A DNA stretch of 64,000 nt from Clostridia bacterium (GTDB taxonomy: Bacteria > Bacillota > Clostridia > Oscillospirales > Acutalibacteraceae): positions 38,468 to 102,467 of the forward strand of contig JAFURT010000001.1 of NCBI GenBank assembly GCA_017471765.1. The letters are read 5' to 3'. Below, piece by piece: positions 1 through 64,000 of the stretch; position 1 is the first letter of the stretch; every line of letters starts with the position of its first letter. The translations under genes were made by a program, and so were the position numbers. The notes below the pieces were generated by a model. That model saw only the letters and a program-made list of their open reading frames with translations, did no database searches and had not been told where the DNA came from.

Positions 1-1
1 T

Positions 2-241
2 ATTGCCAACTACGGCCTCATCAACGGCTCCTTCGACTATGACCTGTCGGATGGTGAGATTCGCTTCCGTCTGGTGTCCAGCTACCGGGAGAGCATTCTC
101 AGCGAGGCGCTGTTCAACTACATGGTGGTGGTATCTGCCGGTACCATCGATGACTACAACGACAAGTTCCTGATGGTCGCCAAAGGCATGATGTCTGTGG
201 AAGATTTCATCAAGTGGGAAAACGAGAAAAATAACGCCTAA
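2..241 (+). CDS. YbjN-like protein, C-terminal part
   Basis: The window opens inside a gene. The last 79 codons are read from position 2 to the TAA at 239-241. The visible part alternates strands and helices (…RFRLVSSYRESILSE…, …AGTIDDYNDKFLMVAKG…) in the way of the YbjN/type III chaperone-like fold, a family of small cytoplasmic proteins of unclear function. No catalytic residues can be named. A strong terminator follows within 10 bases, so this gene ends its own transcript and does not belong to the membrane TIR/RyR module downstream. The family call rests only on the C-terminal third and is tentative. Confidence 0.55.
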   Translation: MANYGLINGSFDYDLSDGEIRFRLVSSYRESILSEALFNYMVVVSAGTIDDYNDKFLMVAKGMMSVEDFIKWENEKNNA

Positions 242-250
242 AAACTGTAT

Positions 251-297
251 GCACAAAGCGTGCCTTCTGGCGAGGGCACGCTTTGTGCGCTCTTTTT
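251..297 (+). terminator. Rho-independent terminator after the YbjN-like gene
   Basis: A 14-bp perfect stem (GCACAAAGCGTGCC pairing with its complement) with a 9-base loop, followed by a T-rich tract, ends the first gene. It isolates the following operon. Confidence 0.9.
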
Positions 298-331
298 CGA
301 TTAAAACAGAGGATTTTGGAGGATGTGCGGT

Positions 332-2185
332 ATGTGGATTAGGTGCTTTTTCGGGGCTCTGCTGGTGCTGGTGCTGGCTGTTTGCCTGGCGATTTTCGGC
401 AACCGGTTCAACCGGCGCTGGGAACGGGTATTCGACCCGTTGCGCACCCTGTTGCTTGGCGTGATTTTGTCGGCGGTGATTTTATTTATTCCGCTGTATA
501 CAGAGGAATTTAACGGAAGCGGTTGCGGCCCGTTGGAAACCTTCTTAATCTCCGTTCACAATACCATCCGTCTGTTTGTGGTGGACGGTGATTTCGATTT
601 TGTGGTCAAGCACCTGCGTTTTGACGAAAACGAATGGCTGTACAACGCCTATTCTATCCTGTTTTCGTTGCTGTTCGTGCTGGCACCCATGCTGACTGCC
701 GGTTTTGTGCTGACCTTTTTTAAGAATTTTTCTGCCTATTTGCAGTATTTACGCAACCTGTTTGCGGATGCGTACATCTTTTCTGAACTGAACGAGAAAT
801 CTCTTGCATTGGCTGAAAGCCTGCATGAACATACAAAAAAGAAGAAAAAAGCACCGGTGGAAGAGGCTGAGGCAGGGGACGAAAAAAAGTCCAAAAAGCG
901 GATGCTGGTGTTTACGGATGTGTTTGATAGTGGGGAAGAGCGAAGCTATGAGCTGTTAACCAAAGCGAAGGCATTGGGGGCGGTGTGCTTTAAGCGGGAC
1001 ATCACCGCACGCTTCTTCCGGCTGCACTGGAAAAACAGCAAGCTCTGTTTTTTCACCATTGGTGAGGATTTTACCGAGAACACGCGGCAGGCTTTAACGC
1101 TGTTTGCCAACTACCGGAACCGGAAAAATGCGGAGCTGTTTGTGTCCTCTACTCAGATAGAAACCGAGCTGTTGCTGGCGAATGCCTGCTTTGGCAAAAA
1201 GGACGATAAGAATCCGCCTGAGATGCTGGTGCGCCGTATCCATGAGGTGCGCTCGCTGGTTGGCCGTACGCTGTATCAGACCGGCTACCAGGCACTGTTT
1301 GCCTCGGCGGCAGAGGGTGAAGGAGGCGACAAGCGCATTACCGCTGTTGTGGTGGGTATGGGAAGCCACGGCATGGAGATGACCAAAGCTCTGGCCTGGT
1401 ATGGGCAGATGGATGGCTACAGCCTGGAAGTTCACGCTTTTGACCGCACGGCGGCCAGTGAGCGGTTCAGCCTGGCCTGCCCGGAGCTGGTGGGTCCCTT
1501 CCATTATGACCCAGAAACGACCCCCGGTACGGAGGATGCGTACAACATCACGGTGCACGATGGGCTGGATGTGGATAGCAAGGCCTTCTTTGATGCGGTG
1601 ATGGCGCTGCCGCCTGCCACCTACGTGTTTGTGTCTTTGGGCAATGATGAGCTGAATATTGCTACCGCTGTGCAGTTGCGGGAGTGGTATGAGCGTGCCG
1701 GGCACCATCCGTATATTCACGCTATCGTCTACAACACCGATAAAAAAGAGGCGCTGGAGGGGATTACCAACTACAAAGGGCAGGCGTATGATATCCACTT
1801 TATCGGGGATATGCGTACCACGTATTCCGAGGATACATTGCTGAACAACCAGTTGGAGAACAAGGCTCTTGCTCGCCACAAAAAGTGGGGCGAGGAGAGC
1901 GAATTCTGGCAGTATAACTACAATTATCAGTCTTCCATTGCTTCGGCCATCCACTACGAGGCGAAAAAGGCCTGCGGTATTCCCGGTATCGAAAAAGCAT
2001 CGACTGACCGGACACCGGAGGAGAGAGAGGCTATCCGGCGGCTGGAGCATCGCCGCTGGAACGCCTATATGCGTTCCGAGGGCTATTGCTATGGCCCGCA
2101 GCGAAACGACCTGGCCAAGCTACACCCATGTTTGGTGCCTTTCGAGGCGCTGACACCGAAGCAGCAGGCGTTGGATGATGATTAA
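332..2185 (+). CDS. Membrane protein with Rossmann/TrkA-N-like region and C-terminal RyR domain
   Basis: A protein of about 617 residues. Three hydrophobic segments lie at roughly residues 5-25, 35-58 and 108-135, followed by a Lys-rich cytoplasmic linker (about 165-190). A Rossmann-like region contains a nucleotide-binding type glycine motif (VVVGMGSHGMEM, around residue 335-345). Near the C-terminus the signature RRLEHRRWNAYMRSEGY (about 568-585) is that of the RyR domain, which in bacteria is found as a suspected ligand-binding module. The ATG at 332 is preferred over 323 because GGAGG lies 9 bases upstream of 332 and touches 323. It is followed 22 bases on by a CASTOR-like channel and then a TIR protein, all on the same strand, which suggests one operon for nucleotide-dependent membrane signalling. 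Substrate and ligand are unknown. Confidence 0.75.
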   Translation: MWIRCFFGALLVLVLAVCLAIFGNRFNRRWERVFDPLRTLLLGVILSAVILFIPLYTEEFNGSGCGPLETFLISVHNTIRLFVVDGDFDFVVKHLRFDENEWLYNAYSILFSLLFVLAPMLTAGFVLTFFKNFSAYLQYLRNLFADAYIFSELNEKSLALAESLHEHTKKKKKAPVEEAEAGDEKKSKKRMLVFTDVFDSGEERSYELLTKAKALGAVCFKRDITARFFRLHWKNSKLCFFTIGEDFTENTRQALTLFANYRNRKNAELFVSSTQIETELLLANACFGKKDDKNPPEMLVRRIHEVRSLVGRTLYQTGYQALFASAAEGEGGDKRITAVVVGMGSHGMEMTKALAWYGQMDGYSLEVHAFDRTAASERFSLACPELVGPFHYDPETTPGTEDAYNITVHDGLDVDSKAFFDAVMALPPATYVFVSLGNDELNIATAVQLREWYERAGHHPYIHAIVYNTDKKEALEGITNYKGQAYDIHFIGDMRTTYSEDTLLNNQLENKALARHKKWGEESEFWQYNYNYQSSIASAIHYEAKKACGIPGIEKASTDRTPEEREAIRRLEHRRWNAYMRSEGYCYGPQRNDLAKLHPCLVPFEALTPKQQALDDD

Positions 2186-2207
2186 TAGGAAGCAAGGATG
2201 ATTAGAA

Positions 2208-4319
2208 ATGAAAAAGATACGAGAATGGTTAAATATACAGCTTGTTAAAAATCCCGGCCAAATGGTGCTGAGCGCCATATTGTTGTTTAATATACTCTTC
2301 TTTTTGGTGTCCGCAGTCATCATCAGCAGTCTTTCTTTAGCCGGAACGGAGCATATGAGCTTTATGGAGGCTACTTTCTGTACGATTACGATGATCTTAG
2401 ATGCGGGCTGTATCCAGTTTGTCGTAGAAGATATTGGTACTGCCGGTGTTGCAACCGTCATTATATGCCTGGCTATCGTTCTGGTGGGAATGATCTCTTT
2501 CACAGGCGCTGTTATCGGTTATATCACCAATTATATTGCCAGTTTTATTGACCATGCCAATGCCGGCGCTCGGCAACTAAAGATTTATGACCATGCGGTT
2601 ATTCTTAACTGGAACAGCCGTGCTTCAGAGATTGTCAATGATCTGTTGTATGCGCCGACAAAGCAACGCGTGGTTGTGTTGGTAGGCGGTCGCCGTGATG
2701 AGATCGAAAAGGAGATCAACGAGCGTCTGGCAGATACAATTGCCCGTGAGAATAGGGAGGTGGCCAAGCAGGCAGCAGCGATTGGCGGCATACGTGGGTT
2801 GCTGTATGCGTACATGCACGCATTTCGACGGAATGTGACGGTTATTGTTCGTGAGGGAGATGTGTTCTCCTCTAAGCAGTTGCATGATATTTCATTGGAA
2901 CAGGCTCGAATGGTCATTGTCCTTGGAAACGACATTAACAATACACTCTGTAAGTTTGAACACAAAGAACTGACCGAACAAAAGATGCGCGGTAATGCAC
3001 AGACAATCAAGACACTTATGCAGGTCGCTGATATTACGGCTGCGGCATATTCCGCTGACAAGCAGAAGATCATTGTGGAAATCACCGATGATTGGACAGC
3101 TGAACTGGTGGACAAGATTATCGCCTATAAACAGGTAGAGGGGAAATGTAATATCGTTCCCGTTCGTGTCAATCAGGTGCTGGGGCATATTTTGTCTCAA
3201 TTCTCTTTGATGCCGGAGTTGAATTTGGCCTATCGCGAGTTGTTTTCTAACAAAGGTGCGGCATTCTTTGCTGAAGAACAGCCTGCTGAAGAGGAAATCA
3301 ACTATTTACGCCAGTACCTGGCCACGCATACGTGTGCTTTGCCTCTTACCTTTATGGAAAGCCATAATCAGTCCTATGCCTACTATGCTGCCGTTAGCCA
3401 GCGTGATGTCAGCCGGAAAGGGGAACCAAAGGTAGCGCCTTATTCCGTAAACCTTAATGCTGATTACTGGATCGAGAGAAAAAACATCATTCTGTTGGGG
3501 CATAACAGTCGTTGCGAAGAGATTATGAAGGGCTTTGAGGCCTTCCGCAAGGAGTGGGGCTATAAGGATCGGGATGAGGAAATTGTCCGGGTGCTGGTGA
3601 TTGATGATGAGAAGCATCTGGAGAAAATGAATTATTATCGCCAGTACCCCTTTGTTGTTGGCATACAGGCGGCACAGGTGTATGACCGTGAGGTCATTTA
3701 TAAAGCTATCCGGGAGTTCGTAGATGCCAATGAAGAGGATACCAGTGTACTGATCCTGTCGGATGACAGTGCTTTGAATGAGAATATCGACGCTGACGCC
3801 CTGGCGAATCTGATTTATGTGCAGGATATTATTCAGGCTAAAAAGGAAGAAGATCCTTCCTTTGATGAAGAAAGCATCGATGTTGTAGTGGAAATCATTA
3901 ATCCCAAGCACCACGATATTGTCAATAGTTACAGCGTAAATAATGTGGTTATCAGTAACCGGTATATCAGTAAAATGATTACCCAGATTGGCGAGAAGGA
4001 TGCTCTGTTTGATTTCTATTCGGATATTCTTACTTATGACATGGGGGATGGGGATACATACGAGAGCAAGGAAGTATATGTGAAAAAGGTCAGCCGCTTG
4101 TTCACAGACGTTCCGGCTCCCTGTACGGCAGAACAGCTGGTTCGTGCTGTGTTTGAAGCATCAGTTGATGCTTCTTTGCCTAAGGAGAGGCGCAATCCCA
4201 CCATCGTTCTGGGATATGTAAAGCCAGGCGGACACATGGTGTTATTTGGCGGTGAACAGGCGGATATTCCGGTGACGCTGGATTCCCGTGATAAACTGAT
4301 TGTATTTAGTAATCATTAA
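2208..4319 (+). CDS. CASTOR/POLLUX-like ion channel with two RCK regions
   Basis: 703 residues. Two N-terminal transmembrane helices (about 17-42 and 80-112) flank a short pore-like segment (FMEATFCTITMILDAGC). The first RCK-type domain begins with HAVILNWNSRASEIV near residue 128, the characteristic opening of CASTOR/POLLUX/DMI1 channels. A second starts with NIILLGHNSRCEEIM near 427. This two-RCK layout is that of the plant symbiosis channels and their bacterial relatives, which pass monovalent or divalent cations and are gated by ligands or ions. It lies between the RyR protein (22-base gap) and the TIR-LRR gene (22 bases from stop to chosen start). Ion selectivity cannot be read from the pore sequence. 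Confidence 0.8.
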   Translation: MKKIREWLNIQLVKNPGQMVLSAILLFNILFFLVSAVIISSLSLAGTEHMSFMEATFCTITMILDAGCIQFVVEDIGTAGVATVIICLAIVLVGMISFTGAVIGYITNYIASFIDHANAGARQLKIYDHAVILNWNSRASEIVNDLLYAPTKQRVVVLVGGRRDEIEKEINERLADTIARENREVAKQAAAIGGIRGLLYAYMHAFRRNVTVIVREGDVFSSKQLHDISLEQARMVIVLGNDINNTLCKFEHKELTEQKMRGNAQTIKTLMQVADITAAAYSADKQKIIVEITDDWTAELVDKIIAYKQVEGKCNIVPVRVNQVLGHILSQFSLMPELNLAYRELFSNKGAAFFAEEQPAEEEINYLRQYLATHTCALPLTFMESHNQSYAYYAAVSQRDVSRKGEPKVAPYSVNLNADYWIERKNIILLGHNSRCEEIMKGFEAFRKEWGYKDRDEEIVRVLVIDDEKHLEKMNYYRQYPFVVGIQAAQVYDREVIYKAIREFVDANEEDTSVLILSDDSALNENIDADALANLIYVQDIIQAKKEEDPSFDEESIDVVVEIINPKHHDIVNSYSVNNVVISNRYISKMITQIGEKDALFDFYSDILTYDMGDGDTYESKEVYVKKVSRLFTDVPAPCTAEQLVRAVFEASVDASLPKERRNPTIVLGYVKPGGHMVLFGGEQADIPVTLDSRDKLIVFSNH

Positions 4320-4341
4320 AGCGCGGAAGGTTGACGTGAAG

Positions 4342-6267
4342 ATGAAAGAGGTTTTTATCAGCTATAAAACAGAAGAGTTTGATGAGGCCAACTGGGTGCG
4401 GTCTACGCTGGAGCACAACGGTATATCCTGCTGGATGGCGCCGATGAGCATACCCGGTGGCTCCAGCTATGCGGTGGAGATTCCTCAGGCAATCAAAGGG
4501 TGCAAGGTGTTTGTGCTCATTTTGTCCGAGAAATCACAGAGCTCCAAGTGGGTTCCCCGTGAACTGGATCAGGCCATTAACGAGGGTAAGATCATCATGC
4601 CCTTTATGCTGGAAAACTGTGCTCTCAAGGACGATTTTAACTTCTATCTGACTAATGTACAGCGGTACAATGCCTACGAGAGCAAGGCAGCTACGATGGA
4701 AAAGATGATTTTGGAGATCAAGGCGGTGCTGGGGCAGAAGCCGCTTGTGTCCACCCCGGCTGAAGAAGAACCGGAAACCCCGGCGGCAGGGGAGAAGCCC
4801 AAACCGGAACCGCCTAAACCGGAGGAGCCCAAGCCGGAATCGCCCAAGCCGGAGCTTCCCGGACCGGAAGTGCCGAAACCGCCGGTGGGACCGCCAACGC
4901 CGCCGAAGGCGCAAGCACCCAAGGCGAAATCCCGTCCGGCAGCCAAGTCCTCTGCTCCCAGGCAGAAGAAAAAGCTGTTGCTGTTTGTTGCCATCGGTGT
5001 AGTGACGGCTCTGGTAGTAGGAATACTGCTGTCGGTCATTACCTCCTCGGCTAACACCATTGTGATTGCCGGTGAGACGTTCAAAAAGAGTGATTATTCG
5101 GTTGTTCTGGAGGATAAGACCCTTACGCAGAATGACATTTTGCAGTTTGAAAAGTTTGATGACCTCAATACTATTTCCTTGACCGGATGTGCACTGCAGG
5201 GAAGCCTACGCGCCATGGGACAACACAATCTGACCACTCTGGTATTGGCTCGCTGTGGGGTTACCCAGGAGCAACTGAAAACCCTGGAGCTGTCTGATGA
5301 GGTGTTTCGGCTGGATCTGTCCGGTAACCAGGAGATTACCGACCTGGCCCCGCTGAATTTGGCCAACAAGAACTACCTGTATGAGCTACATATCAGCGAC
5401 ACGGGCGTGACGGATATTACCCCGGTAGGGACATTGCCGAAATTAGAGAAGCTGTATGTTAACCGTCTGGGGTTGCTCAATCTAGAAGGGCTGGAAAACT
5501 GCATTTATCTGCAGGAACTGCACGCCGTGGGTAACGCTCTTACCACGCTTGAGGGGCTGGAGAACACCTCTAAACTGGCCCGGGTGTACCTCAACGATAA
5601 CCAACTGACGGATATTACGCCTTTGGCCAGATCGGCAGAAACACTGACGGTGTTACAGGTGAATAACAATGCTCTGGCCTCGCTAGATGTGCTGAAGGCG
5701 TGCACGGCACTCAAATACCTGTCTGCCGACAAAAACAAGCTGACCGGCATTGAGGAATTGCCTCGCAAATCGCTGTCCGGCCTGTCGGTGGCGGACAATC
5801 AGCTCACGGCTATTGAAAAACCGTGGGGCTTGGTGGGCGACAGTGTGTATATGGATGTGTCCGGCAACCGGATCACCGAAAGGGTAGTCGTTACCGGGGA
5901 TAAGGGCCGTATTCAACTGGATATGAGCGATAATCCCCTGGTGGATTATGCATATGCCACTGACCACTATTACTCGAACCTGTTTATGCATGGTCTGCCG
6001 GCAGAGGATGACCCTGCCCACCATCTTGAAATCTTGATGGAGACCATTGAGGGAAGTCGGTTGGTAATTGACTATGGTGAAGGAATGGAAAAGGCGAATC
6101 TGGCTGAAAACGACAAATTCAACGAAGTTTATGTGGTGGATTGTCCGCTGTCTGCCCAGGTAGCTATGCAGGAGCTGCTGGGCTCCTACCGGGTACAGTT
6201 TGTGTCTGCGGATGAGGCGGCTGAGCTGGCCATGTCCCTGCCCTATGAGATGCAGTATGATGAGTAA
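4342..6267 (+). CDS. Membrane TIR-domain leucine-rich-repeat protein
   Basis: About 641 residues. An N-terminal TIR domain (residues 1-120) opens with KEVFISYKTEEFDEANWV. It keeps a glutamate (E74, in WVPRELDQAI) at the position of the catalytic Glu of NAD-cleaving TIRs. A Pro/Glu/Lys-rich spacer (about 139-196) leads to a single transmembrane helix (about 211-235), then a leucine-rich-repeat region (about 255-520) with repeating LxxLxLxxN units. The topology suggests a cytoplasmic TIR and an outside LRR sensor, the reverse order of Toll-like receptors. The ATG at 4342 is chosen because homology starts there; in-frame codons back to 4300 overlap the channel gene. It is the third gene of the RyR/channel/TIR set. 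NADase activity is inferred. Confidence 0.85.
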   Translation: MKEVFISYKTEEFDEANWVRSTLEHNGISCWMAPMSIPGGSSYAVEIPQAIKGCKVFVLILSEKSQSSKWVPRELDQAINEGKIIMPFMLENCALKDDFNFYLTNVQRYNAYESKAATMEKMILEIKAVLGQKPLVSTPAEEEPETPAAGEKPKPEPPKPEEPKPESPKPELPGPEVPKPPVGPPTPPKAQAPKAKSRPAAKSSAPRQKKKLLLFVAIGVVTALVVGILLSVITSSANTIVIAGETFKKSDYSVVLEDKTLTQNDILQFEKFDDLNTISLTGCALQGSLRAMGQHNLTTLVLARCGVTQEQLKTLELSDEVFRLDLSGNQEITDLAPLNLANKNYLYELHISDTGVTDITPVGTLPKLEKLYVNRLGLLNLEGLENCIYLQELHAVGNALTTLEGLENTSKLARVYLNDNQLTDITPLARSAETLTVLQVNNNALASLDVLKACTALKYLSADKNKLTGIEELPRKSLSGLSVADNQLTAIEKPWGLVGDSVYMDVSGNRITERVVVTGDKGRIQLDMSDNPLVDYAYATDHYYSNLFMHGLPAEDDPAHHLEILMETIEGSRLVIDYGEGMEKANLAENDKFNEVYVVDCPLSAQVAMQELLGSYRVQFVSADEAAELAMSLPYEMQYDE

Positions 6268-6277
6268 GGAGTAGACT

Positions 6278-6682
6278 ATGCACCTGATCGTGTGTTTGGA
6301 TAAAAGGGACGGCATGCTGTTCAATCGCCGTCGGCAGAGCAGTGACCGCTTGCTTCGGCAACGGCTGCTGGCCATGGTAGGGGACAGGAAACTGTGGATG
6401 AACAGCTATTCCGCTCGGCAGTTTGAGGAAGGCGCATCCATTACGGTGGAAGAGGCGTTTCTGGAACTGGCGGGGGAGGAAGATGTCTGCTTCGTGGAGA
6501 ACGTGGTGGTCACCCCCTATGCAGACCGGGTGAAAAGCATCACCGTCTACCGCTGGGATAAGGTGTATCCGGCGGATACAGTGTTCCCCTGGGAGGGGTT
6601 CTCCGGCTTCCGGTTGGAACAGGCCGTTGAGTTTGCCGGATATTCCCACCCAACGATAACAGAAGAGAGGTATTGCCGATGA
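6278..6682 (+). CDS. Conserved protein of unknown function (starts MHLIVCLDKRDGM)
   Basis: 134 residues, no signal peptide or membrane segment. The N-terminus (LIVCLDKRDGMLFNRRRQS) and the WMNSYSA segment resemble a small conserved clostridial family that I know only as uncharacterised. I cannot assign a function. It starts 10 bases after the TIR-LRR stop with an AAGGAG site and overlaps the next gene by ATGA, so it is translationally coupled to the secreted nuclease and may belong more to that gene than to the TIR module. Confidence 0.7.
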   Translation: MHLIVCLDKRDGMLFNRRRQSSDRLLRQRLLAMVGDRKLWMNSYSARQFEEGASITVEEAFLELAGEEDVCFVENVVVTPYADRVKSITVYRWDKVYPADTVFPWEGFSGFRLEQAVEFAGYSHPTITEERYCR

Positions 6683-7590
6683 AGATGCGGTATAAGCTGT
6701 TGGCGCTGTTGCTGGCGATACTGCTGTTGTGTAGTGGCTGTAAGCGTGCGCCGGCGCCGCCGGAGAGCAGTGAGGCCACCTCTGTGCCTACGAGCCAGGA
6801 GGAGGCGGTGCTCACCGTTGAGACCGTGCCGGCGTATAGTGGGGCGGCCTATGTGGCGCTGAAAGGAAATCAGCCGGATTTCACCGAGGCGGATATGACC
6901 ACGGTATCGTATGAATCCTACAGCGACCTGGATGCTTTGGGACGATGCGGCGTGACCATGGCCTGCGTGGGGCAGGATATTATGCCCACGGAGGACCGGG
7001 GCAGTATCGGCCAGGTGAAGCCTACCGGCTGGCACACAGTGAAATATGACTGCGTGGACGGGAAATATCTGTATAACCGTTGCCACCTGATCGGATACCA
7101 ACTCACCGGCGAAAATGCCAATGGGCGCAACCTCATTACCGGCACCCGGTATCTTAACATTGAGGGGATGCTCCCCTTTGAGGATATGGTGGCGGACTAT
7201 GTTAAGGAGACCGGCAATCATGTACTGTACCGGGTGACGCCTGTTTTTAAGGAAAACAACCTGTTGGCCAGCGGTGTGGTGATGGAGGGCTGGTCGGTGG
7301 AGGATGCCGGCGAGGGTGTCTGCTTCCATGTATATGCTTATAATGTGCAACCGGGTGTGCAGATCGATTATGCCACCGGCGACAGTGCGTTGGGAGAGGT
7401 TCCCACCACCACGGCGGCGCCGCAGGCGGACGCCCAAACCTATATTTTGAATACCAATTCAAAGAAGTTCCACCTGCCTACCTGCGGTTTGGCCGAGGAC
7501 ATCAAGGAGAGCAACCGAAGGACGGTGACCGAAAACCGGGAGGAACTAATTGACCAGGGGTATTCTCCCTGCAAATCTTGTAACCCATAA
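6679..7590 (+). CDS. Secreted lipoprotein DNA/RNA non-specific nuclease
   Basis: About 303 residues. A lipoprotein signal (hydrophobic stretch ending LLLCSGC) is followed by a Ser/Glu-rich linker. The nuclease domain (about 45-240) has the segment YNRCHLIGYQLTGENANGRNLITG, typical of the streptodornase-like DNA/RNA non-specific endonucleases, with the catalytic His in RCHL and the metal-holding Asn downstream (RNLITG). The C-terminal 50 residues (HLPTCG…YSPCKSCNP) form the Ada-type Cys-rich metal-binding module often attached to such nucleases. Start at 6679: GAGAGG lies 8 bases upstream and the ATG overlaps the preceding stop. It could serve nutrient scavenging or attack on extracellular DNA. 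A link to the upstream TIR genes is only positional. Confidence 0.85.
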   Translation: MKMRYKLLALLLAILLLCSGCKRAPAPPESSEATSVPTSQEEAVLTVETVPAYSGAAYVALKGNQPDFTEADMTTVSYESYSDLDALGRCGVTMACVGQDIMPTEDRGSIGQVKPTGWHTVKYDCVDGKYLYNRCHLIGYQLTGENANGRNLITGTRYLNIEGMLPFEDMVADYVKETGNHVLYRVTPVFKENNLLASGVVMEGWSVEDAGEGVCFHVYAYNVQPGVQIDYATGDSALGEVPTTTAAPQADAQTYILNTNSKKFHLPTCGLAEDIKESNRRTVTENREELIDQGYSPCKSCNP

Positions 7591-7637
7591 ATGCATAGAC
7601 TCGGTATATCAGCGATAGATGATTGTGGGGGAGAACG

Positions 7638-8996
7638 ATGGAGGTTCTGTCAAAAACGAATAATGGGATACTGCCCCGCGTGCTGTCTTGGTGTGGGTAT
7701 AGTGTGCTGTTCCTTCTGCTTACGCTGACAGTTAACGGGTATCTGGCTGTCCGAGAACTCCCCACGTTGCTGTGGATAGGAATCCCTGGCTTTTTAACGG
7801 CCAATTTGTTGCCGGGCTGGTGGGGTAAGGCGATGCCGTCCTTGCGTTTGCGTATTTGCCGTCATGGTGCTGCTTTGCTGTGTCTGTTCTTAGGGGCGAC
7901 GGTGGTGACGGTAGGCTTTCATGTATATTTGGCGTGGCATTTTCTGCCGGAGCGATGGACAGACCTGCTATTCAGTGTTCTGGTGGCTACCGCTCTGCTG
8001 GCTGTGACATTCTGGCACGGGATCGTGTGTATATATGCCACATCCGGGCAGATGCGACTTAAATACCGGATCATTGGCCTGTTGTGTGGCCTGCTTCCGG
8101 TGGTGAATATCGTTGCGTTGGGATGCATTTTGCATGTGGTGTTTACAGAATTGCGCGTAGAGGGGGAGAAGGAAGCTCTCAATCGCTACCGTGAGGCAGA
8201 ACGCATTTGCGCTACACGATATCCGATTTTACTTGTTCATGGGGTATTTTTCCGGGATAGCCGCTATTTCAACTATTGGGGGCGTATTCCGGAGCAACTT
8301 ATCCGTAACGGTGCCAAAGTATACTATGGCGAACAGCCCTCTGCCGCTTCGGTTGCGGAGTGTGGTGCTTATTTGGCCCGGCGTATCCGGCAAATCACCG
8401 AAGATACCGGATGTGGCAAGGTGCACATCATCGCCCATTCCAAGGGTGGGTTGGATTGTCGTTGGGCCCTCGCCTACGGTGGCGCAGCTCCGTATGTAGC
8501 TTCCCTAACGACGGTGAACACCCCTCACAGAGGCTGTTTGTTTGCGGATTATCTGCTGGAGAAAGCACCTGCCGATCTTCAGAGAAAGGTTGCGGCAGTC
8601 TACAATGGGGCGCTGACTCCGTTCGAAAAGAAGCCGGATTTTCTGGCGGCTGTTACCGATCTGACAGCGGCGGCTTGTGAGCAGTTTGACACCATGCCAT
8701 CTCCGCCAGACGTTGTGTGCCGCAGTATTGGCTCGGTGATCAAAAAAGCCACAGGGGGGCAGTTCCCACTGAATTATTCCTACCATTTGGTTAAATGGTT
8801 TGACGGCCCTAATGATGGGCTGGTAGGAGAAGGTGCTTTTTCCTGGGGGGATACGTATACATTGCTGACCGTTCCCGGCAAGCGGGGCATCTCTCACGGA
8901 GATATGATTGATCTTAACCGAGAGAATATTCCCGGCTTTGATGTGCGGGAGTTCTATGTACAGTTGGTGGCTGACCTGAAAAGCCGGGGAATGTAG
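7638..8996 (+). CDS. Membrane-anchored lipase-like alpha/beta hydrolase
   Basis: About 452 residues. Four or so hydrophobic helices fill the N-terminal third. The catalytic domain begins at YPILLVHGVFFRD (oxyanion-hole HG). The nucleophile elbow is HIIAHSKGG, a Ser in the form found in triacylglycerol lipases of this fold. FDGPNDGLV and ISHGDMI near the end supply a plausible catalytic Asp and His. It probably acts on lipids or esters at the outer face of the membrane. The start at 7638 follows a GGGGGAGA site; upstream in-frame codons are less well placed. It lies 47 bases after the nuclease with no terminator between them, so co-transcription is plausible. Confidence 0.75.
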   Translation: MEVLSKTNNGILPRVLSWCGYSVLFLLLTLTVNGYLAVRELPTLLWIGIPGFLTANLLPGWWGKAMPSLRLRICRHGAALLCLFLGATVVTVGFHVYLAWHFLPERWTDLLFSVLVATALLAVTFWHGIVCIYATSGQMRLKYRIIGLLCGLLPVVNIVALGCILHVVFTELRVEGEKEALNRYREAERICATRYPILLVHGVFFRDSRYFNYWGRIPEQLIRNGAKVYYGEQPSAASVAECGAYLARRIRQITEDTGCGKVHIIAHSKGGLDCRWALAYGGAAPYVASLTTVNTPHRGCLFADYLLEKAPADLQRKVAAVYNGALTPFEKKPDFLAAVTDLTAAACEQFDTMPSPPDVVCRSIGSVIKKATGGQFPLNYSYHLVKWFDGPNDGLVGEGAFSWGDTYTLLTVPGKRGISHGDMIDLNRENIPGFDVREFYVQLVADLKSRGM

Positions 8997-9042
8997 CCCA
9001 GATGTGACTATATCTATCAAAAGGCTATCGGAGGATAAGAAA

Positions 9043-9888
9043 ATGAAAAAGCTATTACTATGTGTGTGGTGTTTGGTGCTGTTGGCGGTCAGCCTGCCGG
9101 TTTATGCGGTTGAGCCGGCTACCGTAACGACGACGGCTTCGGCCACCGCTGTGAAGGCGGGGGATGAGGTGACCTTTACCATCCATGTGACCGGTGTGGA
9201 AAAGTCGTCGTCTATGGCTCTGCAACCCGGAAAAGGGTTTGACAGCCGGGTGTTTGAATTCGTGTCGGGCAAGTGGCTGATCCAAGGTGCGCTTGCTGAT
9301 GTGGATACGGCGAAACTGAACGCTGTTATCGGCTTCCAGAAGGCGATGGCACTGGAGGGGGAAGTGTTCACCTTCACCCTGCGTGTGAAGGCCACGGCGC
9401 CCGGTGGCGCTACCACGGTCAAGGTGCCGGCGGTCATCGATGGAGAAGATACGGTTTACCTTGTGGGGTGTACGATGACGGTGGCCGGTACACAGACTCC
9501 TGCTGTTACCACGACAGAGGCCTCCTCCGGTCAAAATACGACTGCCCGGGGAACCACTACAGCCCGCCCGGCCAATACAGACAGCGTGTTTGGCACGACG
9601 ATGACGAACGGCACTGTGACCGGCCAGCCTGTGGGTACGGCGGCGCAAAGCACGCCCCTTGGCGGTGTGACGGAGACAACGCAACCGGCAGCCGGTGGCA
9701 CAACCGAACAGTTAACAGCCAGCAGTACGTCCGTGAAGGCAGATACCTTTACAGATAAAACGGAGAGTGAGAATGTAGCCCGGCCGTTTGTGGACACCAG
9801 TGACCTGTGGATGTGGATCGTTATTGCAGGTGTAGCGTTGGCGGTAGCGGCCGTGTGCGTGATTGTTGGCTTGCGCCGTAAAGGATAA
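9043..9888 (+). CDS. Cell-surface cohesin-like protein with C-terminal membrane anchor
   Basis: About 281 residues. A signal peptide (MKKLLLCVWCLVLLAVSLPVYA) precedes an Ig-like beta-sandwich of about 130 residues. Its opening (VTTTASATAVKAGDEVTFTIHVTG) and later GEVFTFTLRVKA are the pattern of cohesin and related CBM-like domains. A Thr/Ser-rich, probably extended linker (about 155-255) leads to one transmembrane helix (WMWIVIAGVALAVAAVCVIVGL) and a basic tail. No LPxTG motif is present. The ATG at 9043 has GGAGG 9 bases upstream. Its partner is unknown; a dockerin was not seen in the window. Confidence 0.65.
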   Translation: MKKLLLCVWCLVLLAVSLPVYAVEPATVTTTASATAVKAGDEVTFTIHVTGVEKSSSMALQPGKGFDSRVFEFVSGKWLIQGALADVDTAKLNAVIGFQKAMALEGEVFTFTLRVKATAPGGATTVKVPAVIDGEDTVYLVGCTMTVAGTQTPAVTTTEASSGQNTTARGTTTARPANTDSVFGTTMTNGTVTGQPVGTAAQSTPLGGVTETTQPAAGGTTEQLTASSTSVKADTFTDKTESENVARPFVDTSDLWMWIVIAGVALAVAAVCVIVGLRRKG

Positions 9889-9939
9889 GGTTGCTCTTAT
9901 TGGCGAAATAATCTCAAATTATGTAAATGAGGGTTAAGG

Positions 9940-10695
9940 ATGAAACTGTTATCCATTGGCAACAGCTTTTCCCAGGATGCGCAATATTGGCTACACCGCA
10001 TGGCGGTTTTGAGCGGCGCAGAGCTGGAAACGGTCAATTTGGTCATAGGTGGCTGTAGCCTGGAGACCCACTGTGCCCATATCCATGATGGCGAGGCCGC
10101 CTATTGCTTGGAATGTAATGGGGTGAGTACAGGACGGATGGTTACTCTGGAGGAGGGGCTTTTGCTGGATGCCTTTGATGTGATTACATTACAGCAGGCC
10201 AGCCATTTCAGCGGTCGCCCCCAGACCTATCTGCCCTATTTGCCGGAGTTGGCTGCCTTTTGCCGCAAAAAGCAACCGGATGCGGTGTTGTATTTTCATC
10301 AGACCTGGGCATACAACAGCGATACGATACATGGAGCCTTTGGGGTTTATAATCATGACCAGCAGGAGATGTTCCGCCGGATACAGGACTGCAGTGCGTT
10401 GGCGTCCGGGCTGATTGGTGCCCCTTTGCTCCCGGTAGGGGAGGTTATTCAGACACTGCGGGAGACTGTCCCGGAGTTTGCCTACGAAAATGGTGGTCGG
10501 TCCCTTTGCGTAGAGGATGGATTCCACCTGTCCACGGATTACGGCCGGTTTTCTGCCGCAGCGGTGTGGTTTCGTGTACTGACCGGCCGTCTGCCGGTGA
10601 CAGTGGGATATGAGGGCTTGGAGCCGGCACTGCTAGAGAAGATTATCGCCGTTGTTGACCAAGTGGTAGGGAAGTATTATGAGGATAAGGCATAA
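9940..10695 (+). CDS. DUF4886 / SGNH-type hydrolase
   Basis: 251 residues, cytoplasmic. The N-terminus MKLLSIGNSFSQDA carries the GNS block with the catalytic Ser of SGNH esterases, and later ITLQQASHFS and GFHLS(T)D match the remaining blocks (His near the C-terminus) of the DUF4886 family. Members are probable carbohydrate or lipid esterases, often near polysaccharide genes. The 3' end overlaps the next gene by 17 bases, so the two are likely co-translated. Substrate unknown. Confidence 0.75.
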   Translation: MKLLSIGNSFSQDAQYWLHRMAVLSGAELETVNLVIGGCSLETHCAHIHDGEAAYCLECNGVSTGRMVTLEEGLLLDAFDVITLQQASHFSGRPQTYLPYLPELAAFCRKKQPDAVLYFHQTWAYNSDTIHGAFGVYNHDQQEMFRRIQDCSALASGLIGAPLLPVGEVIQTLRETVPEFAYENGGRSLCVEDGFHLSTDYGRFSAAAVWFRVLTGRLPVTVGYEGLEPALLEKIIAVVDQVVGKYYEDKA

Positions 10696-11599
10696 TAGAG
10701 GATGCGAAAAATGGATAACCGCGAACACGGCTGACCTGAAAGGAAAGCGGATAGCGGTATTCGGCTCTACCGGTGGTATTGGCCGGGAACTTTGCCGGTA
10801 TATCCTGCGTCTAGGCGGCGAACTGATATTGGTCAACAGAAACGCCTGTAAAGCAGAAGGACTTGTCGGGCAGTTGCGCAAAGAATTCCCAGCCGCCCCC
10901 ATCACCGGCGTGACGGCTGACCTGGAGGACATTGTCTCGGTGGAGGCGGCATGCCGGGAACTGCTCCGCTTGGAGGTGGATGCGGTTATCCACAATGCCG
11001 GAGCATACAGCATTCCCCGTACCCGGTGCTCTACCGGTTTTGATGCAGTGTTTCAGATCAATTTCGTCTCGCCCTACTACATCACCTGCCGGTTGGCGGA
11101 GCATTTGGCCGCCCGCCGGGGACGTGTGGTGGTGGTGGGGAGCATTGCCCATAATTATGCCAAGACCGACCCGCAGGATAGGACCTTTGCCACCCGGCGC
11201 CAGGCAAGTCTGGCCTATGGCAATGCCAAGCGGCATCTGATGTATGCGGCATACGGTTGGGCAGATAAAAATCCGGCTGTGGGGATGGCGGTGACCCATC
11301 CGGGCATCACCTTCACCAATATTACCGCCCATTATCCGCCCTGGCTGTTTGTCCTTATCAAGCATCCTATGAAATGGCTGTTCATGCCTCCGCGTAAGGC
11401 GGCGCTGAACATTATAGCCGGGCTGTTTACCGATACGCCACCCGGCACATGGATCGGCCCCCGGCTGTTTAATGTGTGGGGGCTTCCACGGAAAAAGACG
11501 CTTTGCACAGCCTCCCAGGAGGAGCAGCGTGCTATCATTGCCTATGCAGAGACGCTGTATGAGACGTTGGCGGATACTTATGTAGCAAAAAAGGAGTGA
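10679..11599 (+). CDS. Short-chain dehydrogenase/reductase family protein
   Basis: 306 residues. The Rossmann motif is FGSTGGIGRELC (TGxxxGIG type, here GSTGGIG). Acidic residues follow at the end of beta-2/3 (TADLED), then IHNAGAYS (NAG motif), and YGNAKRH supplies the catalytic Tyr-x-x-x-Lys. The extended C-terminus resembles the retinol-dehydrogenase-like subgroup, but the substrate is not predictable. The start ATG overlaps the end of the SGNH hydrolase gene; a short unconserved leader precedes the Rossmann strand. Confidence 0.85.
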   Translation: MRIRHNRGCEKWITANTADLKGKRIAVFGSTGGIGRELCRYILRLGGELILVNRNACKAEGLVGQLRKEFPAAPITGVTADLEDIVSVEAACRELLRLEVDAVIHNAGAYSIPRTRCSTGFDAVFQINFVSPYYITCRLAEHLAARRGRVVVVGSIAHNYAKTDPQDRTFATRRQASLAYGNAKRHLMYAAYGWADKNPAVGMAVTHPGITFTNITAHYPPWLFVLIKHPMKWLFMPPRKAALNIIAGLFTDTPPGTWIGPRLFNVWGLPRKKTLCTASQEEQRAIIAYAETLYETLADTYVAKKE

Positions 11600-11620
11600 G
11601 CCGTTGCTCACTCCTTTTTA
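11593..11620. terminator. Bidirectional terminator between SDR and TIGR04076 genes
   Basis: GGAGTGAG pairs with CTCACTCC around a 4-5 base loop, followed by TTTTTA on the + strand and preceded by an A-tract for the minus strand. It overlaps the 3' ends of both convergent genes. Confidence 0.75.
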
Positions 11621-11925
11621 TCATCCTCAATGGTTTCTACAAAAAAGCTTACCGGACGGAATCCGTCATTACAGGACAGCATGGCCGAGTGGGGATTTTT
11701 CATCCACCCGTCATAGAAGTTTCCGCCGCCCTGTGCCAGCGTCTGCACAAAGGGGGAGAGAGTCTCCCAGGCACTGTCGCAGAAGCCTGTGGGCTTTTGT
11801 CCGTCTTTGGCAAAAAAGACCTGTCCCAGTTGTATATCGCAGGAATGCTCAATAGGGTTTTCGTATTGCTCGATAAGGTCGGTATAACAGGCTTTTCGTA
11901 TGACAGTGATCTTTACGGTATACAT
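11608..11925 (-). CDS. TIGR04076-family small protein
   Basis: 105 residues. The opening MYTVKITVIRKACYTDLIEQY, then CDIQLGQVF and the GFCDSAW…GGNFYDGW…CNDGFRPVSF series match the TIGR04076 family of small, soluble, uncharacterised proteins common in Clostridia. Conserved Cys and Trp residues hint at a binding or redox role, but no function is established. It lies convergent to the SDR gene and shares its terminator. Confidence 0.75.
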   Translation of the reverse strand: MYTVKITVIRKACYTDLIEQYENPIEHSCDIQLGQVFFAKDGQKPTGFCDSAWETLSPFVQTLAQGGGNFYDGWMKNPHSAMLSCNDGFRPVSFFVETIEDDKKE

Positions 11926-11961
11926 AGTGCTCCCTCCCTTGGTGAGTATACCACAGTCAAA

Positions 11962-12675
11962 TTATTTTTGGCGCAGGTCTACATGGAAAATGTATTTATC
12001 CCCACGCACGATGGATTTGGTGTATTCAATGAGTAAGTCTCCCTCATAGCTGAAGCGTTCCAGCAGGATGCAGGGAGAGTTAGGCGGCATTTGCAACAGG
12101 CTTTTTTCTTCCGGGCGTGGCATAACAGGACGGAGGGTCTCCCGAATGCTGTCAGCGTGGAAATTATAGTTTTTTCGCAGGAAATCGTACAGCGATCCCT
12201 TGGACAGCGCATCCAGGTCCAGTTCGGCAAACCGGGCGCAGGGGAGATACGTGGTCTCCAGCATTAAGGGATATTCCTTGGCGGAGCGCAACCGCACGAT
12301 CTGATGAAAGGTAGCACCCGGGGCGCATTCGGCGTTGCGAGCCAAGGAGGTGTCGGCTGTTACTTGCTCATACCCGACGATGGTGTTCTGGATAAGCACA
12401 CCGCTGTTTTTCAGGGTGTCGGCAAAGGAATAAAACTGGGTCAGCGGTTGGGTGTACACCTGGGGCTTGATAAAGGTGCCGTTGCCCTGCACGGTATAGA
12501 CTACGTCGGATTCTTTCAGCAATTGCATGGCCTGCCGGATGGTAGAACGGCTGACGTGGTATTTATCGCATAGGTAGCGCTCGGAGGGGAGAGGGGCGTT
12601 TTCGGCGTATTCTCCGTTCCGGATGGCGGCCAGGATTTTTTCGTAGATTTGTACATACAGGGCAGAGCTGTGCAT
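11962..12675 (-). CDS. GntR/HutC-family transcriptional regulator
   Basis: 237 residues. N-terminal winged helix (about 1-70: ALYVQIYEKILAAIRNGEY, LPSERYLCDKYHVSRSTIRQA) and a C-terminal UTRA ligand-binding domain (about 90-235). HutC-type GntR proteins commonly bind phosphorylated sugars, as NagR/YvoA and DasR do with GlcN-6-P or GlcNAc-6-P. It is divergent from a GlcNAc-type kinase and a GH20 hexosaminidase gene. The shared upstream region holds TGTACC-based elements, one of them covering its own -10 box. The likely role is an amino-sugar-responsive repressor of itself and the adjacent genes. Confidence 0.85.
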   Translation of the reverse strand: MHSSALYVQIYEKILAAIRNGEYAENAPLPSERYLCDKYHVSRSTIRQAMQLLKESDVVYTVQGNGTFIKPQVYTQPLTQFYSFADTLKNSGVLIQNTIVGYEQVTADTSLARNAECAPGATFHQIVRLRSAKEYPLMLETTYLPCARFAELDLDALSKGSLYDFLRKNYNFHADSIRETLRPVMPRPEEKSLLQMPPNSPCILLERFSYEGDLLIEYTKSIVRGDKYIFHVDLRQK

Positions 12676-12705
12676 GGTTGGATGCCTCCTTTACTCGACA
12701 TCTTT

Positions 12706-12734
12706 ATTGTACCAAAACCAACCGGCTGGTGCAA
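12706..12734 (-). promoter_or_regulatory. Promoter of the GntR gene with overlapping operator motif
   Basis: On the minus strand TTGCAC, 17 bases, TACAAT. The element TGTACCA (12708-12714) overlaps the -10 box and faces an imperfect inverted copy, TGGTGCAA, at the -35 box. This arrangement fits autorepression. Confidence 0.65.
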
Positions 12735-12756
12735 GGGGGAACGGAAAAAAGCCCAC

Positions 12757-12774
12757 TTGTACCAGTGGTATGGT
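12757..12774. promoter_or_regulatory. Candidate GntR operator
   Basis: TTGTACCAGTGGTATGGT is an imperfect dyad centred on ACCAGTGGT, similar in form to the ACCA/TGGT palindromes bound by HutC-type amino-sugar regulators. It lies between the two divergent promoters. Confidence 0.5.
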
Positions 12775-12821
12775 TTTTGCCGGCGATAGCGTTTTGGAAA
12801 GACAAAAAAGGCGGGATATAC

Positions 12822-12850
12822 TTGCAATCAGCCCGGATTGCGTGTATAAT
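12822..12850 (+). promoter_or_regulatory. Promoter of the sugar kinase gene
   Basis: TTGCAA, 17-base spacer, TATAAT. The leader to the start codon is about 20 bases and holds an AGAGGTGA ribosome site. Confidence 0.75.
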
Positions 12851-12876
12851 GACGCTGATTAAAGAGGTGATTGGGT

Positions 12877-13809
12877 ATGGCATGGTATATTGGTATTGAC
12901 GGCGGCGGAACCAAAACGGCTTTTGCGCTGGGGCGGGAGGACGGTATGGCTGTCTATCGGTTACAGCGGACAGGTTGTTCCTATCAGAGAATTGGTCCGC
13001 TGGCGGTGGCGTCTCTGATACGCGAGGGAGTGGATGCCTTGCTGGAACAGGCCGGAGTTGATGCCACACAGGTGGCAGGGTGCTGTATCGGGCTTCCCTG
13101 CTATGGAGAAAGCCGTAAAATGGATGCTTATATGGAGCAGACCTTGGCGGAATGTCTGGCACCCATGCCGCTACGGTTGGTCAATGACAGTGTGGTTGGC
13201 TGGGCCGGCTCGCTGGAATGTGGCGAAGGGATTCACCTTGTAGCCGGAACCGGATCGATCGCCTTTGGCCATGGCTGTGACGGCACAAGCCTACGCAGTG
13301 GCGGCTGGTGTGAGTTCTTTGGCGACGAGGGTTCCTGCTACTGGATTGGACGGGCGGCGATGGGGCTGTTCTCCAAGCAGGCTGACGGACGGATGCCCAA
13401 GGGGCCTTTGTACCACCTGGTATGTGCCAACTATGAGATAGACAATCCCTTTGAGATGATGGAGATCATTTTGGCGAATATTGCTCCTCACCGGGAACGG
13501 GTGGCTGCTTTTCAGCTCTTTGCGGAAAAGGCGGCACTGGCCGGCGATACGGCAGTGGTAAAGCTGTACCAACAGGCGGCTGACGAGCTGGTGCTGCTGG
13601 TGCAGGCTTTGCGGGAACAGCTTACCTGGTCCACGAATGTGGTAACGGTGTCCTATTATGGCGGTCTGTTCCGGGCAGGAGAGCTGATTTTGGCCCCTCT
13701 GCGTCAGCGACTGGCAGAAAATCAGTGCCGCCTGCAACCACCTATGCATACGGCCGACGAAGGGGCTCTCTTTTTGGCAATTGAGCAGGTTCGGCAGGGT
13801 GAGAAATAA
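12877..13809 (+). CDS. N-acetylglucosamine kinase-like ATPase (BadF/BadG/BcrA/BcrD family)
   Basis: About 310 residues, ASKHA fold. Phosphate-1 motif WYIGIDGGGTKTAFAL is at the very N-terminus. VNDSVVGWAG holds the catalytic Asp region, and VAGTGSIAFG is phosphate-2. The closest functional relatives phosphorylate GlcNAc or related amino sugars to the 6-phosphate. ATG 12877 is preferred to TTG 12871 because of its ribosome-site spacing. The next gene is a GH20 hexosaminidase, whose product (GlcNAc or GalNAc) would be the natural substrate. Expression is probably controlled by the divergent GntR protein. Confidence 0.8.
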   Translation: MAWYIGIDGGGTKTAFALGREDGMAVYRLQRTGCSYQRIGPLAVASLIREGVDALLEQAGVDATQVAGCCIGLPCYGESRKMDAYMEQTLAECLAPMPLRLVNDSVVGWAGSLECGEGIHLVAGTGSIAFGHGCDGTSLRSGGWCEFFGDEGSCYWIGRAAMGLFSKQADGRMPKGPLYHLVCANYEIDNPFEMMEIILANIAPHRERVAAFQLFAEKAALAGDTAVVKLYQQAADELVLLVQALREQLTWSTNVVTVSYYGGLFRAGELILAPLRQRLAENQCRLQPPMHTADEGALFLAIEQVRQGEK

Positions 13810-13834
13810 AAATATTTACTGGATAAAAAAACTA

Positions 13835-13877
13835 TTGCAAAATGAGCCGGAATGCGGTACAATGACAGGGATGTACC
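13835..13877 (+). promoter_or_regulatory. Promoter and candidate operator of the GH20 gene
   Basis: TTGCAA, 17 bases, TACAAT (13835-13863). GGTACA (13856-13861) and TGTACC (13872-13877) form an inverted repeat over the -10 and start region and share the TGTACC core seen near the GntR and kinase promoters. Confidence 0.6.
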
Positions 13878-13902
13878 CACTATATAGCAGGAGGTCAGTC
13901 GC

Positions 13903-15798
13903 ATGAAGATAACTTTACACAACATACAGGAAGATTTGCTGTCTGCCGTGGCGGCATTGTCGGATATTGCCGGGTTTACTCTGGCGGAGGATGGCTACCC
14001 GGTGACGGTGGAGCAAGGGGATAAGCCAGGTCTGTCTATCGTCTATGGGGCGGAAGGGGCGACGCTGACCTACGGTCAGCGTGCCGAGCTGTTCCGTGGT
14101 ATCGGCCGATTGGTGGAAACGCTGGAGGGCCGGGAAAATGTAGTGGAAACACCCGCTTATGAGGATCTGTGTGCCATGTTCGATGTGGCCCGCAACGCTG
14201 TGCTCACCGTGCCGGTGGTGAAACAGCTCATCCGCCACATGGCGCTGATGGGGTATACCTCTCTGCAGCTCTACGTGGAGGACTGCTATGAGGTGGATGG
14301 CTATCCCTATTTCGGCTATATGCGTGGCCGCTACACAAAGGAAGAGATGAAGGAGCTGGCCGCCTACGGCGACCTGTATGGGGTGGAGCTGACCCCTTGT
14401 ATTCAGGTGCTGGCCCATCTTAATCAGATGTTCCGCTGGCGTGCCCATGGGGAGATGCTGGACTGGCGGGATATCCTGCTGGTGGATGAGCCCAAGACCT
14501 ACGACTTGATTGAAGCAATGTTCAAGACCTTGCACGAGTGCTTTACCAGCCGTCGTGTCAACATCGGTATGGACGAGGCCCGGATGCTGGGCCTGGGGCA
14601 GTATTTCAAGAAGCACGGCTACAAGGAGTGGTCGGAAATTCTGGGCAGTCACATGAGCAAGGTGATGGCCATCTGTAAGAAGTATGGCTTTGCCCCCATG
14701 ATGTGGAGTGATACGCTGCTCAGCGCCGCCTTTGTGCGTAACGATTACTATGCTGCCGTCAATATGGAGGATCCTCATCTGCCTCAGGATGTCATTGACA
14801 GCGTGCCGGAAGGCATGGAGCTGATCTATTGGGATTACGGCAACTACTACAAAGAGGTAGACATCATGGCCCGGGTGCACAAGGAGTTCCGGGCGGATAA
14901 CCCCATCTGGTTTGCCGGTGGTGCCAGTAAGTGGCAGGGCTATTGTCCTCTCAATGAGTTTTCCATCGACTGCTCTCGCTCTCAGCTTAAGGCGATACGG
15001 GAGCATGGCATTACTAAGGTGATGGTCACCATCTGGAACGGTGCGGCGGCTAACCTGTCTATCCTGCCCACGCTGCAAATGTATGCGGAAGATTGTTATG
15101 TGAACAACACGGAGGATGCCTGGCTGGCCAAGCGGTTCAAAACTTGCTGTGATGGCGATTTTGCCGACTTTATGCTGCTTGACCGTCCCAACCAGATTCC
15201 CGGCAACCCCAGCCCCGGTGGTTGGTGGTGCACACCCTGCACATTCCTGATGGACCAGGATGTGATGGTGGGCTTGTTCGATAAGCACGTTCTGCCCGGG
15301 CAGTTGCCGCCTCATTTCGCAAAATGTGCGGCTGACCTTGGTGCGGCGATACCCCGCAATCCTCGTTGGCAGTATATGTTTGATATGACCGCCAAGCTAT
15401 GTCATGCGTTGGAGCTGAAGTGCGAGGCCGGCGTTAAGCTGATTGCCGCCTACAAGGCTGGGGATAAGCCGGTATTAAAGGAACTGGCTGAGGTGTACCT
15501 GCCGGAGATGACTCGGCGTGTGGAAGCCTTCTACCAGTCCTACCGGGCTCACTGGATGGCGGAGAACAAGGTGTTCGGTCTGGAAATCGTAGACTATCAT
15601 CTGGCTGGCCTGTGCGCTCGTTGCCGGGCGGCAATCGAACGGGTGAATGACTATCTTGAGGGACGTGTGGACTGCCTGCCAGAGCTTATGCAGGAGCGTC
15701 TCTATTACGACTGCAAGGAGCGGGAAGTCCCCGATGCCATCGTGGAGGCGGTGGGCTGGACGGCCAGTGCGTCGGCAGATTTGTTTATTTCTATCTAA
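13903..15798 (+). CDS. Intracellular GH20 beta-N-acetylhexosaminidase-like enzyme
   Basis: 631 residues, no signal peptide, so it acts on imported sugars. A small alpha/beta domain precedes a TIM barrel starting near ARNAVLTVPVVKQLIRHMALMG. The GH20 catalytic Asp-Glu pair is present as NIGMDEA (D224, E225). The barrel continues with MMWSDTLL and YWDYGNYY. A helical C-terminal domain (about 430-631) is longer than in secreted hexosaminidases and resembles the cytoplasmic clostridial subgroup. Enzymes of this family remove terminal beta-GlcNAc or GalNAc by substrate-assisted catalysis. It sits directly behind the amino-sugar kinase with its own promoter. Confidence 0.85.
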   Translation: MKITLHNIQEDLLSAVAALSDIAGFTLAEDGYPVTVEQGDKPGLSIVYGAEGATLTYGQRAELFRGIGRLVETLEGRENVVETPAYEDLCAMFDVARNAVLTVPVVKQLIRHMALMGYTSLQLYVEDCYEVDGYPYFGYMRGRYTKEEMKELAAYGDLYGVELTPCIQVLAHLNQMFRWRAHGEMLDWRDILLVDEPKTYDLIEAMFKTLHECFTSRRVNIGMDEARMLGLGQYFKKHGYKEWSEILGSHMSKVMAICKKYGFAPMMWSDTLLSAAFVRNDYYAAVNMEDPHLPQDVIDSVPEGMELIYWDYGNYYKEVDIMARVHKEFRADNPIWFAGGASKWQGYCPLNEFSIDCSRSQLKAIREHGITKVMVTIWNGAAANLSILPTLQMYAEDCYVNNTEDAWLAKRFKTCCDGDFADFMLLDRPNQIPGNPSPGGWWCTPCTFLMDQDVMVGLFDKHVLPGQLPPHFAKCAADLGAAIPRNPRWQYMFDMTAKLCHALELKCEAGVKLIAAYKAGDKPVLKELAEVYLPEMTRRVEAFYQSYRAHWMAENKVFGLEIVDYHLAGLCARCRAAIERVNDYLEGRVDCLPELMQERLYYDCKEREVPDAIVEAVGWTASASADLFISI

Positions 15799-15812
15799 CC
15801 TCTGATTTAGTC

Positions 15813-15850
15813 AAAAAGGCCCGCAGAGCCAATGCTCTGCGGGCCTTTTG
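15813..15850. terminator. Bidirectional terminator
   Basis: Stem GCCCGCAGAGC/GCTCTGCGGGC with a 4-base loop, an A-tract before it and T-tract after it, between convergent GH20 and YgjV-like genes. Confidence 0.9.
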
Positions 15851-15856
15851 TATAGC

Positions 15857-16408
15857 TTAGTTTTTGACGGGTTCTGTTTCTTGGTCGGTAGGCTTTTTCC
15901 ATTGTATGTCGTGGCGCAGGATGCCTATGAGGATGGACAGCATGGCAATGGCCTCCATGGCGATGCCGGAGATGTTGCCCACGAACAGGTGGTTGGTAAT
16001 CCAGCATACCCCTACCAGTAGGGAGATGCGGCGTGTCCATTTTACGTCCTTCATCCACAGGGCGACAGTGGAGCAGAGAGAGCCGAGGATGGGAAAAACA
16101 CTCAGAGGGCTCTGCCAGGTCAGCAGGCCGGTGACCACCATAGCTGCCATGAAACCCACCAGCCACAGAGGAGAGGAGGCCCATTTCTTCTCCCGCTGGG
16201 AGAAGGTCAGTGACCGAAAAAAGGCCAGCACATCCTGGGCACCGCCTACCACATCGCCGAGAATGAACATATTGATGGCGCAGGTGATGCTGGCGGTGGT
16301 CTGCAGGGCCATCAATGCACCACGCTTTTTCTGCTGGAAGGAGAGCAGGGAACACACAACGCTGATCCAACCGACCAGCTCCCACTGCACAAAGAGTTTA
16401 TCCATCAT
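15857..16408 (-). CDS. YgjV-family inner-membrane protein
   Basis: 183 residues with five or six predicted transmembrane helices (for example VGWISVVCSLLSF, LWLVGFMAAMVVTGLL, ISLLVGVCWITNHLFV). The repeated Q-K-R/helix layout (SFQQKKRGALM…) is that of the YgjV (Imp-YgjV) family, whose function is not established. It has its own promoter, and nothing ties it to the sugar genes except position. Confidence 0.7.
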   Translation of the reverse strand: MMDKLFVQWELVGWISVVCSLLSFQQKKRGALMALQTTASITCAINMFILGDVVGGAQDVLAFFRSLTFSQREKKWASSPLWLVGFMAAMVVTGLLTWQSPLSVFPILGSLCSTVALWMKDVKWTRRISLLVGVCWITNHLFVGNISGIAMEAIAMLSILIGILRHDIQWKKPTDQETEPVKN

Positions 16409-16437
16409 CTATCCTACCGCCTTTCTTCTATAAGGGG

Positions 16438-16466
16438 ATTATACCTGTTTACACCTATGCCGTCAA
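16438..16466 (-). promoter_or_regulatory. Promoter of the YgjV-like gene
   Basis: Minus strand TTGACG, 17-base spacer, TATAAT, about 30 bases before the start codon. Confidence 0.75.
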
Positions 16467-16511
16467 GATGAATTTCCCCCCGGGTATTGTTTTTTTACCT
16501 TACTTAGACAG

Positions 16512-16546
16512 AAAAAAGGAGCAACACGGATGAGCCGTGTTGCTCC
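16512..16546 (-). terminator. Terminator of the aldolase gene
   Basis: Twelve-base stem (GGAGCAACACGG and complement) followed on the minus strand by a T6 tract. Confidence 0.85.
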
Positions 16547-16568
16547 TTCAACTTACTGGGCTATGGGC

Positions 16569-17504
16569 TTAGATAATGCCCTTGGCGCGGAGGATTTCTT
16601 CCACAATCTTGCGGACAGCGGCCTCCTGGGTAGCGGCCTCGGCACCGGGGCCATACACACCGGCAGAGCCGAACAACTGCATTTTCTCCATAACCGACAG
16701 CTTGACCGCCTCACGGATGGAGGGCAGCAGGTCGATGATGCCCTTGCCCAGCTCGGTGAAGTGACGCAGAGCCGCCTCTACAGCGGACACGTTGATGTCG
16801 GTGAAGATATTGACCTTGGAGATACCGGCCTCCACGCACTTGCGGAAGTCGTCGTCCGTCAAGCCGGAACCACCGTGCAGTACCAAGGGGGTGGGGATGG
16901 TAGCGGCAATCTCACGGATGCGGTTGAAGTCCAGCTTGGGCGGCAGTTTGTAGGCACCGTGGGCGGTACCGACGGCAATCGCCAGAGCGTCAACACCGGT
17001 GCGGTCCACGAAATCCTTAGCCTCCTCCGGCTTGGTGTAGAACTTGGCGGCATCCTCCATGCCCTCGGCAGTGGCGGCACCCTCAGCACCGCCTACGTGA
17101 CCGACCTCACCCTCGATGGAAGCACCATAGGAGTGGGCAATGTCAGCCATCTCACGCACCTTCTGGCAGTTGATCTCGTAGGGATCGGTGGAGCAGTCGT
17201 ACATGATGGAGGAGAAGCCCAGCTTCAGCGCCTTCAGACAGGTCTCCTTGTGCAGACCGTGGTCCAGGTGGACAACAACCGGCACAGAAGCACGCTTGGC
17301 CATGGGGATCAGAATCATAGCCAGATCTTCCAGGGAGTTGTAAGGCAGCAGCACCTCGGCCGTACCGAAGATAACAGGGGAGCCCGTCTCCTCGGCGGCG
17401 GCAATGATGCCCTGGGCCAGCTCCAGCGTAACAGCGTTAAACAGACCGACTGCATAATGGCCTTTACGGGCGTCCTGCAGCACTTCATTCATGGTTACCA
17501 GCAT
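16569..17504 (-). CDS. Class II (metal-dependent) ketose-bisphosphate aldolase
   Basis: 311 residues. Class II aldolase landmarks: VVVHLDHG (catalytic Asp and Zn-binding His), IEGEVGHVGG, VGTAHGAYK (Zn-binding His) and LHGGSGL with the phosphate-binding loop, then NIFTDIN. The family includes fructose-1,6- and tagatose-1,6-bisphosphate aldolases. Being next to amino-sugar genes, a tagatose- or other ketose-bisphosphate role is possible, but the sequence alone does not decide. It has its own promoter, with a perfect 16-bp palindrome in the leader. Confidence 0.85.
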   Translation of the reverse strand: MLVTMNEVLQDARKGHYAVGLFNAVTLELAQGIIAAAEETGSPVIFGTAEVLLPYNSLEDLAMILIPMAKRASVPVVVHLDHGLHKETCLKALKLGFSSIMYDCSTDPYEINCQKVREMADIAHSYGASIEGEVGHVGGAEGAATAEGMEDAAKFYTKPEEAKDFVDRTGVDALAIAVGTAHGAYKLPPKLDFNRIREIAATIPTPLVLHGGSGLTDDDFRKCVEAGISKVNIFTDINVSAVEAALRHFTELGKGIIDLLPSIREAVKLSVMEKMQLFGSAGVYGPGAEAATQEAAVRKIVEEILRAKGII

Positions 17505-17535
17505 AGTTTTCCGTCTCCTTATCGTTAGAAACTGT

Positions 17536-17551
17536 TGTGTATCGATACACA
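17536..17551. promoter_or_regulatory. Perfect 16-bp palindrome, candidate operator
   Basis: TGTGTATCGATACACA is a complete dyad located 16 bases downstream of the -10 box and about 30 bases before the aldolase start. That position suits a repressor site. Confidence 0.6.
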
Positions 17552-17567
17552 GCCTTTACTGTGCATC

Positions 17568-17596
17568 ATTTTACCACAAAGTGGATAGAGAGTCAA
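17568..17596 (-). promoter_or_regulatory. Promoter of the aldolase gene
   Basis: Minus strand TTGACT, 17-base spacer, TAAAAT. Confidence 0.75.
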
Positions 17597-17650
17597 GTGT
17601 CTAATTTAAAATTGCAGGAGGCATATTTCCCCAAAGGGAAGTAGGGGCAA

Positions 17651-18598
17651 TTAGTTGCACTCGGCCTCCAGGGGACCGGCCAGGTCTTTCAGGAAGAACA
17701 GGCGGCCGGCCAGAGTGGGGATGTAGGAGGAGGTGATCCAGGGGGTGGTGCCGTGACGCAGAGTCATCCACAGGGACAGTCCCTGCCACTGCATACCGCG
17801 GCCCAGGGTGCCGTCGGCACCGCCGATGGCGTAGTCAGCCTGCAGGAACAGGCCGGGGCCGATGGTGTTGGCGCGGCAAGGCACCAAGGGGGTACGGGAC
17901 TTGAAGCTGGTCAGCGCATTCTGCTCCACCGTCAGGGGGTGAATCTTGGCACCGATGCGGTAGGGCTGTGCCTCCCACTCCTCGGCGGTGGCATAGTCAG
18001 CGGCAAAGGTGGGCTCCCAGAAGGCGATGTGGCACATACGGCCGATGCCGTACACCAGCACCAGCTTAGCACCCTCCGCCTTCAGGGCGGCAATCTTCTC
18101 GGGGTAGGTGGGCAGGTTGGCCTTGGTGGCAAAGTTACGCTGTGCCACCGGTACGGTCAGCTCGCCCAGGGGGTTGAACAGCGCCTGCTCCATGGCGTAC
18201 TGGAAGGAGCCGTGGTTATCGGAGGGCAGGGTGTTGCCCTCGCCGTCCGCCCACTCGTCCATGTTGAAGGTGTAGACGTGGTCGCAGGCCACCTTCCACT
18301 CTTTCAGGAAGTAGACGACCCACTTGTACATGCCCATGGGGCCTACGGGCAGGATGAAGGCAATCTTCTCGCCACGCTCTTTGGCCAGCTTGATCTGCAT
18401 GGCAATCTCGTGGCCCATGTAGGTCTCAAACTCGCCCAGGCTGTCGCACTGGACAGGCTGGAAAGCGGGATTCCAGAAGGGCTGGGGGTTGCAGATGGTC
18501 TCCGGGGCGTCGATGCAGGCGTCGATCTTCTCGAAATCCCAGCCGGCGGGGTAGAAGCCCTCCAGGGCGGAGCCTTTTACGGTAGAATTAAAATCCAT
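17651..18598 (-). CDS. Divergent NagB-like sugar-phosphate isomerase/deaminase
   Basis: 315 residues, longer than E. coli NagB (266). The fold and the FNMDEW block (NagB D72 position) are those of glucosamine-6-phosphate deaminases. The active-site loop reads [15 protein letters not shown] where NagB has GIGPDGHIAFNEP: the His and Glu of the catalytic triad are kept but the Asp (D141 in E. coli) is replaced by Met. The reaction may therefore be a changed one or act on a different amino-sugar phosphate. It lies 31 bases downstream of the PIG-L deacetylase, probably as the second gene of that operon. Confidence 0.75.
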
Positions 18599-18629
18599 GG
18601 TATTTTCTCCTCTCTGATATATGTATGAA

Positions 18630-19337
18630 TTACGGCAAATAGCGCTTGGTGGTACCCTTCAGGTAGACCTGGCACTGGCGGAAGCCCTCGGCGTAGTCCG
18701 CACCGCACTGATAGCCACGGTAGCGGGAGCAGGTCTTGACCATGTCGGGGAAATCGATGCCGTCGTGGTCACGCATCCACACAATCTGGGACTCGTGGCA
18801 CTCCAGCATGTCCGCTTTCTTATCCACATAGGGGGTGATGTCTACGTACTCGGTGGGGTTGAAGTTGACGCCGGCCAGCGTGTCCATGTAGTAGATGGGC
18901 ACCATCTTGGCTGCACCCTCTACCGCCGTGTGGTAGTTGGGCAGGGTGGCGGTGAAGCTGGCATCGAACACCAGACGGGAGACAGCGGTGTGGTCGGGCA
19001 TATAGTCGTCCGGGTCGTGGGTGATGATGAAGTCCGGATTCACCGACTTGATTACATCTACCACCTTGTCCCGGGCCTCTTTGTTGTTGTCGTAGATGGC
19101 CAGGTCGTCAAACCGGCTGTGGATAATCTCAAAGCCGGCCATTTCTGCGGAGCGCTCGGCTTCCTTGGCACGCATCTCGGTGAGTTCATCCGGGGGGATG
19201 ATCACGTGGCCCAGGTTGCCGCTGGACAGATGGCACACCACCACACGGTCACCACGCTCTTTACACTTGAGCAGGGTGCCGGCGCAGGCAATCTCCATGT
19301 CGTCCGGATGGCAGGAAATGCACAATACAGTATACAT
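18630..19337 (-). CDS. PIG-L/LmbE-family deacetylase
   Basis: 235 residues. The zinc-binding motif [14 protein letters not shown] is at residues 9-22 and the second motif ([16 protein letters not shown], with PDH) near 110. These are the catalytic Asp and metal ligands of N-acetylglucosamine deacetylases such as MshB, BshB and GlcNAc-PI deacetylase. Together with the NagB-like gene it could deacetylate and then process an N-acetyl amino sugar or its phosphate, a job done by NagA elsewhere. No NagA was seen in the window. It starts with a clear AAGGAGG site. Confidence 0.85.
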
Positions 19338-19376
19338 AGATACAACCTCCTTGAAATTTTTATTGTTCTACCTTAC

Positions 19377-19422
19377 ATTATACGGTTTTTGACTTGCAAA
19401 GGAGTGGAAAATCAGGTATAAT
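19377..19422. promoter_or_regulatory. Divergent promoters for PIG-L and AraC genes
   Basis: For AraC (+): TTGCAA (19394-19399), 17 bases, TATAAT (19417-19422). For PIG-L (minus): a perfect TATAAT at 19377-19382 with a poor -35, which suggests activation. The two promoters are back to back, so AraC is the natural candidate regulator. Confidence 0.6.
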
Positions 19423-19451
19423 ACTAACAAAATCAGCCGAGGGGATTTTCT

Positions 19452-20342
19452 ATGCAGAATAATATTGTAAAACACAGCTTTGACACGGTGTTTGAAATTG
19501 AAAAGCTCATCACTATTTTCTATATGGAAATGTCCAAGGATTTCTGCTATGAGGGAGAACAGCACGACTTTTGGGAAATGGTGTACATTGACAAAGGGGA
19601 GATGCTATGCACCGCCGATAAAAGCCAGTTTGTCCTGAAAAGCGGCGAGCTGACCTTCCACCAGCCAAATGAGTTTCACAATCTTTCCGGTGACCGCCGT
19701 GTGGCCCCCAATGTAAGCATCCTGACCTTTGAGTGCCATAGCCCGGAGATGCAGCATTTTGCCGGCAAGATTTTTCGCCTTAACGCCGAGGAACGCTCCC
19801 TGCTGGCTATGCTGTTTGAGGAGGGGCTGTCCTGCTTTCGCATGGCTGATCCTCACGACCCACTGCTGCAACGGATGGAGCTGGTGGGGGATGCTCCCTT
19901 TGGCAGCCAGCAGCTGACTAAAAATCTGCTGGAGATCTTTCTGGTTAAGCTACACCGGCACAAGGAATCCCTAACCAAGCAGAGCCGCTTTAATGTGCAG
20001 GTAAACGGCATTGCGGTGCCCATGGAGGTAAAAGAAATCTTGGACGTGCTGGAGGCGAACATTTACGGGCGGCTGACGGTGGCGGACATCGCCCGGGTAT
20101 TGGGTAAGAGCGAAAGCACGCTGAAAGAACGGTTTGCCCTTTACCGTTCCGGCGGCATTATCCATCACTACAACTCTTTGAAAATCAAAGAGGCAAAACG
20201 GCTCATCCGGGAGGGCCGGTACAATCTGGCGCAGATTGCTGACCTGCTCCGGTTTGATACCCCACAATATTTCTCCAAATGCTTCAAGGACCATACCCGC
20301 ATGACGCCCAGTGAGTATAAACGGTCGATATTGCGAAACTGA
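19452..20342 (+). CDS. AraC-family transcriptional regulator
   Basis: 296 residues. An N-terminal cupin-like sensing domain (EGEQHDFWEMVYIDKGEMLC, LTFHQPNEFHNL) is followed by a C-terminal double helix-turn-helix (about 205-296: ADIARVLGKSESTLKERF, LAQIADLLRFDTPQYFSKCFKDHTRMTPSEYK). Members with this cupin usually sense sugars. It is divergent from the PIG-L/NagB-like operon, which it probably activates. A bidirectional terminator follows the gene. Confidence 0.85.
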   Translation: MQNNIVKHSFDTVFEIEKLITIFYMEMSKDFCYEGEQHDFWEMVYIDKGEMLCTADKSQFVLKSGELTFHQPNEFHNLSGDRRVAPNVSILTFECHSPEMQHFAGKIFRLNAEERSLLAMLFEEGLSCFRMADPHDPLLQRMELVGDAPFGSQQLTKNLLEIFLVKLHRHKESLTKQSRFNVQVNGIAVPMEVKEILDVLEANIYGRLTVADIARVLGKSESTLKERFALYRSGGIIHHYNSLKIKEAKRLIREGRYNLAQIADLLRFDTPQYFSKCFKDHTRMTPSEYKRSILRN

Positions 20343-20348
20343 ACAGAA

Positions 20349-20384
20349 AGAAAAAACGGTATGCCGGGCATACCGTTTTTTCTT
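20349..20384. terminator. Bidirectional terminator
   Basis: Stem AAAAAACGGTATGC with its complement and a 3-base loop; A- and T-tracts serve both convergent genes (AraC and the S24 repressor). Confidence 0.9.
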
Positions 20385-21022
20385 TAGATATATTTCCGCT
20401 TGCTTTCCACGACCAGGCCGACGATAGTGACCTGAGTCATCTGCTCGCCCTCAAAGCGGCGGGGAGGATAGTAGGGGTTGACGCTCTGCAGCTCCAGCCA
20501 CTCATCCGTGTACACCACACGCTTGACCAGTCCCTCCTCGCCATCCACCAGCACCACGGCATAGCGGCCGGAATCCACCTTGTCCTGGCGACGCACCAGC
20601 ACCAGATCCCGGTCATTGATCATGGGGGTCATGCTGTCCCCGGTAACCCGGAGCCAGAAATAGTCACAGCCACTCCGCAGGGTGGCGGCATCCACCGGCT
20701 CGGTGCCGGAGGGGTCTTCAAACACTACGCCGCCACAGCCGGCACGCACAGCGCCCATCACCGGCAAGGGAACGGCATCCGGGGAGGCAAAGCTGGCGGG
20801 GGGCTCCATCTCGTCGGATAGCCCCATCAGCCACTGGGTGCTGACATGAAAATGGGTGGCCAGCAGATGGAGGGTAGGGAGGTTGATTTTAGAGGTATCG
20901 CCGCGCTCCCACCGCATGACGGTGGACTTGTTTACACCGGTGAGTTGGCCAATCTGTTCCAACGTTTCGTGGGAGTCCTCCCGGCATCGCCGCAGACGCA
21001 GGGCGGTAAGGTTTTCATTCAC
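20384..21022 (-). CDS. Phage repressor: XRE helix-turn-helix plus S24 (LexA-like) peptidase
   Basis: About 212 residues. HTH at residues 5-65 (TLEQIGQLTGVNKSTVMRWERG), then a LexA-type domain with the self-cleavage dipeptide in VRAGCGG, catalytic Ser130 (VTGDSMTP) and Lys167 (GLVKRV). It is expected to repress the head operon and to be inactivated by RecA-promoted self-cleavage after DNA damage. The GTG at 21022 is the chosen start, with AAAGGAG 8 bases before it; the upstream in-frame ATG would add an unconserved leader. Repeated GTTGCAAAA(T/C)GC and GTGTTG/CAACAC elements in front of it are likely operators. Confidence 0.9.
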   Translation of the reverse strand: MNENLTALRLRRCREDSHETLEQIGQLTGVNKSTVMRWERGDTSKINLPTLHLLATHFHVSTQWLMGLSDEMEPPASFASPDAVPLPVMGAVRAGCGGVVFEDPSGTEPVDAATLRSGCDYFWLRVTGDSMTPMINDRDLVLVRRQDKVDSGRYAVVLVDGEEGLVKRVVYTDEWLELQSVNPYYPPRRFEGEQMTQVTIVGLVVESKRKYI

Positions 21023-21078
21023 GATATTCGCTCCTTTCGGTAAAGGGGGTATAATTTCTATGCATATTCTAACACATG

Positions 21079-21122
21079 GTGTTGAGAAATGCAACACAAA
21101 TTTCGAAAAAGTTGCAAAATGC
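21079..21122. promoter_or_regulatory. Candidate repressor operators OL
   Basis: GTGTTG (21079-21084) and CAACAC (21092-21097) form a dyad, and GTTGCAAAATGC lies at 21111-21122. A near copy, GTTGCAAAACGC, occurs at 21448-21459 before the next gene. Both sets flank the rightward promoter region. Confidence 0.55.
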
Positions 21123-21124
21123 TA

Positions 21125-21153
21125 TTGACAAGTGCGGAAAATGGGTTTACAAT
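21125..21153 (+). promoter_or_regulatory. Rightward promoter of the phage head operon
   Basis: TTGACA, 17-base spacer, TACAAT: consensus -35 and one mismatch in the -10. It is placed directly beside the repeated operator candidates. Confidence 0.8.
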
Positions 21154-21233
21154 AATAGGCAAGACGAACGTTTGTTCGATTGCAAAGACGCTTCGGACAG
21201 AGGTGCCGGGAACAGTGTAGCGGAGGTGAAGCG

Positions 21234-21425
21234 ATGAAGCTGGGAGAATGGAACGGATTGGTGCATAGACTGCCGCCGGAGACACCGGTGGTGTTTTTAT
21301 GTGACGGAACAAAAGCGTTGGAGCCGGGTGACTATTGCGACGGCCTGGCTGTAAAGCCATCGGAAATGTGGGAAGGGGATGGTTGGCGTCCCTGTGTTTT
21401 AGTGGAATTGGGGGAGCCGTTTTGA
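21234..21425 (+). CDS. Small hypothetical protein, first gene of the phage operon
   Basis: 63 residues (MKLGEWNGLVHRLPPE…), no membrane segment and no recognisable domain. ATG 21234 has CGGAGGTGA just upstream. Being first behind the repressed promoter, it could be an early regulatory or anti-repressor type product, but nothing in the sequence shows this. Confidence 0.6.
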   Translation: MKLGEWNGLVHRLPPETPVVFLCDGTKALEPGDYCDGLAVKPSEMWEGDGWRPCVLVELGEPF

Positions 21426-21447
21426 TGTCTTTTTATATTTGCACAAA

Positions 21448-21459
21448 GTTGCAAAACGC
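21448..21459 (+). promoter_or_regulatory. Second copy of the repressor-type element
   Basis: GTTGCAAAACGC, one mismatch from the element at 21111-21122, just before the ribosome site of the small terminase-like gene. Confidence 0.45.
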
Positions 21460-21473
21460 AATCGGAGGTGCTT

Positions 21474-21869
21474 ATGCATAACACAGTATTAAGGCGATGG
21501 CGGCTGGCGGATATTGAGGCGGCTATCCACCGGGCGAAGGCCTATGCAGAGGCGCAGGAGGTACCGCTGACGGTTGAACGGCTGGCGGCAGAAATGGATA
21601 TGGAGCTGTCTGTGTTCCGGCAGATAGCCGATGGGGAGATCATCGGCACCAGTCCCGTTATGATCGCCAAGGTTACCGCTATCCGGCGGGCGGCCGGGGA
21701 GGCAACTGCCAGCGTGATGGAGCATGCTCTTCGTCGAGGGACAAGCCCCAATATGCACATGCTGTACCTGAAAAATCATGCCGGCTATGATACGGATAAA
21801 GCCAGCCGGGCATCGGAGCCGACACGGCCACCGGTGCTGTTTGTGGGAGAGGAGGACATTCCAGACTAA
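21474..21869 (+). CDS. Small terminase subunit-like protein
   Basis: 131 residues, mostly helical, with an HTH-like segment (LTVERLAAEMDMELSVFRQIADGE) and a second helical part (VTAIRRAAGEATASVMEHALRRGTSPNMHMLYLKNHAGY). Size and position, two genes before the large terminase, fit a DNA-recognising small subunit. The LKNHAGY ending resembles small-terminase families in clostridial prophages. ATG 21474 is preferred over GTG 21468, which overlaps the GGAGG site. Confidence 0.6.
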   Translation: MHNTVLRRWRLADIEAAIHRAKAYAEAQEVPLTVERLAAEMDMELSVFRQIADGEIIGTSPVMIAKVTAIRRAAGEATASVMEHALRRGTSPNMHMLYLKNHAGYDTDKASRASEPTRPPVLFVGEEDIPD

Positions 21870-21870
21870 C

Positions 21871-22041
21871 ATGGATGAACTGATGGATGTTTATAAGCGA
21901 TCTATTCAGCAGTTGCAACAGCGGCACGAAAAACTGACGAAAGAAATCAGTCTGTATGATAAACGTGTGGCTTTGCTGGAGGAGGAGATCGACGAATTGT
22001 ATGAGGCGATGAGCATGATGCGCCGCCATATGAGGGATTGA
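21871..22041 (+). CDS. Small coiled-coil protein
   Basis: 56 residues, nearly all one predicted coiled coil (LQQRHEKLTKEISLYDKRVA then LLEEEIDELYEAMSMMRRHM). It sits one base after the small-terminase-like gene and one base before the TerL gene. Its function is unknown; small coiled-coil proteins are common in phage packaging operons. Confidence 0.7.
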   Translation: MDELMDVYKRSIQQLQQRHEKLTKEISLYDKRVALLEEEIDELYEAMSMMRRHMRD

Positions 22042-22042
22042 T

Positions 22043-23323
22043 ATGGAGCCGGTCAAGGTGTATCTGCCTGAGGTGGTGGGTGGTGGATACCGGGCTTTCT
22101 GGGACTGCCGCCTGCGGTACCGGGTGGTCAAGGGCGGCAAGGCCTCGAAGAAATCCTCCACCACGGCGCTGTGGTATATTCTGCATCTGATGAAATACCC
22201 GGCGGCCAATCTGCTGGTGGTGCGGAATGTCTACCGCACCCATGCAGACAGTACCTTTGCCCAGTTGCGGTGGGCCATTCGCCGGTTGGGGGTGGAGCAT
22301 CTGTGGCGAGCTGTGCGGGAGCCGTTGGAGCTCTGCTACACGCCCACCGGGCAACGGATCCTGTTCCGGGGGCTTGACCATGTGGAAAAGCTGGCCTCCA
22401 CCACCGTGGAGCAGGGGGTGCTGTGTTGGGTGTGGCTGGAGGAGGCCTTTGAGATTGCCCGGGAGGCGGATTTTGATATGCTTGACCTGTCCGTACCCCG
22501 GGGAGAGGTGCCGCCGCCCCTGTTCAAACAGACAACGGTGACCTTTAACCCCTGGCATGAGGGGCATTGGCTGAAGAGTCGGTTTTTTGACCGGGAAAGC
22601 CCGGACGTGCTGGCCATCACCACCGACTATCGCTGCAATGAGTTCCTGGATGAGACCGACCGGCAAATCTACCAGCGTATGCGGGAGGAAAATCCCCGGA
22701 AATATGCTGTTGCCGGGCTGGGGGAATGGGGACACAGTGAGGGACTGGTGTTTGAAAACTGGCAGGTGGAGGCTTTTTCCGTAGAGGAACTGCGGCGGGA
22801 AGGTGTGCGGCATATCTTTGGGCTGGATTACGGCTATACCAATGACCCCACCGCCTTTATCGCCGCTGCTGTGGAGGAAGCCACCGGGCGGCTGTATATC
22901 TACGATGAGCATTACGAAAAGCGGATGCTCAATGGGGATATTGCCGCCATGCTACAGCGCAAAGGCTATGGCAAGGAGCGTATCCGGGCGGACAGCGCGG
23001 AGCCAAAATCCAACGATGACCTGCGGCGGCTGGGCATCAGCCGTCTGCAACCGGCCGGAAAGGGGCAAAACTCCGTTATTGCCGGCATCAGCCGCCTGCA
23101 GGAGTACCGGATGGTGGTGCATCCCCGGTGTGTCCACACCCTGGCAGAGCTATCCGGCTATGTATGGGAGCAGGCGGGGGACGGTACCTTCTGCAACCGG
23201 CCCTGTGACAGGGATAACCATCTGATGGATGCTCTGCGGTATGCCATGGAGGACGTGCCCCGGTCTACCACGCAGACCGGACAAGTGTACCGGTACGGAC
23301 TGCCGCGGGGCGGATGGCGATAG
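22043..23323 (+). CDS. terL: Phage terminase large subunit (PBSX/Terminase_3 type)
   Basis: 426 residues. ATPase part: Walker-A-like VVKGGKASKKSST (about 28-40) and Walker B CWVWLEEAF (about 129-137). Nuclease part: GLDYGYTNDPTAF (first metal Asp), RADSAEPKS and the C-terminal DRDNHLMDALRYA, the three acidic clusters of the RNase H-like terminase nuclease. All key residues are present, so it looks active. It packages DNA into proheads through the portal encoded two genes later. Confidence 0.92.
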   Translation: MEPVKVYLPEVVGGGYRAFWDCRLRYRVVKGGKASKKSSTTALWYILHLMKYPAANLLVVRNVYRTHADSTFAQLRWAIRRLGVEHLWRAVREPLELCYTPTGQRILFRGLDHVEKLASTTVEQGVLCWVWLEEAFEIAREADFDMLDLSVPRGEVPPPLFKQTTVTFNPWHEGHWLKSRFFDRESPDVLAITTDYRCNEFLDETDRQIYQRMREENPRKYAVAGLGEWGHSEGLVFENWQVEAFSVEELRREGVRHIFGLDYGYTNDPTAFIAAAVEEATGRLYIYDEHYEKRMLNGDIAAMLQRKGYGKERIRADSAEPKSNDDLRRLGISRLQPAGKGQNSVIAGISRLQEYRMVVHPRCVHTLAELSGYVWEQAGDGTFCNRPCDRDNHLMDALRYAMEDVPRSTTQTGQVYRYGLPRGGWR

Positions 23324-23335
23324 AAAGGAGACAAT

Positions 23336-23548
23336 ATGGCGTTTTGGATTGGTTGGTTTTGTGGCTTGGCCACGGCGGCTCTTGGGCTTCTGTGGCGGTG
23401 GCTACGCCGCACCGGTGTGGAAAAGCCGGTGGCGAAGCGACGATACGCACAGACCTGGCAGGAGACACGAAATTTTCTCTACTATGACGGGACGGTAATG
23501 CCTGTCAGCAAACACAAAAAGGAGGACAACAATGGCAAAAAACACTAA
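23336..23548 (+). CDS. Small membrane protein of the phage operon
   Basis: 70 residues with one N-terminal transmembrane helix (FWIGWFCGLATAALGLLWRWL) and a basic, hydrophilic tail. The GAAAGGAG site is close by and the 3' end overlaps the portal gene by 17 bases. It has no family I recognise; a position between TerL and portal is unusual for a holin. Confidence 0.7.
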   Translation: MAFWIGWFCGLATAALGLLWRWLRRTGVEKPVAKRRYAQTWQETRNFLYYDGTVMPVSKHKKEDNNGKKH

Positions 23549-25151
23549 ACGGCGTATTCCGCCTGCACAGGTACAGCAGGAATATCGGCAGGGGGTGGAA
23601 TACAAGCGTCAGCTTGGTGCCCACGGAATGGCTGAGCAGAGCCGCATCAATGAGCGCTTCTATTCCGGTGACCAGTGGTATGGTGTGAACTGCGGGGACA
23701 GCCGTCCCCTGGTGCGGCACAATGTCATCAAGCGGATCGGTGACTATAAGATGGCAGTGGTGGGGGCGGCCCCTGTGTCGGTGCGCTACTCCGCCGAGGG
23801 GGTTGCTGATACCCCTGCTATCCGGGAGCAGGTGGAGGGGTATCGCCGGGCGCTTTGCCGGGGCGATAAAGCCACTGCCCCCACAGCGGCGGCGGTGAAG
23901 ACCCAGGCGGCCGCCCGGGCACTGACGGATTATTTCCAGACCACGGCAAAGCGGCTGAAGCTGGACTATCTCAAACAGCGGGTACTGCGGAATGCCTATA
24001 TCGCCGGTACCGGCGTGCTGTACACTTACTGGAATGACAGTGCTGGCACCGGCCAGTATGCGGATGACGCCTGCACGGCGCCCATCCGGGGCGATATGGC
24101 GGCTGAGGTGCTGGAAATTGAGCAGGTGTACATGGGGGATGTGACGGTGGAAGACATCCAGCAACAGCCCTATGTGCTGATTGCCCAGCGCCAGCCGGTC
24201 AGTCGTATCCAGGCACTGGCCAAACGGCATGGCTGTCGAGACTGGGAGAGCATCCGTGGGGATGAGGCATCCGGCCGTAACGGCCACGCCACGCTGCTGA
24301 CCCGCTTCTGGAAAGAGGTGGGGGAGGACGGCATCTGCACCGTCCGTGCGATGCAGGTATGCGGTGACACCGCGGTGCGTGAGGCATGGAATATGGGGCT
24401 TCGGCTGTATCCCCTGGCGATGTTCCGCTGGGAGGAAAAACGGCATTGCTGTTACGGCGAGAGCGAGATTCCTCACCTGATCCCCAACCAGATTGCGATC
24501 AATCGCACCGTATCCGCCGGGGTGTGGGCGGTGATGATGATGGGGATGCCCATCATGCTGGTGAATGGGGATGTGGTGACACAGCCCATCACCAATGACC
24601 CGGGACAGATCATTCCGGTGTATGGCTCGGCTGACGAGCTCCGGGAGGCGGTGCGGTATGTGGATCCCCCGGCCTTTTCAGCCCAGCTGGACGCCAACGT
24701 GCAGAGCCTCATCAGCGATACCATGACCCAGGCGGGCGTGAGCAGTACCCTTTTGGGTGATGTGAAGCCCAACAACACCTCGGCTATTATCGCCGTGCGG
24801 GAGGCATCCCTGATGCCTCTGCAGATGATGCAAAACCGTTTCTACACCTTCATCGAGGAGGTGGCTCGCATTTGGGCGGAATTCTGGCTGACCATGTATG
24901 GTAGCCGGGGACTCCGCATCGAGGAGGAGCAGGGGGTCTGGTATATGCCCTTTGATGGGGCACAGTACCGGGCGCTGTTACCTGAACTGCGAGTGGACGT
25001 AGGCAGTGGTGATGCGTACAGTGAGACCCGTGTCACCGAGACACTGGATAACCTGTACAAGAACGGTATCATCACCGCAAAACAGTATCTCAGCCGCCTG
25101 CCCAGCGGAGCCGTCCCCAGATTGGATTCGCTGTTGCAGGAGCTGGCATAA
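23532..25151 (+). CDS. Phage portal protein (P22-like)
   Basis: 539 residues. The N-terminal YKRQLGAHGMAEQSRINERFYSGDQW resembles portals of P22 type (RFYSGDQW block). The long helical stem and the clip region follow, with SAGVWAVMMMGMPIML and NTSAIIAVREASLMPLQMM (a conserved portal stretch). It forms the dodecameric DNA channel on the prohead. It lies downstream of TerL and upstream of scaffold and capsid, the usual order. Confidence 0.88.
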   Translation: MAKNTKRRIPPAQVQQEYRQGVEYKRQLGAHGMAEQSRINERFYSGDQWYGVNCGDSRPLVRHNVIKRIGDYKMAVVGAAPVSVRYSAEGVADTPAIREQVEGYRRALCRGDKATAPTAAAVKTQAAARALTDYFQTTAKRLKLDYLKQRVLRNAYIAGTGVLYTYWNDSAGTGQYADDACTAPIRGDMAAEVLEIEQVYMGDVTVEDIQQQPYVLIAQRQPVSRIQALAKRHGCRDWESIRGDEASGRNGHATLLTRFWKEVGEDGICTVRAMQVCGDTAVREAWNMGLRLYPLAMFRWEEKRHCCYGESEIPHLIPNQIAINRTVSAGVWAVMMMGMPIMLVNGDVVTQPITNDPGQIIPVYGSADELREAVRYVDPPAFSAQLDANVQSLISDTMTQAGVSSTLLGDVKPNNTSAIIAVREASLMPLQMMQNRFYTFIEEVARIWAEFWLTMYGSRGLRIEEEQGVWYMPFDGAQYRALLPELRVDVGSGDAYSETRVTETLDNLYKNGIITAKQYLSRLPSGAVPRLDSLLQELA

Positions 25152-25208
25152 ATTCTCTCACCCCACCCTTATCCGAAGGGAGGTGAACGATATGAAGGAG
25201 GAGTAGCC

Positions 25209-25586
25209 ATGAACCCAAGCGAGCAGGAGCCGATTATTGCCACGACCGAGCCGGAGGTGCCGGTGAGCGAACCCGATATAGCCCCCCCGGAGACGGATGT
25301 GACCGATCGGCTGGCGGCAGATTTTTTGCAGCTTACGGAGGAATTCCCCGCACTGCAAAGCCCTGCCCAATTGCCGGATGCGGTGCTGGATATGGCGGCG
25401 GAGGAAGCAATTCCTTTGCTGGATGCCTATCTGCGCTACCGCTGGCAGGAAGAAAAAAAGGTGCAGGCCGCTACCCGGCAGGCTGAGGAGGCGGCACGGC
25501 GTTCAGCCGGGTCACTCTCTGCCGGAGCACAGCAGGCACCGCCTGAGCAGGATGCATTTCTCCGGGCATTCCGCCGGGCACTGTAA
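25209..25586 (+). CDS. Scaffolding-like protein
   Basis: 125 residues, acidic and Pro-rich at the start, then helical with Ala/Glu/Arg-rich sequence (EEKKVQAATRQAEEAARRS) and a basic C-terminal end (FLRAFRRAL). The position between portal and capsid and this composition fit a scaffolding protein, whose C-terminal basic helix contacts the coat. No sequence motif proves it. AAGGAGGAG precedes the ATG. Confidence 0.65.
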   Translation: MNPSEQEPIIATTEPEVPVSEPDIAPPETDVTDRLAADFLQLTEEFPALQSPAQLPDAVLDMAAEEAIPLLDAYLRYRWQEEKKVQAATRQAEEAARRSAGSLSAGAQQAPPEQDAFLRAFRRAL

Positions 25587-25622
25587 ACAACAACGATGTA
25601 TAACAGAAAGGAAAGAAAAACT

Positions 25623-26534
25623 ATGAGTCTTAATTTGGAAACTATTTCCCAGAAGATGACCGACGAGCTGGACAAGGCCGTCGTTCAGAAGCCTGTCACC
25701 GGTTTTATGGCGGACAACACCCTGCGGGGTAAGTTTGTGGGTGCCAAAACGGTGATGATTCCTGAGCTGAATATCTCCGGTCTGGGTGACTATGACCGGG
25801 ATACCGGCTTTGTCACCGGCACGGTGGCGGTGTCCGCTACCCCCTTTACCCTGTCTATGGACAGAGGCCGTTCCTTCCAGCTTGACCGGGAGGACAACGA
25901 TGAGTCCGGCATTGCCGACCTGGCCGGTCAGGTTATGGGCGAGTTCGTCCGTACCCGTGTTGTGCCGGAGGTGGACGCTTATGTGCTGTCCAAGCTGGCC
26001 GGCTATGCGGTGACCGCCAATCAGACTGTGACCGGCACCCCCGCCGAGGATGCCTACGCCATGCTGACCGAGGCAATCGCCAAGGTGCAGAACAGTGTGG
26101 GCTATGATGAAGAACTGGTAGCCTTTGTGGATGGGGATATGCTGTTTGCTCTGCAGAACAGCCCGGACATCTCCCGCCACCTGGTGATGAACACCTTTGC
26201 CAAGGGTGAACTGCATACCCAGGTGAACAGCCTCAACGGTGTGGCTATTCTGCCGGTGCCGGACAGCCGCATGAAGACCGCCTACACCTTCTGCGACGGC
26301 ACCACCGAGGGCCAGGAGGCTGGCGGCTTTACGCCTACGGATTCTGCCAAGAGCATCGGTCTTCTGCTGGTGCCCCGTCGTGCGGCTTCTCTTATCAAGA
26401 AGACGGAGCAGGTGCGTTGCTTTGACCCTGCTCACAACCTGAAGGCGGATGCCTGGAAGCTGGACTACCGCCTGTACTATGACGTGGTCATCAAGGATAG
26501 CCTGAAGAACGGCATCTACGCCTACGTCTATTAA
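25623..26534 (+). CDS. Major capsid protein (HK97-fold type)
   Basis: About 303 residues. The N-terminal helix (LETISQKMTDELDKAVVQ) is followed by GKFVGAKTVMIPELNISGLGDYDRDTGF and TPFTLSMDRGRSFQLDREDNDES, a pattern of clostridial prophage coat proteins, and the C-terminal YRLYYDVVIKDSLKNGIYAYV closes the fold. No N-terminal protease domain is present, so maturation by a separate protease is not indicated. ATG 25623 is preferred; in-frame codons further upstream lie within the leader. Confidence 0.85.
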   Translation: MSLNLETISQKMTDELDKAVVQKPVTGFMADNTLRGKFVGAKTVMIPELNISGLGDYDRDTGFVTGTVAVSATPFTLSMDRGRSFQLDREDNDESGIADLAGQVMGEFVRTRVVPEVDAYVLSKLAGYAVTANQTVTGTPAEDAYAMLTEAIAKVQNSVGYDEELVAFVDGDMLFALQNSPDISRHLVMNTFAKGELHTQVNSLNGVAILPVPDSRMKTAYTFCDGTTEGQEAGGFTPTDSAKSIGLLLVPRRAASLIKKTEQVRCFDPAHNLKADAWKLDYRLYYDVVIKDSLKNGIYAYVY

Positions 26535-26549
26535 TAAGGCGGTGAGCGC

Positions 26550-26909
26550 ATGACCGGTATGAGCATTTTGCGGCAGGCGTACAGCCTGCTGGGACAGCCG
26601 GAGCGTCTCACGGCAGAAACAGCGGGAGAGACCGGTCTGCTGGTAATCAATCAGATCTGCAGTGAGCTGTGGCACCGGGAGCATGCTGAGGAGTTTGTCC
26701 CCTTGGATAACCTGGGGCAGCGTGTGGCGCTGTCCGGCCGCTGTCTGCCGGCACTGACATACGGTACGGCGATGCTGTTGTGCCTCAACAGCCAGGAGGA
26801 GACGCACTATGACCGGTATCTGGAGCTGTACCGGCAGGCGACTGCCGGTATTGGCGGCCAGCCCTGGCGGCGAGCGTACACGATGCCCACAGAGGAGGTG
26901 ACGGCATGA
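26550..26909 (+). CDS. Head-completion/connector-like protein
   Basis: 119 residues, helical (SILRQAYSLLGQPERLTAE, TYGTAMLLCLNSQEETHYDRYLELYRQA), with the size and place directly after the capsid gene expected for a gp4/gp6-type adaptor that joins portal and tail. It ends with ATGA overlap to the next short gene. Confidence 0.65.
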   Translation: MTGMSILRQAYSLLGQPERLTAETAGETGLLVINQICSELWHREHAEEFVPLDNLGQRVALSGRCLPALTYGTAMLLCLNSQEETHYDRYLELYRQATAGIGGQPWRRAYTMPTEEVTA

Positions 26910-27034
26910 GCGATGTTCGTCCTCAGCCGCCCCTCTATGACCGTCGCCGCTTGGAACAGTTGGTGATGGCCCACCGTATCCGGGTGTTGCAGCAGCAGCG
27001 CCGGGGGCGGCATACTACCGGTGACAGGAAGTGA
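26906..27034 (+). CDS. 42-residue basic protein
   Basis: The frame opens with ATG overlapping the preceding TGA and ends at the TGA at 27032-27034, which overlaps the GTG of the next gene. The peptide (MSDVRPQPPLYDRRRLEQL…) is Arg-rich (about 10 Arg). Tight coupling on both sides makes it a likely real gene, unlike anything I recognise. Confidence 0.65.
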   Translation: MSDVRPQPPLYDRRRLEQLVMAHRIRVLQQQRRGRHTTGDRK

Positions 27035-27339
27035 CCGGGTTGGGGGATTGGCTGTCACTGGTGTCTGCTCTGGGGGTGACGGTTGCACTGCTGAGCAACC
27101 TGCGTACCCTGCGGGACAAGGATGCGCGCAAAGCCGGGGAACTGACAGAAATGCGTTCGGATATCAAGCATATCCGGGGACAGGTGGATAAAACCGATAT
27201 GCTGATTGCCGATATCCGGGTGCAGGTAGGGGATGCCCGTGACCGGGTGACCCGTCTGGAGGAGGCTATAAAAAGCACCCAACATCGTCTTACGGCTTTG
27301 GAAAACGCAGAAAAGGAACTGGAGGCGGAGCTCCGCTGA
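27031..27339 (+). CDS. Membrane-tethered coiled-coil protein, end of the phage operon
   Basis: 102 residues from a GTG start that overlaps the previous stop. One N-terminal transmembrane helix (WLSLVSALGVTVALLSNL) is followed by a long coiled coil (IKHIRGQVDKTDMLIADI, LEEAIKSTQHRLTALENAEK). This resembles XhlA-like or tether-type proteins of prophages, though no lysis enzyme is next to it. It is the last gene before a strong terminator. Confidence 0.65.
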   Translation: MTGLGDWLSLVSALGVTVALLSNLRTLRDKDARKAGELTEMRSDIKHIRGQVDKTDMLIADIRVQVGDARDRVTRLEEAIKSTQHRLTALENAEKELEAELR

Positions 27340-27346
27340 CAGCCGG

Positions 27347-27380
27347 ATGGGGTGGAAGGCTTGCTTTCCACCCCATTTTT
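27347..27380 (+). terminator. Terminator of the phage head operon
   Basis: Stem ATGGGGTGGAA with complement TTCCACCCCAT and a T-tract. It marks the right end of the phage-derived genes. Confidence 0.9.
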
Positions 27381-27413
27381 GCTGCTGTTTTTAGGGATAA
27401 TCGGGGGACGGTC

Positions 27414-27442
27414 TTGACTTGCAGGGGAAAAGTGGGTAAAAT
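27414..27442 (+). promoter_or_regulatory. Promoter of the HprK-like/PqqD/S26 operon
   Basis: TTGACT, 17-base spacer, TAAAAT, about 25 bases before the first ATG. Confidence 0.8.
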
Positions 27443-27467
27443 AATCCTGTTAAGCGAGGTGAGACAG

Positions 27468-28349
27468 ATGAACCTGTGTATCGCCGGGTTGCCGGTACGT
27501 ATTGAGAGTGCAGACAAGGCCTGGTTTGCCGGCCGATTCGCCGACTACATCCGGGAAGATGACCGTCCACCGGTGATGGAGATGACCGTCCGGGTGCTAG
27601 AGACGGTGTGTCCGCCTGCGGGAGAGACTGTACAGCAGGTGAAATCTGTTACACTCTTGCGGCTGGCAGATGGACGACTGTGTCGGTTTGGCCGTGACAG
27701 AGAGGGAAGAGTGCCCTTTGCACTGTACTATACGCCGGACTACGCTTGTGTAGAATTGCACCTGTGGGCTGAGCGTCGGCACCCGGTGTTCACCCTCCGG
27801 GACTGGGAATATATGTACACTGGCATGGCTTTTCAGAATCGGCTGACGGTGCTGGGGGGCGGTGTGCTGCACAGCTCCTCCTTGGCCTGGCGGGGGCATG
27901 GGGTGGCTTTTTCTGCCAATTCAGGCACCGGAAAATCCACCCATGTGGGGCTATGGAAGCAACACCTGGGGGATGAGGTGACCGTCATCAACGACGATAA
28001 GCCGGCTATCCGCTTTGAGGGGGATATGCCTGTGCTGTACGGCACCCCCTGGAGTGGCAAAACAGCCCTCAACCAAAACGTACATGTACCGCTTCGGACG
28101 ATTGTGTTTATCGAGCGGGGAGAAACCAATCATTTGCGCCGCTTGGACACGATGGATAGTTACTGTCGGCTGTCTGAGCAACTGATACGTTCCTACTACG
28201 ATAGCGAATTAGGCGTAAAGGTGTTAGACTTTACAGATAAATTGTTGGCGGCTGTGCCGGTGTATGCATTGACCTGCAACATCAGCCGTGAGGCGGTGGA
28301 AACGGCTGTGCGTGGCCTGTTTCCGGGAGAGGAGTGCGTGCTATTATGA
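27468..28349 (+). CDS. HprK-like P-loop kinase of a PqqD-linked cassette
   Basis: About 293 residues. The P-loop FSANSGTGKSTHVGLW (around residues 150-160) and the following VINDDKPAIRF and GTPWSGKTALN are the ATP-binding and catalytic stretches of HPr kinase/phosphorylase-like and PEP-carboxykinase-like proteins. These recur next to PqqD-type carrier proteins in RiPP-like and related clusters. The N-terminal 120 residues are of the type found in such cassette kinases, not in true HprK. The gene overlaps the PqqD gene by ATGA. The substrate is unknown, possibly the PqqD-bound peptide or a small metabolite. Confidence 0.75.
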   Translation: MNLCIAGLPVRIESADKAWFAGRFADYIREDDRPPVMEMTVRVLETVCPPAGETVQQVKSVTLLRLADGRLCRFGRDREGRVPFALYYTPDYACVELHLWAERRHPVFTLRDWEYMYTGMAFQNRLTVLGGGVLHSSSLAWRGHGVAFSANSGTGKSTHVGLWKQHLGDEVTVINDDKPAIRFEGDMPVLYGTPWSGKTALNQNVHVPLRTIVFIERGETNHLRRLDTMDSYCRLSEQLIRSYYDSELGVKVLDFTDKLLAAVPVYALTCNISREAVETAVRGLFPGEECVLL

Positions 28350-28612
28350 AAATCAAAAGCGGATTTGTGCTCCGTCAGGTAGGGGAGCAGTATGCGGTGG
28401 TCCCGGTGGGGGTGCAGACGGTAGACTTCCGCTGTGTCATCACCCTGAATGAGACCGGCGGTTTTCTGTGGCAGCAGTTGCAGGAAGAGACCACCCCCGA
28501 GGCGGTGGCGCAGGCTCTGCTGGCGGAATATGAGGTCAGCCCGGAAACAGCGGCGGCTGATGTGGCGACTTTTGTGGAACGGTTGCGGGAAAACCGCTTG
28601 TTGGATGAATAA
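28346..28612 (+). CDS. PqqD-family (RRE) protein
   Basis: 88 residues. The N-terminal strands and central helices VITLNETGGFLWQQLQEETT and AEYEVSPETAAADVATFVERL are those of PqqD, the peptide-recognition domain that presents precursor peptides to modifying enzymes. It is coupled at both ends: ATGA overlap with the kinase and an 8-base overlap with the peptidase gene. No precursor peptide or radical SAM enzyme was recognised nearby. Confidence 0.85.
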   Translation: MKIKSGFVLRQVGEQYAVVPVGVQTVDFRCVITLNETGGFLWQQLQEETTPEAVAQALLAEYEVSPETAAADVATFVERLRENRLLDE

Positions 28613-29087
28613 GCGGGAGGGAGCACCCGGTGCGGTGCAATTACCCATGGCTCAGCTTTCGCCGCTGTTACTGGCGTGTCTGGCAGAGGGGCAGGAGGTG
28701 GTGCTGGCCGTCACCGGCAACAGTATGGCTCCGTTCCTGCGGCATGGCCGGGACCAGGTCGTGTTGGCGGCTTGTGATGGGGCTGTTTTGGGCTTTGGTG
28801 ATGTGCCTCTTTATCGCCGGGATAACGGGCAATACGTGCTCCACCGGGTTGTAAAGCGGCGGCAGACTGCCGGGAGCGTGCGGTATACACTGCTGGGGGA
28901 TGCCCAGTGGGAGATGGAACCGGAGGTGACGCCGGAGCAGGTGGTTGCCTGTGCTGTGGGTTTCATCCGTAATGGAAAACGATATAGCTGTACCAGCCCT
29001 TGGTACCGGGCACGGGTGCGTGTGTGGCAATGGCTGCTGCCGGTACGGCGGTGGCTGATTGCGGTGTACCGCCGTTCATGGAAATAA
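28605..29087 (+). CDS. S24/S26-type peptidase-like protein
   Basis: About 160 residues. VTGNSMAPFLRHGRD supplies the catalytic Ser region (GNSM), and VLHRVVKRRQ the region where the Lys/Arg general base of S24/S26 enzymes lies (signal-peptidase-like HRVV). The C-terminal part (WYRARVRVWQWLLPVRRWLIAVYR) is basic and amphipathic or weakly hydrophobic. ATG 28605 overlaps the PqqD stop; 28647 is an alternative with poorer spacing. It could process a peptide held by the PqqD partner; the substrate is unknown. Confidence 0.75.
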   Translation: MNKREGAPGAVQLPMAQLSPLLLACLAEGQEVVLAVTGNSMAPFLRHGRDQVVLAACDGAVLGFGDVPLYRRDNGQYVLHRVVKRRQTAGSVRYTLLGDAQWEMEPEVTPEQVVACAVGFIRNGKRYSCTSPWYRARVRVWQWLLPVRRWLIAVYRRSWK

Positions 29088-29099
29088 AAAAAGAGCAAA

Positions 29100-29133
29100 C
29101 TGCCCCCTGTCTGCATTGGCAGACAGGGGGCAG
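29100..29133. terminator. Terminator after the S26 gene
   Basis: 15-bp stem (CTGCCCCCTGTCTGC and complement) with a 4-base loop. It ends the operon and faces the end of the convergent TrmL gene. Confidence 0.85.
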
Positions 29134-29145
29134 CATTCTTATTGT

Positions 29146-29646
29146 TCAGTCCTCATATTGGGTCAGGTGACCGGAGGTGCGCATGCCGGGATAATTCCAC
29201 TGGCGTAGCACCTCAAACACCCCCACCGCCACAGCGTTGGACAGGTTGAGGGAACGGGCAGAATCGTTGTCAATCATCGGCAACCGGACACAACTCTCCG
29301 GGTTATCGTGGAGCAACCATTCGGGCAGGCCCTTGGTTTCTTTGCCGAACACCAGATAGGCGCCATCGGGATAGGCTACATCGGAATGGATGTGCTTGGC
29401 TTTGGTGGAAAAATAGAAGAAAGGCCCGGCATTTTTGGCGAAAAAGTCGTCCAGCCCTTCGTAATAGGTGATGTCCAGCAGGTGCCAGTAGTCCAGCCCG
29501 GCCCGCTTGAGCTTACGGTCATCGATAGTGAAGCCCATGGGTTTCACCAAGTGTAGCCGGGCACCGGTGGCGGCACAGGTGCGGCTGATGTTGCCGGTGT
29601 TTTGGGGAATCTCCGGCTCTACCAGCACGATGTTCAGCGTTGACAC
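29146..29646 (-). CDS. trmL: tRNA (cytidine/uridine-34-2'-O)-methyltransferase
   Basis: 166 residues, the usual length for TrmL. SPOUT-class landmarks are NIVLVEPEIPQNTGNISRTC at the N-terminus, LVFGKETKGLP (motif 2) and LPMIDNDSARSLNLSNAVAV (motif 3, the knot and AdoMet site). It methylates the wobble nucleotide of tRNA-Leu isoacceptors in known members. It has its own promoter on the minus strand. Confidence 0.93.
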   Translation of the reverse strand: MSTLNIVLVEPEIPQNTGNISRTCAATGARLHLVKPMGFTIDDRKLKRAGLDYWHLLDITYYEGLDDFFAKNAGPFFYFSTKAKHIHSDVAYPDGAYLVFGKETKGLPEWLLHDNPESCVRLPMIDNDSARSLNLSNAVAVGVFEVLRQWNYPGMRTSGHLTQYED

Positions 29647-29687
29647 GAAAATCGACCTCTTTCTCCGAAAAATAACAGAACACGCTT

Positions 29688-29716
29688 ATTTTACCGCAGA
29701 AATACGGATTTGGCAA
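29688..29716 (-). promoter_or_regulatory. Promoter of trmL
   Basis: Minus strand TTGCCA, 17-base spacer, TAAAAT. Confidence 0.7.
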
Positions 29717-29779
29717 TGGAAAATTGCAAATATTTTTCTGCGGTTCGGGACAAACTAGGCGTGAAAGGAGGCGGAGACG

Positions 29780-29959
29780 ATGAAACAAGGTATGTGTAGC
29801 TTTATGAAAGGTATGGGCATGGGGGTCGCTTTGGGGTGCACCGCCGGCGTAGTAGGGACCTGCATGATGAAAAAGAACAAAAAAGGGCTCAAGCGCAATG
29901 CCGGTCGAGCCTTGCATTCCTTCGGTGACCTGCTGGAGAACGTGACAGATATGTTTTAA
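29780..29959 (+). CDS. 59-residue Met-rich small protein
   Basis: ATG 29780 is preceded by a very strong AAAGGAGGCGGAG site. The product (MKQGMCSFMKGMGMGVALG…, ending LENVTDMF) has a short hydrophobic Gly/Ala stretch, then a basic KKNKKGLKRN segment and a helical end, like small YtxH-type membrane-associated proteins. It holds seven Met in the first 31 residues. A terminator follows its stop. Function unknown. Confidence 0.7.
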   Translation: MKQGMCSFMKGMGMGVALGCTAGVVGTCMMKKNKKGLKRNAGRALHSFGDLLENVTDMF

Positions 29960-29966
29960 GCGGTGA

Positions 29967-30000
29967 GCAAAAAAGACAGGGTAGACACCCTGTCTTTTTT
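29967..30000 (+). terminator. Terminator after the 59-residue gene
   Basis: AAAAAAGACAGGG pairs with CCCTGTCTTTTTT, with a 6-base loop. Confidence 0.9.
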
Positions 30001-30042
30001 ATGAATTTTCCGTGTTTTTTCGGTGTATTTTTGCTTTTTCCC

Positions 30043-30071
30043 TTTACAAAATCGGCGTTTTCGTGTACAAT
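30043..30071 (+). promoter_or_regulatory. Promoter of the membrane-anchored protein gene
   Basis: TTTACA, 17-base spacer, TACAAT. The next gene starts at 30121 with no terminator in between. Confidence 0.7.
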
Positions 30072-30120
30072 ACTTTGGTATGGTTTTTACTTCCCAATAT
30101 TGTACAAGGACGTGACGAGC

Positions 30121-30834
30121 ATGAGTGAAGATATGGAAAAGAATATCCCGGAGCTGGATGAGCAGTTAGAGATTTTCGGTCAATCAAAATCCCGGGAGGA
30201 AATCAAGGCGGAAAAGCGGGCGGAAAAGGCCGCTCAGCGTGCTGCGGCCAAAGTGGCGGCGGCGGAATATAAAGCGAAGAAGAAAACAATGCCTAAGGAG
30301 AAGCGTACCGACCTGCTGGCGGTCACCGGTATTCTGGTGGCGGTGGTGCTGTTGTGCGGTGTGGCTCTGGGTGTGCAGTTTGCGAAAGAGAAAAAACAGG
30401 CCAAGTTTGAACGTGACGAGACGATACAGGACTATTTCCTGTATACCGATGCCGAGAGTGAGCTGGAACTGGCGGATGACGGCATCACGGCGGCGGTGTA
30501 TCAGGCGTATTACACGAACGGCGGCTATTTGGCGGTGGAGATGATTCTGGGAAACGGCACGGCGAGCGAACAGCACCTGACGGCCATTTCCGTGAAGCTG
30601 AGCAACGGGGATACCGAGGAGCTGATTGCCAGTGGCAAGACCACGGATGTCAGCGAGAATTACACCATCCCGGCCGGTGGTAAGAAGCCCTATACCCTGT
30701 ATATTTCTCCCGAGCATGTGGTAATTAAGGACGATCCGCTGTCCACCATTTCCTACACCATTACCGCCGACGGCATGCCGGTTGGCACTCCGGTGTCTAC
30801 CGGTGGTACCACCACTACGACGGCGGCGGAATAA
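30121..30834 (+). CDS. Membrane-anchored protein with extracellular DUF4352-like domain
   Basis: About 237 residues. A charged, Ala/Lys-rich cytoplasmic stretch (1-60) precedes one transmembrane helix (LLAVTGILVAVVLLCGVALGVQFA, about 63-86). The outer part holds a beta-sandwich of the kind found in small lipoprotein-like immunity or stress proteins (YLAVEMILGNGTASEQHLTAISVKLS). A Thr/Gly-rich tail follows. Upstream of SufC, it may share its transcript, as no terminator separates them. Family call is weak. Confidence 0.6.
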   Translation: MSEDMEKNIPELDEQLEIFGQSKSREEIKAEKRAEKAAQRAAAKVAAAEYKAKKKTMPKEKRTDLLAVTGILVAVVLLCGVALGVQFAKEKKQAKFERDETIQDYFLYTDAESELELADDGITAAVYQAYYTNGGYLAVEMILGNGTASEQHLTAISVKLSNGDTEELIASGKTTDVSENYTIPAGGKKPYTLYISPEHVVIKDDPLSTISYTITADGMPVGTPVSTGGTTTTTAAE

Positions 30835-30876
30835 GTGAGATTGGCTGACGGAGGTCAGCGAAAGGAACCTGAAGTT

Positions 30877-31599
30877 ATGCTGGAATTAAAGAATATTTCC
30901 TATCAAGTGGATGCGGAGGGCCAACAGCGGGATATTTTGCACGATGTGAGCCTGACCATCGACGAGCGCTTTGTGGCTATCACTGGCCCCAACGGTGGCG
31001 GTAAATCTACCCTGGCTAAGGTGATTGCCGGTATCATCACCCCCACGGCGGGGCAGATCTTGCTGGATGGTGAGGATATCACCGGTTGCTCTATTACCGA
31101 ACGGGCACAGAAGGGCATCAGCTTTGCCTTTCAGCAGCCGGTGCGGTTTAAGGGGTTGACGGTGCGTGATCTCATCACCCTGGCTGCCGGCCGGGATATC
31201 ACCGTGTCCGAGGCCTGCGCCTATCTGTCGGAGGTGGGTCTGTGCGCCCGGGAGTACATCGGCCGGGAAATCAACGCCAGCCTGTCCGGGGGTGAGCTCA
31301 AGCGCATTGAGATCGCTATGATCATCGCCCGTGGCACCAAGCTGTCCATCTTCGATGAGCCGGAGGCGGGCATTGACCTGTGGAGCTTCAACAACCTTAT
31401 CCAGGTGTTTGAGAAGATGCATGAGAAGCTGGGGGGCTCCATCCTCATCATCTCCCACCAGGAGCGTATTCTCAACATCGCCGACCGGGTCATTGTGGTA
31501 GCCGATGGGCAGATCCGTGCCCAGGGCAACCGGGAGGATGTCCTGCCGGAACTGCTTGCAGACGGGGCGACCTGCTCTGTGCTGACGGACAAGCTGTAA
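30877..31599 (+). CDS. sufC: SufC-type ABC ATPase of a minimal Fe-S assembly system
   Basis: About 240 residues, standard SufC length. Walker A GPNGGGKSTL, Q-loop FAFQQP, ABC signature LSGGELKRIEIA, Walker B LSIFDEPEAGIDLW. The SufC-specific D-loop and the SGGELKR (not SGGQ) signature distinguish it from transporters. It pairs with the following short SufB-like protein, and the two genes are 13 bases apart. The ATG at 30877 follows AAAGGAAC; earlier in-frame codons lack a ribosome site. Confidence 0.93.
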   Translation: MLELKNISYQVDAEGQQRDILHDVSLTIDERFVAITGPNGGGKSTLAKVIAGIITPTAGQILLDGEDITGCSITERAQKGISFAFQQPVRFKGLTVRDLITLAAGRDITVSEACAYLSEVGLCAREYIGREINASLSGGELKRIEIAMIIARGTKLSIFDEPEAGIDLWSFNNLIQVFEKMHEKLGGSILIISHQERILNIADRVIVVADGQIRAQGNREDVLPELLADGATCSVLTDKL

Positions 31600-31612
31600 G
31601 GGAGGGGTAGCC

Positions 31613-32530
31613 ATGGATAAGATTGAAAAAGACCTGCTGGAGCAGGTAGCCGACCTGCATGAGGTGCCCCAGGGCGCCTACAACATCCGTGCCAATGGCC
31701 AGATGGCGGGACGGAATACCACCGAAAATATTGACATCGTCACCAAGACGGATAAGCCGGGCATTGACATCATCATCAAGCCGGGCACAAAGCGGGAAAG
31801 TGTGCACATACCGGTGCTGCTCAGCCAGTCCGGTCTGCAGGAGATGGTGTATAACGATTTCTTCGTCGGCGAGGGGGCTGACATTACCATCGTGGCCGGG
31901 TGCGGTATTCACAACGGCGGCGATGAGGAATCCCGTCACGACGGCATCCACGCCTTTTACTTGGCGCCGGGGGCTCGTCTGCGGTATGTAGAGAAGCATT
32001 ACGGCAGCGGAGACGGTAACGGCCGTCGGGTGATGAATCCCACGACCATCATCGAGCTGGGGGAGGGCGCCTATATGGAGATGGAGACCACCCAGATCAA
32101 GGGGGTCACCTCCACTATACGGGATACCCGGGCTACCCTGGCCGCCGGGGCGACCCTGATTGTCCGGGAGAAGATCATGACTCACGGCCAGCAGTTGGCG
32201 GAGACCAATTTCACCGTTGACCTCAACGGTGAGGACGCCAGCACCCATCTGGTGTCCCGGTCGGTGGCCAAGGACGAGTCCCGTCAGGTGTTCCGGTCGG
32301 TTATCAACGGCAACGCTCGTTGTACGGCCCATTCCGAGTGCGATGCCATCATTATGGATGAAGCCTCGGTCAGCGCCATCCCGGAGGTAACCGCCAATCA
32401 CCTGGATGCCTCCCTTATTCACGAGGCGGCCATCGGCAAGATTGCCGGCGAACAGCTCACCAAGCTGATGACTCTGGGCTTGACGGAAAAAGAAGCCGAG
32501 GAACAGATTGTCAGCGGATTCTTGAAATAA
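31613..32530 (+). CDS. Short SufB/SufD-family Fe-S scaffold protein (SmsB-like)
   Basis: 305 residues, against about 480-495 for E. coli SufB. The beta-helix core and C-terminal helices are kept, with the scaffold Cys in HSECDAI (SufB C405 position) and the HE in ASLIHEAAIGKI (SufB E434 position). The N-terminal domain of classical SufB is lacking. A lone short SufB with SufC is the pattern described for the minimal SMS (SmsCB) type of Fe-S assembly. No SufS, SufU or SufD was found in the window, so the sulfur donor must come from elsewhere. Confidence 0.88.
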   Translation: MDKIEKDLLEQVADLHEVPQGAYNIRANGQMAGRNTTENIDIVTKTDKPGIDIIIKPGTKRESVHIPVLLSQSGLQEMVYNDFFVGEGADITIVAGCGIHNGGDEESRHDGIHAFYLAPGARLRYVEKHYGSGDGNGRRVMNPTTIIELGEGAYMEMETTQIKGVTSTIRDTRATLAAGATLIVREKIMTHGQQLAETNFTVDLNGEDASTHLVSRSVAKDESRQVFRSVINGNARCTAHSECDAIIMDEASVSAIPEVTANHLDASLIHEAAIGKIAGEQLTKLMTLGLTEKEAEEQIVSGFLK

Positions 32531-32542
32531 GGTTTATTATTG

Positions 32543-32579
32543 CGACACCTTGCGGCGTATGTCGTGGGGTGTCGTTTTT
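32543..32579 (+). terminator. Terminator after the SufCB pair
   Basis: CGACACC pairs with GGTGTCG across 18 bases of inner sequence, followed by T5. Confidence 0.65.
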
Positions 32580-32604
32580 CTTTTGGTTGACAATGGATAC
32601 ACCT

Positions 32605-32634
32605 TGTCCTAGGAGGACAGCAACCGGCGGTTGC
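32605..32634. repeat. Two adjacent inverted repeats upstream of the HTH-GlmM gene
   Basis: TGTCCT-AGG-AGGACA (32605-32619) is directly followed by GCAACC-GGC-GGTTGC (32620-32634). Both are 15-base dyads with 6-base arms and a 3-base centre. They lie just upstream of the promoter at 32659-32688, so they are good operator candidates for the fused HTH domain. Confidence 0.65.
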
Positions 32635-32658
32635 CGAAAAAATGTCCGGCCTGCTTGG

Positions 32659-32688
32659 TAGACATATTTCCGGCGGTGACATACAATA
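32659..32688 (+). promoter_or_regulatory. Probable promoter of the HTH-GlmM/GlmS operon
   Basis: TAGACA, 18-base spacer, TACAAT, 35 bases before the ATG, with AAAGGAG as ribosome site. Weaker alternatives exist. Confidence 0.5.
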
Positions 32689-32723
32689 CTAGTATGTGAG
32701 AGTAAGCGAAAGGAGCGATTGAG

Positions 32724-34385
32724 ATGACAATCGGACAGAAGATAGCGGCTCTTCGTGTGGAGGCAGGTCTGTCTCAGGAACAGCTGGCGGCGGAGCTGGC
32801 GGTGTCCCGGCAATCTGTGTCGAAATGGGAATCCGGCCAATCCCTACCGGAGATTGGCAAGGTGGTGCAGTTGGCCGGGCTGTTCCATGTGACTACCGAT
32901 GACCTGCTGCGGGAGGAGATTCCCCTGGCACCGGCATACGCTGAGCCGCTGTTCAGCCCCTTGGATACCCAGTCCTATAACCGTAAATATTTCGGCACCG
33001 ACGGCTTCCGGGGGGAGGCCAATGTGGCGCTGACAGCGGAGCACGCCTTTCGTATCGGTCGGTTTTTGGGCTGGTATTACGCCAGCCCCCTGTCCGGCTG
33101 CCGGGAGACCGACCACCGCACCCGGGTGGTGGTGGGCAAGGACACCCGGCGCTCCAGCTATATGTTTGAATACGCTATTATGGCCGGGCTGACCTCCTCC
33201 GGGGCGGATGCCTACCTGCTCCATGTCACTACCACCCCCAGTGTGGCCTTTGCGGTGCGGCAGGGGGAGTTCGATTGCGGCATTATGATCTCTGCCTCCC
33301 ATAATCCTTTTTACGATAATGGTATCAAGCTGGTCAACCGGGCAGGGGAGAAGATGGACGACCGCACCCTGGCCCTGGTAGAGCGGTATATTGACGGCGA
33401 TGTGTCCTTGTTCGGGTTGGAAGGAGACCTGCCTCTGGCCAAACGGGAACGGATCGGCCGGATTGTGGATTATGTGGCAGGGCGCAACCGGTATGTCAGC
33501 TTTCTGATCTCCACAGCGGCCAATTCCTACCGTCCCTTGCGTATTGCGCTGGACTGCGCCAACGGCTCGGCCTGGATGATCGCCAAGGCGGTGTTTGACG
33601 CCCTGGGGGCCCAGACGGAGGTTATTAACGCCCAGCCGGATGGGGTGAACATCAACCTGGAGGCAGGCTCCACCCATATCGGCGGCCTTCGCCGATATGT
33701 GCGTGAGCATCGCTGTGATGTGGGCTTCGCTTTTGATGGGGATGCTGACCGCTGTATGGCGGTGGATGAAACCGGCCAGGTGGTGAACGGCGACCATGTG
33801 CTGTATATTCTGGCCGGGCAACTGCGGCAAAAGGGGCAATTGAAGGGGAATAGGGTGGTCACCACCGTGATGTCCAATCTTGGGCTTTTGCGTGCCTTGG
33901 AAGCGGAGAATATCGCTTACACCCTGACTACCGTGGGGGACAGATATGTGCTGGATGCCATGCTGGAGCAGGACTGCAGTATTGGCGGTGAGCCTTCGGG
34001 GCATACCATCCTGCGGAAATATGCCTCCACCGGTGATGGCATTTTGACCGCTATCATGCTTACCGAGGCGATGATGGATACCCACCTGTCGCTGAGCAAG
34101 CTGGCGGCACCGGTGGTGATGTTCCCCCAGACTATCCGTAGCCTGGCTGTAACGGATAAGGTGGCGGCCGCCCGGGATGACCGTGTGTTGGCTTTGGTGG
34201 AGAAAATCGGCGAAGAGCTGGGGCGTGACGGACGCATCCTCCTGCGGGAAAGCGGCACCGAGCCAGCCATTCGGGTGATGGTGGAATGTGATGACCAAAA
34301 ACGGTGTGAGAACTATGCCGGGCAGGTGGCGGCACTGCTGGAGCAGTGCGGCTATATTGCCAAGGGGCAAAGTGTGTCGTATTGA
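32724..34385 (+). CDS. XRE HTH domain fused to phosphoglucosamine/phosphomannose mutase
   Basis: 553 residues, about 100 more than GlmM. Residues 1-65 are an XRE helix-turn-helix (IGQKIAALRVEAGLSQEQLA, VSRQSVSKWESGQSLPE). After a linker of about 25 residues the mutase starts at YNRKYFGTDGFRGEANVALT, the GlmM opening. The catalytic Ser is in GIMISASHNP, the Mg loop is FDGDADRC, the sugar loop GGEPSGH and the phosphate loop LRESGTEPAIRV. All catalytic motifs are intact. The next gene is glmS, so the natural reaction would be GlcN-6-P to GlcN-1-P. The fusion suggests an enzyme that also regulates DNA in response to its own substrate or product. Confidence 0.9.
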   Translation: MTIGQKIAALRVEAGLSQEQLAAELAVSRQSVSKWESGQSLPEIGKVVQLAGLFHVTTDDLLREEIPLAPAYAEPLFSPLDTQSYNRKYFGTDGFRGEANVALTAEHAFRIGRFLGWYYASPLSGCRETDHRTRVVVGKDTRRSSYMFEYAIMAGLTSSGADAYLLHVTTTPSVAFAVRQGEFDCGIMISASHNPFYDNGIKLVNRAGEKMDDRTLALVERYIDGDVSLFGLEGDLPLAKRERIGRIVDYVAGRNRYVSFLISTAANSYRPLRIALDCANGSAWMIAKAVFDALGAQTEVINAQPDGVNINLEAGSTHIGGLRRYVREHRCDVGFAFDGDADRCMAVDETGQVVNGDHVLYILAGQLRQKGQLKGNRVVTTVMSNLGLLRALEAENIAYTLTTVGDRYVLDAMLEQDCSIGGEPSGHTILRKYASTGDGILTAIMLTEAMMDTHLSLSKLAAPVVMFPQTIRSLAVTDKVAAARDDRVLALVEKIGEELGRDGRILLRESGTEPAIRVMVECDDQKRCENYAGQVAALLEQCGYIAKGQSVSY

Positions 34386-34397
34386 AAGGGGGCCGCT

Positions 34398-36218
34398 ATG
34401 TGCGGAATTATCGGATATGTAGGCAATAAACCGGCGGCACCGCTACTTTTGCAGGGGTTGGCCCGGCTGGAGTACCGGGGGTACGATTCTGCCGGCTTGG
34501 CGGTGGCCGATTGGGGTGGGCTGACGGTGTGCAAGCGGCAGGGACGCCTGGCTGTGCTGGAGGAGGCTGTAAAGGGGCTTCACTTGCCACAGACGGTGGG
34601 GATAGGCCATACCCGTTGGGCTACCCATGGGCGTCCCAGCGACGGCAACGCCCATCCCCATGTCAGTGAAAGCGGCCTGTTCGCCGTAGTGCATAACGGC
34701 ATCATAGAGAACTATGCCTCTCTTCGCAGGGAATTGGAGGCGGATGGTGTGGTGTTTCGTTCCGATACGGATACCGAGGTGGTGGCCCATTTACTGGAGC
34801 AGGTCTATGACGGGGATGTGAAAACGGCAGTGTTTACGGTGCTGTCCCGGCTGACAGGGGCTTACGCCTTGGGAATTTTATGCGCTGACCGGCCGGGAGA
34901 GCTGTTTGCGGTATGTAAAGCCAGTCCCCTTGTCATTGGGGTTGGGGCGGAGGAACAGTTTATCGCTTCGGATGTGACGGCACTGCTCCCCTATACCCGG
35001 CAGGTGATATGGCCGGCGGAGGGGGACGTGGTGCGGCTGACCGCCAGTGACTGTATCCTATGGGATGCCACCGGTCAGCCGGTCTGCCGTCAGGCCGAGC
35101 AGGTGATGATGGAGGCTATGGCGGCAGATAAAGGAGAATTCCCCCATTTCATGCTGAAAGAGATTATGGAACAGCCGGCGGCGCTGGAGGCTACGCTGGC
35201 CCCTCATCTGACCGACACCGGTGTGCGTCTGGAGGAGCTGGAGGGGCTGTTTGCCGACTGGCGGCAGGTACACCGGCTGGTCATCGTCGCCTGTGGGTCA
35301 GCCTACCATGCCGGCACGGCGGCAAAATACCAACTGGAACGATTGACCGGCCTGCCCACAGAGGTGGATTTGGCCTCCGAGTTCCGCTACCGGGAGCCGC
35401 CGCTGAATCCATATACCCTGGTGGTGGTTGTCAGCCAATCCGGGGAAACCGCGGATACGTTGGCGGCGCTACGGGAAGCGAAACGGCGGGGAGCGCCGGT
35501 GGTGGCGGTGGTGAATGTGGCAGGCAGTACCATCGCCCGGGAAAGTGACCGGGTATTGCACACCCAGGCTGGCCCGGAGGTGGCTGTAGCAACCACCAAA
35601 GGGTACACCACACAGGTAGCGATGCTGGGACTGTTTGCGGTGTGGCTGGCGCATAAGCGAGGCAGTCTGTCGGCGGTACAGGGGACATCACTGCTCCATG
35701 CCTTACAGGCATTGCCGGCGGTAGCCGCCCGGGCGCTGGAGCAACCGCACCTGTGCAGGCTGGCAGAGAAGCTCGCCCGGCAGGAGCAGGTGTATTTTAT
35801 CGGACGGAACACCGATTATGCGGTGGCACTGGAGGCGGCGCTGAAGCTGAAGGAAATCAGCTATATCCACGCAGAGGCTTATGCCGCCGGGGAGCTGAAG
35901 CATGGGACGATTTCCCTCATCGAGGAGGGGACACCGGTTGTAGCGTTGGCCTGTCACCGAGGCCTACAGCAAAAACTGTTGTCCAACATCCGTGAGGTGA
36001 CCGCCCGGGGAGCACAGGTGGTGACCGTCACCACAGAGGAGCAGGCACCGCTGTTTGCGGAGGAGGGGGAGGTGCTTATCCTCCCGGATACCCCGCCGTT
36101 GACGGCGGCAGTGGTGGAGGCGATTCCCATGCAGTTGTTCGCTTACTATGTGGCGAAGGCACGTGGCTGTGACATCGATAAGCCCCGCAATCTGGCCAAA
36201 AGTGTAACGGTGGAATAA
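34398..36218 (+). CDS. glmS: Glutamine-fructose-6-phosphate aminotransferase
   Basis: 606 residues, standard GlmS length. N-terminal glutaminase with Cys1 (MCGIIGYVG), RLEYRGYDSAG and HTRWATHG. C-terminal SIS domains have SQSGETADT and the fructose-6-P-binding stretch, and the conserved end DIDKPRNLAKSVTVE (Lys of the active site). It makes GlcN-6-P from fructose-6-P and glutamine, the first step to UDP-GlcNAc. It starts 12 bases after the HTH-mutase gene, so both probably form one transcript. Confidence 0.95.
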   Translation: MCGIIGYVGNKPAAPLLLQGLARLEYRGYDSAGLAVADWGGLTVCKRQGRLAVLEEAVKGLHLPQTVGIGHTRWATHGRPSDGNAHPHVSESGLFAVVHNGIIENYASLRRELEADGVVFRSDTDTEVVAHLLEQVYDGDVKTAVFTVLSRLTGAYALGILCADRPGELFAVCKASPLVIGVGAEEQFIASDVTALLPYTRQVIWPAEGDVVRLTASDCILWDATGQPVCRQAEQVMMEAMAADKGEFPHFMLKEIMEQPAALEATLAPHLTDTGVRLEELEGLFADWRQVHRLVIVACGSAYHAGTAAKYQLERLTGLPTEVDLASEFRYREPPLNPYTLVVVVSQSGETADTLAALREAKRRGAPVVAVVNVAGSTIARESDRVLHTQAGPEVAVATTKGYTTQVAMLGLFAVWLAHKRGSLSAVQGTSLLHALQALPAVAARALEQPHLCRLAEKLARQEQVYFIGRNTDYAVALEAALKLKEISYIHAEAYAAGELKHGTISLIEEGTPVVALACHRGLQQKLLSNIREVTARGAQVVTVTTEEQAPLFAEEGEVLILPDTPPLTAAVVEAIPMQLFAYYVAKARGCDIDKPRNLAKSVTVE

Positions 36219-36220
36219 AG

Positions 36221-36259
36221 AAAGGCACAAGCGCCCTTAGCGACGCTTGTGCCTTTTTT
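36221..36259. terminator. Bidirectional terminator after glmS
   Basis: AAAGGCACAAGCG and its complement around a loop, with T6 on the + strand and an A-tract on the other. It serves the convergent U32 gene as well. Confidence 0.85.
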
Positions 36260-36264
36260 GTTCG

Positions 36265-38352
36265 TTATTCCACGCCCCGGCGATAGAGGCCACGGGTAAT
36301 GGCCGCAGGGGGCTTGCCTCCTTGCCGGTAGGCCGTCAGCACGGCGGCAACCTGTTGTGCCGGTTCCGTGGTGAAGTGGAGCAGGTGGAAATCCACCGAC
36401 GGAATATCCTCCGGCTTATCCCCCCAGTACAAGGGGACGCTGTTGAGCACCTCACTGCACCCTCCGACACACATGACGGGGAAGGCGGTGCCGGTGCGGT
36501 CGGTCAGTCCCTGACCGGTGCAATCCTTGCAGGAGGCACCGGCACAGCGACGGGGGCAGTTGCGGGTGAGCATGAGTGGCTGATGGCCGTACAAGAGCAG
36601 GCCGGTGGGGAGGGGGGCTGGCAACAGCCCCCGTATCTGGGGGAAGGTCAGCTCCATAGACAGGGTGGCGGCGGCCAGACCGTGTTCGGCGTAGAAACTG
36701 ACTGCTTCCCGGTTGGTGAGATTAAGCCCAAAACCACCCACAGCGGGGAGGCCGGCCAGCGTGGCCAGGGGCAGTGCCCCCACATTGCCGCACAGGGCAA
36801 AGACAGCACCGGCGGCTTTTGCCCGGGACAGTGCCTCTCGTATGGCTTCTTCCCGTCCGAACATGCCCCGGGGTATTTCTATCCCCACAGGACTGTGGGC
36901 GGCGATGGCTGTGATGGTAGCGGCATCCGTGTCCAGGGGTAAGACCACCGCTGTTCCGGCCAAGACCTGTGACCACTGACTGGCGGTGGCCAGGCGGAGC
37001 AGGTAGCATGGCGATGATGGCGCAACAGGCGGCAGGTCAGCCGGCCTATGCTCTCGGCGGCAGGAGACAGGGCGGGGAGCACGGCGCAGGGCGAGCAGAC
37101 GCTCCAGCGCCTCTCTCCGCAGTGCGTTGACAGCAGAGAGGGGGAGGGTCAGTTCAGGGTCAATAGCGCACACAACACTGTCCGCCAAGAAGGGGGTGCC
37201 GCCGGTCTTGCGAAGCTGTTCTTCTACACGGGCCGGCTCGAGAGGACGGCTTTGCACCGCTTCGCCTCCCTTGCCGGTAACAGTCACATCATGGTCTCCA
37301 TCACTGACGGTAAGGCGGCTCTCCGTCCCTTCCAGGCAAAAGTCCATATCCACCGGTACACGGGGCTGTTCCTTATCGTACAGGCGGGCCAGGTCTTTCA
37401 GTACACCGGCGGCGGCGGTCACGTCCTCGTGGCGGCGCACACCGAACATCCCGGCTCCACGCCGGTCAGTATAGTAGCCATCGGTAAAGCCCGACCGGGA
37501 AAATACCCGGCCCAGTTGCTCCATGGCTTCGGGGGAGGGTGTTTCTCCTCTGGCGGCCGCCGTATATACGGTGGTGGCAGCGGCTACATATTCCGGCCGC
37601 TTCATACGTCCCTCAATCTTGAAGGAAGCCACGCCTAGGGCGGTCAGCTCCCGGACGTAGTCCACCAGACAGTTGTCTTTCAGACTAAGGGCGGCCTGCT
37701 CCGGCGAGGCGGGCCGGCCATCCCCCTTGTTGGCGGAAAAGGGCAGGCGGCAGGTCTGGGCGCAGGCGCCCCGGTTGCCACTGCGTCCCCCCAGCATAGC
37801 GGAAAAATAGCACTGCCCGGAGACACTCATGCACAGAGCACCGTGGACGAACACCTCCAGCTCTACGCCCAGTCCGGCGCAGGCGGCAATTTCCTCCCGG
37901 GTCATCTCCCGGGCCAGTACCACCCGGGAAAACCCAGCATCCCGTAAAAAGGCCACCCCGGCCGGGGTGTGGCAGGATAGCTGGGTGGAGGCGTGGAGCG
38001 GCATATCCGGCATAGCGGCCCGTAGCGGCCGGGCCAGCCCTACGTCCTGCACGATAAGGGCGTCTATGCCAAGGGAGGCCGCCATGAAGGCGGTATCCAT
38101 GGCCGCCTCCAGTTCCTCCTGCCGGATGAGGGTGTTGAGGGTGAGATGGACTGCCACCCCACGGGCATGACAATAGGCCACCGCCTCGGAGAGCTCGGTG
38201 GCTGTGAAATTATGGGCGCCTCGACGGGCGTTAAAGCTGTCTGCCCCTAAATAAACAGCGGCGGCACCGCATCGTACCGCCGCTGTCAGACATTCCGGTG
38301 AACCGGCCGGAGCCAGTACCTCCGGGAACGGGCGTGTTGCCGGATGGCTCAT
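36265..38352 (-). CDS. U32-family peptidase/hydroxylation-type protein
   Basis: 695 residues. The opening EVLAPAGSPECLTAAVRCGAA is typical of peptidase U32, followed by a TIM-barrel-like part and the conserved cysteines in the CYFSAMLGGRSGNRGACAQTCR stretch. A C-terminal DUF3656-like region follows, including RNCPRRCAGASCKDC. The family includes YegQ/RlhA and collagenase-like proteins, several now linked to tRNA or rRNA hydroxylation. The gene overlaps zapA by 4 bases (ATGA) and follows it in the same operon. Confidence 0.85.
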   Translation of the reverse strand: MSHPATRPFPEVLAPAGSPECLTAAVRCGAAAVYLGADSFNARRGAHNFTATELSEAVAYCHARGVAVHLTLNTLIRQEELEAAMDTAFMAASLGIDALIVQDVGLARPLRAAMPDMPLHASTQLSCHTPAGVAFLRDAGFSRVVLAREMTREEIAACAGLGVELEVFVHGALCMSVSGQCYFSAMLGGRSGNRGACAQTCRLPFSANKGDGRPASPEQAALSLKDNCLVDYVRELTALGVASFKIEGRMKRPEYVAAATTVYTAAARGETPSPEAMEQLGRVFSRSGFTDGYYTDRRGAGMFGVRRHEDVTAAAGVLKDLARLYDKEQPRVPVDMDFCLEGTESRLTVSDGDHDVTVTGKGGEAVQSRPLEPARVEEQLRKTGGTPFLADSVVCAIDPELTLPLSAVNALRREALERLLALRRAPRPVSCRREHRPADLPPVAPSSPCYLLRLATASQWSQVLAGTAVVLPLDTDAATITAIAAHSPVGIEIPRGMFGREEAIREALSRAKAAGAVFALCGNVGALPLATLAGLPAVGGFGLNLTNREAVSFYAEHGLAAATLSMELTFPQIRGLLPAPLPTGLLLYGHQPLMLTRNCPRRCAGASCKDCTGQGLTDRTGTAFPVMCVGGCSEVLNSVPLYWGDKPEDIPSVDFHLLHFTTEPAQQVAAVLTAYRQGGKPPAAITRGLYRRGVE

Positions 38353-38702
38353 CGGGCCGCCAGCTTCCGTTCCAGGTCTTCCTTCTCCCGCTTGAGCTGG
38401 GCGACCTCACGGCGCAGGCTCTCCGTTTCACTGCGGGAACGGTTGTTATCATCAAAGAAGGATTTTAGCTGTTTACGCAGGTTGTCAGCGGTCTGGGTAG
38501 CCTTTTTGGCCTCGTCCGCCATCATCAGGGCGGTCATCACCGTGGCCATCACCAGGGAGGTACGCTCGTTGCTGTTCATCACGTTGCGGATGCGGGCGTC
38601 CAGCTGGGCACCCAGCTCCTGCATATAGCCGGGAGCCTCGTCGGTGGTCACCACATAATCGGTGCCGCAAATATGCAAAGTAACCTTTTGAATGGTATCC
38701 AT
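38349..38702 (-). CDS. zapA: Cell-division protein ZapA
   Basis: 117 residues. N-terminal VTLHICGTDYVVTTDEAPGY is the ZapA beta-rich head, followed by a long coiled coil (about 75-117, LRREVAQLKREKEDLERKLA). ZapA cross-links FtsZ filaments. It has a minus-strand promoter with TATAAT and is first in the zapA-U32 pair, a linkage common in Clostridia. Confidence 0.85.
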   Translation of the reverse strand: MDTIQKVTLHICGTDYVVTTDEAPGYMQELGAQLDARIRNVMNSNERTSLVMATVMTALMMADEAKKATQTADNLRKQLKSFFDDNNRSRSETESLRREVAQLKREKEDLERKLAAR

Positions 38703-38743
38703 ATCAAAGTCATCCTTTCGTTTGTCGAAATTTGTCCATGCCT

Positions 38744-38772
38744 ATTATAGCGTGAATTTTTTCCTTGGTCAA
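38744..38772 (-). promoter_or_regulatory. Promoter of zapA
   Basis: Minus strand TTGACC, 17-base spacer, TATAAT. Confidence 0.8.
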
Positions 38773-38793
38773 GAGAAACCGCATTTTTTCTCC

Positions 38794-38822
38794 TTGCGAT
38801 ACGAAAATATTTATGGTATCAT
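38794..38822 (+). promoter_or_regulatory. Promoter of hemW
   Basis: TTGCGA, 17-base spacer, TATCAT, giving a very short leader to the ATG at 38845 with AAGGAGGTGG as ribosome site. Confidence 0.65.
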
Positions 38823-38844
38823 AGGAGGAAAAGGAGGTGGCGGG

Positions 38845-39963
38845 ATGCAAAGCATGGGTTTGTACATCCATATTCCCTTCTGTGTGCGGAAGTGCCCCTA
38901 TTGCGATTTCTACTCTTTACCGGCAACGGAGGAGGCACTGGATACTTACACGGCCGGGTTGCTGACCGCCATGGAACACTGGGCTGACAGGCTACCTGAT
39001 TATCGGGCGGCAACGCTGTATTTTGGTGGTGGCACCCCCTCGCTGCTGGGCGGGGAGCGTTTGGCGGCGATTGTTCGCCGGGCAGAGGAACGGTTTGGCC
39101 TTTTTGCCGGAGAGACCCCGGAAATCACGTTGGAGGCCAACCCGGCGGATGACTTGGCGGAAACCTTAGCCGCCTTTACTGCTGCCGGTGGCAACCGGCT
39201 GTCTTTGGGCATGCAATCTGCCTATCCGGCGGAACTGACGGTGCTTGGCCGTCGCCACACGCCGACGGATGTAGAACGTACCGTAGCGGATGCCCACCGG
39301 GTCGGAATTGATAATATCTCCCTGGATGTGATGCTGGGTATTTCCGGGCAGACAGTAGCTACCGCCACCGGGTCGGTGGAAAGGGCGGCCGCACTGGGAG
39401 CCAGCCATGTGTCCGCTTATCTGCTCAAGGTGGAGCCGGGGACACCTTATGGTGCCTGCCCGCCGCCCCTGCCGGGGGAGGATGACACCGTCGATATGTA
39501 CATGGCAGTGATGGCACGGCTGGAACAGCTTGGTTACCGGCAGTATGAGATTTCCAATGCGGCTCGCCCCGGCCGGGAGAGCCGTCACAACACCCTGTAT
39601 TGGGACAGCCGGCCCTATCTGGGCCTTGGCCCGGCGGCCAGCTCCTATATCGGAGGACGGCGGTTTACGTATCCCCGGGATGTGGCCCATTTTCTCGCCG
39701 GCGGTGAGCCTGCGGAGGATCCCGGCGAGGGAATTCCCGTCGGGTCGCCGGAGGAATATGCCATGTTACGGCTCCGGCTGGCTGACGGTTTGCAAAAGGA
39801 TGCGTTTTTCTGCCGCTTCGGCACGGCGTTGCCGGAAACCTGGCTCAGCCGGGCCGCCGCCCTGCCTGAGAGGCTGGTGGTTGCCGATGAGACAGGCATC
39901 CGGCTGACACGAGAGGGCTTTTTGGTGTCCAATACACTGATTAGCCACATTTTGGGCGAATAA
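38845..39963 (+). CDS. hemW: HemW-like radical SAM protein
   Basis: About 372 residues. The radical SAM Cys cluster is in IHIPFCVRKCPYCDFYS (CxxxCxxC). TLYFGGGTPSLL, the conserved GQT region (GISGQTVATATGS) and QYEISNAARPGRESRHN…YW are typical of HemW, the coproporphyrinogen-III-oxidase-like protein now thought to be a heme chaperone rather than a CPO. The ATG 38845 is preferred because of its ribosome site and because conservation starts here. Confidence 0.88.
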   Translation: MQSMGLYIHIPFCVRKCPYCDFYSLPATEEALDTYTAGLLTAMEHWADRLPDYRAATLYFGGGTPSLLGGERLAAIVRRAEERFGLFAGETPEITLEANPADDLAETLAAFTAAGGNRLSLGMQSAYPAELTVLGRRHTPTDVERTVADAHRVGIDNISLDVMLGISGQTVATATGSVERAAALGASHVSAYLLKVEPGTPYGACPPPLPGEDDTVDMYMAVMARLEQLGYRQYEISNAARPGRESRHNTLYWDSRPYLGLGPAASSYIGGRRFTYPRDVAHFLAGGEPAEDPGEGIPVGSPEEYAMLRLRLADGLQKDAFFCRFGTALPETWLSRAAALPERLVVADETGIRLTREGFLVSNTLISHILGE

Positions 39964-40056
39964 TTTATTTTCTGTTCATACTCCAGCGCGGAAATATGGT
40001 AAACTATACTTGAGGAGAAACACAGGCAGGCGGCTTCTGCCGACTGGAGGTAGGAA

Positions 40057-40749
40057 ATGTTGAACGAAGTGAAAATCATGGTGGTAGATGACGACAGCAA
40101 CATCTGCGAGTTGTTGCGTCTGTATCTGGAGAAGGAAGGATTCCGGACGGTCATCATGCCGGATGGAGAAAAGGCGTTGGCGGCCTTTGACAGCGAAAAA
40201 CCGGACCTTATCCTGCTGGATGTGATGATGCCCAAGCTGGACGGTTGGCAGGTGTGCCGGGAGATTCGCAAAAAATCCCAGTGCCCCATTATCATGCTGA
40301 CAGCCAAGGGCGAGGTGTTCGACCGGGTGCTGGGTCTCGAGCTGGGGGCAGACGATTATGTGGTCAAGCCCTTTGAGACCAAAGAGGTCATCGCCCGAAT
40401 CAAGGCGGTGCTCCGCCGTAGCGGCGTGAGTGAGGCCAAGAGGGTGCGCCAGGTGGAGTATGAGGGCCTGTACATCAATATGGAAAATTACGAATTACGG
40501 GTGAACGGCAAAGTTGTTGACACCCCGCCTAAGGAGATGGAGCTCATCTATCATCTGGCCAGCAACCCCAATCGGGTGTATACCCGTGACCAATTGCTGG
40601 ACGAGGTATGGGGCTTTGAGTATTACGGCGACAGCCGGACGGTGGACGTCCATGTCAAGCGCCTGCGGGAAAAGCTGGAGGGCGTATCCGACCAGTGGAC
40701 ATTAAAAACCGTGTGGGGCGTTGGGTATAAGTTTGAAGTACGCAGCTGA
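40057..40749 (+). CDS. OmpR-family response regulator
   Basis: 230 residues. Receiver domain 1-120 with Asp55 in LILLDVMMPKLDGW, the acidic pair in MVVDDDS and Lys in VVKPFE. A winged-helix DNA-binding domain (about 130-230) ends with LDEVWGFEYYGDSRTVDVHV and VGYKF. It is followed by its cognate sensor kinase after 14 bases. The target genes are unknown; the serine protease and carboxypeptidase genes downstream are candidates. Confidence 0.92.
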   Translation: MLNEVKIMVVDDDSNICELLRLYLEKEGFRTVIMPDGEKALAAFDSEKPDLILLDVMMPKLDGWQVCREIRKKSQCPIIMLTAKGEVFDRVLGLELGADDYVVKPFETKEVIARIKAVLRRSGVSEAKRVRQVEYEGLYINMENYELRVNGKVVDTPPKEMELIYHLASNPNRVYTRDQLLDEVWGFEYYGDSRTVDVHVKRLREKLEGVSDQWTLKTVWGVGYKFEVRS

Positions 40750-40763
40750 CAGGGGGTTACCCG

Positions 40764-42218
40764 GTGTATAAAAGCGTTTTTTCCAAATATCTGTCGGTCA
40801 TTTCACTGGTGGTGGTGTTAGGCTTTTTGGCGATGACACTGCTACAGGTGTTCCTGACGGCGGGGGCCCTGGCACACAGCAAGCGGGATCTGTTGCACGA
40901 GAATGCCGGCAATATTTCCCGCCATACCGTCTTGGCAGCTACCGAATCGGTGTTGCGGGATGGGCAGGTCGTGTACCAGCTGGATCAGAAAAGTCTTGCC
41001 CCTTTACTGCATCTGTTGGCGGATACCATCGATGCCACGGTGCTGGTAACCGATAGTCAGGGTGGGGTGCTGTTGTCCTCTGCCGAGGACACGATTCCCG
41101 CCGGCAAGGCCATTTCCCACAGCCTGCTGGAGCAGGTAGGCAAGGATTTTTACACGGTGGGGATGCTGGAGCCTCTGCTGGATGAGCGGCAGTATATTGC
41201 CGCAGAGCCGGTGGAGATCAACGGCCTGACGCTGGGGTATGTTTTTGTGGTGGCTCCGGCAGATGCCATGTCCCAGACGCTGGAAGCAAACCTGCGTATT
41301 TATGTGGTTTCCGTGTTAGGCGCATTGAGCCTGTCCTTCTGCGTGCTGTGGCTGATGACCTATCGGTTTGTACGGCCTCTGCGGCAGATGGCCACAGCCA
41401 CACGGCGCTTTGCCCAGGGGGATTTCAGCTACCGCATCAAGGTGAAAGGAAAGGACGAGGTGGCCGAGCTGGGCGACGCGCTCAACCACATGGCGGTGTC
41501 TCTGTCCTCTGTGGAGATGATGCGGCGCAGCTTTGTGGCTAACGTATCCCATGAGCTGAAGACCCCGATGACCACCATAGCCGGCTTTGTGGATGGTATA
41601 CTGGACGGGACGGTGCCGGCAGACAAGCAAGCGTATTATTTGAAAATCGTGTCCGATGAGGTGAAGCGCCTGTCCCGCTTGGTGCGCTCTATGCTGGATC
41701 TTTCCCGCATCGATAGCGGAGAGCTGAAGCTGGGGCGGGTGCGGATGAATCTCACCGATGCCCTGTGCAGTGTGTTGGTTTCCTCTGAGCCTCGCATCGA
41801 AAAGAAGCGGCTGAACATCACCGGCCTGGAGGACAGCGAAAAGATGGAGATCGACGGCGATTACGATCTCATCAGCCAGGTGCTGTATAATTTGCTGGAC
41901 AACGCCATAAAATTCACCAATGAGGGTGGAGACATCGATATCCGGATGCATCGCACCGAGGGGCGTGTTCATCTGGCTATACGGAATACAGGTATCGGCA
42001 TCCCGGCCAACGAGTTGCCGCAGATATTTGAACGGTACTATAAAAGTGACCGTTCCCGCAGTTTGGATAAAAACGGCCTCGGTTTGGGGCTGTATATCGT
42101 CAAAACGGTTATCCGTCTGCATGGCGGTGAAATTACCGTGCGGTCAGTGGAAGGCGAATTCACCGAGTTTAGCTTTTGGTTACCTGCCGCCGGCACACCC
42201 CTGCCGGATGTTCAATAA
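40764..42218 (+). CDS. HAMP-containing sensor histidine kinase
   Basis: 484 residues. One transmembrane helix near residues 8-32, an extracytoplasmic sensing domain (about 33-175), a second helix (about 175-200), a HAMP domain, the phospho-acceptor His263 in VSHELKTPM and the catalytic ATP-binding domain with NLLDNAIKF (N box), IRNTGIGIP (G1) and GLGLGLYIVK (G2). All catalytic boxes are intact. It forms a pair with the response regulator upstream and likely senses an envelope signal. Confidence 0.92.
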   Translation: MYKSVFSKYLSVISLVVVLGFLAMTLLQVFLTAGALAHSKRDLLHENAGNISRHTVLAATESVLRDGQVVYQLDQKSLAPLLHLLADTIDATVLVTDSQGGVLLSSAEDTIPAGKAISHSLLEQVGKDFYTVGMLEPLLDERQYIAAEPVEINGLTLGYVFVVAPADAMSQTLEANLRIYVVSVLGALSLSFCVLWLMTYRFVRPLRQMATATRRFAQGDFSYRIKVKGKDEVAELGDALNHMAVSLSSVEMMRRSFVANVSHELKTPMTTIAGFVDGILDGTVPADKQAYYLKIVSDEVKRLSRLVRSMLDLSRIDSGELKLGRVRMNLTDALCSVLVSSEPRIEKKRLNITGLEDSEKMEIDGDYDLISQVLYNLLDNAIKFTNEGGDIDIRMHRTEGRVHLAIRNTGIGIPANELPQIFERYYKSDRSRSLDKNGLGLGLYIVKTVIRLHGGEITVRSVEGEFTEFSFWLPAAGTPLPDVQ

Positions 42219-42297
42219 ATATGTACGCAGATTTCAACAAAAGAACACAAAACCCTTGTATACTGTTCCAAGACACTTAGGAAAGGTCGTGTAGAAT

Positions 42298-44007
42298 ATG
42301 TCTGACGTATGGAATTTTGATGATAAAAAAGAGCCGGTCGTGCCGACTGAACAGCCTACGGTAACAGACCCTCCGGCAGAGGAGACGGCGATGCCGGAAG
42401 CTGCCGCCGGCGAGGCTTCTGTCACCCTGCCGCCGGTGGAAGAATCGCCTGTCGCCGAGCCGACTTCGCCCTGGACGGCGGCCACTGTCCCTACCGAGAC
42501 AGCTCCCCTGCCGGATGAGCCGGCAGTTGCCCAACCCACCGCCCCGGAGACGGTGACGGAGGAGACAGCCACCGCAGAGCCGGTGGCTCCCCAGTCACCC
42601 TATCAGCAGCCGCCGATGAACGGCTGGAGCAGTGATGGCGGCTATCGTTATGTGCCCCCTAGCTCTGCTCAGCCGCCGGTGACGCCGCCGTATCAGTCTC
42701 CGACGCCGCCTTATGGCAGTTATTCTCCCAATGGTTACACGCCATACCGCCCCGCTACCCCTGTCCAGCCGACTACACCCCCTTATGGCACGGCATCGCC
42801 GGTACCGCCGATGGGGAACAATCAGCCGCCCCGCAAGAAGGGTAACGGCTGGGTGGTCGCCTTGGCCCTTGTGGCGGCTATAGCGATTATCGGTTGCGTG
42901 GTGTTGGGCGCATATATCGGAATTTCCCGGTTTGATCGGCCGGGAATAGATAGCAACGCCTCTACCGACAGCTCGGCTGACGGAGACACCTCTCGGCCTG
43001 ATGTGCTGGAAAACGCACCCTCTTTGGATATTACCTCCTGGGATAACGATGACGGCGGTCTGGCCACCAAGGAGATCGTCAAGCGGAATTATGCCTCGAC
43101 AGTCTTGCTGACTGCCTATTCTCAGACGGAGGATTACTACTATTTCGGGCAGAGCGATTTGGTGGAGGCGGGCGCCGCCACCGGCATTGTGATGACGGCA
43201 GACGGCTATATCATCACCAACCGGCATTGCGTGGTCAACGAATCCACCGGTGAGCCCTTCGACCAGATCGACGTGACGTTGTATGGCGGCAAGGTGTATG
43301 AGAACGCCCGGGTAGTGGGCGCAGATGAATCCACCGACCTGGCAGTGATTCACGTCGAGGCGAACGACCTGACCCCGGCTCAGTTTGGCGACAGCGCCGA
43401 GCTGGAGGTGGGCGACCGGGTGGTAGCCCTGGGCAATGCGGCCGGTTTGGAATGGTCTGCGTCGGAGGGCATCGTTTCGGCGCTGGCCAGAGATGTGTAT
43501 GACGATACCGGCTATGCCATCCGGTGCCTGCAGGTGGATGCTTCCATCAACCCCGGCAACTCCGGTGGCCCCCTGCTGAACAACCAGGGCCTGGTGGTGG
43601 GTATCAACTCGGCGAAAATCTCCGCCACCGATTATGAGGGCATTGGTTTCACCATTCCTATCAACGAGGCCAAGACGATTGTGGATTCCCTCATTAAGTA
43701 CGGCTACGTAAAGGGCCGTGTGGCACTGGGAATCACCGGCCAGACCGTGTCCAGCGGCCAGTATAACGGCTTTATGATTACCGAGATTCAGTCCGGCTCC
43801 GACTTGAAGAATACCGAGGCAAAGGTGGGTGACCTGATTGTGTCGGTGGACGGTGTTACTGTGGTAGATTATGGTACACTGCGTGCCGAGCTGGCTAAGC
43901 ATAAGGTGGGGGATACCGTGACTTTGGAACTGCTCCGGTCCGACCGCCGTACCGGGCGGGTAACCTCCCATAAGGTTAAGGTGAAGCTACAGGAGCAGAC
44001 GAACTAA
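42298..44007 (+). CDS. HtrA/DegP-like membrane serine protease
   Basis: 569 residues. A Pro/Thr-rich cytoplasmic region (1-170, with repeated PPYG and PTTPPY blocks) precedes one transmembrane helix (about 180-205). The trypsin-like domain has the triad in TNRHCVVN (His), STDLAVI (Asp) and NPGNSGGPLL (Ser). A C-terminal PDZ domain begins near VALGITGQTV. HtrA proteins degrade misfolded envelope proteins. The Pro-rich N-terminal tail is unusual for the family and may bind partners. It follows the two-component system and precedes a carboxypeptidase. Confidence 0.9.
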   Translation: MSDVWNFDDKKEPVVPTEQPTVTDPPAEETAMPEAAAGEASVTLPPVEESPVAEPTSPWTAATVPTETAPLPDEPAVAQPTAPETVTEETATAEPVAPQSPYQQPPMNGWSSDGGYRYVPPSSAQPPVTPPYQSPTPPYGSYSPNGYTPYRPATPVQPTTPPYGTASPVPPMGNNQPPRKKGNGWVVALALVAAIAIIGCVVLGAYIGISRFDRPGIDSNASTDSSADGDTSRPDVLENAPSLDITSWDNDDGGLATKEIVKRNYASTVLLTAYSQTEDYYYFGQSDLVEAGAATGIVMTADGYIITNRHCVVNESTGEPFDQIDVTLYGGKVYENARVVGADESTDLAVIHVEANDLTPAQFGDSAELEVGDRVVALGNAAGLEWSASEGIVSALARDVYDDTGYAIRCLQVDASINPGNSGGPLLNNQGLVVGINSAKISATDYEGIGFTIPINEAKTIVDSLIKYGYVKGRVALGITGQTVSSGQYNGFMITEIQSGSDLKNTEAKVGDLIVSVDGVTVVDYGTLRAELAKHKVGDTVTLELLRSDRRTGRVTSHKVKVKLQEQTN

Positions 44008-44018
44008 ACACGATACTG

Positions 44019-44047
44019 AAAAAGCCTCCGGGAGACCGGGGGCTTTT
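44019..44047 (+). terminator. Hairpin after the HtrA-like gene
   Basis: AAAAGCCTCCGGG pairs with CCGGGGGCTTTT; the T-tract is short, so termination may be partial. Confidence 0.55.
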
Positions 44048-44107
44048 CCCCGTTGACAGTGATGCGGTAATGCCGGGGAGCAGAGAACAAAAGAGGGATG
44101 TGAAGCC

Positions 44108-45166
44108 GTGAGCGAAACGGAGGAATACGAACTGGCCCTTGCCCGCCGTCAGGCCATGCGTCGGCGGCGTCGGCGACGCAATAGGATGCGCCAACGAATA
44201 GTGGAGATTGCGGCAGTGGCTGTGCTGGTGGCGGTAATTGCTATCCCCATTTGGCTTTTGTGCCGTCCGAGAACAAAACCGGAACCGGAGACAAGTGCGC
44301 CGTCGGATACTTCCACCTCAATTGAGCCCCAGTTGCCGGAGATTGTCTATCCCGTGGCAACAGCGGATACCCAGGCACTGGGTGAGGAGGTGGATGCGGA
44401 CTGTGCGGTGTTGGTGGATGTGACGGCCAACCGCATTGTTGCGCAGAAACATCCGGACACCCGGATTTATCCGGCGTCGGTGACTAAGGTGATGACGTTG
44501 TTGGTGGCGGTGGAGCATATCACCGACTACAGCGAGACGTTCACCATGCCCTTTGAGATGCTCAACCGCCTGTTTATTGAGGAAGCGTCGGTGGCGGGCT
44601 TTTTAGCAGGGGAGAAGGTGTGCATGACCGACCTGCTGTATGGGGCGATCTTGCCCTCCGGAGCGGATGCAACCGAGGCGCTGGCACTGCACGTTGCCGG
44701 GTCGGAGGAGGCTTTTGCCGCCCTGATGAACCAAAAAGCAGAGGAGCTGGGGCTGAAGGATACCCACTTTACCAACACCAGCGGCCTGCACGATAAAGAG
44801 CACTACACCACGGCCGCTGATATGGCGGTGGTGTTGCGGGCGGCGATGGAAAATCCCCTGTGCCGACAGGTGCTGTCGGCTGTCAGCTACACGACAGCCG
44901 TCACCCCGGAGCACCCCGAGGGCATCGACCTGTACAGCACCATGTTCAGCCGGATGTACGGTACCGAGCCGGAGGTGGCCACCGTCATCGGCGGTAAGAC
45001 CGGCTACACGGCTCAGGCGGGTCACACGATGGTCAGCTATGCGGTGGGGCAGGACGGTCATGACTATATCGTGGCTACCATGCAGGGCTCTAACCGCTAT
45101 GGGGCCACCTATGATGCCATCAATATTCTGAAAGCTTATTGTGGTGATAGAGAAGAAGCGGAATAA
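44108..45166 (+). CDS. D-alanyl-D-alanine carboxypeptidase (S11 family)
   Basis: 352 residues from a GTG start. An Arg-rich N-terminus (MRRRRRRRNRMRQR) and one transmembrane helix (about 34-56) anchor it, then comes the penicillin-binding domain. Active-site motifs: Ser124-V-T-Lys127 in YPASVTKVM, KTG at 297-299 in GGKTGYT. The second motif, usually SxN, reads S184-G-A-D in PSGADATEA. The enzyme trims the terminal D-Ala of peptidoglycan pentapeptides. The Asn-to-Ala change is worth noting, although variants occur in clostridial members. Confidence 0.88.
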   Translation: MSETEEYELALARRQAMRRRRRRRNRMRQRIVEIAAVAVLVAVIAIPIWLLCRPRTKPEPETSAPSDTSTSIEPQLPEIVYPVATADTQALGEEVDADCAVLVDVTANRIVAQKHPDTRIYPASVTKVMTLLVAVEHITDYSETFTMPFEMLNRLFIEEASVAGFLAGEKVCMTDLLYGAILPSGADATEALALHVAGSEEAFAALMNQKAEELGLKDTHFTNTSGLHDKEHYTTAADMAVVLRAAMENPLCRQVLSAVSYTTAVTPEHPEGIDLYSTMFSRMYGTEPEVATVIGGKTGYTAQAGHTMVSYAVGQDGHDYIVATMQGSNRYGATYDAINILKAYCGDREEAE

Positions 45167-45168
45167 AT

Positions 45169-45210
45169 GCTCCTGTCCGGCAACCGTTCAGGTGTGGACA
45201 GGGGCTTTTT
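45169..45210 (+). terminator. Terminator after the carboxypeptidase gene
   Basis: GCTCCTGTCC pairs with GGACAGGGGC (one G-T pair), followed by T5. Confidence 0.75.
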
Positions 45211-45211
45211 C

Positions 45212-45240
45212 TTGACAGCGTTTTTTTGCGGTGATATACT
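45212..45240 (+). promoter_or_regulatory. Strong promoter of the tandem-TIR gene
   Basis: TTGACA, 17-base spacer, TATACT, consensus-like, directly behind the preceding terminator. Confidence 0.85.
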
Positions 45241-45269
45241 CGTATAGTAGAGGAACAGCGGAGGGAACT

Positions 45270-47927
45270 ATGGCACAGCTGAAAGTTAAAACCAGAGGGG
45301 ATGGCAGTCCGCAGGGTAAGCAGAAGGTGTATTTCTGCTGCCATCCGGCGGACTTTTCTGCCTTTTTTGAGCCGCTTTCAGCGGAAATTCTGGAAAAGCA
45401 GAACTGCGCCATTTGGTACGACGATACCCTGGCACCCCGGGATGAAGAATTCCTGGCACAGTTGCAGGAAATGCAGCTGTTCGTGATGCCGGTGACCTCC
45501 CGGTTGTTGCAGACAGATAACCCGGTGATGGAGACGGAGTTCCCCTTTGCCATCACCCACCATATCCCGGTATTGCCGCTGATGCAAGAGGATGGTCTGG
45601 AGGCGGTTTTTAACGAAAAGTGCGGCGACCTGCAATTCCTCAATAAAAACGATGCCGACCCTACGGCGATTCCCTATGACGAAAAGCTGAAAAAGTACCT
45701 GTCCTCTGTGCTGGTCGGGGATGCGTTAGCCGCCAAGGTCAGGGCGGCCTTTGATGCCTATGTGTTCCTTAGCTATCGCAAAAAAGACCGGCAACACGCC
45801 AGGGAACTGATGCGGCTGATTCACAAAAACGACTTCTGCCGGGATATTGCCATATGGTACGATGAATTTCTCACCCCCGGCGAAAATTTCAACGATGCCA
45901 TCCGGGACGCTCTGGAAAAGAGTGGCCTGTTTGTGCTGGCAGTGACCCCCAATCTGGTGAACGAGGTCAATTACATCATGACCACCGAGTATCCCATGGC
46001 CGTGGAGCGGGGAAAACCGGTGGTGCCGGCCGAAATGGTGCCTACGGATAAGGTGGCGCTGGCGGATAAGTACGCCGACATCCCGCCCTGTGCCGATGCC
46101 CACGATGAGTCAGCCTTGTCCGCCGCTCTGCTGGCGGCGGTGCAGAAGCTGGCTATTGCGGAGAATGACCATTCTCCGGAGCACAATTTCTTTATCGGGC
46201 TGGCGTATCTGAACGGTATCGATGTAGAGGTGGATCACGACCGGGCGCTGGCACTCATTACCGGTGCGGCCGAGAGTGGGCTGGTAGCGGCGGTAAAAAA
46301 GCTGGTGAATATGTACCGAAGCGGCACCGGTGTGGATCGCAATTACAGGACGGCCATCCACTGGCAGGAGAAGCTGGTCGCCATTCGGGAAAAGGCGTAT
46401 GCGGCTTGCATAGAGGCCAAAAAGACGGACGTTTTGCTGTCGCTGGAGGACTTGTTCAGTGATGATGGGGATTTTTCACAAGCCCAGCTACTGCATGATC
46501 TGTTCTGGGAACTGATCGACAGCGGTAAATTTTACTGCGAACTGGGGCGGCCGGGTCTGGCCAAAAAAGTGTATCTTAAATTGTTGCAGTACCTGGAGAA
46601 TTTCGACTACGACAAAACAGGCGACAGTATGCAGTATAAGTTCTTCCTTTGCTATATGAACCTGGGAGATGCTTGCCGGGATATGGAGGATATAGCGGAT
46701 GCCGAAGCGTACTATCTGCAGGGGCAACAGATAGCCAAAACAAATGCAGAGAAGGGAAATGAACGGTTTCTGGAAAGAATGTCCCTTATCCACAATCGGC
46801 TGGGCTTGTGTTATGCCCGAAAGGGAGACTGGGAGAAGGCCCGATATTATCATGAAAAGCAACTGGAACAGGATGAAGCCCTGGCTGAGAAAACCGGTGA
46901 GCCAGCGGAACGAAGGAATTTGGCCGTTTCCTGTATCAATCTCGGCGATGTGTGCGAAGGGGAGAAGAAGCTGGAGGTTGCCTTTACCTACTATGAGCGT
47001 TCACTCCATATTCGTCTGCAACTGGCAGAAGAACTGGGAGAGGAAATTGACCTGACGAATTTAGCTGTTACTTATTCCAGACTGGGACGGAACAGTAAAA
47101 AGCGGAAGTGCTATGAGCAGGCCAAGGACTATTACCAGAAGGCTCTGGAGATTCAGGAACAGATGGCAGACAAGATCGGGACAGTACAGAGCCGCCAGCA
47201 GTTGGCGGTGGAATACAGCAATGTGGGCCAGCTGTTCCGGGACATGCAAGACTGGCCGGTGGCGCAACAGTATAAAGAACGGGCCTTGGCCATTTACCTT
47301 TGCCTGGCCGAGGAAGTAAAGACCTATGAGTTCCGTGAGGAAATGCGCGTCTGTTGCCGTTCTTTGCGTAAGCTATGTGCAAGGCAGGGGAATCTCCGTT
47401 CTTTCCGTGCAAGCTACGTGGAGGCTATCGCCGTGACCGAGAGACTGGCAGAGAAGCTGGGCACTACACAGATACGGTGGGAGTTGTCCTGTGCCTATAT
47501 TGAGATGGGTACCGCTTGCAGAGATGACAAGGATTTTGCTGAGGCTAAGGTGTGGTTTGGAAAGGCCTTGCAGGTGCGTGAACAGTTGGCGGACGAGTCA
47601 CAGAGCCTGGAGGACCAACGCTCCGTGCTAACCTGCTGGCTTTATCTTGCGCGCAACAGTGAGAAAATGGGGGATTACGCCACTGCCAAAGAACAGTATT
47701 TGCGCTATTTAGCTATCGTCCTCTCTATGCAGGATAAAGTGGATGCGGGTGCCACAGAGGAGTCTTACGACGCAAATGGCGATCTGTATGATGCCTACCG
47801 ATGGTTAGCGTCTGTTTGCGAAAAACTGGAAGAGTGGGAAGAAGCACAGCAGTATCGCCTTGAGGCAGAGAGCAGGAGACCGTTGCTAAAGGGCCTCGAG
47901 TCTCTTAATGCGTTATTTGATGATTAA
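45270..47927 (+). CDS. Tandem TIR-domain protein with Sel1/TPR repeats
   Basis: About 885 residues, no signal peptide or membrane segment. TIR 1 (about 18-140) starts QKVYFCCHPADFSAFF and keeps a Glu (E90, METEFPFA). TIR 2 (about 158-290) starts AYVFLSYRKKDRQHARELM and keeps E240 in MTTEYPMAVERGKPV. Both lie at the position of the NADase Glu. Sel1-like repeats (about 300-360, GLAYLNGIDVEVDHDRAL, YRSGTGVDRNYRTAIHW) are followed by a long TPR array (about 430-870; MNLGDACRDMEDIADAEAYY, AVSCINLGDVCEGEKKLEVA). TIR-TPR architecture is typical of bacterial signalling or antiphage proteins. It is a single-gene unit with its own promoter. Confidence 0.87.
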   Translation: MAQLKVKTRGDGSPQGKQKVYFCCHPADFSAFFEPLSAEILEKQNCAIWYDDTLAPRDEEFLAQLQEMQLFVMPVTSRLLQTDNPVMETEFPFAITHHIPVLPLMQEDGLEAVFNEKCGDLQFLNKNDADPTAIPYDEKLKKYLSSVLVGDALAAKVRAAFDAYVFLSYRKKDRQHARELMRLIHKNDFCRDIAIWYDEFLTPGENFNDAIRDALEKSGLFVLAVTPNLVNEVNYIMTTEYPMAVERGKPVVPAEMVPTDKVALADKYADIPPCADAHDESALSAALLAAVQKLAIAENDHSPEHNFFIGLAYLNGIDVEVDHDRALALITGAAESGLVAAVKKLVNMYRSGTGVDRNYRTAIHWQEKLVAIREKAYAACIEAKKTDVLLSLEDLFSDDGDFSQAQLLHDLFWELIDSGKFYCELGRPGLAKKVYLKLLQYLENFDYDKTGDSMQYKFFLCYMNLGDACRDMEDIADAEAYYLQGQQIAKTNAEKGNERFLERMSLIHNRLGLCYARKGDWEKARYYHEKQLEQDEALAEKTGEPAERRNLAVSCINLGDVCEGEKKLEVAFTYYERSLHIRLQLAEELGEEIDLTNLAVTYSRLGRNSKKRKCYEQAKDYYQKALEIQEQMADKIGTVQSRQQLAVEYSNVGQLFRDMQDWPVAQQYKERALAIYLCLAEEVKTYEFREEMRVCCRSLRKLCARQGNLRSFRASYVEAIAVTERLAEKLGTTQIRWELSCAYIEMGTACRDDKDFAEAKVWFGKALQVREQLADESQSLEDQRSVLTCWLYLARNSEKMGDYATAKEQYLRYLAIVLSMQDKVDAGATEESYDANGDLYDAYRWLASVCEKLEEWEEAQQYRLEAESRRPLLKGLESLNALFDD

Positions 47928-47966
47928 AGAGCCTATGGCTTTGTGTGAAACAACAAGGAGGAACCT

Positions 47967-49844
47967 ATGCCCTTTTTGCCGATAACAAAAGAAGAAATGG
48001 AACAGCGTGGCTGGGAGAGGCCGGATTTTGTGCTGGTGACAGGGGATGCCTATGTGGATCACCCCAGCTTCGGCACGGCCATCATCTCCCGGGTACTGGA
48101 GCATCACGGCTATACGGTGTGTATCCTCCCTCAGCCGCAGACGGACGCAGACTATCGCCGTTTTGGCACGCCCCGGCTGGCCTTTTTGGTGAATGGCGGC
48201 AACATCGACCCTATGGTGGCCCATTATACTGCTGCTAAACGGAAGCGGAGCCAGGATGCTTATTCTCCCGGCGGCAAGGCTGGTTTGCGCCCTGACCGGG
48301 CCACCATCGTGTATTGCCGGGCCATCCGCCGGCTGTTTGGGGATGTTCCGCTGGCCATCGGCGGCTTGGAAGCCTCCCTGCGCCGCTTTGCCCACTATGA
48401 CTATTGGGACGACGCCGTACGCCCCTCCATCCTGTTTGACAGTGGGGCAGACCTGCTGATGTACGGTATGGGGGAGAGGCACATCGTGGAGATTGCCCGG
48501 CGGCTGAACGAGGGGGAGCCGATTGCGGCGCTGACGGACATCCGAGGCACCTGCTACGGGGTAAAGGCATGTGACTTTACACCTGTTTCGTCGGCGGAAT
48601 GTCCCTCTTTTGAGCTGGTTTCCGCCCCTACAGACAGCGGCAAGAGGCAGTACGCCATTTCCTGCCGCATCCAGCAGGAGGAGCACGACCCGGTGCGCGG
48701 ACGTACCGTCATCCAGCGCCACGGCGAACGCATTTTGGTGCAAAATCCCCCGTCGCCGCCCCTCTCCACCGAGGAGATGGATGAGGTGTACAGCCTGCCC
48801 TATATGCGGGACTACCATCCCAGCTATGAGGCGGCTGGCGGCGTGCCCGGCATCGAGGAGGTCAAATTCTCCGTCATCCACAACCGTGGCTGTTTCGGCG
48901 CTTGTAACTTCTGCGCCCTGGCCTATCACCAGGGACGGCAGATTGCCTGCCGGAGCCATGACAGCGTGGTGCGTGAGGTGGAGACGATTGCTAAAATGCC
49001 GGATTTCAAGGGGTACATCCACGATGTGGGCGGCCCCACGGCCAATTTCCGGCAACCCTCCTGCAAAGGCCAGCTGAAGCGTGGCTGTTGCAAGGATAAA
49101 AAGTGCCTTGCTCCGGAGATGTGCCCGGCGGTGGAGGTGACCCACGACGATTACCTCACCCTGTTGCGGCGACTGCGGCAGGTGCCGGGGGTCAAAAAGG
49201 TGTTTGTGCGCTCCGGCATCCGGTTTGACTATCTTATTGCCGATAAGGATGAGCGTTTTTTCAAGGAGCTTATTCGCCACCATGTCAGCGGCCAGTTAAA
49301 GGTGGCTCCGGAGCACGTTTCTGACCGTGTGCTGAAGTATATGGGCAAGCCCTCTTTTAAGGTGTACGAAAAATTCCGCCAGCGCTTCTATGAGCTGACA
49401 AAGAGTGACGGGAAAAAGCAGTACCTGGTGCCGTATCTGATGTCCTCCCATCCGGGTAGCACGGTGAACGACGCCATCAAGCTGGCCCAGTTCCTGAAAA
49501 AAGAAGGGCTCCATCCGGAGCAGGTGCAGGATTTCTATCCTACTCCCGGGACGGTGTCCACTTGTATGTTCTATACCGGCCTGGACCCCAACACGTTGCA
49601 ACCTGTGTATGTGCCCCGCACCCCCCAGGAAAAAGCGGAGCAACGGGCCCTGTTGCAGTATTATCGGCCGGAAAACCGAAAACTGGTGCTGGCCGCCCTG
49701 CAAAAGGCCGGACGGCATGACCTGATCGGCCATGGTGCCGGCTGTCTGGTGGCGCCCGACGGCCCTCGCCCGGGGACGCCTCCGCCGGCTAAACGGCCCA
49801 ACAAAAACAAATTCAGTCGGTACAGCCGAAAAAACAAGAAATGA
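47967..49844 (+). CDS. YgiQ-family radical SAM protein
   Basis: 625 residues. The N-terminal FVLVTGDAYVDHPSFGTAII and the radical SAM Cys motif in NRGCFGACNFCALAYHQGRQI (CxxxCxxC) are the hallmark of YgiQ. The C-terminal domain carries SSHPGS and the DFYPTPGTVSTCM stretch and ends with a basic tail (KRPNKNKFSRYSRKNKK). Members are conserved but their reaction is not well defined. It starts 39 bases after the TIR-TPR gene, on the same strand, with no terminator between. Confidence 0.9.
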   Translation: MPFLPITKEEMEQRGWERPDFVLVTGDAYVDHPSFGTAIISRVLEHHGYTVCILPQPQTDADYRRFGTPRLAFLVNGGNIDPMVAHYTAAKRKRSQDAYSPGGKAGLRPDRATIVYCRAIRRLFGDVPLAIGGLEASLRRFAHYDYWDDAVRPSILFDSGADLLMYGMGERHIVEIARRLNEGEPIAALTDIRGTCYGVKACDFTPVSSAECPSFELVSAPTDSGKRQYAISCRIQQEEHDPVRGRTVIQRHGERILVQNPPSPPLSTEEMDEVYSLPYMRDYHPSYEAAGGVPGIEEVKFSVIHNRGCFGACNFCALAYHQGRQIACRSHDSVVREVETIAKMPDFKGYIHDVGGPTANFRQPSCKGQLKRGCCKDKKCLAPEMCPAVEVTHDDYLTLLRRLRQVPGVKKVFVRSGIRFDYLIADKDERFFKELIRHHVSGQLKVAPEHVSDRVLKYMGKPSFKVYEKFRQRFYELTKSDGKKQYLVPYLMSSHPGSTVNDAIKLAQFLKKEGLHPEQVQDFYPTPGTVSTCMFYTGLDPNTLQPVYVPRTPQEKAEQRALLQYYRPENRKLVLAALQKAGRHDLIGHGAGCLVAPDGPRPGTPPPAKRPNKNKFSRYSRKNKK

Positions 49845-49854
49845 GGGATAGAAA

Positions 49855-50778
49855 ATGGCATTTTTACATTTTCTCGCTGAACTGCGTAATCCTGTGTGCG
49901 ATGCGCTGTTTTCCGCTATCACCCTGCTGGGGGAGGAGACCTTTTTCATTCTGGTGGGTCTTATCTTTTTCTGGTGCATCAACAAAAAAGAAGGCTACTA
50001 CCTGTTGACGGTGGGGCTGGTGGGGACGGTGGTCAACCAGTTCCTCAAGCTGTTGTTCCGCATCCCCCGTCCTTGGGTGCGTGACCCGGGACTGATTCCG
50101 GTGGAAGGGTCGGTGGAGGCGGCTACCGGGTATTCCTTCCCCAGTGGGCACACCCAGTCGGCAGTGGGCATCTTCGGCGGCATTGTCCGGTGGAATAAGG
50201 GCTGGCTTGTCCGTACGTTGTGTATAGCGGCCGCCGTGCTGGTGGGCTTTTCACGGATGTATCTGGGGGTACATACTCCGGCGGATGTGCTGGTGTCTGC
50301 CGGTATCGCTGTGGTGATGGTGTTCGGCCTGTATCCGCTGATGGTGCAGACAAAAGAGAATCCGCGCATCATGCGGCTATTACTGGCCGGTACGCTGGTG
50401 TTTACCGTAGGCTATCTGCTGTTTGTCCACCTGTATTCTTTCCCGGCGGATGTGGATGCCGACAACCTGCAGCACGGTATCGAGAATGCTTATAAGATGC
50501 TGGCTTGCCTGGCGGCGCTGTGGCTGGCCTATGAGGTGGACTGCCGTTGGTCGCATTTTGATACCAAAGCTGTGTGGTGGGTGCAGGTGCTCAAGCTGGT
50601 GCTGGGCCTGCTCCCGGTGCTGGCTATCAAAGCCGGCCTTAAGCAGCCCTTGTATGCCCTCATTGGCAACGAATATGTGGCCGATGGCGTGCGATATTTC
50701 CTGCTGACCGCTTTTGCCGGGTGTGTTTGGCCGCTGACCTTCCGCTGGTGGGCAAAAATAGGTAGTAAAAGCAAATAA
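49855..50778 (+). CDS. PAP2-family membrane phosphatase
   Basis: 307 residues, about seven transmembrane helices. The lipid-phosphatase signature is complete: KLLFRIPRPWV (KxxxxxxRP), SFPSGHTQS (PSGH) and SRMYLGVHTPADV (SRxxxxxHxxxD). It probably removes phosphate from undecaprenyl diphosphate or phosphatidic acid at the outer membrane face. It follows the YgiQ gene after 10 bases. Confidence 0.9.
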   Translation: MAFLHFLAELRNPVCDALFSAITLLGEETFFILVGLIFFWCINKKEGYYLLTVGLVGTVVNQFLKLLFRIPRPWVRDPGLIPVEGSVEAATGYSFPSGHTQSAVGIFGGIVRWNKGWLVRTLCIAAAVLVGFSRMYLGVHTPADVLVSAGIAVVMVFGLYPLMVQTKENPRIMRLLLAGTLVFTVGYLLFVHLYSFPADVDADNLQHGIENAYKMLACLAALWLAYEVDCRWSHFDTKAVWWVQVLKLVLGLLPVLAIKAGLKQPLYALIGNEYVADGVRYFLLTAFAGCVWPLTFRWWAKIGSKSK

Positions 50779-50782
50779 GGGC

Positions 50783-50811
50783 TTGCAGAATGGAAAAAAT
50801 CGGTATATAAT
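50783..50811 (+). promoter_or_regulatory. Promoter of the MscS gene
   Basis: TTGCAG, 17-base spacer, TATAAT. Confidence 0.75.
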
Positions 50812-50839
50812 GAGAAAAACTATGTAAGGAGATGTGTTT

Positions 50840-51649
50840 ATGGATTGGTCTGCAATCGGTTCTTTTCTGTTAAATCTGGCTACCTCTCTCGGCCTCAAGT
50901 TGCTGGAGGCCATCATTATCCTCGTCGTTGGGCTTAAGCTTATCGGCTGGCTCAAGAAGTTCCTCAAAAATTCCCCCAAGCTGAACAAGTTGGACAGTGG
51001 TCTGCGGTCGTTCCTGGTCAGTTTTTCCAGCATCGTGCTGTATGTCCTGTTAATTATCACGATCGCCATGATTTTAGGTGTGCCGGTGACTTCCTTTATC
51101 ACTATTCTGGCCTCCTGCGGTGTGGCAGTGGGTCTTGCGTTGCAGGGCTCTCTCAGCAATTTCGCCGGCGGTATCATGATTCTGCTGTTCAAGCCCTTCA
51201 AGGTGGGCGATTTTATTGAGGCCGCCGGGGAGACCGGCACGGTAACGGAGATTACCGTCGTCTACACGGTGCTTCTCACCCCGGATAACAAGCGCATCAC
51301 CGTTCCCAACGGTACGCTGACCAATTCGGTTATTGAGAATTATTCTGCTGAGGATCTGCGCCGGGTGGATCTGACCTTTACCGCCGCCTACGACTGCGAT
51401 GTGGAGAAGGTGAAGGCGGTCATCGAGCAGGTCATCGCCGTCCAGCCTCAGGCGCTGAAGGAGCCTGCCCCCTTTGTGCGGCTGTCCAAGCATGGCGACA
51501 GCGCCCTGGAGTATGTGGCTCGGGTGTGGTGCAAGAATGCCGACTACTGGACGGTGCATTTCGACATCACCGAGAATGTGAAGAAGGCGTTTGACGATAA
51601 CAACATCGCCATTCCCTTCCCGCAGATGGATGTGCACATCGACAAGTAA
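50840..51649 (+). CDS. Small-conductance mechanosensitive channel (MscS family)
   Basis: About 269 residues. Three transmembrane helices in the first 115 residues, then the pore helix with Gly/Ala packing (ASCGVAVGLALQGSLSNFAGGIMILLF) and the PF motif with KPFKVGDFIEAAGETGTVTEI that opens the beta domain; a C-terminal alpha/beta end follows. It releases solutes on hypo-osmotic shock. The ATG 50840 has TAAGGAGA 7 bases away; the GTG at 50834 is closer to the ribosome site than usual. Confidence 0.9.
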   Translation: MDWSAIGSFLLNLATSLGLKLLEAIIILVVGLKLIGWLKKFLKNSPKLNKLDSGLRSFLVSFSSIVLYVLLIITIAMILGVPVTSFITILASCGVAVGLALQGSLSNFAGGIMILLFKPFKVGDFIEAAGETGTVTEITVVYTVLLTPDNKRITVPNGTLTNSVIENYSAEDLRRVDLTFTAAYDCDVEKVKAVIEQVIAVQPQALKEPAPFVRLSKHGDSALEYVARVWCKNADYWTVHFDITENVKKAFDDNNIAIPFPQMDVHIDK

Positions 51650-51659
51650 AGAGTATACC

Positions 51660-51695
51660 AAAAAAGGACACAGGCAAGCGCCTGTGTCCTTTTTA
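51660..51695. terminator. Bidirectional terminator
   Basis: AAAAAAGGACACAGG with its complement around 6 bases, between MscS and the convergent creatininase-family gene. Confidence 0.85.
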
Positions 51696-51704
51696 CTTGC
51701 TTAC

Positions 51705-52499
51705 TTATTTGTTCCGGTTGTTCAGCGTATCCACATACGCTACCAGGTTGTCGATGATTTCGTTGCAGATCTTCTCGCCCAGCTCTTTTGTGGCACGCTC
51801 CGGGAAGCCCATAACGCCCACCTTAATTTCATCACGCTGGCCCACGTGCTCCACGCAGAAGGGGCTGTCCACGGCACGCTCACGCTTCTCGAACCAATCC
51901 TGGTCGGTGCGCATCATGCGGGCGTAGTAGTCCTCGTCCATGACGATCTCCTTCTGCACCAGTTCCGGTTTCCAGTACATCATCAGGGCGGTCTCCATCA
52001 TGCCGGCGTGGAAGTCGTGCTCCGGCTCCATGGTAAACCCGGATAACCAGGTGGGGGAGAGGTTCCATGCTTCCACCAGCGACAGGGTGATTTTTTTCGC
52101 CAGTTCGGGGTCACGGCGGAGGATCATATGCAGGGTGTTCTTGAGGGCGTTGATGTTGTCGGTGCCGGCGTGACCCAGCAGGATGACGATGTTCTCAAAT
52201 CCCATCCGCACAAACTCGGAGCAGATGTCCGAGATGAGCAGGCCGAAAGTGTTGGGGCTGACGTTGACGGTGCCCAGCAGCTCGCCGCCGGAGAAGCAGT
52301 AGTTCACCGAGGGGGCCACGATCGCATTGAGCCGGTCGCCGGCCAGCCGGGTGGGCTGTACCGCATTATGAATGTCGGTGCTCAGCGGCAGGTGATAGCC
52401 GTGCTGTTCCACCACGCCCACCGGGATGATGACCGTCTTGGTCTGTTCCATAGCCCGTTCCATGTCCCGGACGGACATTTCTTCCATATAAAATGCCAT
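51705..52499 (-). CDS. Creatininase-family amidohydrolase
   Basis: About 264 residues. Metal-binding motifs of the creatinine amidohydrolase family: PVGVVEQHGYHLPLSTD (Glu, His, Asp) near residue 25-41 and HAGMMETALM (His, Glu) further on. The GHAGTDN block takes the place of the usual GHGGN. Members open cyclic or N-formyl amides such as creatinine or riboflavin-pathway intermediates. The substrate here is not predictable. ATG 52499 is chosen because the AAGGAGG site lies between it and an upstream in-frame ATG. Confidence 0.8.
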   Translation of the reverse strand: MAFYMEEMSVRDMERAMEQTKTVIIPVGVVEQHGYHLPLSTDIHNAVQPTRLAGDRLNAIVAPSVNYCFSGGELLGTVNVSPNTFGLLISDICSEFVRMGFENIVILLGHAGTDNINALKNTLHMILRRDPELAKKITLSLVEAWNLSPTWLSGFTMEPEHDFHAGMMETALMMYWKPELVQKEIVMDEDYYARMMRTDQDWFEKRERAVDSPFCVEHVGQRDEIKVGVMGFPERATKELGEKICNEIIDNLVAYVDTLNNRNK

Positions 52500-52532
52500 A
52501 GATTTTTCCTCCTTATGCACTGTTTACATCGT

Positions 52533-52561
52533 ATTATAGCAGGTCGCCCCCCATATTGCAA
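52533..52561 (-). promoter_or_regulatory. Promoter of the creatininase-family gene
   Basis: Minus strand TTGCAA, 17-base spacer, TATAAT. The + strand sequence TTTACATCGTA (52523-52533), just past the -10 box, resembles one BlaI operator of the divergent gene. Confidence 0.7.
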
Positions 52562-52604
52562 GACAAATATTTCACAGAATAAAGTATTGCCCGGAAAATT
52601 TTGC

Positions 52605-52656
52605 TTGACAAACTGGTTTACATCGTGTAGAATGGAATTGGTCTACAAGATGTAAA
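52605..52656 (+). promoter_or_regulatory. BlaI-type promoter/operator region
   Basis: TTGACA (52605-52610), 17 bases, TAGAAT (52628-52633). Two dyads, TTTACATCGTGTAGA (52617-52631, in the spacer and -10) and TCTACAAGATGTAAA (52642-52656), are near-perfect inverted copies of each other (14 of 15). Each holds TACA…TGTA, the core of BlaI/MecI operators. Confidence 0.85.
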
Positions 52657-52674
52657 ACTTTTGGAGGTGTCTAT

Positions 52675-53037
52675 ATGAGCGACTATCAGATGGGAGCGAT
52701 TGAGTCCCGCTTTGCGGATATAATTTGGGAGAATGAGCCGATTTCTTCTACCGAGCTGGCTCGCCGTAGTGAGGAACTTTTGCGGTGGAAGAAATCCACC
52801 ACCTACACGGTGCTCAAGCGTCTGTGCGATAAGGGGATTTTCCAGAATGACAGGGGACAGGTGACCTCCCGTATCTCCCGGGAGGAGTTTTATGCCCTGC
52901 AGAGCGAGAAGTTTGTGGAGGAGACCTTCGAGGGGTCGTTGCCGGCGTTTTTGGCCGCTTTTACCAAGCGTAAGCACCTGACGGCGGAGGAAGTAGCCTG
53001 TCTGCGCCGCATGGTGCGTGATTACGAGGAGGGGTGA
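52675..53037 (+). CDS. BlaI/MecI/CopY-family repressor
   Basis: 120 residues. Winged helix (about 5-75: IESRFADIIWENEPISSTELARR, WKKSTTYTVLKRLCDKGIFQ) and a C-terminal dimerisation/cleavage helix. In the family it dimerises on TACA…TGTA operators and is cleaved after its partner M56 sensor is activated. The partner follows at once (3-base spacing), and two matching operators lie in its own promoter. Inducer unknown; a beta-lactam link is not shown, as no beta-lactamase is nearby. Confidence 0.92.
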   Translation: MSDYQMGAIESRFADIIWENEPISSTELARRSEELLRWKKSTTYTVLKRLCDKGIFQNDRGQVTSRISREEFYALQSEKFVEETFEGSLPAFLAAFTKRKHLTAEEVACLRRMVRDYEEG

Positions 53038-53039
53038 GC

Positions 53040-54635
53040 ATGTACGGACTGTTTCTGGAGCTGGGCTATTTGTTCATGCAACTGGTGAACATCAGCATCA
53101 CGGCCGGCTGGCTGGTGCTTGCAGTGGTGCTCCTGCGCCTGTTATTCAGAAAGGCGCCGAAGTGGGTGTACTGCCTTTTATGGGGCATCGTGGCTCTGCG
53201 TCTGCTACTATCCTTTTCACTGGAAAGTCCGATGAGTATGGTGCCCAGCAAGGAAACCTTGCCGGTAACCAATATTTACAGCCCCGACCCAGGCGTATCG
53301 GATAACCCTCATTACCATCAGGTGGACAGCGGTGTGGAGGTCTTTGACGCGGTGGTCAGCCCGATTGTCAACGATGTCAACCCCACCGCCATGCGGTCTA
53401 ATTTCAGCATCTTTGCTTGCGTGTGGCTGGCCGGAATGGCAGTCATGCTGACCTATACGGTGGTCAGCTATCTCCGTCTGCATCGCCGCACCCGGGAGGG
53501 CGTTGAGTGGGAACGGGGCGTTTGGCTGTGTGACCGCATCGATACCCCCTTTATTTTGGGCATTGTCAAACCCCGGATTTTTCTGCCTACCACCATGGGC
53601 GCTGAGGATAAAATGTATGTCCTTGCCCACGAAAAAGCCCACCTGCGCCGAGGCGACCACCTGTGGAAGCCCCTGGGCTTCGCCTTGTTGACTGTATATT
53701 GGTATAATCCTATCCTGTGGGTGGCCTACATTCTGCTGTGCCGGGATATTGAGCTGGCATGCGACGAGAAGGTCATCCGTCAGCTGGGGGAGGAGAGCAA
53801 GGCGGCCTATTCCGATGCCCTCATCAACTGCTCTGTTCCCCGGCATCTGGTAGCGGCCTGCCCCCTGGCCTTTGGCGAGGTGGGGGTGAAAAACCGGATA
53901 AAATCGGTACTGAACTACAAAAAACCGGCCTTTTGGGTGGTCGTGGTGGCGGTGATAGCCTGTATCGTGCTGGCCGTGGGCTTCCTCACCGACCCGGTAG
54001 AGAGGGAGAGCTGGACCTCCAGCCGGAACGGTCTTTTTGTCCATACCATCTCTGCCGAGTGCGAGAATGTGCAGTATGCTCTGTTGGATGCCAGCGCCGA
54101 GCCGAAGGACCAGTATATCCAGGTGGAGTGGGAAAATAACACCCAGAATGTGCTTTGCTTTGGCCAGGAATATACGCTGTATAAAGATGATGAGCCTTAT
54201 CCTATGGGGGATAGGGTGTGGGAACTACTGTTGTATACCATCCTGCCTCGGGGCAATTATATTGAACGGTACAATTTACCGGGCCTGCCGGAAGGGGAGT
54301 ATCGGTTGGAAAAATCCTTTTATCTGGAGGATGCGCCGGACACCCAGTACCGGGCCTTCATCGACTTTTCGGTGGAGCCTACCTATTCCTTTGTCAACAA
54401 TACCTTCACCATGGAAGGACTGGTGTACGATGCCGCAGGGTACGAGATTCCCTTTGATGTGAACGATTCCGATGCCCGTATTTTCTCGGTGACCCAGCAC
54501 AAGCTGCTGTCGGTGGCAGAAAACGGCGGCCAGTGGCTGACGCTGGGCGAATTGCTACCGGTGGTACTGGAGCGCAAGAACTTCGATGACCTGTTCGCCG
54601 ACACCAACTGGCAAGGGGGACTTCTGGCGCCATAA
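53040..54635 (+). CDS. M56 metallopeptidase sensor (BlaR1/MecR1 family), N-terminal part
   Basis: 531 residues ending at an in-frame TAA. Four membrane helices and a Zn-peptidase loop: HEKAH (HExxH) at residues 197-201 in LAHEKAHLRRGDHLWKP and a Glu-rich CRDIELACDEKVIRQL. A fourth helix (about 300-320) leads to an outside domain of beta-rich sequence. In BlaR1 homologues the outer domain senses the ligand and the peptidase then cleaves BlaI. The reading frame continues after the stop with similar protein, so the gene is probably interrupted. Confidence 0.85.
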   Translation: MYGLFLELGYLFMQLVNISITAGWLVLAVVLLRLLFRKAPKWVYCLLWGIVALRLLLSFSLESPMSMVPSKETLPVTNIYSPDPGVSDNPHYHQVDSGVEVFDAVVSPIVNDVNPTAMRSNFSIFACVWLAGMAVMLTYTVVSYLRLHRRTREGVEWERGVWLCDRIDTPFILGIVKPRIFLPTTMGAEDKMYVLAHEKAHLRRGDHLWKPLGFALLTVYWYNPILWVAYILLCRDIELACDEKVIRQLGEESKAAYSDALINCSVPRHLVAACPLAFGEVGVKNRIKSVLNYKKPAFWVVVVAVIACIVLAVGFLTDPVERESWTSSRNGLFVHTISAECENVQYALLDASAEPKDQYIQVEWENNTQNVLCFGQEYTLYKDDEPYPMGDRVWELLLYTILPRGNYIERYNLPGLPEGEYRLEKSFYLEDAPDTQYRAFIDFSVEPTYSFVNNTFTMEGLVYDAAGYEIPFDVNDSDARIFSVTQHKLLSVAENGGQWLTLGELLPVVLERKNFDDLFADTNWQGGLLAP

Positions 54636-54659
54636 CTGCGGAAGAACTGTCTTAATGCC

Positions 54660-55895
54660 ATGAAGGTGAGCGACCCCACCGCCAACCGGATGGCCTATCT
54701 GCTGGAGCAGAAGAACGGGGATATATACATGGCTTACGGCCGTGCCGATATCAATAAACTGCTGTGGGTGTTTAAGCTGGAAGGTACCTACAACGGTTAC
54801 CTCACCAACCGCTATCCGGAATTGCTGGGCTTACCTACCACCAAGGGGCTGGAGGTATATGTGACGAAGTTCTCTCCCGGCGCTTACCGCTGTACACTGA
54901 AAAGTGGGAAAAACTTGGGCTATTCTACCGAAGAACTGATGGAAAGCGATTTTACCGATATTAAGGATATGGCGCAGATTTTGACTACCTACGATCTGCC
55001 GCCGGAGGATATCACCATTATTCCGTATCAGCACCCCCTGTCCAGCTTCCTGTGGACGGATGCGGAGGAGGAACTGCCGCTGATTGAAGCCTTATTGGGT
55101 GTCCCCGGCTGGCATGCTGATGTGGTGATGCTGGAGGATAAAGCGGAGATAAATAATCTTCCCACCGCCTCGGCGCTGGAGCTGTTCTATGAGGATGGGA
55201 TGTACGAATACTATTTCCCCTCCATCCGTAGCCAGTATGTGGTGGCGCATCTGAGAAACGGTAAAGAGATACCGGTGGCAGATGCCCTGCGTGAGGGGCT
55301 CATCACGATCTACGACCTGGATGCGTGGGGGATTGCGTATTATCGGGAAAAGAAGCCGGATTATGCAGAGGTTCCCACCCTGACACTGGCGTCCCGGTGG
55401 GAAAAACAACAAGCGTGGCTGGGTGGCTATACCTGGACCTGCGTGTCCACAGAGGATGGCGCCGGAACACAGATTACGGCGGATGCGGCCACCGTTATCC
55501 AGGCGGCAAAGGCTGGGGAATTCGTGCCCATGACGGTGTATTGGGCCGCCTGGGATTCGTCACCGCCTGTGGTGGAGCTCAAGTTTACCATTCCGCCGGA
55601 TGCGGTGAAGGTCTTAAGCTACCGTCTTTATGCGGATGGGGAGTGGCGGCAGACCAAGACCCATGTGCTGACTGAAACAGGGGATGGCATTTCGCTGATA
55701 CAGGGAGACTGCCTGTACGAGATCATCGCCACATGGGATGAAAAGGCTGATGGTGAATACTACGGCAGTGCTGTCTATGCCTTCCGGGCAGCAACTAAGC
55801 CCATGGAGGAAGACCCCGGTTCTACCACAACCACCCTCCCGGAAGGATACGCCGTGTCGTCCAACCGTTCCACCAACCCCACGAATGGGGATTGA
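54660..55895 (+). CDS. C-terminal continuation of the M56 sensor / separate extracellular protein
   Basis: 411 residues in the same frame as the preceding gene. Between the TAA (54633-54635) and this ATG the codons read LRKNCLNA, which together with MKVSDPTANRMAYLLEQKNGDIYMAYGR looks like the tail of M56 sensors (the LRKN…LLQQKNGDVYLAYG type). After this stretch comes additional extracellular sequence without a recognised domain, ending in a Thr-rich stretch. The ATG lacks a good ribosome site (GGAAG 15 bases away), which favours a nonsense-split single gene over a separate one. Confidence 0.6.
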   Translation: MKVSDPTANRMAYLLEQKNGDIYMAYGRADINKLLWVFKLEGTYNGYLTNRYPELLGLPTTKGLEVYVTKFSPGAYRCTLKSGKNLGYSTEELMESDFTDIKDMAQILTTYDLPPEDITIIPYQHPLSSFLWTDAEEELPLIEALLGVPGWHADVVMLEDKAEINNLPTASALELFYEDGMYEYYFPSIRSQYVVAHLRNGKEIPVADALREGLITIYDLDAWGIAYYREKKPDYAEVPTLTLASRWEKQQAWLGGYTWTCVSTEDGAGTQITADAATVIQAAKAGEFVPMTVYWAAWDSSPPVVELKFTIPPDAVKVLSYRLYADGEWRQTKTHVLTETGDGISLIQGDCLYEIIATWDEKADGEYYGSAVYAFRAATKPMEEDPGSTTTTLPEGYAVSSNRSTNPTNGD

Positions 55896-55931
55896 CAGCG
55901 AGCCGTGCCCCTAACCCATGCAAGAAAAAGA

Positions 55932-55960
55932 TTGAATTTATCGGTAGAATATGGTATAGT
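55932..55960 (+). promoter_or_regulatory. Promoter of the CyuA-like gene
   Basis: TTGAAT, 17-base spacer, TATAGT. Confidence 0.7.
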
Positions 55961-55995
55961 AGTTGGGTACTATGCAGGAATTGAGAGTGAACGGC

Positions 55996-57261
55996 ATGGA
56001 AAATGAGCAACTCTATACCAAAATACTGACCGAGGAGCTGGTACCGGCCATGGGCTGTACCGAGCCGATTGCCCTGGCGCTGGCCGGAGCAAAGGCCCGT
56101 GAGGTGCTGGGCTGTCTTCCTGACCGGGTGGTGGTGTGCGCCAGCGGTAGTATTATCAAGAATGTCAAGAGTGTGGTGGTGCCCCACACCGACCGGATGC
56201 GTGGTATTCCGGCGGCGGTGAGTGTTGGCATCGTGGCAGGGGATGCATCCAGGATGCTGGAGGTCATCTCCGGGATTTCCGCAGAGCAGACACGGGCGGC
56301 CAAAGAGTATATGGAAAATACCCCTATCGAGATACACTGTATCGAGGGGGGCTTGACCTTTGATGTGTTGCTGTCCGTCTATGCCGGGGAGCAGGAGGCC
56401 ACCGTCCGCATTGCCAACGCCCACACCAACATCGTGTTTATCCGGCACAACGGCCAGGTGTTGTTGGATATCCCGGTAAAATGCGAGTCCGACGAGGGCA
56501 TGACCGACCACAGTGTGCTGTCCGGCGAAGGCATATGGGAATACGCCACCACCGCACCGCTTGCACCGGTGAAGCCACTGCTGGACAGACAGATTGCGTA
56601 TAATACCGCCATCGCCGCCGAGGGTATCGCCGGAGAATACGGTGCTTGCATCGGCCGTGTGATGCTGACCGCCTATGGGGACGGTGTCCGCAACCGGGCG
56701 AAGGCGATGGCCGCCGCTGGGTCGGATGCCCGGATGAACGGCTGTGAACTGCCGGTGATTATCAACTCCGGCAGCGGGAACCAAGGGATTACCTGCTGTG
56801 TGCCGCTGGTGGAGTATGCCAAGGAGCTGGGGAGCGACCGGGAGACCCTTTACCGGGCGCTACTGCTGTCTAACCTGCTGGCTATTCATATAAAAAGTGG
56901 CATCGGCCGCCTGTCCGCCTATTGTGGGGCGGTGTCTGCCGGCGCCGCCGCCGGTGCCGGTATCGCTTATCTCCACGGTGGGGATTACAAGACGGTGGTG
57001 CACACGGTGGTGAATGCACTGGGCATTGTGTCCGGTATCATCTGCGACGGCGCTAAGGCCAGCTGTGCCGCCAAAATCGCCGCTTCGGTGGATGCCGGTA
57101 TCCTGGGCTTCGATATGTACCGCCAGGGCAAGCAGTTTGTCAGCGGCGACGGCATTGTGGCCAAGGGCTTTGAGGCCAACGTGCGGAATATTGGCCGCCT
57201 GGGCCGGGACGGCATGAAGACCACCGATGCGGAGATTCTACGTATGATGTTGGGAAAATAA
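55996..57261 (+). CDS. CyuA-type L-cysteine desulfidase (UPF0597)
   Basis: About 421 residues. The N-terminal PAMGCTEPIALALAGAKARE and the internal INSGSGNQGITCC, GAVSAGAAAGAGIAYL and CDGAKASCAAKIA are typical of the CyuA/UPF0597 family. Conserved Cys residues in these stretches ligate an Fe-S cluster, as in Fe-S serine dehydratases. It breaks L-cysteine into pyruvate, ammonia and sulfide, used in anaerobic amino-acid catabolism. ATG 55996 is preferred; earlier in-frame codons precede the conserved start. Confidence 0.85.
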   Translation: MENEQLYTKILTEELVPAMGCTEPIALALAGAKAREVLGCLPDRVVVCASGSIIKNVKSVVVPHTDRMRGIPAAVSVGIVAGDASRMLEVISGISAEQTRAAKEYMENTPIEIHCIEGGLTFDVLLSVYAGEQEATVRIANAHTNIVFIRHNGQVLLDIPVKCESDEGMTDHSVLSGEGIWEYATTAPLAPVKPLLDRQIAYNTAIAAEGIAGEYGACIGRVMLTAYGDGVRNRAKAMAAAGSDARMNGCELPVIINSGSGNQGITCCVPLVEYAKELGSDRETLYRALLLSNLLAIHIKSGIGRLSAYCGAVSAGAAAGAGIAYLHGGDYKTVVHTVVNALGIVSGIICDGAKASCAAKIAASVDAGILGFDMYRQGKQFVSGDGIVAKGFEANVRNIGRLGRDGMKTTDAEILRMMLGK

Positions 57262-57267
57262 TGTAAC

Positions 57268-57300
57268 AAAAAAACGCTCTGCCGTCGGCAGAGCGTTTTT
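57268..57300. terminator. Bidirectional terminator
   Basis: AAAAACGCTCTGCC with complement GGCAGAGCGTTTTT and a 3-base loop, between CyuA and MscL. Confidence 0.9.
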
Positions 57301-57316
57301 GGCTGTATGTAATCTG

Positions 57317-57733
57317 TTAGTTCTGTTCGGAGGTGCAGTGGGGGCAACGGGTGGCGTCGATAGCGATCTCCATCTTGCAGAAGGGACACACCTTGGTGGT
57401 GGGGGCGGCAGGAGCCGGCTCCTCTTCCTTCTTCTTACCAATGTTGCGCATGGTGTTCATCAGCTTGATGATGGCGAACAGCACGACGGCGATGATGAGG
57501 AAGTTGAGCACCGCCATGATGAAAGCGCCGTACTGCAGAGAAGCATCACCGATAGTGATGGCCAGCTCGCTGAAATCCTTCTTGAAAATCAGACCGATAA
57601 GAGGGGAGATGATGTTGTTGACCAAGGCATCAACGATGGCCTTGAAAGCGGCACCGATCATGATACCGACAGCCATGTCGACCACATTGCCACGGTTGAT
57701 AAATTCTTTGAATTCCTGGATAATCTTTTTCAT
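57317..57733 (-). CDS. mscL: Large-conductance mechanosensitive channel with zinc-ribbon tail
   Basis: 138 residues. The MscL fold is plain: EFKEFINRGNVVDMAVGIMIGAAF (N-helix and TM1) and YGAFIMAVLNFLIIAVVLFAIIKLM (TM2). The usual C-terminal helix is replaced by a charged stretch and VCPFCKMEIAIDATRCPHCTSEQN, with two CxxC pairs that form a zinc ribbon. Its likely cytoplasmic position could tie gating to a zinc or protein-protein interaction. It starts at 57733; the upstream in-frame sequence is leader. Confidence 0.92.
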   Translation of the reverse strand: MKKIIQEFKEFINRGNVVDMAVGIMIGAAFKAIVDALVNNIISPLIGLIFKKDFSELAITIGDASLQYGAFIMAVLNFLIIAVVLFAIIKLMNTMRNIGKKKEEEPAPAAPTTKVCPFCKMEIAIDATRCPHCTSEQN

Positions 57734-57803
57734 ACAGAGACACTCCTTTTTCAATTTTTCTCCAGTATACCACAGAAAAAATGAAAATGCCATATAAAAA
57801 TGC

Positions 57804-57839
57804 AAAAAAGGCGAAAATTCTCAGAATCTTCGCCTTTTT
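57804..57839 (-). terminator. Terminator of the DegV-like gene
   Basis: A long stem (AAAAAGGCGAAAATTC with near-complement) around TCA; on the minus strand it is followed by T6. Confidence 0.8.
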
Positions 57840-57853
57840 GGGGGTTGGGTGAT

Positions 57854-58738
57854 TTAGTTTTCCCGCTTATCGCCCCAGAAAAACAGGGCTACCGTGCCGG
57901 GGCCGGTATGACACCCGATGGTGGTGCCGATGTTGTAGATGCCCACCTCACCGTTGAGGGAAGGGAAACGCTTTTTCACTTCAGCGGCGACTGTGCGTGC
58001 GTCTGCTTCGCAGGCGGAATGACAGATATAGCACTTCTCGCTGTATCCGGTGCCGTTCCAGGCGTGCTCCTCCATCTGGTTGACCAGTTCCTTGAGGGCT
58101 TTTTGCTGGCCACGGATTTTAAAGCGAGGAATCAGTCTCCCCAGGTGGTCCATATTCAGCACCGGGCAGATTTTCAGCACCGTGCCAAACCAGCCGGCGG
58201 CTTTGGTGATGCGGCCACCCTTGACAAACTGGGTCAGGTCGCTGGCAGTAAACCAGTGGTGCATCTCCAGACGGTGCGCGGTGATCCAGGCGCAGAGACT
58301 GTCAATATCCTCGCCGGCATCCCGTTTGTCCGCCAGTGTTTCCATCATGAGGCCGATGCCGGAGGAAGCTCCCAGCGAGTCCACCACATACAGCTTCCGG
58401 TCGGGGTACTGCTCTGCCAGCATTTCGGCGGCGATGCGGGCGGAGTTAAAGGAGCCGGACAGACCGCTGGATAGCGTGACGTGCAGGACGTCCAGTCCCT
58501 TTTCTAAAAAACGGCTGAAATACTGGATATACTCCTCCACATTCACCTGGGAGGTGTGGACGTCTGCACCGGCGGACAGGGCGGCGTAAAAATCGGTGGA
58601 TTTCATGGATAATCCCATATCATCAGTCTTATCCACACCGTCCATGGTATAGTGAAAACACGCAAAATAGATGTTCCGCTTTTCCATCTGTTCGGTGGTC
58701 AGGTCGGCTACGGAGCAACAGCTTAATACATAACTCAT
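57854..58738 (-). CDS. DegV-family fatty-acid-binding protein
   Basis: 294 residues. VTLSSGLSGSFNSAR (central loop binding the carboxylate) and the C-terminal IGCHTGPGTVALFFWG are the two DegV signatures. DegV proteins bind long-chain fatty acids and, as FakB, present them to the FakA kinase for phosphorylation. FakA was not seen in the window. It is a single gene with a terminator. Confidence 0.88.
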   Translation of the reverse strand: MSYVLSCCSVADLTTEQMEKRNIYFACFHYTMDGVDKTDDMGLSMKSTDFYAALSAGADVHTSQVNVEEYIQYFSRFLEKGLDVLHVTLSSGLSGSFNSARIAAEMLAEQYPDRKLYVVDSLGASSGIGLMMETLADKRDAGEDIDSLCAWITAHRLEMHHWFTASDLTQFVKGGRITKAAGWFGTVLKICPVLNMDHLGRLIPRFKIRGQQKALKELVNQMEEHAWNGTGYSEKCYICHSACEADARTVAAEVKKRFPSLNGEVGIYNIGTTIGCHTGPGTVALFFWGDKREN

Positions 58739-58865
58739 GGTATGTTCTTCCTCTCGTATCTTAGTTCTTTATCAGTATACCCAACAAAGAAGAAAAAGTC
58801 ACCCTACTGCCGACAATGGCCATTCTCTGCCGCAGGACAGGGGGGTAGAGAGAAAAAAGTGGCAC

Positions 58866-58882
58866 TCTACTGACGGTAGAGT
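58866..58882. promoter_or_regulatory. Inverted repeat upstream of the HTH-membrane gene
   Basis: CTCTAC-TGACG-GTAGAG, 6-base arms, 12 bases upstream of the -35 box. It is an operator candidate for the HTH protein that follows. Confidence 0.5.
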
Positions 58883-58893
58883 TTACCTTTCTC

Positions 58894-58922
58894 TTGCAAT
58901 CAGTGGGGTTTTGTGTTATAAT
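58894..58922 (+). promoter_or_regulatory. Promoter of the HTH-membrane gene
   Basis: TTGCAA, 17-base spacer, TATAAT. Confidence 0.75.
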
Positions 58923-58980
58923 GATATCTGTCAAGATATGATGAACGGGTTCGCTAAGGAGCTTTGCACGAGGTAACTGT

Positions 58981-59577
58981 ATGGAAGAACTTAAGATGAT
59001 TATCGCCGGGAATATCGGCACATTGCGCCGTGAGGCAAACATGACCCAGTTGGAACTGGCAGAACAACTGAATTATTCCGATAAGGCTGTATCGAAATGG
59101 GAACGTGGCGAGTCTATCCCGGATGTGATTACGCTGAAGCAGGTGGCGGATTTGTTTTCCGTATCGGTGGATTATCTGTTGCGGGCGGACCACCCCTCTG
59201 AGGTAGAGGCAAAGCGGGAATATACCAAGCGGCAGCGGAGGAACCACCGCATTATTACGGCGCTGTCCTGTATGCTGGTGTGGTTTATTGCAACTTTCAT
59301 CTTTTTCAGCGTAGATCTGGCTGTGTCCGGTAAGCCGGTTTGGTTGGCGTTTTTATACTCGATTCCTATCACCGCCATTGTTTTATTGGTGTTTAATAGT
59401 ATTTGGGGTAATCGGCGCCGTAATTTCCTCGTTATTTCGATATTGGTATGGAGCCTTTTACTGTGCGCCTATCTGACGGCCTTGGTGCTGTTTTCAGCTA
59501 ACATTTGGTTGGTATTCTCTCTCGGTGTTCCTGCTCAAATCATCATTGTATTGTGGGCGGGGCTGCGGCTTAAATAA
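58981..59577 (+). CDS. XRE-family HTH protein with membrane C-terminus
   Basis: 198 residues. N-terminal HTH (about 8-65: IIAGNIGTLRREANMTQLELAE, YSDKAVSKWERGESIPD) and four hydrophobic helices (about 90-195: ALSCMLVWFIATFIFFS, VWLAFLYSIPITAIVLLVF, FLVISILVWSLLLC, NIWLVFSLGVPAQIIIVL). Membrane-bound one-component regulators of this type are common in Firmicutes; the target is usually an adjacent gene. Its own promoter carries an inverted repeat. Stimulus unknown. Confidence 0.85.
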   Translation: MEELKMIIAGNIGTLRREANMTQLELAEQLNYSDKAVSKWERGESIPDVITLKQVADLFSVSVDYLLRADHPSEVEAKREYTKRQRRNHRIITALSCMLVWFIATFIFFSVDLAVSGKPVWLAFLYSIPITAIVLLVFNSIWGNRRRNFLVISILVWSLLLCAYLTALVLFSANIWLVFSLGVPAQIIIVLWAGLRLK

Positions 59578-59590
59578 GGTTAAATCGAAA

Positions 59591-59622
59591 AAAGGCACTG
59601 CATCAAAGGATGCAGTGCCTTT
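59591..59622. terminator. Bidirectional terminator
   Basis: AAAGGCACTGCAT with its complement and a 6-base loop, between convergent genes. Confidence 0.85.
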
Positions 59623-59627
59623 CCTTA

Positions 59628-61049
59628 TCAGGGCTGTTTGACTTTGGCCAACAGTGTCTTTCGTAGTTTCTGTCTGACAGCAATGCCCTTGGCTGTGTAC
59701 AGATAGTTGGCTCGTTCTATCAGAGCCATAACCATCATGAAGTTGGCCACCAGCTTGGGGGTCAGCAGGGGATGATCCACCATGCCCTGGATGCAGAAAC
59801 AGGCTGCAAAGCCTAGGACGGCGAAGCCAATCCAGAAGGAGTAGCCGTATCCGTTGCGCATCAGTTCTATACCGTTTTTGACGGCCTTAAAGCCGATAAG
59901 CGCCATGATGATCAGAGCAATGATGCCGCCGCCCAGCAGGAGCTCCAGCACGATATTGTGGCTGTGGGGGGCATTGATGCCGGCATCAGCCAGTATTTCC
60001 TGGGAAACGCCGTTCCCCATGCCGTGGCCAAAAATTGGGCGATTACCGATGCTCTCCATAGCTTCCAGCCACATGCGGTAACGGTCGTTCACCGCCAGGT
60101 CGGCGGTGGAGCTGTTGATGATATCCGAGGGGGTCACCAGCAACTCGCCGGCGTTGTGTGTAATATCGGTGGAGAGCGAGGAATTGTCCAGTAGCTGTTC
60201 GCCTAAGGAGATGCCGGGAATGATGGTAACAAACCGCTTGAAGACCTCGTCGGGGATGAGCAACGCCGTGCACATCGCATACAGGGAAACGGTGGTGAAC
60301 CGATGCCGGATATTCAGTAGTAACAGGGCAATGGCCAGCAGGAGGATGGCCAGGTATCCACCACGGCAGAAGGAGAAGATTACGCCGCCGAAACAGAGGA
60401 ACAGGCAGATACGGCAGAACAACCGCAACCCGTCACGCCGTTCGTAGAAATTGAAATACACCACAAAGGGGGCGACGGCGGTGAGGTACATGGATAGGGA
60501 GTTGGGGTTGGTGAAGGTGGAGCAAGAGCGCATGACGTACTCGGGTACGGTCAGGTCTAGCGGAATCAAAGGAAAGACGATATCGTCCAGCCAGCCCCAA
60601 ACTTCGATGAAATTCGAGTTGGTAAACAGACAAATGCGGTACTGCAGACAGGCGATAAGCCCCACAAGTCCTGCCACACCGGTGATGTACAGCATCATGG
60701 AGTCATACCGGTCTGTGTCGGTGAGAAGATTGTACAGGATGAGATAGACCAAGAAGAAAAAGGCCCACATGCCTACATTGCATAAAGTGACAAAGCGATT
60801 TTGGCTGTACAGCAGCGTAAAAGCCGTATATCCGATATAGGCCAGCATCAGCTTGCCGATGGTACCAATGGCAAGCTTTTTACCAGCCACCCGCAAGTGG
60901 CAAAAGGCCAAAACTGCCGCCGCTATGACGAGAAAAAAGCTGATGTATTCCGGAAACAGAGGAATGAGCGCCACCAGTAGCAATGCCAGCTGATGAGGCT
61001 GCTTGAGGTCTTGCCGAATCTGTCTTAAGCTGGTTTTCACAGGCCGCAC
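59628..61049 (-). CDS. O-antigen ligase-like (Wzy/WaaL) membrane protein
   Basis: 473 residues with about ten to twelve transmembrane helices. The large loop and the motif NAPHSHNIVLELLLGGG with its conserved His are those of the O-antigen ligase/polymerase family. It could join or polymerise surface polysaccharide; no glycosyltransferase is adjacent. Its promoter (61072-61100 on the minus strand) abuts a 26-base palindrome. Confidence 0.85.
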   Translation of the reverse strand: MRPVKTSLRQIRQDLKQPHQLALLLVALIPLFPEYISFFLVIAAAVLAFCHLRVAGKKLAIGTIGKLMLAYIGYTAFTLLYSQNRFVTLCNVGMWAFFFLVYLILYNLLTDTDRYDSMMLYITGVAGLVGLIACLQYRICLFTNSNFIEVWGWLDDIVFPLIPLDLTVPEYVMRSCSTFTNPNSLSMYLTAVAPFVVYFNFYERRDGLRLFCRICLFLCFGGVIFSFCRGGYLAILLLAIALLLLNIRHRFTTVSLYAMCTALLIPDEVFKRFVTIIPGISLGEQLLDNSSLSTDITHNAGELLVTPSDIINSSTADLAVNDRYRMWLEAMESIGNRPIFGHGMGNGVSQEILADAGINAPHSHNIVLELLLGGGIIALIIMALIGFKAVKNGIELMRNGYGYSFWIGFAVLGFAACFCIQGMVDHPLLTPKLVANFMMVMALIERANYLYTAKGIAVRQKLRKTLLAKVKQP

Positions 61050-61071
61050 TCCTTTTCCGAAAAGTCACCAT

Positions 61072-61100
61072 ACTATATCATATCCCAGCCCAAAAGGCAA
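61072..61100 (-). promoter_or_regulatory. Promoter of the O-antigen-ligase-like gene
   Basis: Minus strand TTGCCT, 17-base spacer, TATAGT. The palindrome at 61101-61126 begins directly upstream of the -35 box. Confidence 0.7.
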
Positions 61101-61126
61101 GAAAGGTTACAACATTGTAACCTTTC
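61101..61126. repeat. 26-base perfect palindrome
   Basis: GAAAGGTTACAA-CA-TTGTAACCTTTC: perfect 12-base arms around 2 bases. It lies immediately before the minus-strand -35 box and at the left edge of an AT-richer segment. It may be a regulator site or a relic hairpin. Confidence 0.85.
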
Positions 61127-61237
61127 CTTAAAGCGTTGGTGAGGAACCTCATTGAGGTTCCCGGAGAGTATGTGGAGAAGATTGATTTTAGCTTTGACTT
61201 TGAGCAGTTTACAAACAGCTTAGACATCGCAGCATAA
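61121..61237 (+). pseudogene. 3' relic of an unidentified gene
   Basis: The + frame ending at TAA 61235-61237 encodes a highly structured tail (LVRNLIEVPGEYVEKIDFS, then FDFEQFTNSLDIAA) with no start codon or ribosome site and a stop just upstream at 61118-61120. It looks like the last 35 or so codons of a gene lost to rearrangement. I cannot name the family. Confidence 0.5.
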
Positions 61238-61244
61238 CAAAAAG

Positions 61245-61276
61245 CCGAGCAGAGCGTGATTTGCGCTCTGCTCGGT
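61245..61276. terminator. Hairpin after the relic
   Basis: CCGAGCAGAGCG pairs with CGCTCTGCTCGG. An A5 tract lies on its left side, so it would act as a terminator on the minus strand; no T-tract follows on the + strand. Confidence 0.5.
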
Positions 61277-61301
61277 CTAATGCACGACTGCAAAAAATAG
61301 T

Positions 61302-61329
61302 TTGAAAAAAATTTCATTTATGCTATAAT
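61302..61329 (+). promoter_or_regulatory. Promoter of the isochorismatase-like gene
   Basis: TTGAAA, 16-base spacer, TATAAT, 78 bases upstream of the start. Confidence 0.7.
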
Positions 61330-61407
61330 GAGATGAAGTCAAATTTTGCGGGGTATTTTGATGAATATCAACATTAATGTGATTCGTTAATAGCGAGGTG
61401 TGATTAT

Positions 61408-61917
61408 ATGAAAACGGTTAAAAAGACGTTGATTGTCGTCGATATGCAAAACGATTTTATTGATATGGCGCTCGGCACCAAAGAGGCGGTCGCCATCGTT
61501 CCTAAGGTCAAGGCAAAGATTCAGGAATATGCCCAAAACGGCGACGAGATTATCTTCACAAGAGATACCCATTTTGAAAACTATCTTGATACCACAGAGG
61601 GCAAGCATCTTCCCGTTCCGCACTGCATCAAGGACACAAAAGGTTGGGAGATTGCCGACGGTCTTTATGTCGAGGGCTCGAAGATTATTGATAAACCCAA
61701 TTTCGGCTGGCCCCATTGGGATGAGGAAACTCTTGAAAGTGTGGAGTTGATCGGGCTTTGCACCGATATCTGCGTGGTTTCCAACGCGCTCATCATCAAA
61801 GCAACCTTCCCCGACGCGCAGGTGAAAGTGGATTCCGCTTGCTGTGCCGGTGTCACCCCCGAGAGTCACGAGGCTGCTTTGAAAACTATGCAAATGTGTC
61901 AGGTGGAAGTGGTATAA
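61408..61917 (+). CDS. Isochorismatase/nicotinamidase-like cysteine hydrolase
   Basis: 169 residues. Catalytic Asp in LIVVDMQNDFID and nucleophile Cys in LIGLCTDICVVSNALI. A Lys (in HCIKDTKGWE) completes the Asp-Lys-Cys triad by position. The family includes nicotinamidases, which feed NAD salvage; size and motif make that plausible but not certain. First gene of a tight four-gene run, with GCGAGGTG as ribosome site. Confidence 0.85.
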   Translation: MKTVKKTLIVVDMQNDFIDMALGTKEAVAIVPKVKAKIQEYAQNGDEIIFTRDTHFENYLDTTEGKHLPVPHCIKDTKGWEIADGLYVEGSKIIDKPNFGWPHWDEETLESVELIGLCTDICVVSNALIIKATFPDAQVKVDSACCAGVTPESHEAALKTMQMCQVEVV

Positions 61918-61938
61918 GGTGAAAAATGGAGAAAAAAG

Positions 61939-62427
61939 ATGCAAAAAATTATAGTTATAGGTTGCCCCGGTGCCGGTAAAAGCACTTTTTCAAGAGTACT
62001 GGGCGATAAGATCGGTTTGCCGCTTTTTTATCTGGATATGTTGTTTTGGAATGCCGATAAAACCAACATTTCACGCGAGGAATTTGACCAAAAGCTTTCC
62101 GACATTCTAAAACAAGATAAATGGATCATCGACGGCAATTACGGCAGAACGCTTGAAATGCGCCTAAGAGAATGTGATACCGTTTTCTTGCTTGATTTTC
62201 CTGTTTCGGTTTGCCTTTCGGGCGTAGAATCGCGTATTGGAAAACCAAGAGAGGATATGCCTTGGATAGAGCAGGAATTTGATGCGGAATTTAAAGAGTG
62301 GATCATCGATTTTCCCCAAAAAGAGTTGCCACATGTATATGAGTTACTGGAAAAATATAACGATAAAAACATTATTATTTTCAAATCTCATAATGAAATA
62401 GATGGTTATTTGGAGTCGATACTATGA
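61939..62427 (+). CDS. P-loop kinase-like protein (topology-modulation/FlaR type)
   Basis: 162 residues. Walker A GCPGAGKSTFSRVL at residues 8-21 and WIIDGNYGRTLEMRL, typical of small adenylate-kinase-like proteins annotated as topology modulation proteins. The substrate is unknown. It overlaps the next gene by 4 bases (ATGA). Confidence 0.8.
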   Translation: MQKIIVIGCPGAGKSTFSRVLGDKIGLPLFYLDMLFWNADKTNISREEFDQKLSDILKQDKWIIDGNYGRTLEMRLRECDTVFLLDFPVSVCLSGVESRIGKPREDMPWIEQEFDAEFKEWIIDFPQKELPHVYELLEKYNDKNIIIFKSHNEIDGYLESIL

Positions 62428-62819
62428 GAAAACTAAAAGGATTGATCATTATGCTTTCAATTTTAGCTTCTTTATTCGGTATAACCGCTTGTTCCGACGG
62501 CGGCGCCAATTCGTATGAGCAAATCACGCCCGAACAGGCAAAGACGATTATGGACACCGAAAGGGACTATATCATCATCGATGCCCGCACCGATGAAGAA
62601 TTCGCCGAAGGGCATATTGCGGATGCCATTCTCATCCCCGAATACGAGATCGCCGATCGCGCCGAAAAGGAGCTGCCCGATAAGGATGCGCTGATTCTCG
62701 TCTATTGCCGCAGCGGCAGACGGAGCAAGATCGCCTCTGAGGAACTGGTGAAGCTTGGTTATACCAATGTCAAAGACTTCGGCGGCATCATCGACTGGCC
62801 GTATGAGATTGTGAAATAA
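62424..62819 (+). CDS. Rhodanese-like lipoprotein
   Basis: 131 residues. A lipoprotein signal (ILASLFGITAC) precedes a rhodanese domain. YIIIDARTDEEFAEGHIADAI is the CH2A block, and the active-site loop VYCRSGRRSKIA keeps the catalytic Cys. It probably transfers sulfur or acts on thiols at the outer membrane face. It overlaps the P-loop protein and lies 9 bases before the NERD gene. Confidence 0.88.
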   Translation: MRKLKGLIIMLSILASLFGITACSDGGANSYEQITPEQAKTIMDTERDYIIIDARTDEEFAEGHIADAILIPEYEIADRAEKELPDKDALILVYCRSGRRSKIASEELVKLGYTNVKDFGGIIDWPYEIVK

Positions 62820-62828
62820 GAGGATATT

Positions 62829-63575
62829 ATGGGATTATTGGATTTTTTAAAGAAAATACCAACACTTAATGAGATCAGCGGCGGTTTTGGCGAATGGATG
62901 GCAAAAACATATTCAAAGACCATATCCGGCGCACTTGTTCTGCACGATGTTTTGATTGACGGTGCCGATGAGTATACCTCGCAAATCGACTTGGTTTTGA
63001 TCGGCAACAGAGGCGTTTATGTCGTTGAGGTGAAGTCGTTCGACGATGCTAAAATCTATGGTGATACCAAAAAATCAAAGTGGTATTATTATAGTCACGG
63101 CAAAAAATATGAAATTTACAGCCCGTTACGACAAAACCAAAAGCACGTGGAATACCTGAAAACCTTTCTGAAAGAGTTTGGTGACGTGCCGATGTTTTCG
63201 ATCGTCACGATGATTTGCAACGACTTCAAAATCAGCGGTGAATATCCTGCCGATACGATCATTTGCAATTCTCTTCCCGCGATGGAGAGAGGAATATATA
63301 AAATTGCAGAAAATAAACCTGAAGTTTTTGACGATACGCAAAAGCAAGAAATATTCGACTACATAAAAAACAATCAGCATATCGGCAAGGAAGCGAGATT
63401 AGAGCATAAGCAAAATGTCATTGCTTACAAACAATCGCTGGAAGAGATTAAAAAGCAAAAGATTTGTCCTTATTGTAAGGGCGAACTTGTTTTGCGTAAC
63501 GGTAAGAACGGAAAGTTCTATGGTTGCAAAAACTATCCAAAATGCAGATATACGATGAGTTTTGAGGAAAAATAA
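62829..63575 (+). CDS. NERD-domain protein with topoisomerase-type zinc finger
   Basis: 248 residues. NERD nuclease-related domain (about 15-130): GFGEWMAKTYSK, then QIDLVLIGNRGVYVVEVKSF, with the Asp and Glu-x-Lys of the restriction-like active site. A C-terminal zinc ribbon, ICPYCKGELVLRNGKNG to FYGCKNYPKCRY, has the four Cys of the type seen at the end of topoisomerase I. Probably a nucleic-acid-binding or -processing protein. Last of the four-gene run. Confidence 0.85.
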   Translation: MGLLDFLKKIPTLNEISGGFGEWMAKTYSKTISGALVLHDVLIDGADEYTSQIDLVLIGNRGVYVVEVKSFDDAKIYGDTKKSKWYYYSHGKKYEIYSPLRQNQKHVEYLKTFLKEFGDVPMFSIVTMICNDFKISGEYPADTIICNSLPAMERGIYKIAENKPEVFDDTQKQEIFDYIKNNQHIGKEARLEHKQNVIAYKQSLEEIKKQKICPYCKGELVLRNGKNGKFYGCKNYPKCRYTMSFEEK

Positions 63576-63580
63576 AACGC

Positions 63581-63611
63581 TTGACCCTCACGTTGCGTCA
63601 TAGTGTATACT
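63581..63611 (+). promoter_or_regulatory. MerR-type promoter with 19-base spacer
   Basis: TTGACC and TATACT are separated by 19 bases, the overlong spacing recognised by MerR-family activators, with an imperfect dyad (CTCACG…CATAGTG) in the spacer. Confidence 0.75.
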
Positions 63612-63632
63612 CCTTTTCGTGGGGTGATAAAA

Positions 63633-64000
63633 GTGAAAATGCAAACGGGCGAGTTCGCAAAGCTCGTAAGTGTCAGCGTCCGTACACTACACTATTACGA
63701 TGAAATAGGTTTGTTAAAGCCCGCCTTTGTTGACGAGCAAAATGGCTATCGGTTTTATGACGAAATCTCTCTTGAACGTATGCAAGAAATCCTGTTTTAT
63801 CGTGAACTTGATTTTGAACTGAAAAGCATTGCAGAGATCTTATCATCTCCCGATTACGATAAGCAAAAAGCACTCGCCGAGCAGCGAAAACTCTTAATTC
63901 TCAAAAAGGAACGATTAGAGCGAATTATTGCTGCTTTGGATAGCGCTGAGAAAGGAAAGATTACAATGTCTGCATTTGATAACAGCGATTATGAAACCGC
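63633..64000 (+). CDS. MerR-family regulator, 5' part
   Basis: The frame opens at GTG 63633 (GGGGTG ribosome site 6 bases away) and runs to the window end, at least 122 codons. MQTGEFAKLVSVSVRTLHYYDEIGLLKP is the MerR helix-turn-helix; RFYDEISLERMQEILFYRELDF the second part, then a helical dimerisation region. The C-terminal sensing domain is cut off, so the ligand is unknown. Its own promoter has the 19-base MerR spacing, which points to autoregulation. Confidence 0.88.
   Translation, partial: MKMQTGEFAKLVSVSVRTLHYYDEIGLLKPAFVDEQNGYRFYDEISLERMQEILFYRELDFELKSIAEILSSPDYDKQKALAEQRKLLILKKERLERIIAALDSAEKGKITMSAFDNSDYET

What the first reader, a model, noticed from the sequence alone, without database searches (positions are those of the whole stretch)
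332..6267. Operon-like RyR / CASTOR-channel / TIR-LRR membrane module
Three consecutive genes encode a membrane Rossmann-RyR protein, a two-RCK CASTOR/POLLUX-like channel and a transmembrane TIR-LRR protein. TIR domains can make nucleotide signals from NAD; RyR and RCK domains are suspected or known ligand-binding modules. A plausible model is an LRR sensor that activates TIR catalysis and a product that gates the channel or is read by the RyR protein, giving ion-flux-driven dormancy or death. I know of no characterised system with this trio. Ligand, ion and function are inferred.
Basis: partly seen in the sequence, partly recalled or inferred. Interest (0 to 1): 0.85.

Follow-up and report, generated by a model that had tools for sequence, protein, structure and literature searches.

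The report
TIR-LRR receptor and RyR channel operon
Three neighbouring genes of a gut bacterium look like a surface receptor that could make a nucleotide alarm signal plus two ion channels, one of them carrying the kind of domain that phages use to bind such signals; this suggests a Toll-like signalling route in bacteria that has not been tested.

Summary
In detail: three intact co-directional genes (332-2185, 2208-4319, 4342-6267) with 22-base gaps follow a strong terminator. Protein 1 looks like a channel itself: its confident model has a pore-like unit and a tandem RCK gating ring closest to plant DMI1/CASTOR, then a C-terminal RyR domain. All 35 aligned proteins keep the four residues that contact cADPR in phage RyDEP (2026 preprint). 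Protein 3 has a TIR with the catalytic glutamate, one TM helix and LRRs that should face outward: an inverted Toll-like layout. Protein 2 is a CASTOR/DMI1 homologue. Among 81 RyR-channel loci (window plus the best 80 of 210 found) a TIR gene lies within three genes in 18, with several different sensor domains; the CASTOR-like gene in 6; the whole trio in 2 (a third has it within four genes). Tree counts need at least 11 and 6 changes, so the links recur. Best model: LRR sensing, TIR-made cADPR-like signal, RyR-gated RCK channel, CASTOR-like channel an optional partner. Ligand, ion, activity and benefit are untested. It would work like Thoeris with a receiver not found in the papers searched.

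The parts
250..289 (+). intrinsic-terminator-like hairpin that separates the operon from the upstream YbjN-like gene
   Evidence: 18-pair stem, 10 G-C, loop of 4, then CTCTTTTT
332..2185 (+). gene 1: RyR-RCK channel-type membrane protein (ORF open from ATG 323; likely start ATG 332)
   Evidence: AF2 model mean pLDDT 89.3, pTM 0.83; relatives start at the equivalent of residue 4
440..754 (+). pore-like unit: TM 39-63, re-entrant-type helix 69-85, loop with VVDGD 86-90, inner helix 104-144 (residue numbers from ATG 323); an extra TM at 2-26 precedes it
   Evidence: helices of the model; F85 35 of 35, D88 27 of 35, D or E at 90 in 28 of 35
764..1852 (+). tandem RCK gating-ring region, residues about 148-510; second Rossmann unit with G345, G350 and D374 in 35 of 35
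2045..2182 (+). RyR (repeat12) domain with H576, W579, H601, D618
   Evidence: PF02026; PDB profile hits incl. bacterial 4n05/3nrt, animal RyR and 35tm; residues 35 of 35
2208..4319 (+). gene 2: CASTOR/DMI1-type channel with two RCK domains; filter-like LDAGC, D65 at 2400-2402
   Evidence: D65-A66-G67 in 8 of 8
4342..6267 (+). gene 3: TIR - TM - LRR protein (ORF open from TTG 4300; likely start ATG 4342)
4342..4716 (+). TIR domain, E74 at 4561-4563
   Evidence: TIR_2 3.9e-20; PDB hits Cat1, AbTIR, SARM1
4975..5043 (+). the only strong hydrophobic segment of protein 3, residues about 212-234, preceded by a K/R-rich stretch
5131..5892 (+). leucine-rich repeat region, residues about 264-517
   Evidence: LRR_4 5.4e-20; internalin-type matches
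6278..6682 (+). small protein 10 bases downstream, possibly co-transcribed; not claimed as part of the pathway
   Evidence: no Pfam family; found in 38 of 250 family genomes, so common on its own
6679..7590 (+). DNA/RNA non-specific endonuclease with lipoprotein-like start, possibly co-transcribed; not claimed as part
   Evidence: Endonuclea_NS_2 2.1e-21

Best explanation
A bacterial signal-transduction operon. Protein 3 is a membrane receptor: LRRs outside, one TM helix, TIR in the cytosol. A stimulus at or outside the envelope clusters it; the TIR turns NAD+ into a cyclic-ADP-ribose-type nucleotide. Protein 1, a (probably tetrameric) channel with a tandem-RCK gating ring, carries a RyR repeat12 domain that binds this nucleotide through H576, W579, H601 and D618; binding moves the gating ring and switches the pore. 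Protein 2, a CASTOR/DMI1-type cation channel, adds to or amplifies the ion flux where it is present. The flux is the output (alarm, growth arrest or death). Shown here by computation: domains, topology, residue conservation, recurrence of the gene links. Inferred: every activity, the ligand, the ion, the direction of gating and the benefit to the cell. I put the core (TIR-made nucleotide read by the RyR domain of protein 1 to gate it) at 0.5 and a direct role of protein 2 in the same pathway at about 0.35.
For: RyR domain: H576, W579, H601, D618 in 35 of 35 aligned proteins, at +3, +25, +42 from H576 in the window, the spacing of RyDEP H75, W78, H100, D117, which contact ADPR in the crystal; 6 of 8 phage homologues tested bound 2'/3'cADPR (PMC13232231, parts 1-2 of 6 read). 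Three phage RyR proteins fetched here show the same four residues in register with the window. Channel architecture: confident model, helices 39-63, 69-85, 104-144 then two Rossmann units; gating ring nearest DMI1/CASTOR, TrkA, KtrA, GsuK. Gene links: TIR in 17 of 292 genes within two places of the RyR gene against 7 of 658 farther off (without the window 16 of 289 against 7 of 643, p 1.3e-4); Pfam TIR_2 in 9 of 62 next-downstream co-directional genes, 2 of 46 upstream, at most 1 of 62 distant control genes. Genome-wide TIR density predicts a TIR within 10 kb in about 5% of cases; seen in 5 of 10 family genomes other than the window's (binomial about 5e-5). The TIR partners differ in sensor: TM-LRR_4 (9 loci), LRR_5 (4), STAND-like (L087, weak), Sel1 repeats (L123), while the RyR channel stays. 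Trio: same order in L082, spread over five genes in L081, at 46-47% (P1), 66% (P2), 35-40% (P3) identity. E74 is glutamate in 17 of 17 RyR-linked TIRs.
Against: 63 of 81 RyR-channel loci show no TIR within three genes (some contigs end early); other partners are as frequent (AAA+FtsH-type protease 9 loci, transglutaminase-type giant protein 15, Card1-like nuclease 7). In the reverse direction only 4 of 7 TIR-LRR relatives looked at lie beside a RyR channel. The channel gene is next to the RyR gene in 2 of 9 family genomes that have it. D618-type dyad could mean hydrolysis, not sensing. The pore loop is no TVGYG filter, so permeability is a guess. Protein 2's model failed (pLDDT 48.4). Sequence profiles of P1 and P2 do not match each other significantly (hhalign probability 0.1%). 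No activity has been measured.
Confidence: 0.5

Rival explanations
1. The RyR domain is an off-switch: like the glycosidase RyDEP it hydrolyses the TIR product, while protein 1's pore answers to something else.
For: The RyDEP catalytic pair H75/D117 has its counterparts H576/D618 in 35 of 35 proteins (PMC13232231).
Against: In that paper only one of nine RyR proteins described hydrolysed the signals; the eight further homologues did not, and six bound. Fusion to a gating ring suggests a regulatory ligand.
Confidence: 0.15
2. Protein 1 senses the fall of NAD+ (or rise of ADPR/AMP) through its second Rossmann unit, and the RyR domain only assembles the channel.
For: G345/G350/D374 nucleotide-fold residues in 35 of 35; nearest folds include GsuK solved with NAD and ADP, TrkA with ATP-gamma-S, KefC with nucleotide.
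Against: RyR contact residues are at least as strictly kept; an RCK fold alone does not show NAD binding.
Confidence: 0.12
3. No common pathway: separate membrane-stress or defence genes that collect in variable loci of Clostridia.
For: Patchy distribution, many alternative neighbours, repeated gain or loss, 4 of 7 in the reverse test.
Against: TIR concentration next to the RyR gene against the distant genes of the same contigs and against genome-wide density; 22-base gaps; same order in L082.
Confidence: 0.15
4. The TIR of protein 3 is a scaffold without enzymatic activity and couples to the channels by direct contact.
For: Not all bacterial TIRs are active alone (recalled); all three proteins are in the membrane.
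Against: E74 kept in 17 of 17; closest solved relatives are NADases (Cat1, AbTIR, SARM1).
Confidence: 0.08

Closest known systems
Thoeris anti-phage systems (TIR ThsB making 2'/3'cADPR, effector reading it)
   Same: TIR gene beside a gene for a protein with a putative cADPR-type sensor; one receiver with varied TIR partners
   Different: Receiver is an RCK channel-type protein with a RyR domain; PADLOC finds no family in proteins 1 and 2; TIR is on a TM-LRR receptor; no defence shown
Phage RyDEP and sponge-type RyR-domain proteins (PMC13232231)
   Same: RyR repeat12 domain, same four contact residues and spacing
   Different: Phage proteins are soluble counter-defence proteins; here the domain is fused to a channel on the host side
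Plant CASTOR/POLLUX/DMI1 nuclear Ca2+ channels
   Same: Protein 2 is a sequence homologue with D-A-G in the filter as in AD265S(A)GNHA (PMC6697748 passages); protein 1's gating ring has the same fold
   Different: Bacterial; N-terminal TM part is shorter in protein 2; protein 1 ends in a RyR domain, which CASTOR lacks
GsuK and TrkA/KtrA
   Same: Tandem or paired RCK ring under a pore; nucleotide-responsive (structures with NAD, ADP, ATP-gamma-S)
   Different: No RyR domain; K+ filter differs
Animal ryanodine receptors
   Same: RyR repeat12 domain on a large cation channel
   Different: Different pore, size and scaffold; the shared part is the small domain only
Toll-like receptors
   Same: LRR on one side, one TM helix, TIR in the cytosol
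   Different: Order reversed (TIR at the N terminus); LRR type is internalin-like; resemblance of layout, not shown descent

Membership tests
Thoeris | TIR domain with catalytic glutamate | tested here: met
   TIR_2 3.9e-20; E74 aligned with SARM1 WVHKE and E in 17 of 17
Thoeris | known ThsA-type or other listed effector family next to it | tested here: not met
   PADLOC: 0 families at E<=1 for proteins 1 and 2; protein 3 matches ThsB-type models only weakly through its TIR
Thoeris | NAD+-derived messenger and phage defence | not testable with these tools
   needs biochemistry and phage challenge
RyR repeat12 domain family (PF02026) | profile match and the four ligand residues of RyDEP | tested here: met
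   27.3 bits, 0.1 below the cut-off alone, 29.6 bits, above it, in the genome search; PDB profile hits to 6uag 1.1e-9; H, W, H, D in 35 of 35
RyR repeat12 domain family (PF02026) | binding or cleavage of 2'/3'cADPR | not testable with these tools
   shown for phage members only (PMC13232231)
CASTOR/POLLUX/DMI1 channels (protein 2) | homologous tandem-RCK gating ring | tested here: met
   6o6j 1.2e-6, 7vm8 4.2e-6; Castor_Poll_mid 0.002, below cut-off, in the G252 relative
CASTOR/POLLUX/DMI1 channels (protein 2) | filter aspartate | tested here: met
   D65 in 8 of 8; CASTOR D265 essential (PMC6697748 passage)
CASTOR/POLLUX/DMI1 channels (protein 2) | Ca2+ selectivity and Ca2+ gating | not testable with these tools
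   structure prediction failed (pLDDT 48.4)
RCK-gated channels (protein 1) | two RCK units after a pore-type TM unit | tested here: met
   AF2 model and matches; ion conduction itself not tested
Toll-like receptors (protein 3) | ectodomain LRR, TM, cytosolic TIR in that order from the N terminus | tested here: not met
   order is TIR, TM, LRR; side of the LRR inferred from one TM and K/R before it

The most novel reading that the evidence does not exclude
Bacteria have a Toll-like receptor pathway in which an outward LRR receptor makes a cyclic ADP-ribose through its TIR and opens a RyR-domain-gated RCK channel, amplified by a CASTOR-type Ca2+ channel: the cADPR-to-RyR and Toll-to-TIR themes of eukaryotes joined in one operon, and the host sensor that phage RyDEP-type proteins resemble.
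Probability: 0.3. Interest if true: 0.95.

Novelty: new variant of a known kind. Interest (0 to 1): 0.8.

Why it matters
If true it adds ligand-gated RCK channels to the receivers of TIR-made nucleotides, gives a cellular protein in which the old question whether a RyR repeat12 domain senses cADPR can be answered with purified parts, and shows a receptor with the layout of a Toll-like receptor in bacteria. It also offers a source from which phages could have taken their RyR-domain sponges and glycosidases.

Tried and rejected
Protein 2 structure: AF2 with 6 sequences gave pLDDT 48.4, not used. Sequence-profile comparison of proteins 1 and 2 was not significant, so a common origin of the two channels is not claimed. 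PADLOC tally of downstream neighbours was full of generic AAA matches and had no PADLOC control, so no 'defence island' claim is made. The small protein plus nuclease downstream (6278-7590) also lies beside the channel gene in G252, but the small protein is in 38 of 250 family genomes; not taken as part. Plasmids: no protein-2 match. The idea that the trio as such is a conserved unit was dropped: within three genes it is complete in 2 of 81 loci (window, L082), and in L081 within four. Rows dropped: in the tree and its counts the TIR label left out L118 and L133, whose TIR matches are weaker or far from the domain start; L086 (short, internally deleted TIR) was kept. Of the 32 family genomes with any RyR match 11 with E < 1e-80 and of 11 with a channel match 9 with E < 1e-90 were used for co-occurrence; for TIR-LRR the 6 over 200 bits of 19. 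The TIR profile was seeded from RyR neighbours, so it may miss distant TIRs elsewhere; the Pfam tallies do not have this bias. Gene maps are mechanical ORF picks.
Full report
What is there. The window starts 38,468 bases into contig 41 of a 1.92-Mb, 79% complete genome. After a YbjN-like gene that ends at 241 and a strong terminator (250-289) come three co-directional genes with 22-base gaps: 332-2185, 2208-4319 and 4342-6267. A small protein and a nuclease follow without a terminator-like site in the short gap.

The RyR domain. A 2026 preprint (PMC13232231; parts 1 and 2 of 6 and passages read) reports that a mycobacteriophage RyR-domain protein cleaves 2'/3'cADPR, that other phage members bind these signals, and that H75, W78, H100 and D117 contact the ligand. 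In the window these are H576, W579, H601 and D618, at the same distances; they are present in 35 of 35 aligned proteins and in three phage proteins aligned here. The profile also finds the PDB chain 35tm (9.1e-5; 3.3e-5); that code occurs in the preprint, so it is taken as RyDEP, although the passage and the alignment were not shown. 194 phage records hold a match to this domain at E<=0.1.

Protein 2. A profile of 8 relatives matches CASTOR and DMI1, with four weak segments in order across both RCK domains for CASTOR. D65-A66-G67 in the filter-like loop are invariant in 8 of 8; CASTOR's filter is AD265S(A)GNHA and D265 is essential (PMC6697748, passages only). The structure prediction failed.

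Protein 3. TIR at the N terminus, then a K/R-rich linker, one strong hydrophobic segment (212-234) and the LRRs. As the TIR needs cytosolic NAD+, the LRR should be outside. The same TM is in 9 of 9 LRR_4-type TIR proteins compared and in 0 of 4 LRR_5-type ones. The glutamate is kept in 17 of 17 RyR-linked TIRs.

Recurrence. A scan of genome contigs found 210 relatives, of which the best 80 were returned, almost all MAGs of gut Clostridia. With the window that makes 81 loci. A TIR gene lies within three genes in 18 of 81 (two of these, L118 and L133, on weaker matches); the CASTOR-like gene within three genes in 6 of 81; both in window and L082 (same order) and, within four genes, in L081. TIRs are 17 of 292 genes within two places and 7 of 658 beyond. 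By Pfam, TIR_2 is in 9 of 62 next-downstream co-directional genes, 2 of 46 upstream, and not among the 25 commonest families of 62 distant control genes, so at most 1. In 11 family genomes with a strong RyR match there are 59 TIR matches; 6 of 11 genomes, 5 of the 10 other than the window's, have one within 10 kb of that RyR gene, where about 5% is expected. At 60% identity the 81 loci fall into 43 groups, 16 of which hold a TIR-linked locus (with L118 and L133 counted). On a quick tree the TIR label (16 loci, without L118 and L133) needs at least 11 changes and the channel label (6 loci) 6; whether gains or losses cannot be told.

Against it. Most RyR-channel loci have no TIR nearby. Other frequent partners are a Cdc48-FtsH-type protease (9 loci), a transglutaminase-type giant protein (15), Card1-like nucleases (7), a CitMHS transporter (7) and YbjN-like proteins. 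Seven TIR-LRR relatives of protein 3 that cover both parts were looked at; 4 are beside a RyR channel, 3 (G213, G024, G209) are not within the 14-20 kb fetched; an eighth partial one (G096) was not fetched. None of the 9 other same-genus genomes sampled has the channel. So the module is accessory and its parts are exchanged.

Mechanism. The anatomy fits: outward LRR receptor, TIR-made nucleotide, RyR domain as sensor on the gating ring of protein 1, ion flux as output; protein 2 may amplify, for instance by Ca2+-induced opening as proposed for CASTOR. The sensor variety (LRR_4 with TM, LRR_5, STAND-like, Sel1) against a constant RyR channel is what one expects if the channel is the common receiver. 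Rivals are an off-switch role of the RyR domain, sensing of NAD+ loss by the second Rossmann unit, and mere co-location.

Known or new. The searches of the paper library (open-licence PMC papers only) showed no account of a bacterial RyR-RCK channel or of its link with TIR genes; subscription papers are not held, so absence is not proved. It would be a Thoeris-like signalling scheme with a new kind of receiver and a receptor-like TIR.

Noticed in passing
L079, L083, L090, L096, L119, L127, L140 (one or two genes before the RyR gene): A Card1-like nuclease family (PF09002; CARF-type sensors are recalled for this family) precedes the RyR-channel gene in 7 of 81 loci, hinting at a second nucleotide signal.
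   Followed up: partly
L096, L098, L099, L101, L109, L121, L133, L091, L083: A fusion of Cdc48-type AAA domains and an FtsH-type M41 peptidase lies after the RyR channel in 9 loci (next gene in 8), in some followed by a second RyR-type protein and a 96-residue RyR-only protein.
   Followed up: partly
L074, L078, L080, L081, L084, L095 and others: A giant transglutaminase-type protein, a two-TM protein of about 736 residues and a tubulin-like protein recur near RyR channels; kinase and PP2C genes follow the RyR-channel pair in L053.
   Followed up: partly
L138 region of G138: L063 and L167: In G138 a TIR gene (279 aa) stands upstream on the same strand about 16 kb from the RyR gene, with same-strand genes between; a more distant RyR protein of the same contig (L045) also has a TIR gene nearby.
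   Followed up: partly
L072, L073, L077, L081: The soluble TIR-LRR_5 gene overlaps by one base a CitMHS-type transporter gene in four loci.
   Followed up: no
L074, L084, L141: A PrsW-type intramembrane protease gene stands between RyR channel and TM-TIR-LRR gene in three loci; it might release the TIR.
   Followed up: no
window 45231-47927: A second TIR protein, with TPR repeats (898 aa; TIR_2 4e-11), lies 39 kb downstream.
   Followed up: partly
L160 4162-6252 (MT835673.1): A record labelled 'UNVERIFIED: Bacteriophage sp.' from human faeces encodes a whole RyR channel; phage origin is doubtful.
   Followed up: partly
upstream of the window, L052 16092-18149 and YbjN gene ending at window 241: A SpoVK-like AAA+ ATPase and a YbjN-like protein precede the operon behind the terminator; relatives of both also lie beside the RyR channel in L054, and one or the other in several other loci.
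   Followed up: partly
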